Part shown: in pieces, positions 1-33,303 of the stretch | Layout: the number at the start of each line of letters is the position of its first letter | How positions within the stretch are numbered: the first letter of the stretch is position 1 | Source of the DNA: Oscillospiraceae bacterium | GTDB taxonomy: Bacteria > Bacillota > Clostridia > Oscillospirales > Ruminococcaceae | DNA length: 33,303 nt | Reading direction: 5' to 3' | Assembly (NCBI GenBank): GCA_009777445.1 | Contig: WRLV01000019.1 | Span: 1-33,303, forward strand | Position numbers and translations under genes: made by a program | The notes under the pieces: generated by a model | What the model saw: only the letters and a program-made list of their open reading frames with translations | The model's database searches: none | Told to the model about the DNA's origin: nothing

Positions 1-411
1 GCAGAGGAAGAAAAACGCATTTTTAAGGAAATTATTTCGCTCGTTGAGGGAATATCCGATGATGCGAAAAACAAGCTAATCAACAATATCGTCTTGGACT
101 TAACGCTCGACGGTTTGGCAGATGTGCTTTCAAACATTAAGTCAAAAGCTAAAATACATAACAGAGAGGAGTTGGATAAAGTTATGGATAACGTTGTACA
201 AAGAAAATACTATTTTAAACAGCTTGAGTGGTTGGATGAGGGCATGCAAAAAGGCATGCAAAAAGGCATGCAAAAAGGCATGCAAAAAGGCATGCAAAAA
301 GGCAGACAAGAAGGCATGCAAAAAGGCAGACAAGAAGGCATACAAGAAATCCTTGAAAAGCTTAAACGGGGCGGTATGTCTGATGAGGAGATTAATAAGT
401 TTTTGCAGTAA
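1..411 (+). CDS. Partial CDS (5' end outside window): C-terminal part of Rpn/PD-(D/E)XK-transposase-like protein with GMQKG repeat tail
   Basis: Frame open from base 1 (AEEEKRIFKEIISLVEG...), so the listed 94 start is probably internal. The tail (GMQKG)n-GRQEGIQEILEKLKRGGMSDEEINKFLQ nearly matches the tail of the ORF at 28169-29005. The catalytic region is not in the window. Confidence 0.6.
   Translation, partial: AEEEKRIFKEIISLVEGISDDAKNKLINNIVLDLTLDGLADVLSNIKSKAKIHNREELDKVMDNVVQRKYYFKQLEWLDEGMQKGMQKGMQKGMQKGMQKGRQEGMQKGRQEGIQEILEKLKRGGMSDEEINKFLQ
241..348 (+). repeat. Nine 12-bp coding tandem repeats (GGCATGCAAAAA / GGCAGACAAGAA)
   Basis: Direct reading: five perfect ggcatgcaaaaa units followed by four variants, in frame, encoding GMQK/GRQE. 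Confidence 0.95.
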
Positions 412-434
412 GTTCTGATTGGTTTTTGAAAAAT

Positions 435-489
435 GTAGGGGACGGGCTTGCCCGTCCCGAAAAAGATGTTTACAAGAAACGGGGTTGCC
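435..489. repeat. Dispersed palindromic element, copy 1 (GTAGGGGACGGGCTTGCCCGTCCC...AGATGTTTACAAGAAA)
   Basis: GGGACGGGC-TT-GCCCGTCCC palindrome at 439-458. The following AGATGTTTACAAGAAA resembles AGATGTTTGTAAGAGAA in the copy at 32893-32969. Confidence 0.8.
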
Positions 490-495
490 TAAAAA

Positions 496-672
496 ATGAA
501 ATCACCTTATACGCTCTTTGAAATAAAAGAAAAACTACGCCCTATATTTAACGAATCGCCTGTAGACAAAGCAATTCTTTTCGGCTCTTACGCAAAAGGC
601 AATCCGACTGTTTTAAGTGATGCCGATATAGTTATAGACAGCAAAGTTGCAGTAACTATTACAATTGAATAA
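496..672 (+). pseudogene. Truncated MNT-type nucleotidyltransferase (MntA-like antitoxin remnant), 58 aa
   Basis: MKSPYTLFEIKEKLRPIFNESPVDKAILFGSYAKGNPTVLSDADIVIDSK...: GSYAKG-x-SDxDIVID nucleotidyltransferase motif, then abrupt end (VAVTITIE*). Too short to appear in the ORF track; no HEPN partner follows. Confidence 0.65.
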
Positions 673-691
673 AATTTTTTTAAAAAAAACA

Positions 692-720
692 TTGACTTTG
701 CTGAATAGATATGGTATAAT
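692..720 (+). promoter_or_regulatory. SigA-type promoter (TTGACT-17-TATAAT, extended -10)
   Basis: TTGACT 692-697, TATAAT 715-720 with TGn immediately upstream; 5' of the ORF at 753. Confidence 0.75.
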
Positions 721-752
721 TTAACAAATATAACATTAAGGAGGAATTAAAA

Positions 753-1829
753 TTGAAAAATCCATGGCTTAAAACAATCGTCTCGTTAGTGACAGCCGCC
801 GCTCTTTGTGTCGGCATGGCATGTCTCACCGTCTCAGCGCAGGATACAGTATTCATCTCAATTGAAGACAAAAATGTTGATGCAACTGCAAAAAACATAG
901 AAATAAACGTGTCGGCAACAAACTTAGCGGCAAATGGCGGTTTGTTTTCCGGTTCGATTAATTTCGTTGTCCCCGATGGGTTGGTCTTGATAGAAATCAG
1001 AAATGCCTCGGGTGTCGGCGATGATTCTTGGAATGATGTTTCCGATGCTCGTGCTGTATTTACCCCCTCACCAACATACAACGGCTCTAATTTAACCACG
1101 CTCGTTTTAGATGTCGCCCCTGGCGCGGCGTTCGGCGATGTTTTTAATATTTCAATTAATAATGCTGATTTTGCATCGAGTAACTTAACTCCGATGCCCC
1201 TTGACCTTACAGACGTGGGCAAAATAACAATCGACGATGCTGATGTTCATGTTGGTTCAGTGACCACATCGTCCGGCGAGAATACTGTTGATGTCCCCGT
1301 GACTATTCAAGGCAACCCTGGAATTAACACCGCCGTGCTTCATTTTAATATTCCTGCCGGTTTAAGGCTGTTGGGGTTTAATCATGTCGGCGGTATGCGC
1401 TTGGGAGAATCTAATGTTACAGGGGCAAGCGTTGTGCTTTCTAATGAAAGCACGGACGAATATTACGGCACCCACCTTGTAACTTTGGAGTTGGAAATTT
1501 TAGATAAAAGCTTGATTGGCGTGCGGCAAGACATTTCAGTCAACACCCAATTTTCAAGTATATCTGACTCTAATGCAAGAACACTTAATGTTCAGTATGT
1601 CACCGGCGGAGTCACCGTGGTTGTAATCATTATGCGCGGTGATGCTAATCGTGACGGCGCAGTGAACGTGGCAGACATCACATATCTGAAAAGAGTGTTA
1701 GTAAGAATTCCCGGCTTCCCCTCTAATGAAGAATGTGATGTAAACAACGATGGCGTAATCAATGCGGCAGACTTGACTTACTTGAAAGGGCATATAACGG
1801 GGCGACCGGGGTTTCCGCTTAATAATTGA
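753..1829 (+). CDS. Secreted dockerin type I protein with cohesin-like beta-sandwich regions
   Basis: TTG start after AAGGAGGAATT; signal peptide (MKNPWLKTIVSLVTAAALCVGMACLTVSA); two cohesin-like segments; C-terminal dockerin GDANRDGAVNVADITYLKRVL...CDVNNDGVINAADLTYLKGHI. Confidence 0.85.
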   Translation: MKNPWLKTIVSLVTAAALCVGMACLTVSAQDTVFISIEDKNVDATAKNIEINVSATNLAANGGLFSGSINFVVPDGLVLIEIRNASGVGDDSWNDVSDARAVFTPSPTYNGSNLTTLVLDVAPGAAFGDVFNISINNADFASSNLTPMPLDLTDVGKITIDDADVHVGSVTTSSGENTVDVPVTIQGNPGINTAVLHFNIPAGLRLLGFNHVGGMRLGESNVTGASVVLSNESTDEYYGTHLVTLELEILDKSLIGVRQDISVNTQFSSISDSNARTLNVQYVTGGVTVVVIIMRGDANRDGAVNVADITYLKRVLVRIPGFPSNEECDVNNDGVINAADLTYLKGHITGRPGFPLNN

Positions 1830-1861
1830 CGGTTTTCATTTAATAACGACATCTAAATAAA

Positions 1862-1899
1862 CACCGCCGCCCGACACTTTTTGGTGTCGGGCGGTGTAA
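1862..1899. terminator. Bidirectional intrinsic terminator between convergent genes
   Basis: caccgccgcccgacac-ttttt-ggtgtcgggcggtg strong stem between convergent ORFs ending at 1829(+) and 1905(-). Confidence 0.75.
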
Positions 1900-1904
1900 T
1901 TAGT

Positions 1905-2987
1905 TTATCTATCTCCAAAAACCCAAGTAAGTTCGTCTTCAGTAATATCTCCATCGCAATTTTTGGCAATAAGCCTAACAAGCTCTTCCCATTTTTTGCA
2001 AGCTTCTTTATACTCATCACTTGAAATTTCTTTACCACAATACAATCTCTCGCGTTCTTCCAACAACAATCGCATAAAATAAAGTGCTTCTCGTTCTTTG
2101 TGCGGAAAATCAATGATGGCATGCTTGTCATACTTATGCATAGCGTGACAAACGACATGCGCTAACTCATGCGCGATTATTGCTCTTTGTATGCTTAATG
2201 CATCTTCTTCCCACTTATCGTGCAAAGAAGATTTAATGTTTTCCAAAGAAGTATAGAGTATACTATGCGTTACTACATTTGGCTGTTGTTTTTCATCTAT
2301 GTTAGTCCTAAGCTCTCCTTTGGGTTTGATAATTTTGCAAGTTTCGAGTGTTTTGAAACGCACCTTTACTCCTTTGGTTTTTTCTATGTATTCAGAGATA
2401 AGCCGCATTTCACAATCAAAAATATTAGATTCTACTTTTGGAGTTTTAAAAATCTCATTAAAAATTTCATCTATAAAATTTCTTTTATACCTATCAATTT
2501 TATTTGACTCGTAACCTGTGAGTATACTGCTCACTTGTTTTGATACATCTGTCGGAGAAAATTCGTATTTTTTTCTTAAAATAGCACCATTAGGCATTTC
2601 TGAATAAAGAAGCAAAAATTTTTCCGCGAGATAACAGTTCTCATTAAAATCACTATTAGGGCTTTTGTTTATGCTTATAGGTATATGACTTAAAACAACC
2701 TTCGCTAATCCCAAAGCGACAAAAACACATTCTTCATAATGCTTGCCTGTTTTTTTATAATGTATCTCTATGTCATCGTCTTTGACGATAACTTTAGCAG
2801 ACGTGTCCGAAATAGCGATTAAGCTAATAGCCTTCCCCAAATTTTCCTCTGCATAGCCTCTAACCATACGACAGGCATATGCTAAATGCTCAGAGCGCGC
2901 AGGGGAAAGCTGAATGTCTTCGAGCAATTTTTTTATATTTTCTTTTTCCATTTTCAATACAGGGGTTTGATTTTCGCGCTCTTTCAT
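1905..2987 (-). CDS. Hypothetical protein with HExxH zinc-metallopeptidase motif
   Basis: 360 aa ORF with RBS AAAGGACG; motif AIIAHELAHVVCHAMHKYDKH...KEREALYFMRLLLEERERL. Family not recognised further. Confidence 0.7.
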   Translation of the reverse strand: MKERENQTPVLKMEKENIKKLLEDIQLSPARSEHLAYACRMVRGYAEENLGKAISLIAISDTSAKVIVKDDDIEIHYKKTGKHYEECVFVALGLAKVVLSHIPISINKSPNSDFNENCYLAEKFLLLYSEMPNGAILRKKYEFSPTDVSKQVSSILTGYESNKIDRYKRNFIDEIFNEIFKTPKVESNIFDCEMRLISEYIEKTKGVKVRFKTLETCKIIKPKGELRTNIDEKQQPNVVTHSILYTSLENIKSSLHDKWEEDALSIQRAIIAHELAHVVCHAMHKYDKHAIIDFPHKEREALYFMRLLLEERERLYCGKEISSDEYKEACKKWEELVRLIAKNCDGDITEDELTWVFGDR

Positions 2988-3072
2988 GTTTTTCGTCCTT
3001 TAAAAATTTTAATTGTGTTTTTCAAACAAAACAAAGTGAACGGTTAAAAAACCGCCACTAACAACTTAAATA

Positions 3073-3318
3073 TTATTTAGCTTCTTCTCTTTCTTTGTTA
3101 TTCAATATCAACTGTTCTATAGTAACGTTATAGTCTTCATCAAGCGTTAATTTCCCAAAACTGTAAGTCTCTCTTATTCCCATGAAATTGTACAAGATTT
3201 TTAAACATTCTCTCTTATCGGTTATATCCAACCCAAATCCGGCTAATTCTTTTTCCACATCTTCCGGAGTAAAACATTTGCCCAACGAGTCTAATACTAA
3301 AATAGGCATGGTAAACAT
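3073..3318 (-). CDS. Hypothetical small protein (81 aa), apparently co-transcribed with the HExxH gene
   Basis: Good RBS (GGGAGGAATCGAAATATG); same strand, 85 bp upstream of the HExxH ORF. Confidence 0.65.
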   Translation of the reverse strand: MFTMPILVLDSLGKCFTPEDVEKELAGFGLDITDKRECLKILYNFMGIRETYSFGKLTLDEDYNVTIEQLILNNKEREEAK

Positions 3319-3459
3319 ATTTCGATTCCTCCCTTTGATTAGTTCTTCTATTATATCATCATTTTATTCATTTGTAAAGTGTTTTTAAAATATTCCACAA
3401 AAAATCTATTTTTCTCACAAAAGACACAATAAAACTCAAGCCTAATTTATGCAAAATTG

Positions 3460-3906
3460 TCATTTAACCCCAATCCCCAACCAATAACAAACCCCATCAT
3501 CATCACCATAATACCCCTCGCGCACTGCTATTTTTTTAAAGCCGCATCGCTCATAAAGCTTTATTGCGGCTTTGTTTTTGCTTGCCACTTCGAGGAAGAT
3601 TTTCTTTTGATTTCGCTCTTTGCATTTGTGTATAAACTCTCTAAGCAACAACTCCCCTATTCTGCGATTGCGGTGTTCGGGTAGCACGCAAATTCTGTGC
3701 AGTTCGCACTCGTCGGCTATGCGTGTTCCTAACGCATAGCCAGTTATTTGCGGCTCTTTTTTACTGCCGTCATCGTGGAATACTACAATAGAATATTCGC
3801 TCTCTAAAGCTGTTTTAATCGCTTGAAGGCTCCATGGGTTTTTGAAACAGAGAGTTTCAAGTTTTTCAAGTTGCTCAAGTTTTTTAAGTTTTTCAGTGAG
3901 ATTCAT
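3460..3906 (-). CDS. rimI: Ribosomal-protein-alanine N-acetyltransferase (GNAT)
   Basis: GNAT motifs VLPEHRNRRIGELLLREFI and VASKNKAAIKLYERCGFKKIAVREGYY; overlaps the polA 3' end by 14 bp. Confidence 0.85.
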   Translation of the reverse strand: MNLTEKLKKLEQLEKLETLCFKNPWSLQAIKTALESEYSIVVFHDDGSKKEPQITGYALGTRIADECELHRICVLPEHRNRRIGELLLREFIHKCKERNQKKIFLEVASKNKAAIKLYERCGFKKIAVREGYYGDDDGVCYWLGIGVK

Positions 3907-6312
3907 ACCAACTCCTTGCTGTTTTCACTTGCGCCACAAGAGCAACGGGTTCAACTTTCTCCATCTCTTCTTTCAGCACATCTTTCACACGAAGAGCCAC
4001 GCCTTCGTCGCACTCGACTATAAGCTCGTCATGCACCTGCATAATCAGTTTGGCAGGTAACGCTTCTTCTTTTAAACGGCGGTGAATTGAAAGCATAGCG
4101 AGCTTGATTATATCGGCGGCAGTTCCCTGAATGGGGGTGTTCATTGCCATTCGTTTGCCTGCCGATTGTATGTTTTTGTTTGAAGAGCGTAATTCGGGGA
4201 TATAACGCCGTCTGCCGAAAAGCGTTTCTACATAGCCGTTTTGCGTTGCGTTACGCACTACACATTCCATAAAATCACGAACGCCATGATACTTTTCAAG
4301 ATAATTTTTGATATAAGAATCCGCCTGCGCAACGCTCACACCGATGTCTTTCGATAGCGAAAACGCGCCTATGCCGTATACTATTCCGAAGTTAACCGCT
4401 TTAGCGGCAGTTCGCATTTCGGGAGTCACCCATTCGGGCGGCTGGTTGAATACTTGCGCCGCAGTAATTGTGTGTATATCCGCGCCATCGGCGAACGCCT
4501 TTTGCATTAACTCATCGCCTGACATATGCGCCAACACCCTAAGCTCAATTTGCGAATAGTCGGCATCAACTAATATTTTGCCCTCATCGGCTATAAAAAA
4601 CTTTCTCATCTCTCTTCCGCGCGCGGTTCTGACGGGAATGTTTTGAAGGTTCGGCTCTGTGCTTGAAATTCGCCCTGTTCGAGTTTCTGTTTGCTTAAAA
4701 GTTGTGCGTATGCGCGAATCTGTTGGGGACACCTGTTTAAGCAAGCCCTCAACATAAGTCGAATTTAGTTTAGTCAGCGTGCGATATTCGCCGATAAGCG
4801 GAATAATCGGGTGCTTATTCGTCAAGCTCTCAAGCACATCAGCGTTGGTAGAATAGCCTGTTTTGGTCTTTTTCCCACCGGGGAGTTTCAAAGTCTCGAA
4901 CAAGACAAGCCCTAACTGTTTGGGAGAGCTTACGTTAAACTCACATTGCGAAAGCGCGAAAATCTTCTGTTCAACATCGGCGATGTCAGTTTTAAGTTGC
5001 GCGCCGAAATTTTCAAGCCCTTGCGTATCAAGTTTAATGCCGCTTTGTTCCATGCAGACAAGCACTTCGCTTAACGGGATTTCAATGTTTTTGAGGATTG
5101 TCTGTAGCCCCTCTTGCTCAATTCGCGCTGATAGCAACTCGTTAAGCCTTTGAACCGCCCCCACAGGGTTGTCGCTTAAATTCACACCATACTCATCACA
5201 AAGGCGTGGCAGGCTATAATCATTCGCATTTGCGTTAAGCAGATATGCCGCTAAGGTGGTGTCGAACGTCACATTTTTGAGATTTATTTCATTTGGGGCG
5301 GCGTGCTTCCAAAGTGATTTTATGTTAAAAGTTTGCTTTTCGTTATTATTATTTTTGAAAAGAATAGAAGAAAAATCAGCCTGTGAGTTATTGTAAATAA
5401 CAGCAGGTTTTTCACGCTCTGCCACCGCCGGCGCGGCGGTTGCCACCGGCGGCTCGCCGGGTGGGTTGCTGATTTTTTTAATTAGCGCGAACATTTCAAG
5501 TTCGGTGAGCAAGGTTGTTAGTTTTTGGTTGTCGGTGTTTTTCAAGTGATAGTCTGTGAGGGTTGTTGAAATTGGAACTTGTTTGTTTATTTCACCTAAC
5601 TTTCTGCTTAGAAACGCCATTTCTTTCCCCGTGTTGAGTTTTTTATAGTTTGTCGCGCTAAGAGAGATGACTTCGATATGCTCATAGATATAATCAAGCC
5701 CACCGTATTTTTGAATTAATGCAAGCGCGGTCTTCTCACCGATGCCCGCAACGCCGGGGATATTATCACTGCTATCCCCCTGCAATGCCTTTACGTCAAT
5801 GAGTTTCGCCGGTTCTAAACCGAACTGTTCTTCAATTTCTTTCGGGGTATAAATGACATCCTCTTTGGTCTTTGAAAGATGTAATGTCACGTTGTCTGTG
5901 ACAAGTTGCAGAGCATCGCGGTCGCCTGTAGCAATAACACAGCGCGTGTCGGCTAAGTCGGCGTGGTGAGAGAGCGTGCCTATAATATCGTCTGCTTCAA
6001 AGCCTTCTTTTTCTAACACAGTAACGCCAAGCGCGTTTAATATTTCCTTGATGTAAGGGATTTGAACTGCTAAATCATCGGGCATTCCCTTTCTGTTTGC
6101 CTTATATTCGGCGAACATTTCTTTTCTGAATGTCGGGGCGCGCATATCAAAAGCCGCCACCACGGCATCGGGTGAATATTTTTTAGTCAATTTAAGATAA
6201 GTGTTGAAAAATCCCGTTATCGCGTGAGTAAAAACCCCCTTCTTATTTGAAAGGGGGCGTATTGCATAAAAACAGCGATTAGCTATACTATTCGCATCGA
6301 TTAAAAGCAGTT

Positions 6313-6316
<4 letters not shown>
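3893..6316 (-). CDS. polA: DNA polymerase I
   Basis: 5'-3' exonuclease N-terminus ([16 protein letters not shown]), pol A motifs ([31 protein letters not shown]); middle 3'-5' exonuclease-like domain looks degenerate. Confidence 0.97.
5428..5461. repeat. GC-rich palindromic repeat pair inside the polA coding sequence
   Basis: gccaccgccggcgcggcggttgccaccggcggctcgccgg; shares TTGCCACCGGCGGCTCGCCG with the complement of 21318-21338. Confidence 0.7.
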
Positions 6317-7926
<1,610 letters not shown>

Positions 7927-7934
7927 TTTTAGAC

Positions 7935-8351
7935 TTATCCTCCCGCCACATCAATGCGATTGAGGGCGCGTTTGAGTTTAAATTCCGCGATACACAACTC
8001 GCGTTGGTCAGATGAGCTGTTTTCTGTAAACGACTTAAGTTTTTCTTCGGTCTGTGTTTTTGCAAGTTCGGCGCGTTCAAGGTCAATCTCATCGCTCCAC
8101 TCACAGCTTTGGGTGAGGATAACGGTTTTGTCTTTTTCGACATTAACCACACCACCCGAAATAGCGGCGACACGCGAAGTTTTATCAGGAAAATTGATTT
8201 TAATTTTTCCAATCACCAAAGCCGCCGCATAAAGTTCATGTCGCGCTAAAATTCCCTTGTCGCCGGTCGTAGTGCGCAACACAACGCCAACGCTCATGTC
8301 GTCAAAAAACACACCGCTCGGGGTAACAATCTGAAGTTTAAAAGGATTCAT
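7935..8351 (-). CDS. atpC: ATP synthase F1 epsilon subunit
   Basis: [33 protein letters not shown]...; position after atpD. Confidence 0.95.
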
Positions 8352-8368
8352 GCTCTGTTCGCCTCCTG

Positions 8369-9784
<1,416 letters not shown>

Positions 9785-9838
9785 TTACAAAGGCAATCCT
9801 GCGCGTGAGCTATCGCAAATAAAGCCTACGTGTTCTCG

Positions 9839-9875
9839 GTTTGCCCCCGCCGGCTCGGCGGTCTGCCATCGCCGG
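9839..9875. repeat. GC-rich palindromic repeat directly after the atpG stop codon
   Basis: ggtttgcccccgccggctcggcggtctgccatcgccgg; same family as the polA-internal and 21318-21338 repeats, with C/G swaps in the stem. Confidence 0.6.
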
Positions 9876-10733
9876 TTAAATTGCGTTTGCGCCGGAAACT
9901 ATTTCGTTGATTTCGTTGGTGATTTTTTCTTGCCTTGCACGGTTATAGAGTAATGACAAATCTTCTATCATTTGCTGTGCGTTGTCGGTAGCACTTTCCA
10001 TTGCTATGCGGCGCGCACTTTGCTCACAAGCATAAGACTCACAAACAGCGCAAAAGACAATACTCAATAAAAATTGAGGTATAATTCGTTCAAAAACAGC
10101 CTCGGGCGACGGGTCATAATCGGTGAGCGAAATTGGCTTTGAACCCTTGTCGCTTTCGGTGTCAACCGGAACAAGTTTAAACTTAGTCGGGTTCTGCTGT
10201 AAAGACGAAACAAACGTGGTATAGAAAATGCTGACCTCGTCTACTTCACCGCCTTTGAACATATTAACCGCTGTTACGGCAATGTCAGAGCAATACCCCA
10301 CTTTCAAATTTTCGGCAAAGCCCGGGTATTTTTGAATGACATCATAGCCGTTTTTCTCGAAATAGTCTATGGTTTTTTTGCCAATGGCGATTATTTTCGG
10401 CTTTGCTGTGTCGTCTTTACATTCGGCGGCGACCATTTTAAATACGTTTGAGTTATAGCCGCCCGCAAGCCCACGGTCACCCGCGACAACAACAAACAGG
10501 CGATTTTTAATTTCCCGTTTCTTGGTGAAAACGCTCGTGCCGACTCCATCACCTTGCGCTATTTTGTTTAGCATTTCATACTGCGCCTCAAAATAAGGAC
10601 GCGCATTCTCAGCGCGTTGCTTTGCCTTGCGCTGTTTTGACGATGCCACTAATTCCATCGCTTTGGTAATTTGCTTAGTTGATTTTACGCTTTTTATTCG
10701 ACGCTTGATTGCTTTCATATTACCTGATGCCAA
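9876..10733 (-). CDS. atpG: ATP synthase F1 gamma subunit
   Basis: MKAIKRRIKSVKSTKQITKAMELVASSK...; C-terminal ESATDNAQQMIEDLSLLYNRARQEKITNEINEIVSGANAI. Confidence 0.98.
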   Translation of the reverse strand: MASGNMKAIKRRIKSVKSTKQITKAMELVASSKQRKAKQRAENARPYFEAQYEMLNKIAQGDGVGTSVFTKKREIKNRLFVVVAGDRGLAGGYNSNVFKMVAAECKDDTAKPKIIAIGKKTIDYFEKNGYDVIQKYPGFAENLKVGYCSDIAVTAVNMFKGGEVDEVSIFYTTFVSSLQQNPTKFKLVPVDTESDKGSKPISLTDYDPSPEAVFERIIPQFLLSIVFCAVCESYACEQSARRIAMESATDNAQQMIEDLSLLYNRARQEKITNEINEIVSGANAI

Positions 10734-10761
10734 AAAATCACCGCCTATCTTTTAATACTAA

Positions 10762-10887
10762 TTAAAGAGTTCCGTCCATATACGGTTGTCTGTTCATTTT
10801 CAGAACAAAGTCAACCACTGACAAAACCAACACCATAGCGGACAATGACACCGCCACAATACTCATAACTAATGCAGCTTTAACCAT
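10762..10887 (-). CDS. Small single-TM protein (41 aa) between atpA and atpG
   Basis: MVKAALVMSIVAVSLSAMVLVLSVVDFVLKMNRQPYMDGTL*; ATG 4 nt after the atpA stop; AGAAGGTG RBS inside the atpA 3' end. Below the ORF-track size cut-off. Confidence 0.7.
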   Translation of the reverse strand: MVKAALVMSIVAVSLSAMVLVLSVVDFVLKMNRQPYMDGTL

Positions 10888-10891
10888 ACTT

Positions 10892-12412
10892 TCAAAGCAC
10901 CTTCTCTTTTATAAATTTTTCGGTAAAGTGTTTGAGCGCGTTCTTCAAGTCGTCTTCGATTTGAAGAGTCAACACTTTCTCTTTTTTGAGAGTGGTTTTT
11001 AAATCGCCTTGAGAAGTTTCGATATACTCAAATAATTCACTCTCATATTGAGCAACAAGGCTCACCGGAATTTCTTTTAAATAGTCGTTAATAACGGCAT
11101 AAATTATAAAGATTTGGTCTTCAACGGTGTAAGGAGAGCTTTGTTTTTGTTTGAGCACTTCAACTATTCTCTCACCCTTTGCAAGACGGTTTTTGGTGTC
11201 GGTATCAAGGTCTGAACCAAACTGAGCGAACGCTTGCAACTCGCGATATTGTGAATATTCGAGTTTCAAAGGGCCCGACACTTTTCTCATCGCTTTGATT
11301 TGAGCGTTACCGCCCACACGCGACACTGACACGCCCGGGTTTACCGCAGGGCGTATTCCGGCGTTAAAGAGTTCGGTCTCAAGAAAGATTTGCCCGTCTG
11401 TGATTGAAATAACGTTAGTCGGGATATAGGCGGAAATGTCACCCGCTTGGGTTTCGATAATCGGCAACGCGGTTAGTGAACCGCCGCCGTAATCTTTGTT
11501 CAGGTTAGCGGCGCGCTCTAACAATCTTGAATGAAGATAGAACACATCGCCGGGATAAGCCTCACGCCCCGGTGGTCTTTTCAGCAACAGCGAGAGTGCG
11601 CGATAAGCCACGGCGTGTTTAGACAAATCGTCATAAATGATAAGTACATCTTTACCCTTGTCCATAAAATATTCGCCCATAGCGCAACCCGAATAGGGTG
11701 CGATATAAAGCAAGGGGGCAGGCTCAGAAGCGTTCGCCGCAACAACAATCGAATAGTCTAATGCGCCCGCATTTCTAAGCGTTTCAACAGCCGTCGCAAC
11801 GGTAGAGCTTTTTTGCCCGATTGCGACATAAATGCAGATTACGCCTGTTCCCTTTTGATTTATAATAGTGTCTAATGCAATGGTGGTTTTCCCCGTTTGG
11901 CGGTCGCCGATAATAAGCTCACGCTGACCTCTGCCAATGGGAATCATAGAGTCAATCGCCTTAATCCCTGTTTGAAGAGGGACATTTACCGTTTGACGGG
12001 TGATAATACCCGGGGCGATTTTTTCAATTGGCCTTGTTTCTTTTGCTAAGACGGGGCCTTTTCCGTCAACGGGTTGCCCTAACGAGTTTACCACGCGCCC
12101 CAACATTTCATCACCAACGGGAACAGCTATGATTTTTCCGGTGCGTTTAACAATCGCCCCTTCTTTAATTTCTCCGTCAGAGCCTAACATAACCGCGCCC
12201 ACAAAATCTTGCTCAAGGTTAAGCGCGATACACTTTACTCCGTTCTCAAACTCCAAGAGCTCGTTGAGCATACACTTTTCAAGACCATGTATGCGGACAA
12301 TTCCGTCACCGACAGTTACAACAGTTCCCGTGTCGGCAAAGCGAATTTTCGTGTCAAAGCTTTTAATCTGCTCTTTTATTACAGCAGTAATTTCATCCGG
12401 ACGTAAATTCAT
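10892..12412 (-). CDS. atpA: ATP synthase F1 alpha subunit
   Basis: [18 protein letters not shown] Walker [37 protein letters not shown]. Confidence 0.99.
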
Positions 12413-12441
12413 GTCTTTCGAGCTGTCCTTTCATAAATTAT

Positions 12442-13002
12442 TTATGCAATTATATTTGTAATGTCATTTTTCAATGCTTCAAGCCTTGTTTTAACGCTGC
12501 CGTCAAGGCGTGTGCTACCATAATCAAGGATTATGCCGCCAATTAGAGTCGTGTCAACTTTCTCAGAAAGCAGGATTGTCTTATTGGTGAGCGTTTCCAT
12601 CTTAGCCTTTATTTTGCCACGCAAGTCATCGCTTAACGGGGCTGTGGCGGTGACAGTGATTTCCATAATCCCGAAAGCGTTGTTATAACGCTGACGAAAT
12701 TCCCGAACAACACGCTCAAAACCGCCTATTCGGTGATTGCTGACTAACACTTTCAAGAAGTTCAACAGATACTCACAGACGTTGCCCGAAAACGCTTTGT
12801 CTATGAGTTCGAGCTTTTCTTCTTGCGACACGACAGGCGTTTTCATGAGCTTAACAAACTCCGGCGTGTCGGCAAAAATCTGTTCAACCGCTTTTAGCTC
12901 AGACAGCATATTAGTAAGCACCTCCTGCGCGCCGTCAGCGGCAGACTCTGAAACTAATGAAAACAGGGCTTCGGAATAAACCTTTTCAAATGATGTCGCC
13001 AT
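12442..13002 (-). CDS. atpH: ATP synthase F1 delta subunit
   Basis: OSCP-like; C-terminal ISEKVDTTLIGGIILDYGSTRLDGSVKTRLEAL-type motif (LSEKVDTTLIGGIILDYGSTRLDGSVKTRLEALKN). Confidence 0.95.
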   Translation of the reverse strand: MATSFEKVYSEALFSLVSESAADGAQEVLTNMLSELKAVEQIFADTPEFVKLMKTPVVSQEEKLELIDKAFSGNVCEYLLNFLKVLVSNHRIGGFERVVREFRQRYNNAFGIMEITVTATAPLSDDLRGKIKAKMETLTNKTILLSEKVDTTLIGGIILDYGSTRLDGSVKTRLEALKNDITNIIA

Positions 13003-13025
13003 ATACTCTCACACCCTCTTACTTA

Positions 13026-13568
13026 TTACTTAATTTTAACAATAAAGTTTTCGATTAACTTTTCGTTATCGGCTTTGTTGATTTCTTTTTCGGCGACTTT
13101 TTGAGCCGCCATGATAACAAGCTCTGAAATTTGGTTCTTGATTTCGTTTATTGCGCGCTTTTTCTCGCGCTCAATTTCCTCAGTCGCTTTGTCGCGAATT
13201 CGCCCTGCTTCTTCTTTTGCTGCACGGATAATTTCGCTTTCGCGCTCTTGCGCTTTGACAACTGCTTCTGAGACTATTTGGCGTGCTTCGTTTTTGGTTT
13301 CGGTGAGTTTTTTAAGATATTCTTTTTCGCTCGCTAACGCGCTCTCTTTCGCTTTTGTTGCATCTGCTGTTTCTTTGTTAATCAGTTCACGGCGTTTTTC
13401 GAGAATTGCCGTAATCTTCTTATGCACGAAAAAGCGATACATCAACACAATCAGCAAGGTGTTAACAAGGGTTGCCACTATTGTGACCGGGTCGATAGCG
13501 ACTATAGAGGTATACCAAGGCGTTGCGGTCGCGATAATACCGGGCATAGTCATATGTGGCGGCACCAC
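13026..13568 (-). CDS. atpF: ATP synthase F0 subunit b
   Basis: N-terminal TM then long charged coiled coil (ILEKRRELINKETADATKAKESALASEKEY...). Start may be the ATG at 13553 rather than GTG at 13568. Confidence 0.93.
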   Translation of the reverse strand: MVPPHMTMPGIIATATPWYTSIVAIDPVTIVATLVNTLLIVLMYRFFVHKKITAILEKRRELINKETADATKAKESALASEKEYLKKLTETKNEARQIVSEAVVKAQERESEIIRAAKEEAGRIRDKATEEIEREKKRAINEIKNQISELVIMAAQKVAEKEINKADNEKLIENFIVKIK

Positions 13569-13592
13569 CTTTCATAAACAATTTTTTCTTTA

Positions 13593-13898
<306 letters not shown>

Positions 13899-13944
13899 CT
13901 AACCTCCTAAATAGTTTTTATATTATCCCCTTAGGGAAAACGAC

Positions 13945-14094
13945 GGACAATTGACAATTGACAATGGACAATTGACAATGGTGGAGTCGCTGTCGCGACT
14001 TATTAGAATTTATAACAATTGTGGCAAAGGAAATCCGTCCGCGCAAGCGGACACAATAATTGTCAATTGTCAATTGTACATTGTCAATTGTCAC
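13945..14094. repeat. Heptamer-array element A (about 150 bp, inverted arms) between atpB and atpE
   Basis: Left arm GGACAATTGACAATTGACAATGGACAATTGACAATGGTG; hairpins GTCGCTGTCGCGAC (13986-13999) and GTCCGCGCAAGCGGAC (14037-14052); right arm ...AATTGTCAATTGTCAATTGTACATTGTCAATTGTCA. Confidence 0.92.
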
Positions 14095-14827
14095 TTGACG
14101 TGTCTCCCATTGCAACATAGACCATTGTGAGCATCATAAAGATGTATGCTTGTATAACCGCTGTGAAAATATCAAAATAAAGCGACAAAACAGCAGGAAT
14201 GCCGATGGCCGCTAAACCGTATGCTAATGCGCTTAGTGAGAAATAAATCAAGCCGCCCAAAACCGTCCCCGCAAGTATGTTTGCGAAGTGACGAACGGTT
14301 TGAGACAAGGGGTTCGCGAACTCGCCGATAATATTAAACGGCAACATAAATTTCATCGGCTCAACAAAACTGCCGAAATAGCCCTTAACTCCACCGGTTT
14401 TAAACTTATTACGAGTGACGAGAATAAAGGTGATAATCCCCCATGTTCCGACAACCGAAAGTTCAGAGGTCGGGGGTTTAAGCCCCAACAATCCCATAAG
14501 AGAGCTAAGCAGAGAAATAAAGAACAACGCGGTTATGTAGCAAGTGTAGTTCTTATACTTAACCCCCATTGTGTCGCGAACGGTATTGCCAAAGAAGGTG
14601 ACAATGGTTTCGACAAAAACCTGCTTCTTTGAGGTGGGGTTTAGCTTTAAGTTTCTGCCTAACGCAAAAAACAAAAGCCCCAATAAAAACGTGACAAACA
14701 GCTGAATAAAGACCGTTTCGGTCACATAAAAAGTGTGCCCGAACAACTCAAACTCAAAGACAATCAATGCCCCCGTTACGCTAAACGCGCTTTCTTCTGA
14801 AGTTAGGGATATTATATTTTCGCTCAT
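14084..14827 (-). CDS. atpB: ATP synthase F0 subunit a
   Basis: ANPLSQTVRHFANILAGTVLGGLIYFSL (essential Arg helix), C-terminal TM FTAVIQAYIFMMLTMVYVAM; last residues SSDN* lie in the repeat element. Confidence 0.95.
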   Translation of the reverse strand: MSENIISLTSEESAFSVTGALIVFEFELFGHTFYVTETVFIQLFVTFLLGLLFFALGRNLKLNPTSKKQVFVETIVTFFGNTVRDTMGVKYKNYTCYITALFFISLLSSLMGLLGLKPPTSELSVVGTWGIITFILVTRNKFKTGGVKGYFGSFVEPMKFMLPFNIIGEFANPLSQTVRHFANILAGTVLGGLIYFSLSALAYGLAAIGIPAVLSLYFDIFTAVIQAYIFMMLTMVYVAMGDTSSDN

Positions 14828-15249
14828 AAACTAAAGCCTCCTTTGTTAATGTTTGCTTTAATAACCATGTATAACCTTATAAAAAACAATGGTGGAAGAA
14901 GTGTTACGGGGCTTGTTATGTCAAGACTAAGGCAAATCGCCAAACAAAAGAACAATGCAATATGTCTGACGAAAAACCTAACGCCGACATCGACTTTTGC
15001 CCGCTTTCTTGAAGCTCTCACGCTAACCGCCTTAGTGCAAGACATTGCCATAAAATAAAAGTTTAAAAGTGATAAAACACTGCCGATTAAAATTCCGCTG
15101 TAGAGTCGATAATCAAAAAACTGCCAAATTACGTTAATGATTATGCAAACGGCTGTCATTAACCCCACGCTAACGAGATAAAAGGGAATGACTTTTCTCA
15201 TTTGCTCCCAAACTGCCCTGTGAGCCTTGTTTCCCCTAATTGGCGGCAT
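14824..15249 (-). CDS. atpI: ATP synthase protein I-like membrane protein
   Basis: 141 aa, four TM-like segments, ATGA overlap with atpB; atp operon position. Confidence 0.65.
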   Translation of the reverse strand: MPPIRGNKAHRAVWEQMRKVIPFYLVSVGLMTAVCIIINVIWQFFDYRLYSGILIGSVLSLLNFYFMAMSCTKAVSVRASRKRAKVDVGVRFFVRHIALFFCLAICLSLDITSPVTLLPPLFFIRLYMVIKANINKGGFSL

Positions 15250-15557
15250 TAGTCATAGTCCTTTCTGTCGGTCTTGTATTTTCGATATGGGTCTTTTTCG
15301 TCTTTGCCGTAAATCAAAATAAGTTTATACAGATAAGAGATGAGTGAAGCCAACATTATGACAATCCCCAAAACTATGGAAATTGCGGCGAGTACATCAG
15401 GCAACTCGAATCGACGGACAACCCAAACTCCGCCGACAACAAAGACCAAAAGCGGTGTGATTACCACAAAAGAAATTTGGCTGAATACCGTATATGCACG
15501 CGCGAGCTTAATTTTATCTTTCATAATTATTGATAGATGATTTTCGTTAGCAGCCAT
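15249..15557 (-). CDS. AtpZ/AtpI-family small membrane protein
   Basis: 102 aa, two TM helices (AYTVFSQISFVVITPLLVFVVGGVWVVRRFELPDVLAAISIVLGIVIMLASLISYLYKLI) at the canonical atpZ position. Confidence 0.6.
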   Translation of the reverse strand: MAANENHLSIIMKDKIKLARAYTVFSQISFVVITPLLVFVVGGVWVVRRFELPDVLAAISIVLGIVIMLASLISYLYKLILIYGKDEKDPYRKYKTDRKDYD

Positions 15558-16138
15558 CTTCCGTCTTGTTTCACCATTGTTGTGTCAAGGCTTACCGGTT
15601 CGCCGTCTATGCTTAGTGTGACTTTCAGTGCGGCCTCACTCTCGGTTTCGGGGAATAATTCATAACTTAGACCTTCCCAGCTTAGCTGATAGTTGGTGTT
15701 TCGTTTTTGTGCGAATTCTTCTCCAATCCCCAATTCGCCGCCGCGTTCGCGGTAAAGCGGTTGAGAGTCACCAAACGGGTTGTTTTTAATCCTGTCCGCT
15801 TCTGACGGGACGAAAGTGGTGTCCACAATCTCATCAATATCGGCGATGGTTTTATATTTTTCGCTGTCAACGATATAGATGCCGTCTTCCGGAAGGTTCC
15901 CGTATGGTTCGGGTTTGGTGTCAAGCCCGACTAAATAATATAATCTGACGACTTCGTGATTATTTTCTATGAGCCGTTCGGCATTAGCTTTCATTTCGGC
16001 GCGTTGTTCATCGCTCAAAGGCACTGAAACCGAAACTTGTGCGTTTGTATTCATCTGCCACAGTGCGAAAACCGCAAGAGCGACAGCAAGAAAACCAACC
16101 ACCAAAGTCACGCCGAACACAGTCCTGTTTCCTATCAT
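15527..16138 (-). CDS. Membrane-anchored hypothetical protein, first gene of the atp operon
   Basis: 203 aa; N-terminal TM, soluble domain ending VSLDTTMVKQDGRWLLTKIIYQ (NTF2-like-looking); RBS AGGGGGAT. Confidence 0.7.
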   Translation of the reverse strand: MIGNRTVFGVTLVVGFLAVALAVFALWQMNTNAQVSVSVPLSDEQRAEMKANAERLIENNHEVVRLYYLVGLDTKPEPYGNLPEDGIYIVDSEKYKTIADIDEIVDTTFVPSEADRIKNNPFGDSQPLYRERGGELGIGEEFAQKRNTNYQLSWEGLSYELFPETESEAALKVTLSIDGEPVSLDTTMVKQDGRWLLTKIIYQ

Positions 16139-16167
16139 AAATCCCCCTGTTTTAATCCTTAAAATTA

Positions 16168-16196
16168 ATTATACACTATTGGAATAAAATTATCAA
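16168..16196 (-). promoter_or_regulatory. SigA promoter of the atp operon (TTGATA-17-TATAAT)
   Basis: Minus strand: TTGATA(16196-16191), TATAAT(16173-16168), 17-bp spacer. Confidence 0.8.
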
Positions 16197-16296
16197 GACT
16201 TTTTTTAAAATTTTACTTTTTTTACAAAATTTATTATTTTTGCTAAATTTGGGCAGAATAATCTTAAACTTAACTTAATTAAGGAGAGGCAAAACA

Positions 16297-19200
16297 GTGC
16301 AAAATGAAAAAATAGCCGAGATTATATCGAAAAAGGGTAAGAGAGTCGCGAAATATAAGTTCAACCGACAGCTGAAAAATTTTGAGCGGCAACTTAAATT
16401 CAATATTGTGAAGAATTTAACCGCCGGCTTAGTCGCCGGAGAATGGCGGTTGGCTCAAAAAGAAATTCGTATGCTAATGACGAGGGACAAAGAAGTATAT
16501 ATCAGCGTGAGCGGCGACACAGGGCTTCCTGTTGTCGGCGAGTTGCTTGACGGGCTTATGACAGACGAAATCAACGAAAACACCGTTTGCGAGTGTATAG
16601 ATAAGGCTTCAAGGACAAAATATATTCCCTCGATGGATATTGACAACTTAGTTTGGGCGGCGAAGTTTTCGGTTATAAACCGTTATATTAAACAATTAAG
16701 CGCGAGTGTGGCTGACGGAACTCAAAACCCGGAGCCGAAAATTTCAGACATGGCGGCGCGACTCGGGCGTTTCGCCGCTTTAGACGAGAGTGAATTGACG
16801 TTAAGGCTTAATCCGCTTGAAAAAATTTATTCAGACGACTCGCTCTATCCCAAAATGACAGCCGAAACAAAGGCGTTATACAGAAAAATGAGCGCGCAAA
16901 CAGCAATCGCCACCGACCGCGATGAGGACCGAATGGCGCGTGAATATCTCATTCGCTGTAAAGAGAATGAGCATGTCGGCAAGCTCATATTTTCAGAATA
17001 CAGAAATATTTTTCCGTTTGCTAATCCTGTTGTATATACGTTGGTGATTGGATTGAGTGCGGCGGCTTTGAGCGCGGTGGTGGGTTTTTTCTTTGGCGTT
17101 TTAGGGGGAATGGCTTCATTCTTTCCCATCATGGCGGCTATTAAGCCTATAGTCGATTTATCAATCACCAAAACAGCACGGGTAACCGCCCCAATTCCCG
17201 CCATGAAACTTTCGGGAGACATTCCCAAAAACGCCAAAACCCTTTGCTGCATTTCAACCTTGCTGTCGAACAAAGGCGATGCAACAGCAGGGCTGAAAAA
17301 GTTAAAGGCAGTTCGGGAGAAAAACCACGCAAAAAACCTTACCTATTGTCTGCTTTGCGACCTGCCGCCTTCTGATTCAAGCGCGGAAAAGTCAGACAAC
17401 GGTTTGATTTATGCGGCAAAAGAAGCGTTTGAAGGGCAGGACGATTTTGTCATTTTAATCCGCGAAAGGGTGTATTCAAAAACCCAGCGAACATGGCAGG
17501 GCGATGAGAGAAAACGCGGCGCGATTTTGGCGTTAGCTGAGTTGTTGCGCAAAAAGCAAAGAAAACAGGGAGGGTTTCGGGCGATTTACGGCGACCTTTT
17601 GGCACTTGAAGATGTCAAGTATATCTTAGCACTTGACTATGACACGTTGCCGCTTATGGACAGCGTTTCGGAATTAGTGGGCATCGCCTTACACCCGTTG
17701 TCGCAAGGAAAGGGAATAATCGCGCCGCGAATGAGCACGACATTAACCTCTTATCTCAAAACGGGGTTTTCACGTGCAATGACCGCAAACGGCGGCACGG
17801 CGGGCGCGTCAACCTATGACAGTTTTGCGGGCGAGATGTATCAAGATTGTTTCGGCGAAGGAATTTTCACCGGCAAAGGACTAATCGATGTTGACATATT
17901 TGCGGAATGTTTTGAGCGTGACTTTCAAAATGGGCGCAAAGACTTCCCCCCCGAAAGAATACTCTCGCATGACATACTTGAAGGTGGGCATATGGGAGTT
18001 ATATATGCCGGAAACGTTGAGTTCTCAGACAGCTTTCCCGAAACATCGAGTGCTTATTTTAAGCGGCAACATCGCTGGTTGAGAGGAGATTTGCAAAACT
18101 TCCCTCAGATTTTTAACAAAAATCTGTCGGCTTTAACTAAGGTAAAGCTTGCCGACAATGTTCGCAGGGCGGTTACTCCGCTCTTTTCGATGTTGCTGTT
18201 AGTCTACGGGCTTGCCGCCGCAAACGGTTGGTTTTTTGCTTTGAGTATAATCTCAACATTAAGCCCTTTTTTAACAGGCTTTTTCCCGAGCATTATACGG
18301 GGAAGACGATTCTCAAACTATCGAAAGTTTTATGCCCCCGTTGTTTCTCAAAGCGCGCAGTTAATCAGGCAGTGCGTGTTAGAGGTTATGTTGCTGCCCC
18401 AAAATGCGTTGGTGTCGTCAGATGCCTTGTTCCGCGCCGTGTGGCGAATGTCGGTCAGCAAAAGAAGACTGTTAGACTGGACGGCATCCGATAAATTCAG
18501 CTCTAAAAAAGGTTACGCTCATATGTTGTGGGCGCAAGTCTTGTCTTTGGTTATTTTGGGAATGTCTGTGTTTTCTCTTATAACGGCGGCACTTGGGGTA
18601 AGCGATTATGAGATGTGGGTAGCGATTTCGGGAGTCATTGTGTCGGGATTCTTTTTATCAGCATTACCCACCCTTATGTATATCGACAAAACAAGCGGAC
18701 AAATTCCGCCGCTTGTCACCGCCGGCATGAGGAAAGAGCTTAATGCCCACGTAAAAAAAATGTGGAATTTTTATGCCGATTATGTTGTCGAAGAACACAA
18801 TTTTTTACCGCCCGACAATGTTCAATACGCGCCGCTTTATCGGGTATGCGCAAGAACTTCCCCCACTAATATCGGAATGTATCTCTTATCTATTTTGTCG
18901 GTCTATTATTTTAAAATCATAACTAAAAAAGAGCTTCTCACACGTGTGGAGAACACCCTCACCACCATTGAAAAAATGGAAAAATGGAAAGGTAATCTCT
19001 TAAACTGGTATGAAACAAAGGGGCTTTCAAAGGTTTCGGGATTTGTTTCATCGGTTGACAGCGGCAACTTTCTTTGTTGCATATTAGCCCTCAAAGAAGG
19101 GTTGAAAGCCGAAAGCGGCGGCGAAAACCTTGTGGCACGCATCGAAAAAATTATAGACGACACTGATTTAAAGGCATTTTTCAACGAGAATAAACAACTG

Positions 19201-22200
19201 TTCAGCATAGGCTTTGACTTAGATAAGGGCGAAATGTCGCGACACCATTATGATTTGTTAATGTCTGAAGCGCGAATGATGTCTTATTATGCAATCGGCA
19301 AAGGTGTGGCGGACAAGCGACACTGGCGAAGTCTCGGCAGAACTATGGGCAAACAAGGGCGATATGCCGCCCCAATTGCCTGGACGGGGACTATGTTTGA
19401 ATATTTTATGCCCGAGCTTTTGCTAAAGTCAAAGTTCGGGGGAATGGGGTATGAGGGCTTAAAGTTCGCGCTCTATTGTCAAAAAAAGCGAGCGGCGGCA
19501 ATAGGGATTCCTTTTGGAATGTCTGAGAGCGGTTATTATGCCTTTGACAATGAGCTTAACTATCAATATAAGGCGCACGGTGTCGGGGCAGTCGGGCTTA
19601 AAGAAGGTTTAGACCGCGAAAGAGTGGTGTCACCCTATTCGAGTTATCTCGCCATGATGTCAGAGCCTGTTGCTTCTTATAATAATCTTACACGCTTAGA
19701 AGAGTTGGGGGCTTGCCACCCGAAATACGGATTTTATGAGGCTGTTGACTTTACCGTCAGTCGAACAGGCTCAGGGTACGCCGTTATAAAAAGCCATATG
19801 GCGCACCATGTCGGAATGAGCATAGCCGCCGTTACCAACACCCTTTTAGACGGTATTCTCTGCAAACGGTTTTTAAGCGACCCGGGCATGAAAAGAGCAG
19901 AAGAGTTGTTAGAAGAAAAAATCATTGCCGGGGAAACGCTTTTAGGAGAACCCGAACGTCAAAGAGAGGATGAAAGCCATATGAACACAGAAGAATTTAA
20001 GCACGTCTCAATCTTTAACCCACAGGTGACGGCATTGTCTAATGGGGTAATTACCCTTTTTTGCGCCGACTTCGGCTTGCAAGAAACGCTGTATAAAGGG
20101 CTTAACAACGTTCGACATACAGCAGACCTCATGAACCCTCGCGGAATGATGTATGCGTTCAGCGAACAAGAGCATGTCATGCCGTTTTATTCTCACCCGT
20201 CTTTTGACGAGAGCATAAGACTCATGCCCCAACGCGTTTTATTCAAAAACAACACCGTGGAATATGAACGCAGTTACAGAGGGCTTAGATGTGCTATGCA
20301 GGTCTTTCTTCACCCAAGCAAGCCCTTAGAAATCAGAAAGTTCAGCGCGCAAAACTCATCGGGAATAAAACGTCAACTAACCCTTGCCGCCTTCTTAGAG
20401 CCAACTTTAGCGCGCACTGTTGACACCGAGGCTCACCCGGCTTTCTCTGACCTGTTCACCGACCTTAGCTTTGACAGCGAACATCAACTTTTTATTGTCA
20501 AAAAAACCGAGCGCAATTCAGGCGGCAGTAACCTTCCTCAAAAGCAGACGTTTATGGCGATTGGCTGTAAAAACCGCGAGGACATTTCTTATTCATTTGA
20601 CCGCGAGAGTGTCCTTTCCAGAAATCGGGGAATTTTTTCTGCTTTTAAGAAAGCGCGGTTTCGTGATAATAATGATGTGTGCGTTCCTTCGCCGTGTTTG
20701 TTTTTGAAAGTTGATTTTCCGCTTGATGCACACGCTCAAAAAGAAACCGAGTTGTTTTTCTGTTACGGTGAAAGCCGTGATGAGGTAATAGGCTTAGCGC
20801 ACTCACACCGCTTTGAGGGCGTGCAACCAAACGATGACATTGTTACCCCGATTGTTTATGACACGCTTTACGGCAGAATTATCAGAAAAGCGCTTCCGTT
20901 TATTCTTTTTACCCCTGATGTTGACAAGAAAGCGGTTATGGCTAATCGCATGTCGAAAGACGGGCTGTTCAGATTTGGAATATCGGGCGACCTGCCCTTA
21001 GTTGTCTTTTGGTTTAAAGACCGCGCAGGATATATTGACGGCGCGCTTCAGATGAAAAAAATCTTGTCGATTTGTATGGTTAATTTTGATTTGATGGTGG
21101 TTTGTGAGAATAAAGAGCAGCTAATCTTAACCCAAAGAATAGCGGCGGAGCTTAATCTTGAAAATGCCGTCCATATTATAATAAAGAGTGAGATTGACCA
21201 AGAGACACTCACCCTCATACGAGCTGTGTCGGCATATCAAATCAGTTCTAACGATTTTTTGTGGCCCGAGAGAGAAAAGTCTAATCCCGGTTTCCCACCC
21301 ATCTTAAAGTGCCAAAGTCGGCGAGCCGCCGGTGGCAAATCAACTGTTTCAGAGACAGGGTTCAGCGAAAAGGGTGATGTTTATTATATAGACAAAACGC
21401 CCGACATACCCTGGTGTAATCTTCTTGCCAACAGTCAGTTCGGATGTTTGGTTTCTGATTGCGCTTTGGGCTTTTCGTGGGCACTCAACAGCCGCGAAAA
21501 CAAGCTCACCCCATGGAACAACGACCTTCTTTCCGACAATAAAGGCGAGCGGCTGATTATGAAAACGGGAGGCGATATGTATGATATAATCGATGGGGCG
21601 GCAGTAGAGTTTGCCCCAAATAAAGCGGACTATAAAAGCTGTGCGCGCCAGATTTCAACTCACACCAGAATAAGAGTTTTTGAAAAGGGAATGGGTAAAG
21701 AAATAACCGTAGTCTTAAGCAATAAGGCAAAGTTTCAAAAAAATATCAGCTTAGCGTTTTATTTTGAGCCGGTGTTAGATGCCGACCGAAAAAATGCGCA
21801 GTTGTTGCAACCATCGACTGCTGAAAATGCCTTGATTTTTAAGACTCACGCAAACGGTGTTTTCAGCGGTGCGTTAGTTGTTTGTGCTGACAGAGAAGCC
21901 GTCTTCACCACCGAACGCAGGGCGTTTTTCAACGGCGATTGGAAAAAAGAAAGCCTGTCCCCTTCTTATGACGTTTGCGGAGCAGTTATAGTAAAGCTTG
22001 AACTTCCTCCCAAATACACCGACAAGGTAAAGTTCATTTTAGCGTTCACAAAAAATCATGAAGAACCACTTTCTATTCTTGAGGCATTGAAAAAACAAAA
22101 TTTCGCCCCACCCATTGTCGCGCCCGATATTAAATCGACTCAACACAGCGAGCTTAACCACCTTTATAAGTATTGGTTGCCGTGGCAGATTATCGGCGGC

Positions 22201-23388
22201 AGAATGTGGGCGCGAACGGGGTATTATCAAAACAGTGGGGCATTCGGTTTTCGCGACCAACTGCAAGACGCGCTTTCGGTTATAACGCTAAGACCCGAAA
22301 TAGCCAAAAGGCAGATTATCAATGCGGCAGGGGCGCAGTTCCCTGAGGGCGATGTTTTACACTGGTGGCACAGCATGATGAGCAAACGCAAGGGTGTGCG
22401 CACTAAATATAGTGACGACCTTCTCTGGCTCCCATATGTTTTGGCGGAATATGTTGAGAAAACAGGCGACATTGCGATTTTGAAAACGCAAGTTCATTAC
22501 TGTGATGCGAGCCTTTTGAGCGTAGAAGAACAGGAAAAATATTCGCAGGTTAAAAAGAGCGAATTGAAAGAGAGTATATACGACCACGCCAAAAACGCTC
22601 TCGAAAAGGCGCACAAAAAAGGGGGACACGACCTGCTCTTAATGGGGTGCGGCGACTGGTGTGACGGCTATAATAATGTAGGGGCGCGCGCTAAGGGTGA
22701 GAGCGTTTGGTTGTCAATGTTTTATATTGTCACTGCCGAAAAGTTTTTATCACTTTGTGACAGAGTTCACGATAACTATTATAAAGAAAAGCTTGAGGAG
22801 AGAATTCGACAACTTAGAGAAGCAATTGACAAAAACGCTTGGGACGGTGAATATTATCTGCGCGCGTTTTACGACGACGGCACACCTATGGGCAGTGCGG
22901 CAAATGATTTATGTAAAATCGACCTGTTGCCTCAGGCGTTCAGTGTTTTTGCAAAAATGCCCGATGAAGGCAGAAAAATTTCGGCTTTGACGGCGGCAAT
23001 AGAAAATCTTGTTGAACGCCAAACAGGGGTGGTAAAGCTCTTTTCACCGGCGTTTGCGCGTGAAAAAACCGCACAGCGACCGGGGTATGTGATGAGTTAT
23101 CCCGAAGGGGTTCGCGAAAACGGTGGGCAGTATACCCACGCCGCCGCATGGTTAGCTTTAGCCTGCAAACAAGCGGGAATGGATGAGACGGCGGCAAAAA
23201 TCACAAAAATGTTATCGCCAATCGGCAGGGGTGACGAATATAAAACAGAGCCGTATTATATGACAGCAGACGTTTACACCAACCCCCAAGCCTACGGAAG
23301 AGGCGGCTGGAGCATCTACACCGGCTCAGCAGGCTGGTATTTTAAACTTTTATCTGACGAACATCGTCGCAAAAACTACGAGTGCTAA
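16297..23388 (+). CDS. Cyclic beta-1,2-glucan synthase-like GT84/glycoamylase-like/GH94 protein (2363 aa)
   Basis: GT84-type motifs ALDYDTLPLMDSVSELVG, ILEGGHMGVIYAGNVEF, KRQHRWLRGDLQNF; GH94 region GYYQNSGAFGFRDQLQDALS...HWWHSMMSKRKGVRTKYSDDLLWLPYVLAEY. GTG start after AAGGAGAGG. Confidence 0.88.
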   Translation: MQNEKIAEIISKKGKRVAKYKFNRQLKNFERQLKFNIVKNLTAGLVAGEWRLAQKEIRMLMTRDKEVYISVSGDTGLPVVGELLDGLMTDEINENTVCECIDKASRTKYIPSMDIDNLVWAAKFSVINRYIKQLSASVADGTQNPEPKISDMAARLGRFAALDESELTLRLNPLEKIYSDDSLYPKMTAETKALYRKMSAQTAIATDRDEDRMAREYLIRCKENEHVGKLIFSEYRNIFPFANPVVYTLVIGLSAAALSAVVGFFFGVLGGMASFFPIMAAIKPIVDLSITKTARVTAPIPAMKLSGDIPKNAKTLCCISTLLSNKGDATAGLKKLKAVREKNHAKNLTYCLLCDLPPSDSSAEKSDNGLIYAAKEAFEGQDDFVILIRERVYSKTQRTWQGDERKRGAILALAELLRKKQRKQGGFRAIYGDLLALEDVKYILALDYDTLPLMDSVSELVGIALHPLSQGKGIIAPRMSTTLTSYLKTGFSRAMTANGGTAGASTYDSFAGEMYQDCFGEGIFTGKGLIDVDIFAECFERDFQNGRKDFPPERILSHDILEGGHMGVIYAGNVEFSDSFPETSSAYFKRQHRWLRGDLQNFPQIFNKNLSALTKVKLADNVRRAVTPLFSMLLLVYGLAAANGWFFALSIISTLSPFLTGFFPSIIRGRRFSNYRKFYAPVVSQSAQLIRQCVLEVMLLPQNALVSSDALFRAVWRMSVSKRRLLDWTASDKFSSKKGYAHMLWAQVLSLVILGMSVFSLITAALGVSDYEMWVAISGVIVSGFFLSALPTLMYIDKTSGQIPPLVTAGMRKELNAHVKKMWNFYADYVVEEHNFLPPDNVQYAPLYRVCARTSPTNIGMYLLSILSVYYFKIITKKELLTRVENTLTTIEKMEKWKGNLLNWYETKGLSKVSGFVSSVDSGNFLCCILALKEGLKAESGGENLVARIEKIIDDTDLKAFFNENKQLFSIGFDLDKGEMSRHHYDLLMSEARMMSYYAIGKGVADKRHWRSLGRTMGKQGRYAAPIAWTGTMFEYFMPELLLKSKFGGMGYEGLKFALYCQKKRAAAIGIPFGMSESGYYAFDNELNYQYKAHGVGAVGLKEGLDRERVVSPYSSYLAMMSEPVASYNNLTRLEELGACHPKYGFYEAVDFTVSRTGSGYAVIKSHMAHHVGMSIAAVTNTLLDGILCKRFLSDPGMKRAEELLEEKIIAGETLLGEPERQREDESHMNTEEFKHVSIFNPQVTALSNGVITLFCADFGLQETLYKGLNNVRHTADLMNPRGMMYAFSEQEHVMPFYSHPSFDESIRLMPQRVLFKNNTVEYERSYRGLRCAMQVFLHPSKPLEIRKFSAQNSSGIKRQLTLAAFLEPTLARTVDTEAHPAFSDLFTDLSFDSEHQLFIVKKTERNSGGSNLPQKQTFMAIGCKNREDISYSFDRESVLSRNRGIFSAFKKARFRDNNDVCVPSPCLFLKVDFPLDAHAQKETELFFCYGESRDEVIGLAHSHRFEGVQPNDDIVTPIVYDTLYGRIIRKALPFILFTPDVDKKAVMANRMSKDGLFRFGISGDLPLVVFWFKDRAGYIDGALQMKKILSICMVNFDLMVVCENKEQLILTQRIAAELNLENAVHIIIKSEIDQETLTLIRAVSAYQISSNDFLWPEREKSNPGFPPILKCQSRRAAGGKSTVSETGFSEKGDVYYIDKTPDIPWCNLLANSQFGCLVSDCALGFSWALNSRENKLTPWNNDLLSDNKGERLIMKTGGDMYDIIDGAAVEFAPNKADYKSCARQISTHTRIRVFEKGMGKEITVVLSNKAKFQKNISLAFYFEPVLDADRKNAQLLQPSTAENALIFKTHANGVFSGALVVCADREAVFTTERRAFFNGDWKKESLSPSYDVCGAVIVKLELPPKYTDKVKFILAFTKNHEEPLSILEALKKQNFAPPIVAPDIKSTQHSELNHLYKYWLPWQIIGGRMWARTGYYQNSGAFGFRDQLQDALSVITLRPEIAKRQIINAAGAQFPEGDVLHWWHSMMSKRKGVRTKYSDDLLWLPYVLAEYVEKTGDIAILKTQVHYCDASLLSVEEQEKYSQVKKSELKESIYDHAKNALEKAHKKGGHDLLLMGCGDWCDGYNNVGARAKGESVWLSMFYIVTAEKFLSLCDRVHDNYYKEKLEERIRQLREAIDKNAWDGEYYLRAFYDDGTPMGSAANDLCKIDLLPQAFSVFAKMPDEGRKISALTAAIENLVERQTGVVKLFSPAFAREKTAQRPGYVMSYPEGVRENGGQYTHAAAWLALACKQAGMDETAAKITKMLSPIGRGDEYKTEPYYMTADVYTNPQAYGRGGWSIYTGSAGWYFKLLSDEHRRKNYEC
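21318..21338. repeat. GC-rich palindromic repeat inside the glucan synthase CDS
   Basis: CGGCGAGCCGCCGGTGGCAAA, matching the polA-internal repeat over 20 nt. Confidence 0.7.
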
Positions 23389-23856
23389 GTCGCCTGACAG
23401 GGCGGCGGGGAGGGTGTGTCTTGTTTTCTTTACTTTAGTTGCGGCGAAATAGACCGCTATGGTGTAGAATGTCGTTTCACTGCTTCCCAAAATAACGCTT
23501 GCTAAACGCCCTGTGAAACTGTCGGGGCCTACCTCGCTTATAATGTTTTCATAGAGAGCTATTGCCCCACTACCCGAAAACGGGCGCATTAATATAAGCG
23601 GCAGCGTTTCAGGCGGATAACCGAAAAACTCACCTAACGGAGCTATTGATGAGCTAATCAAGTCAAGCGCGCCGGAACTCCTGAACATTCCGACAGCCAA
23701 CATCAATGCAAAGAGCGACGGGAAAATATCCGTCACTGTTTGAACACCTTCTTTGACCCCCTTGACAAACTCAGCAAACACATCGACTTTTTTAGCCAAT
23801 CCAAAAATTAGCACAAAAACAAACAATAAAGGAATTACAAAATCAGATAACGACAT
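23350..23856 (-). CDS. spmB: Spore maturation protein B
   Basis: Nucleoside-recognition-like: LILMRPFSGSGAIALYENIISEVGPDSFTGRLASVILGSSETTFYTIAVYFA. Confidence 0.93.
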   Translation of the reverse strand: MSLSDFVIPLLFVFVLIFGLAKKVDVFAEFVKGVKEGVQTVTDIFPSLFALMLAVGMFRSSGALDLISSSIAPLGEFFGYPPETLPLILMRPFSGSGAIALYENIISEVGPDSFTGRLASVILGSSETTFYTIAVYFAATKVKKTRHTLPAALSGDLALVVFATMFVR

Positions 23857-23857
23857 T

Positions 23858-24448
23858 TTAAAGTCCTTTCGGCGATTTCTGCAAAAGTTTTGCGGTGATG
23901 ACTGCTACTGTGAGGGTGGCGGCGGAGACGAGCCAAACGGGAATGAGAATGTCCATCGGGGCCGCCGAGCCGTGCTTTAGGCGTATTGCCGCCACCGTTG
24001 TCGGAATCAATTGCAGGCTGGCAGTGTTGAGAACCACGAATAAGACCATGTTGTTTGTGGCGAATTCGCTCGAGTGTTCTTCTTTTTCTAACTCACGCAT
24101 GGCGGCTATTCCGAAGGGGGTTGAGGCGTTACCCAACCCCAATAGGTTGGCAGTGATATTTAGCACTATATAGCCCATTGCCGCGCCTTTCGGGTTCAAC
24201 CCCTTGAATAAAAGCGACAAAAGCGGGGTGAATAAATTCGAGATTTTTTCTATAATGCCGGACTGGCTCGCTACGCGCATTACACCGCTCCAAAGGCAGA
24301 TTACCCCTGCTAAGGTGAAGCAAAGGGTTATGGCATTACCGCCCTCGCTTACAGCCGCTGTGGTGAGTTCTGAGACCTTACCGTTCACTACTGCGAAAAT
24401 CAACGATATTATAATCAGCCCCGAGAAAAACCATTTCATCATACACAT
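23858..24448 (-). CDS. spmA: Spore maturation protein A
   Basis: GVMRVASQSGIIEKISNLFTPLLSLLFKGLNPKGAAMGYIVLNITANLLGLGNASTPFGIAAMREL; directly upstream of spmB. Confidence 0.93.
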   Translation of the reverse strand: MCMMKWFFSGLIIISLIFAVVNGKVSELTTAAVSEGGNAITLCFTLAGVICLWSGVMRVASQSGIIEKISNLFTPLLSLLFKGLNPKGAAMGYIVLNITANLLGLGNASTPFGIAAMRELEKEEHSSEFATNNMVLFVVLNTASLQLIPTTVAAIRLKHGSAAPMDILIPVWLVSAATLTVAVITAKLLQKSPKGL

Positions 24449-24583
24449 TCCACCCCAAAAAATAAAATTAACAATTTATTTACAATTTATTAACACTTAT
24501 CTATATATTTTTCTCTTTTGATATTATATAATAAGAGTATTTTGATAGTATGGTATAATGTTTATTGAGAAGGAGTTTATTTT

Positions 24584-24931
24584 ATGTGGGATTTTAATGC
24601 AATAAACCTTGAAAAGGGGCTTGAACGCGTGATGGGGCGCAAAGAATTGTACATTCAGCTGTTAGATAAGTTTTTTTGTGACGAAACCGTGGCAGGGCTT
24701 AAAACAGCGGCGGAGAGCTTAAACGCTGACGAGTTGAAAACCGAGTTGCACAAACTTAAAGGAACCGCCGCAAATCTGTCGGTTGACTTAATAGCCAAAA
24801 GGGCAGCCGAAATTTATGAAGAGCTTAAAAACAACGCCGCTATTGACAAAATAGCTGACAACTGCATTGAGTTGGCAGCCGAATTTGACAAAACCTCGAA
24901 CATGTATTTTGTGCATAAAAGCACGATTTAA
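24584..24931 (+). CDS. HPt (histidine phosphotransfer) domain protein
   Basis: ELKTELHKLKGTAANLSVDLIAKRAAEIYEELKN: HxLKGxAANL HPt signature; stand-alone 115 aa. Confidence 0.82.
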   Translation: MWDFNAINLEKGLERVMGRKELYIQLLDKFFCDETVAGLKTAAESLNADELKTELHKLKGTAANLSVDLIAKRAAEIYEELKNNAAIDKIADNCIELAAEFDKTSNMYFVHKSTI

Positions 24932-24971
24932 GAGTATTCATAAATATTCTCAAATTAGCCCGTAAATGCGC

Positions 24972-25000
24972 TTGCGTTTTGCGGAAATTTATGGTATAAT
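24972..25000 (+). promoter_or_regulatory. SigA promoter (TTGCGT-17-TATAAT, extended -10)
   Basis: TTGCGT 24972-24977, TATAAT 24995-25000, 5' of the M50 gene. Confidence 0.65.
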
Positions 25001-25038
25001 AAATCTATAAAAAAATAATTTAATTAAGGATTGTGCTT

Positions 25039-25743
25039 ATGGATTTTAGAGGCCCTATTTTATTGCTGTTTGACTTCATCATTGGTGGGAACACTCAGCT
25101 TTCTGAAGTGGTGATTAGCTTTTTCGTGGTTTTTATTATTATTTTCTCTTTGTTTCCCGTGCATGAGTGCGCTCACGCGCTGACAGCAAAATGGTTGGGT
25201 GATAACACTGCCGAAAGAATGGGCAGGGTCACGCTTAACCCGTTCGCGCATATTGATAAGTTCGGGTTGCTTATGATGTGCCTTGTGTCGATTGGTTACG
25301 CTAAGCCGGTTCCGGTTGAACCGCGCAATTTCAAAAGGGGCATAAAAATGCAAGTCGGCATGGCAATCACCGCCGCCGCCGGCCCACTCTCGAACATAAT
25401 CTTTTCATATGTGCTTATGGTTATATTCAAGATTTTGCTTCGGTTCAACATGATAACAAGCGAATATGTTCTGATGTTTTTCTACTATTCAATAATTTTA
25501 AGCCTTTTTCTCGCTGTCTTTAATCTTATCCCCATACCGCCTTTAGACGGCTCTAAAATATTATTTGGCTTTTTAAGCCACAAGGCTACACACTTCTTTA
25601 TGAGGTATGAGAGGTATTTTCTTATAGCGTTTTTCGTTTTGATTTTCACCCGTGTTTTAAGCGGTCCTTTAAATTTTTTGACAAATTATCTGCTTATAGC
25701 TTTAGATTTTCTTTCAGGTTTTGTCGGCCCATCGGTTCATTAG
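25039..25743 (+). CDS. Site-2 protease (M50) family membrane protein
   Basis: FPVHECAHALTAKWLGD (HExxH) and NLIPIPPLDGSKIL; ATG at 25039 preferred over upstream GTG 25033. Confidence 0.9.
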   Translation: MDFRGPILLLFDFIIGGNTQLSEVVISFFVVFIIIFSLFPVHECAHALTAKWLGDNTAERMGRVTLNPFAHIDKFGLLMMCLVSIGYAKPVPVEPRNFKRGIKMQVGMAITAAAGPLSNIIFSYVLMVIFKILLRFNMITSEYVLMFFYYSIILSLFLAVFNLIPIPPLDGSKILFGFLSHKATHFFMRYERYFLIAFFVLIFTRVLSGPLNFLTNYLLIALDFLSGFVGPSVH

Positions 25744-25744
25744 T

Positions 25745-26446
25745 ATGAGTGTTTTAAATTTTAAAATCGCTGTTTTTGAGGGACCGCTTGACCTTTTGTT
25801 ATCGCTTATATCAAAGCATAAACTGAACATCATGGATATAGAAATATCCGTTCTTTTAGAGCAGTTCTTGGCTTATCTCGATGAAATGACAGAGGCTGAT
25901 ATGGAAATAACGGGTGAGTTTTTAGAGATGGCGGCGCGGCTTATATATATCAAAAGCTTGGCGTTGCTCCCCAAACACGAGTTTGAGGCGGCAAAAAAAG
26001 AGCTTGAAGGGCTGTTGATTGAATATGACCTGTGCAAGAAAGCCGCATTGAAATTACGCGCACAATATATTGGCGATGACATATTTGTAAGGCGCGCGCT
26101 TGAATTATCAGGAGATTTTGAATACAGCACGGCGCACGACCCATATGACCTTTATGCCGCCTTAAAACAGGTTCTTGGCAAAGAGAAGCCCGAGAGAGTG
26201 AGCTTAGTTCCTCAAAGGCCGTTTGTCCCTAAAAGTTATGTGGCTGTTTTCACGAAGGTTATGTTTGTTTTGAGAAGGATTCGCTTTGGCGGAAAAGTCA
26301 TGTTAGATGACTTATACAAAGGGCAAACTCGCTCGGAACAAGTTGCAATCTTTTTGGCGTTGCTTGAACTTTCAAGGTTCGGAAGGGTTAACTTCTCAGC
26401 CGACAATAAATTTCTTATTTTAGAAAAAAGAGAAGGGCAGACTTAA
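25745..26446 (+). CDS. scpA: Segregation and condensation protein A
   Basis: NFKIAVFEGPLDLLLSLISKHKLNIMDIEISVLLEQFLAYL; ATG at 25745. Confidence 0.95.
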   Translation: MSVLNFKIAVFEGPLDLLLSLISKHKLNIMDIEISVLLEQFLAYLDEMTEADMEITGEFLEMAARLIYIKSLALLPKHEFEAAKKELEGLLIEYDLCKKAALKLRAQYIGDDIFVRRALELSGDFEYSTAHDPYDLYAALKQVLGKEKPERVSLVPQRPFVPKSYVAVFTKVMFVLRRIRFGGKVMLDDLYKGQTRSEQVAIFLALLELSRFGRVNFSADNKFLILEKREGQT

Positions 26447-26449
26447 AAA

Positions 26450-26995
26450 ATGAACGTGAACGACTCACTTGCTATTATTGAGGCTATTCTTTTTGCTCAC
26501 GGTGAGCCTATTACACCGGATAGACTTAGCGATGCAAGCGGAATTGATGTTCAAACGGCAGTAAAGCTTGTTGAACAGTTAGAGCGAAAATATAATGTGT
26601 CTGACAGTGGGCTTTGCGTGTTAACCCTAAACGGCGGATTTCAATTAGCGACACGCGCCGAATTTTCGTCACATGTGAAAAAAGCGTTAGCAACCAAAAG
26701 ACAAGCCCCCCTGACACCCGCGGCAATGGAAACGCTTGCAATCATCGCATATAACCAACCCGTAACCAAAGCTTTCGTAGAACAAGTGAGAGGAACAGAC
26801 AGCAACTATGTGGTAAACTCATTGGCTGAACGCGGGCTGATTATTGATATAGGGCGGCTTGATTTGCCCGGGCGACCAATTGCTTATAAGACCACCGACA
26901 CTTTTTTACGCTGTTTCGGGCTTAGCGGCATGTCTGAACTGCCGCCGCTACCCGAGCAAGAAGAGCAATTAAGTTTTGATACCATTGACGAGTAA
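26450..26995 (+). CDS. scpB: Segregation and condensation protein B
   Basis: AIIEAILFAHGEPITPDRLSDASG...LTPAAMETLAIIAYNQPVTKAFVEQVRGTDSNYVVNSLAERGLI. Confidence 0.95.
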   Translation: MNVNDSLAIIEAILFAHGEPITPDRLSDASGIDVQTAVKLVEQLERKYNVSDSGLCVLTLNGGFQLATRAEFSSHVKKALATKRQAPLTPAAMETLAIIAYNQPVTKAFVEQVRGTDSNYVVNSLAERGLIIDIGRLDLPGRPIAYKTTDTFLRCFGLSGMSELPPLPEQEEQLSFDTIDE

Positions 26996-27016
26996 GTTTG
27001 TGCAGAAAGGGCAGGT

Positions 27017-27733
27017 TTGAAAAAAATGGTTTTCTTATATGTTTTTGGCGGTATTGTCGCGTTAGTTGGGCTTGCCTTGTTCTTGCCCGTTAATGTTACT
27101 TTAAAATATAAAAGTAGTGATGCTCTTTTAGAGGGAAAGTCAGAGTGCGTGGTTTACTATTGGTTCTTTAAAATTTTCCCTGCTAAACAAAAAGAAGGAA
27201 CAACACATTCCCCCCCAAAAAAAAATAAAGAACCCACTGAAAATAAACAGCCAATTGAGAATAAAAACGCGAGTGTGCCAAAATCAGAACAAAACGTAAA
27301 AAAGCAAGAGCGAACAGCACCGCCCAAAGCAGACACACTGCCTGTCGATTTTTTAGAGAGCGGCGTTGGCGACTTAAAGCAACTCAAAGAGCTAATCGGC
27401 TCAATTATAAAGCCAATCGGGCGCGTGTTCGGGAAAATTAAAATAAAGTCGCTTGAAATAATTTGTGTGAGCGGCGGTGATGATGCGGCAAAAACCGCAC
27501 TTAATTATGGGCTTTGTTGCACGGCAATTTACAGTTTTGTGGAATGGCTTTCACTTAAAATGAGCATGCGGCGCAAAAAAATAAAGATTGCCGCCGACTG
27601 GGAACAGCCGAAAACAATTCTTTATCTTGATTTGAAATTCGCGCTGAGATTAGGAACCGTACTTTTGCAACTCGGCTCGTTAGTCTCGGCTTTTATTAAA
27701 AACAACTATAAGAAAGGTGGAAAATATGGCTAA
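27017..27733 (+). CDS. DUF2953-like membrane-anchored protein
   Basis: N-terminal TM, Lys/Pro-rich linker, ALNYGLCCTAIYSFVEWLS; directly 5' of ytfJ as in other sporulating Firmicutes. Confidence 0.75.
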   Translation: MKKMVFLYVFGGIVALVGLALFLPVNVTLKYKSSDALLEGKSECVVYYWFFKIFPAKQKEGTTHSPPKKNKEPTENKQPIENKNASVPKSEQNVKKQERTAPPKADTLPVDFLESGVGDLKQLKELIGSIIKPIGRVFGKIKIKSLEIICVSGGDDAAKTALNYGLCCTAIYSFVEWLSLKMSMRRKKIKIAADWEQPKTILYLDLKFALRLGTVLLQLGSLVSAFIKNNYKKGGKYG

Positions 27734-28112
27734 TCACTTAAACGGAATGATGAGTACTTCTATGGAAAAAATCAGAGAATTGGTAGATGTCAACACTATT
27801 ATAGGCGACATGATTACTACCCCTGACGGCGCAACAATTATTCCTATTTCAAAAGTCAGTTTCGGGTTCGTGTCCGGCGGTTCGGACCTTTCAAAGGGCA
27901 ATGATGCGTTCGCGGGTGGGGCGAGCGCGGGGGTCAGCATAAAACCGCAGGGCTTTGTCGTGGTGTCAAAAACCGGCGACATTAAACTCTTAGAGTTCTC
28001 AAGCGACAACAACCTGATAGACGGCATAATCACAGGCGTTCCCGACCTTGTTGCTAAAATTAAGGATATTTTTACTGAAAAAACTCAAGATGACGAGAGC
28101 GAGCAAGAGTGA
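27717..28112 (+). CDS. ytfJ: YtfJ/GerW family sporulation protein
   Basis: GDMITTPDGATIIPISKVSFGFVSGGSDL...GGASAGVSIKPQGFVVV. Confidence 0.92.
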   Translation: MENMANHLNGMMSTSMEKIRELVDVNTIIGDMITTPDGATIIPISKVSFGFVSGGSDLSKGNDAFAGGASAGVSIKPQGFVVVSKTGDIKLLEFSSDNNLIDGIITGVPDLVAKIKDIFTEKTQDDESEQE

Positions 28113-28114
28113 TG

Positions 28115-28151
28115 GCAGTTGACAATTGACAGTTGACAGTGGATAGTTATT
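28115..28151. repeat. Heptamer-array half element B
   Basis: CAGTTGACAATTGACAGTTGACAGTGGATAGTTATT, starting about 3 bp after the ytfJ stop and ending before the RBS of the Rpn-like gene. Confidence 0.85.
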
Positions 28152-28168
28152 ATTGAAAGGGGGTAAAA

Positions 28169-29005
28169 ATGAGCGAACTAAAAGTAAAACCAAAAGTTGA
28201 TATTGCATTTAAAAAAATATTTGCAGACAACGAAGAGCTTTTAAAAGCACTTATTTCGTCTGCTTTAGACTTCAAGGCGAAAAAAATAATTTTAAAGCCG
28301 ACAGAAATCACGCCATCAAGTGCTAAAGAAAAATTTTGCCGTTTAGACGTTCGCGCAAATGTTGACGGCAAAGAAATCGACATCGAAATTCAGCTGTTCG
28401 GGCGCGATGATTTTCGGGCAAGAGCAGAGTATTACTCCTGCCTTATGTTCGCAAGACTGCCGCGCGGCGAGGAATACGAGAAAATCCCCAAAACTATTCT
28501 GATTAATATAATTGACTGGAACGCCTTCGGCTGTTCCGAATACCATTCAAAGTTTATCACGATGGAAGAAAAACGCCACGAAATGCTTACAGACAAGAAA
28601 GAAATCCACTTCTTTGAACTGAAAAAAATACCGCCGATTGAAAACGCGACTAAAGAAATAGAATACTGGCTAAATTTAATAGGGGCAGACACAGAGGAAG
28701 AACTAAAAGAATTAGGGCGAACCGCGAACAAGAACATACTGAAGGCGGTTGGTGAGGTTAAAAGAATAAATGAGGACAGCCGTTTTGTATGGGAAGTCGA
28801 GGCTCGTGAAATACAATTAAGAGAAGAGAAATCGGCACTTTATTCGGCTGAGAAGAAAGGGCGAGAAGAAGGCGAGAAAAAGGGCATGGAAAAAGGCATG
28901 GAAAAGGGCATGGAGAAGGGGCGCGAAGAGGGCATACAGGAAACCATCGAAAGGTTTAGACGAGGCGGCATGTCCGATGAAGAGATTAATAAGTTTTTGC
29001 ATTAA
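28169..29005 (+). CDS. Rpn family recombination-promoting nuclease / PD-(D/E)XK nuclease family transposase
   Basis: MSELKVKPKVDIAFKKIFADNEELLKALISSALD...RLDVRANVDGKEIDIEIQ (PD-(D/E)XK core), GMEKG repeats, tail RGGMSDEEINKFLH. Confidence 0.85.
   Translation: MSELKVKPKVDIAFKKIFADNEELLKALISSALDFKAKKIILKPTEITPSSAKEKFCRLDVRANVDGKEIDIEIQLFGRDDFRARAEYYSCLMFARLPRGEEYEKIPKTILINIIDWNAFGCSEYHSKFITMEEKRHEMLTDKKEIHFFELKKIPPIENATKEIEYWLNLIGADTEEELKELGRTANKNILKAVGEVKRINEDSRFVWEVEAREIQLREEKSALYSAEKKGREEGEKKGMEKGMEKGMEKGREEGIQETIERFRRGGMSDEEINKFLH
28859..28942 (+). repeat. 12-bp coding repeats (GGCATGGAAAAA type), 7 units
   Basis: In-frame GREE-GEKK-GMEK-GMEK-GMEK-GREE-GIQE. Confidence 0.85.
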
Positions 29006-29021
29006 AGACGGATTCGGGAGT

Positions 29022-29043
29022 GGGACGGGCAAAGCCCGTCCCC
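29022..29043. repeat. Dispersed palindrome, copy 2 (GGGACGGGC-AAA-GCCCGTCCCC)
   Basis: 17 bp downstream of the Rpn-like stop codon. Confidence 0.85.
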
Positions 29044-29083
29044 TATGCTGTCCAACAATTGCAATTATTATTTAAAATTCTAC

Positions 29084-29112
29084 TTGTAAATTTTGGAAAA
29101 GTGTTGTATAAT
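29084..29112 (+). promoter_or_regulatory. SigA promoter (TTGTAA-17-TATAAT)
   Basis: TTGTAA 29084-29089, TATAAT 29107-29112; ATG at 29146. Confidence 0.7.
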
Positions 29113-29145
29113 ATAATAGTAAATTTAAGAAAGGACAAGAAAACT

Positions 29146-29841
29146 ATGATAAGTTATTCACACGAAGTTGAACAGATGTGCGTAGTGGCAAAAGGGTGCA
29201 ACCACGGGCCGGCACCCATTCCCGTTGAGGGAAAGTGGGTAAAGTCGTTTCAAATCAGCGACATAAGCGGTCTTACCCATGGCGTGGGTTGGTGTGCGCC
29301 GCAACAAGGGGCGTGTAAGCTGACACTTAACGTCAAAAACGGCATTGTCGAGGAGGCGTTGATTGAAACGCTCGGGTGTTCGGGCATGACACACTCAGCG
29401 GCTATGGCAGGTGAAATTCTCCCCGGAAAGACAATCCTCGAAGCCCTTAACACCGACCTTGTTTGTGATGCGATTAATGTCGCCATGCGTGAGCTGTTTT
29501 TGCAAATGGCTTATGGGCGTTCCCAAACCGCATTTTCAGAGGGTGGGCTTCCGATTGGCGCGGGGCTTGAAGACTTAGGCAAAGGCTTGCGCTCACAAGT
29601 CGGGACGATTTTCTCAACATCGAAAAAAGGCGTTCGCTATATGGAAATGGCAGAGGGCTATATAACCTCTCTCGGCTTGGATGCAAATGGCGAAATAATC
29701 GGCTATAAATTCATTAAAGTCGGCAAAATGTTAGAGGAAATACGCCACGGGAAAAGCCCGAATTTAGCTTATGAAGAAAACATCGGGCAATACGGCAGAT
29801 ATGACGAAGCGGTGAAAAAAATCGACCCGCGCGAAGAATAA
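29146..29841 (+). CDS. NifU-like iron-sulfur cluster assembly scaffold protein
   Basis: ETLGCSGMTHSAAMAGEILPGKTILEAL-type Cys region; RBS AAGAAAGGAC before ATG 29146 (ORF-track start at 29020 lies upstream of the promoter). Confidence 0.8.
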   Translation: MISYSHEVEQMCVVAKGCNHGPAPIPVEGKWVKSFQISDISGLTHGVGWCAPQQGACKLTLNVKNGIVEEALIETLGCSGMTHSAAMAGEILPGKTILEALNTDLVCDAINVAMRELFLQMAYGRSQTAFSEGGLPIGAGLEDLGKGLRSQVGTIFSTSKKGVRYMEMAEGYITSLGLDANGEIIGYKFIKVGKMLEEIRHGKSPNLAYEENIGQYGRYDEAVKKIDPREE

Positions 29842-29863
29842 TCAGAAAGGAAATGTTTGAAAT

Positions 29864-30862
29864 ATGGCGAAATTTGAAGGTAAAGAAAGGCGCGAGTCGA
29901 AGATAAACGCCTGTCTTAAAGAATACGGATTTGCCGACCTTGAGGCGGCAAGAGATTTTTGCGTAAGCAAGGGCATAAACGTTGATGAAATCGTAAAGAG
30001 CGTTCAGCCCATCGCTTTTGAAAATGCAGTTTGGGCATATATTTTGGGAACAGCCATTGCTCTCAAAAAGGGAATTACGAAAGCATCAGATGCGGCTGCG
30101 GCGATAGGCATAGGGCTTCAAGCCTTTTGCGTTCCCGGTTCAGTTGCTGAGAGCAGGAATGTCGGCATAGGTCACGGAAACTTAGGCGAGATGTTACTGT
30201 TAGAAGAGAATAAGTGTTTTTGCTTTTTGGCAGGGCACGAAAGCTTTGCCGCCGCCGAAGGCGCAATCGGCATAGCGCGCACAGCCAACAAAGCCCGCAA
30301 AGAGCCGTTAAGAGTAATCCTCAACGGTTTAGGCAAAGATGCGGCTTATATTATATCGCGTATAAATGGATTTACTTATGTTGAGACAGAATATGACATT
30401 CCAACCGACACTCTGAAAATTGTGAGAGAAGTTGCCTTTTCGAGCGGCGACAGAAAAGCGGTTAAGTGCTATGGCGCGAACGACATTACCGAAGGCGTTG
30501 CCATCATGAAAAAAGAAGCAGTTGAGGTGTCGATTACCGGCAATTCAACCAACCCGACAAGGTTTCAACACCCCGTTGCCGGAACCTATAAAAAGTGGGC
30601 GCTCGAGAACAAAAAGAAATATTTCTCAGTCGCTTCAGGCGGCGGAACAGGGCGAACCCTGCACCCCGACAACATGGCGGCGGGCCCTGCTTCTTACGGC
30701 TTAACCGACTCTATGGGGCGTATGCACGGCGATGCGCAGTTTGCCGGCTCTTCTTCAGTTCCGGCGCACGTTGAAATGATGGGTCTTATAGGAATGGGCA
30801 ACAATCCAATGGTAGGAGCGACAGTAGCTTGCGCCGTTGCAGTGGAAACGACGAACGCCTGA
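29864..30862 (+). CDS. GGGtGRT protein
   Basis: Signature VASGGGTGRTLHPDNMAAGPASYGLTDSMGRMHGD; directly follows the Fe-S scaffold-like gene. Confidence 0.9.
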   Translation: MAKFEGKERRESKINACLKEYGFADLEAARDFCVSKGINVDEIVKSVQPIAFENAVWAYILGTAIALKKGITKASDAAAAIGIGLQAFCVPGSVAESRNVGIGHGNLGEMLLLEENKCFCFLAGHESFAAAEGAIGIARTANKARKEPLRVILNGLGKDAAYIISRINGFTYVETEYDIPTDTLKIVREVAFSSGDRKAVKCYGANDITEGVAIMKKEAVEVSITGNSTNPTRFQHPVAGTYKKWALENKKKYFSVASGGGTGRTLHPDNMAAGPASYGLTDSMGRMHGDAQFAGSSSVPAHVEMMGLIGMGNNPMVGATVACAVAVETTNA

Positions 30863-30866
30863 CGAA

Positions 30867-31037
30867 CAGTTGACAGTTGACAAGGGACAGTTGACAGTTA
30901 TGGTGTCGCCTTTCGGCGACGAATTTAAATAAATTTTTGCACTTGACAATTCTTAAAATAGATGATATAATGAGATTGGCAGTCACGTTGCAAATTTAAA
31001 AACTGTCAACTATCCATTGTCAACTGTCAACTGTAAC
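30867..31037. repeat. Heptamer-array element C (inverted arms) enclosing the ssrA promoter
   Basis: Left ACAGTTGACAGTTGACAAGGGACAGTTGACAGTTATGGTGTCGCC; hairpin GTCGCCTTTCGGCGAC 30905-30920; right AACTGTCAACTATCCATTGTCAACTGTCAACTGTAAC 31001-31037. Confidence 0.9.
30943..30971 (+). promoter_or_regulatory. Consensus SigA promoter of ssrA (TTGACA-17-TATAAT)
   Basis: TTGACA 30943-30948, TATAAT 30966-30971, about 70 nt before the mature tmRNA 5' end. Confidence 0.88.
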
Positions 31038-31040
31038 AGG

Positions 31041-31390
31041 GGGGCCGTAAAGGTTTCGACGGGGATTTTGAAGTATGTTAAGCATGCAGAGCTTGTCCTG
31101 AACTCTTTAAACCGGGACACCTAAATTTAAACGCTGAAAATAGAACAGCAGCTGTAGCTGCCTAAGGGCAGTCTACCGTTCTCCTTGAAACCGCTGCGAT
31201 TCAAGGCAGGGCGTCATTTAGCAGCCAACGTATTGCGCGATAGCCTTGTAGCGTAACACGTAACCAAAGGGCTACCAACAGGCGGTTTTGTTAGTTTGAG
31301 CCGCCCGACGGGAAATTTTTCAACTGACTAAGCATGTAGAAAGATATATGAATAGGTTTTCGGACAGGAGTTCAATTCTCCTCGGCTCCA
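31041..31390 (+). ncRNA. ssrA: tmRNA (one-piece)
   Basis: GGGGCCGTAAAGGTTTCGACGGGG 5' end; acceptor stem GGGGCCG/CGGCTCC with G3-U; T arm AGGAGTTCAATTCTCCT; tag ORF GCTGAAAATAGAACAGCAGCTGTAGCTGCCTAA at 31133-31165 (AENRTAAVAA); 3' CCA not encoded. Confidence 0.97.
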
Positions 31391-31402
31391 GTATACTGTA
31401 AT

Positions 31403-31454
31403 AATACGAACCATGAGCCCATATTCGTGGGTGATGTGTTCGTATTTGTTTTTT
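31403..31454 (+). terminator. Terminator downstream of ssrA
   Basis: AATACGAAC...CCCATATTCGTGGG...GTTCGTATT then TGTTTTTT. Confidence 0.75.
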
Positions 31455-31466
31455 CGCTGAAAGACT

Positions 31467-31502
31467 AAAATAAAAGCCGAGGCACCATTCCGGTGCCTCA
31501 GC
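31467..31502 (-). terminator. Intrinsic terminator for the minus-strand 51-aa ORF
   Basis: GCTGAGGCACC-ggaat-GGTGCCTCGGC followed on the minus strand by TTTTATTTT. Confidence 0.7.
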
Positions 31503-31522
31503 CCTATTATAATAGTAATAGC

Positions 31523-31554
31523 GGCGAGCGATGCTTCTCCAAACATCGCTCGCC
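31523..31554. repeat. Perfect 11-bp-stem hairpin just past the 51-aa ORF
   Basis: GGCGAGCGATG-cttctccaaa-CATCGCTCGCC. Confidence 0.85.
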
Positions 31555-31561
31555 TTATCTA

Positions 31562-31717
31562 TTACGCCGCTTCAGCGGATTTTCTTTGTTTCGCCCTCCA
31601 CTCGGCGAACTCCCTTTTCCCCTGCTCGCTCTCAAAGTATTTTACCACTTCAGGGAGCAAGCACCGAGCCAGTCTATGTATGGCTTCGTCGGGAATGGTT
31701 ACGGTTTTGTTTTTCAT
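31562..31717 (-). CDS. Small hypothetical protein (51 aa) divergent from an XRE regulator
   Basis: MKNKTVTIPDEAIHRLARCLLPEVVKYFESEQGKREFAEWRAKQRKSAEAA*; RBS GAGGAGGGGAGCTATG; consensus promoter upstream. Missed by the ORF track (below its size cut-off). Confidence 0.75.
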   Translation of the reverse strand: MKNKTVTIPDEAIHRLARCLLPEVVKYFESEQGKREFAEWRAKQRKSAEAA

Positions 31718-31749
31718 AGCTCCCCTCCTCTATATTATCTTGTAAGGAT

Positions 31750-31778
31750 ATTATATCACACAAATAAAGTCTTGTCAA
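31750..31778 (-). promoter_or_regulatory. Consensus SigA promoter (TTGACA-17-TATAAT) for the 51-aa ORF
   Basis: Minus strand: TTGACA 31778-31773, TATAAT 31755-31750. Confidence 0.8.
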
Positions 31779-31808
31779 GAGAAAATAGAGGTTTTTTGAA
31801 AATATTTC

Positions 31809-31837
31809 TTGACATTTCTTTCGGAGTAGGATATACT
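31809..31837 (+). promoter_or_regulatory. SigA promoter (TTGACA-17-TATACT) for the XRE gene
   Basis: TTGACA 31809-31814, TATACT 31832-31837. Confidence 0.78.
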
Positions 31838-31860
31838 ATATATAAAAGGGGGCTATAATT

Positions 31861-32292
31861 ATGATTATTGCCGAAAGAATACGCATTGCGCGTAAGAGCA
31901 AGGGCTTCACCCAGTCGCAGTTGGCGGAGAAAATTGGCGTGCAGACTGCGGCGGTGTCGAAATACGAGAAAGGGCTTGTTTCCCCGACTTTTGAGCAGTT
32001 ACAGAGAATCGCCGCCGCGCTTGATATTACTATTTCGGTACTTATCGGGCAGGAGATAACTCATGCCTTGACACATATGGTGCTGATTGAAGCCGAATAT
32101 CGGCAAAAGCAGAGCGAAATTGATGATATTCGCGCAAATCCCAAAGCCACGAATGCAGAATTACAGCGGTGCAACGAGCTTATTATTGAGCTTAGGGCTT
32201 ATGAGGGGCTTTTGGAGAAGTTGCGGAAGGATTTATCTTTGGAAGATGATTTCTTTCCGAAGAAGGCGAGGAAGAGGGCGGGGAAAGAATAA
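31861..32292 (+). CDS. XRE-family HTH transcriptional regulator
   Basis: IRIARKSKGFTQSQLAEKIGVQTAAVSKYEKGLVSPTFEQLQRIAAAL; C-terminal coiled coil. Confidence 0.9.
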   Translation: MIIAERIRIARKSKGFTQSQLAEKIGVQTAAVSKYEKGLVSPTFEQLQRIAAALDITISVLIGQEITHALTHMVLIEAEYRQKQSEIDDIRANPKATNAELQRCNELIIELRAYEGLLEKLRKDLSLEDDFFPKKARKRAGKE

Positions 32293-32366
32293 GTTTCGTC
32301 AAAAGGGTTGAAATTAGTGGTGAAGTGTGGTACAATAATAACACTATTTTTAAAAGGGAGAATATA

Positions 32367-32840
32367 ATGAATATTAATCTTGAATCAACATTTATAGCGT
32401 GGCTTAGAAGTGTAGCAAAAAAACGAGGAACAGGAACATATGCGGCCGCCACCATAAAATCTTATGTTGTTGCTTTAAACGAGAAATTTATTTTGAAGAT
32501 TTTAGAATCTAACGATAATTTTTTGCCAAGTGTTTTTCACTATCAATCAGCAGATGATTTTAATCCCTGCGGTGAATACTGCAAAGGCTTCGTGAACTGT
32601 GACGAGCCGTGTGTGTTTTTAATCGGCGACACTAACCGCGATGGCAGAATAAATATAGCTGACTTGACTTATCTCAAACTGCTTGTTGCGAAATACAGAC
32701 CGGACGTTTTCGTCAACCGCCCGGAATGTTGGATTACCCCCGAAACAAGAGCAGAAGAAAACCCCGTGCCTGAAGCACGAGATTTGGGTATGCTAAAAAA
32801 CTTCCTCACGGGGAAAATTAGAGAGTTGACGGACAATTGA
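32367..32840 (+). CDS. Dockerin-like domain protein without a signal peptide
   Basis: ATG 32367 after AAAAGGGAG; N-terminal helical FIAWLRSVAKKRGTGTYAAATIKSYVVALNEKF; C-terminal IGDTNRDGRINIADLTYLKLLVAKY...DLGMLKNFLTGK. Confidence 0.65.
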   Translation: MNINLESTFIAWLRSVAKKRGTGTYAAATIKSYVVALNEKFILKILESNDNFLPSVFHYQSADDFNPCGEYCKGFVNCDEPCVFLIGDTNRDGRINIADLTYLKLLVAKYRPDVFVNRPECWITPETRAEENPVPEARDLGMLKNFLTGKIRELTDN

Positions 32841-32887
32841 CAATGTACAATTGACAATTGACAATTGTGGTGTCCGCTTGCGCGGAC
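32825..32887. repeat. Heptamer-array half element D
   Basis: GTTGACGGACAATTGACAATGTACAATTGACAATTGACAATTGTGGT + hairpin GTCCGCTTGCGCGGAC (32872-32887), identical to the complement of the element A right hairpin. Confidence 0.9.
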
Positions 32888-32892
32888 GACTT

Positions 32893-32969
32893 GTAGGGGA
32901 CGGGCTTGCTCGTCGTCCCGCAATTTGCAGATGTTTGTAAGAGAAGGGACGGGCAAGCCCGTCCCCTAC
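32893..32969. mobile_element. 77-bp MITE-like element with perfect 16-bp terminal inverted repeats
   Basis: GTAGGGGACGGGCTTG (32893-32908) ... CAAGCCCGTCCCCTAC (32954-32969); internal AGATGTTTGTAAGAGAA shared with copy 1. Confidence 0.75.
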
Positions 32970-32991
32970 AACCCATCTTTACTGATTGTAT

Positions 32992-33303
32992 TTAAAATTT
33001 CGGTAGCCATAGCGATTTCCTCAATTCCTTAATTTCTGCCTCGGACATCCCTCTTTCTCTTAATAAACTTAATACGCCTTCCATTCCTCTTTCCATGCCT
33101 TTTTCCATGCCTCTTTCCATACCTATTATAATCCCCTCCTCCTTCCCCAATCTCCGACTAACAGAAAGGTTTGTAGTTAGGTCGGCTTCCCATTTGCGCC
33201 TTGCTCTGTATTTTGCGATTGCGTGTTCGTCCTTGCTTATTGTATTTAAAATTTCAGTAGCCATAGCGATTTCCTCCTTTACCCTCATGGTTTCGCCAAT
33301 TTT
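32992..33303 (-). CDS. Partial CDS (5' end outside window): Rpn-like/PD-(D/E)XK family C-terminus with GMERG/GMEKG repeats
   Basis: ...KIGETMRVKEEIAMATEILNTISKDEHAIAKYRARRKWEADLTTNLSVSRRLGKEEGIIIGMERGMEKGMERGMEGVLSLLRERGMSEAEIKELRKSLWLPKF; open to window edge. Confidence 0.65.
   Translation of the reverse strand, partial: KIGETMRVKEEIAMATEILNTISKDEHAIAKYRARRKWEADLTTNLSVSRRLGKEEGIIIGMERGMEKGMERGMEGVLSLLRERGMSEAEIKELRKSLWLPKF

Follow-up and report, generated by a model that had tools for sequence, protein, structure and literature searches.

Two repeat arms bracket a probably native ssrA promoter in an Oscillospiraceae genome

The tmRNA gene, ssrA, of an Oscillospiraceae bacterium is preceded by a consensus promoter that lies between inverted arrays of a heptamer repeat, which raises the question of whether repeat DNA supplied or altered the promoter of an essential RNA. 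The window that we analyzed, a stretch of 33,303 nt, lies on contig C19 of the fragmented draft genome G000 (1.98 Mb, 91 contigs, ~92% complete). Here ssrA follows sdaAA, an open reading frame of the L-serine dehydratase alpha-chain type (29864-30862, plus strand; TGA stop at 30860-30862), whose protein homologues come mostly from Oscillospiraceae/Ruminococcaceae-type and other Clostridia gut genomes. The spacer between the sdaAA stop and the tmRNA is 178 nt long. A left arm of about five heptamers, TTGACAR, lies at 30866-30899 (plus strand), starting 3 nt beyond the stop (TGA CGA ACAG), and is followed by the CGTC-edged hairpin GTCGCCTTTCGGCGAC, GTCGCC-TTTC-GGCGAC, at 30905-30920 (plus strand). 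Next come the promoter, TTGACA-17-TATAAT (30943-30971, plus strand; 12 of 12 consensus bases, with TG ahead of the -10 box), a right arm without a hairpin (31001-31034, minus strand) and ssrA itself (31041-31393, plus strand; the end is 31390 by ARAGORN and 31393 by Rfam). The tmRNA matches RF00023 over its full length with 167.7 bits (cut-off 47), and ARAGORN reads its tag peptide as AENRTAAVAA. The two arms are 34 nt each, 94% complementary and separated by 101 nt. With up to two mismatches, GTTGACAGTTGACA occurs nine times in the window where 0.15 occurrences are expected, and chance is therefore not the explanation. This layout of arms, hairpin, promoter and tmRNA bears out a preliminary description of the locus.

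That description had also proposed that the repeat brought the promoter, and had suggested comparing the DNA upstream of ssrA in relatives lacking the repeat. We compared 32 rather distant same-genus relatives with a readable ssrA upstream region, requiring a match to 11 or 12 of the 12 consensus bases no more than 75 nt from the tmRNA. Such a promoter was found in 29 of the 32, against 2 of 492 background windows taken farther upstream at the same loci, and 28 of these 29 relatives have no heptamer array at ssrA. The closest ssrA (82%), that of genome G078, has TTGACA-17-TATAAT 17 nt ahead of the tmRNA, and this genome contains zero heptamer triplets; in G061, a genome that does carry heptamers, the ssrA promoter is bare. 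Since relatives free of the repeat have the same type of promoter in the same place, the promoter appears to be ancestral in the genus, and the comparison contradicts its delivery by the repeat. Outside the boxes, the promoter region shows little similarity to that of G078, the best local match being 13 nt long (p = 0.03). This is to be expected of intergenic sequence in genomes so far apart, and homology between the two would be positional, resting on place and consensus rather than on sequence identity. The perfect consensus and the place conserved in 29 of 32 relatives fit a promoter of the sigma-70/sigma-A type, with a predicted start. We also considered the heptamers, each of which contains TTGACA, as donors of the -35 box, and rejected them, the -35 box being already present in the bare native promoters of the relatives. 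No good -10 box follows the left array, where the best candidate is TTGACA-16-TATGGT (10 of 12).

We therefore favor, with a probability of roughly 0.85, the reading that ssrA is driven by its native promoter and that two separate repeat units bracket it. Under this reading an inherited, strong housekeeping promoter would drive ssrA transcription; one insertion would have placed a left unit of array and CGTC-edged hairpin at the 3' end of sdaAA, right behind the TGA stop, and a second would have placed a right unit, consisting of an array only, between the -10 box and the tmRNA. Both would belong to a family of non-autonomous mobile DNA moved by some enzyme. As to whether the promoter was remodelled, which had also been proposed, the -35 and -10 boxes show no change, and what the repeats did alter is their surroundings: the left unit meets the sdaAA stop and the right arm lengthens the leader. 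The gap between the -10 box and the tmRNA is 69 nt here and 9-35 nt in the 28 array-free relatives. With transcription predicted to start near 30978, the right arm does lie within the tmRNA 5' leader, as had been supposed, and would bring its length from some 10-30 nt up to ~60 nt. RNase P would presumably cut off this leader as usual, and little effect on the tmRNA is therefore expected.

A further suggestion, that a stem in the leader affects pre-tmRNA processing, fared poorly. RNA made from the ssrA promoter would not contain both arms, as the left one is upstream of the predicted start, and a pre-tmRNA stem between them was rejected for this reason. The right arm alone is predicted to fold at only -1.1 kcal/mol and the leader at -9.1 kcal/mol; attaching the leader costs the predicted tmRNA fold none of its 90 confident base pairs, with the acceptor stem remaining at no less than 0.91.

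To compare the bracket with other members of the family, we sampled 101 stretches of G000 (292 kb in all), picked via exact heptamer patterns, which yielded 179 arms. A hairpin of at least 6 bp lies on the inner side in 120 of the 179 arms and on the outer side in 5, and the arms form 35 inverted pairs. A normal paired unit bears hairpins on both arms, and the 21 compact pairs of this kind, 118-152 bp long, are without exception heterotypic, having one GTCGCC and one GTCCGC hairpin. Three pairs bracket promoter-like sequence, and none of these is heterotypic: the ssrA pair, with GTCGCC on one side and no hairpin on the other (promoter 12 of 12); C46:16914-17102, ahead of a tRNA-Pro gene, with GTCGCC twice (12 of 12); and C5:3569-3751, also with GTCGCC twice (10 of 12). 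The idea of a single element around ssrA is thus doubtful. Aligned with each other, the ssrA and tRNA-Pro cores score 26, whereas unrelated native ssrA promoters score up to 32 against the ssrA core and up to 38 against the tRNA-Pro core. Given the lack of heterotypic ends in the promoter-bracketing pairs, together with the comparison of cores, two half-units around native DNA are the simplest reading. The right unit at ssrA may, however, have lost its hairpin, in which case the bracket could be an old intact pair. The tRNA-Pro(TGG) locus (L088, C46:16914-17180) is laid out like ssrA, as array, hairpin, 12/12 promoter, hairpin and array, and its final array stops 2 nt short of the tRNA.

None of the 28 relatives in which the sdaAA 3' end was read has ssrA within ~1.5 kb of sdaAA. 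The junction in G000 is therefore a rearrangement, and its history may be more complex than two insertions. Recombination between repeat copies could have made the junction and left the bracket as a scar, and the absence of this adjacency from the relatives, the presence of an arm at each edge of the spacer and the mismatch between their hairpin states are in keeping with such an event. We regard it as a serious though less likely alternative, because separate insertions do occur, G020 having an array at sdaAA without ssrA and G021 an array between the ssrA promoter and the tmRNA, with the other side array-free within 190 nt; moreover, an intermediate arrangement is not among the relatives read.

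Alternatively, where transcription of sdaAA reads through, the arms might pair into a stem with a regulatory role, ending the sdaAA mRNA or separating it from tmRNA expression. Read-through is possible, since the sdaAA-ssrA spacer contains no predicted intrinsic terminator, whereas relatives, judged by reading, have terminator-like stems with U-runs behind them after sdaAA. The whole spacer as a single transcript is predicted to fold at -71.8 kcal/mol, but the same folding is expected of any inverted pair, and an arm-arm stem could form only in the read-through RNA. We consider a regulatory role of this kind improbable. Least probable by far is that a promoter-bearing miniature transposon delivered the ssrA promoter as cargo, as has been proposed for the Correia elements of Neisseria: although two of the three promoter-bracketing pairs enclose a perfect promoter just ahead of a stable RNA gene and BLAST aligns the ssrA pair with the tRNA-Pro pair from end to end, the 28 relatives have this promoter free of the repeat, the ssrA and tRNA-Pro cores are non-homologous, being no more alike than unrelated promoters, and the 21 compact copies hold AT-rich cores of other kinds, none scoring above 9 of 12.

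Two separate units around a native promoter thus remain the preferred reading, and the result for ssrA is an ordinary one: much repeat DNA can gather around an essential RNA gene and leave its promoter untouched. The repeat family matters more than ssrA, since it is apparently an undescribed short dispersed repeat of Clostridia-type gut bacteria. The triplet RTTGACARTTGACARTTGACA occurs 148 times in G000 (10 times for the reversed-pattern control) and 0-63 times in other members of the genus, among them G061 (54) and G062 (63); with one genome taken from each of 16 other genera, only one had a match. The family unit is a heptamer array with a CGTC-edged hairpin, present singly or in inverted pairs. 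Identical 34-nt arm variants recur in up to eight places, which indicates copying of entire units rather than growth in place; the exact arm variant was not found in viral contigs. There are two main hairpin stems, GTCGCC/GGCGAC and GTCCGC/GCGGAC, with the tag inside the stem. Read in the tag-before-stem orientation, the hairpin edge is CGTC in 92 of 109 cases and TGTC in 11, with a CCA-containing tail in 59. Within the window, further copies include a compact pair with unlike hairpins between atpE and atpB (13946-14097, no strand assigned), whose array supplies the TGA stop of atpB, a single array at the stop of an upstream ORF right before an Rpn/PDDEXK_2 gene (28113-28148, plus strand), and a single unit of array and GTCCGC hairpin (32832-32888, plus strand). 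A third hairpin type, the GTAG-edged TGTAGGGGACGGGCTTGCCCGTCCC, stands behind 19 of the 179 arms and also alone; in the window it is found at 434-456, 32892-32914 and 32941-32963.

Many of these units sit at the ends of genes. With ORFs taken from stop to stop, without a gene caller, 112 of 173 arms have a same-strand ORF with 100 or more open codons that terminates at the array or close to it, and the distance from stop to array peaks at 3 nt (23 arms; TGA CGA). Among ORFs of at least 200 codons, the stop is TGA in 73 of 83 with an arm starting no more than 25 nt away and in 26 of 82 elsewhere (p = 5e-14). This excess is partly mechanical, because the heptamer contains TGA, its 7-nt period reaches all frames and any ORF that enters must stop; what is informative is how many arrays coincide precisely with the end of a gene. 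The array carries TGA in three frames on one strand, its reverse strand being stop-free. In most relatives SdaAA ends with VEEANK-TAA or similar, and here with VETTNA-TGACGAACAG and a TGA stop; in G020 it ends with VSETNN and the array of that genome forms the stop. The atpB gene of G000 ends on the first heptamer. A separate observation at G020 (L337) is that inverted heptamer arms bracket the apparent native sdaAA terminator, with the stop codon inside the array. Tentatively, and with less than even confidence, we propose that the unit is a small mobile gene-end module that gives genes a new stop and a hairpin, rewriting gene ends and bracketing native promoters and terminators across the genome. 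Landing in last codons would then be restricted to a single orientation, since only one strand has TGA in all frames; if true, this three-frame stop would account for the clustering of copies right at the ends of genes.

A literature search with the repeat letters found no relevant paper, and the family seems undescribed in the literature searched. It most resembles known families in parts. Like the CGTC-tagged palindromic repeats (PMC3733652), it has a short hairpin with CGTC at one palindrome end and a CCA tail, and frequently forms dimers of two different units with the tags facing each other; that superfamily, too, is without a dedicated transposase. In contrast to those repeats, whose 8-9 bp stem begins with A-T pairs beside an unpaired tag, the present stems include CGTC and have no A-T pairs at their start, a heptamer array of ~35 nt flanks the hairpin on its outer side, and the host is Clostridia-type, which is not among the five phyla of that paper. 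With miniature inverted-repeat elements such as Correia/NEMIS, RUP and ERIC (PMC2229807) it shares a size of ~100-200 bp, dispersed and mainly intergenic near-identical copies with inverted ends, strong RNA hairpins and stops in many frames. Unlike them, its ends are heptamer arrays, and single half-units are commoner than pairs. By eye, the flanks of the few pairs inspected showed no target duplication. REP/REPIN sequences mobilized with RAYT likewise consist of a hairpin unit that stands alone or as an inverted doublet close to the ends of genes; the present repeats differ in that their two main hairpin types have no GTAG tag, and no match to the Y1 (IS200/IS605-type) transposase family PF01797 was found in the ~92% complete genome, so that a REP/REPIN-RAYT identity was rejected. 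The TAACTGA heptamers of Beggiatoaceae, cyanobacteria and Bacteroidetes (PMC4679880) are also intergenic, tandem and patchy among related genomes, but they are a different heptamer and lie mostly just upstream of start codons, whereas ours are paired with hairpins and placed on stop codons. Heptamers recur between genes in other bacteria as well, the cyanobacterial STRR being another intergenic repeat of this kind.

As for a possible mover, the Rpn (PDDEXK_2) nuclease is a suggestive candidate. Its family (PF12784) has 31 matches in the ~2-Mb genome, many at contig ends, and 13 of the 18 loci inspected had heptamer arrays in the surrounding sequence that was retrieved; the window contains a gene at 28169-29005 and remnants near 94-411 and 32992-33288. 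In some tandem units the joint reads ...TTGAC-GA-ACARTTGAC... (C16:2058, C40:20046, C49:16242, C2:45992 and other places). Such joints look like a new unit landing inside an existing array after TTGAC, and may mark the target site. Downstream of ssrA, the window also has a 12/12 promoter on the minus strand (31750-31778), upstream of a short minus-strand frame at about 31570-31716.
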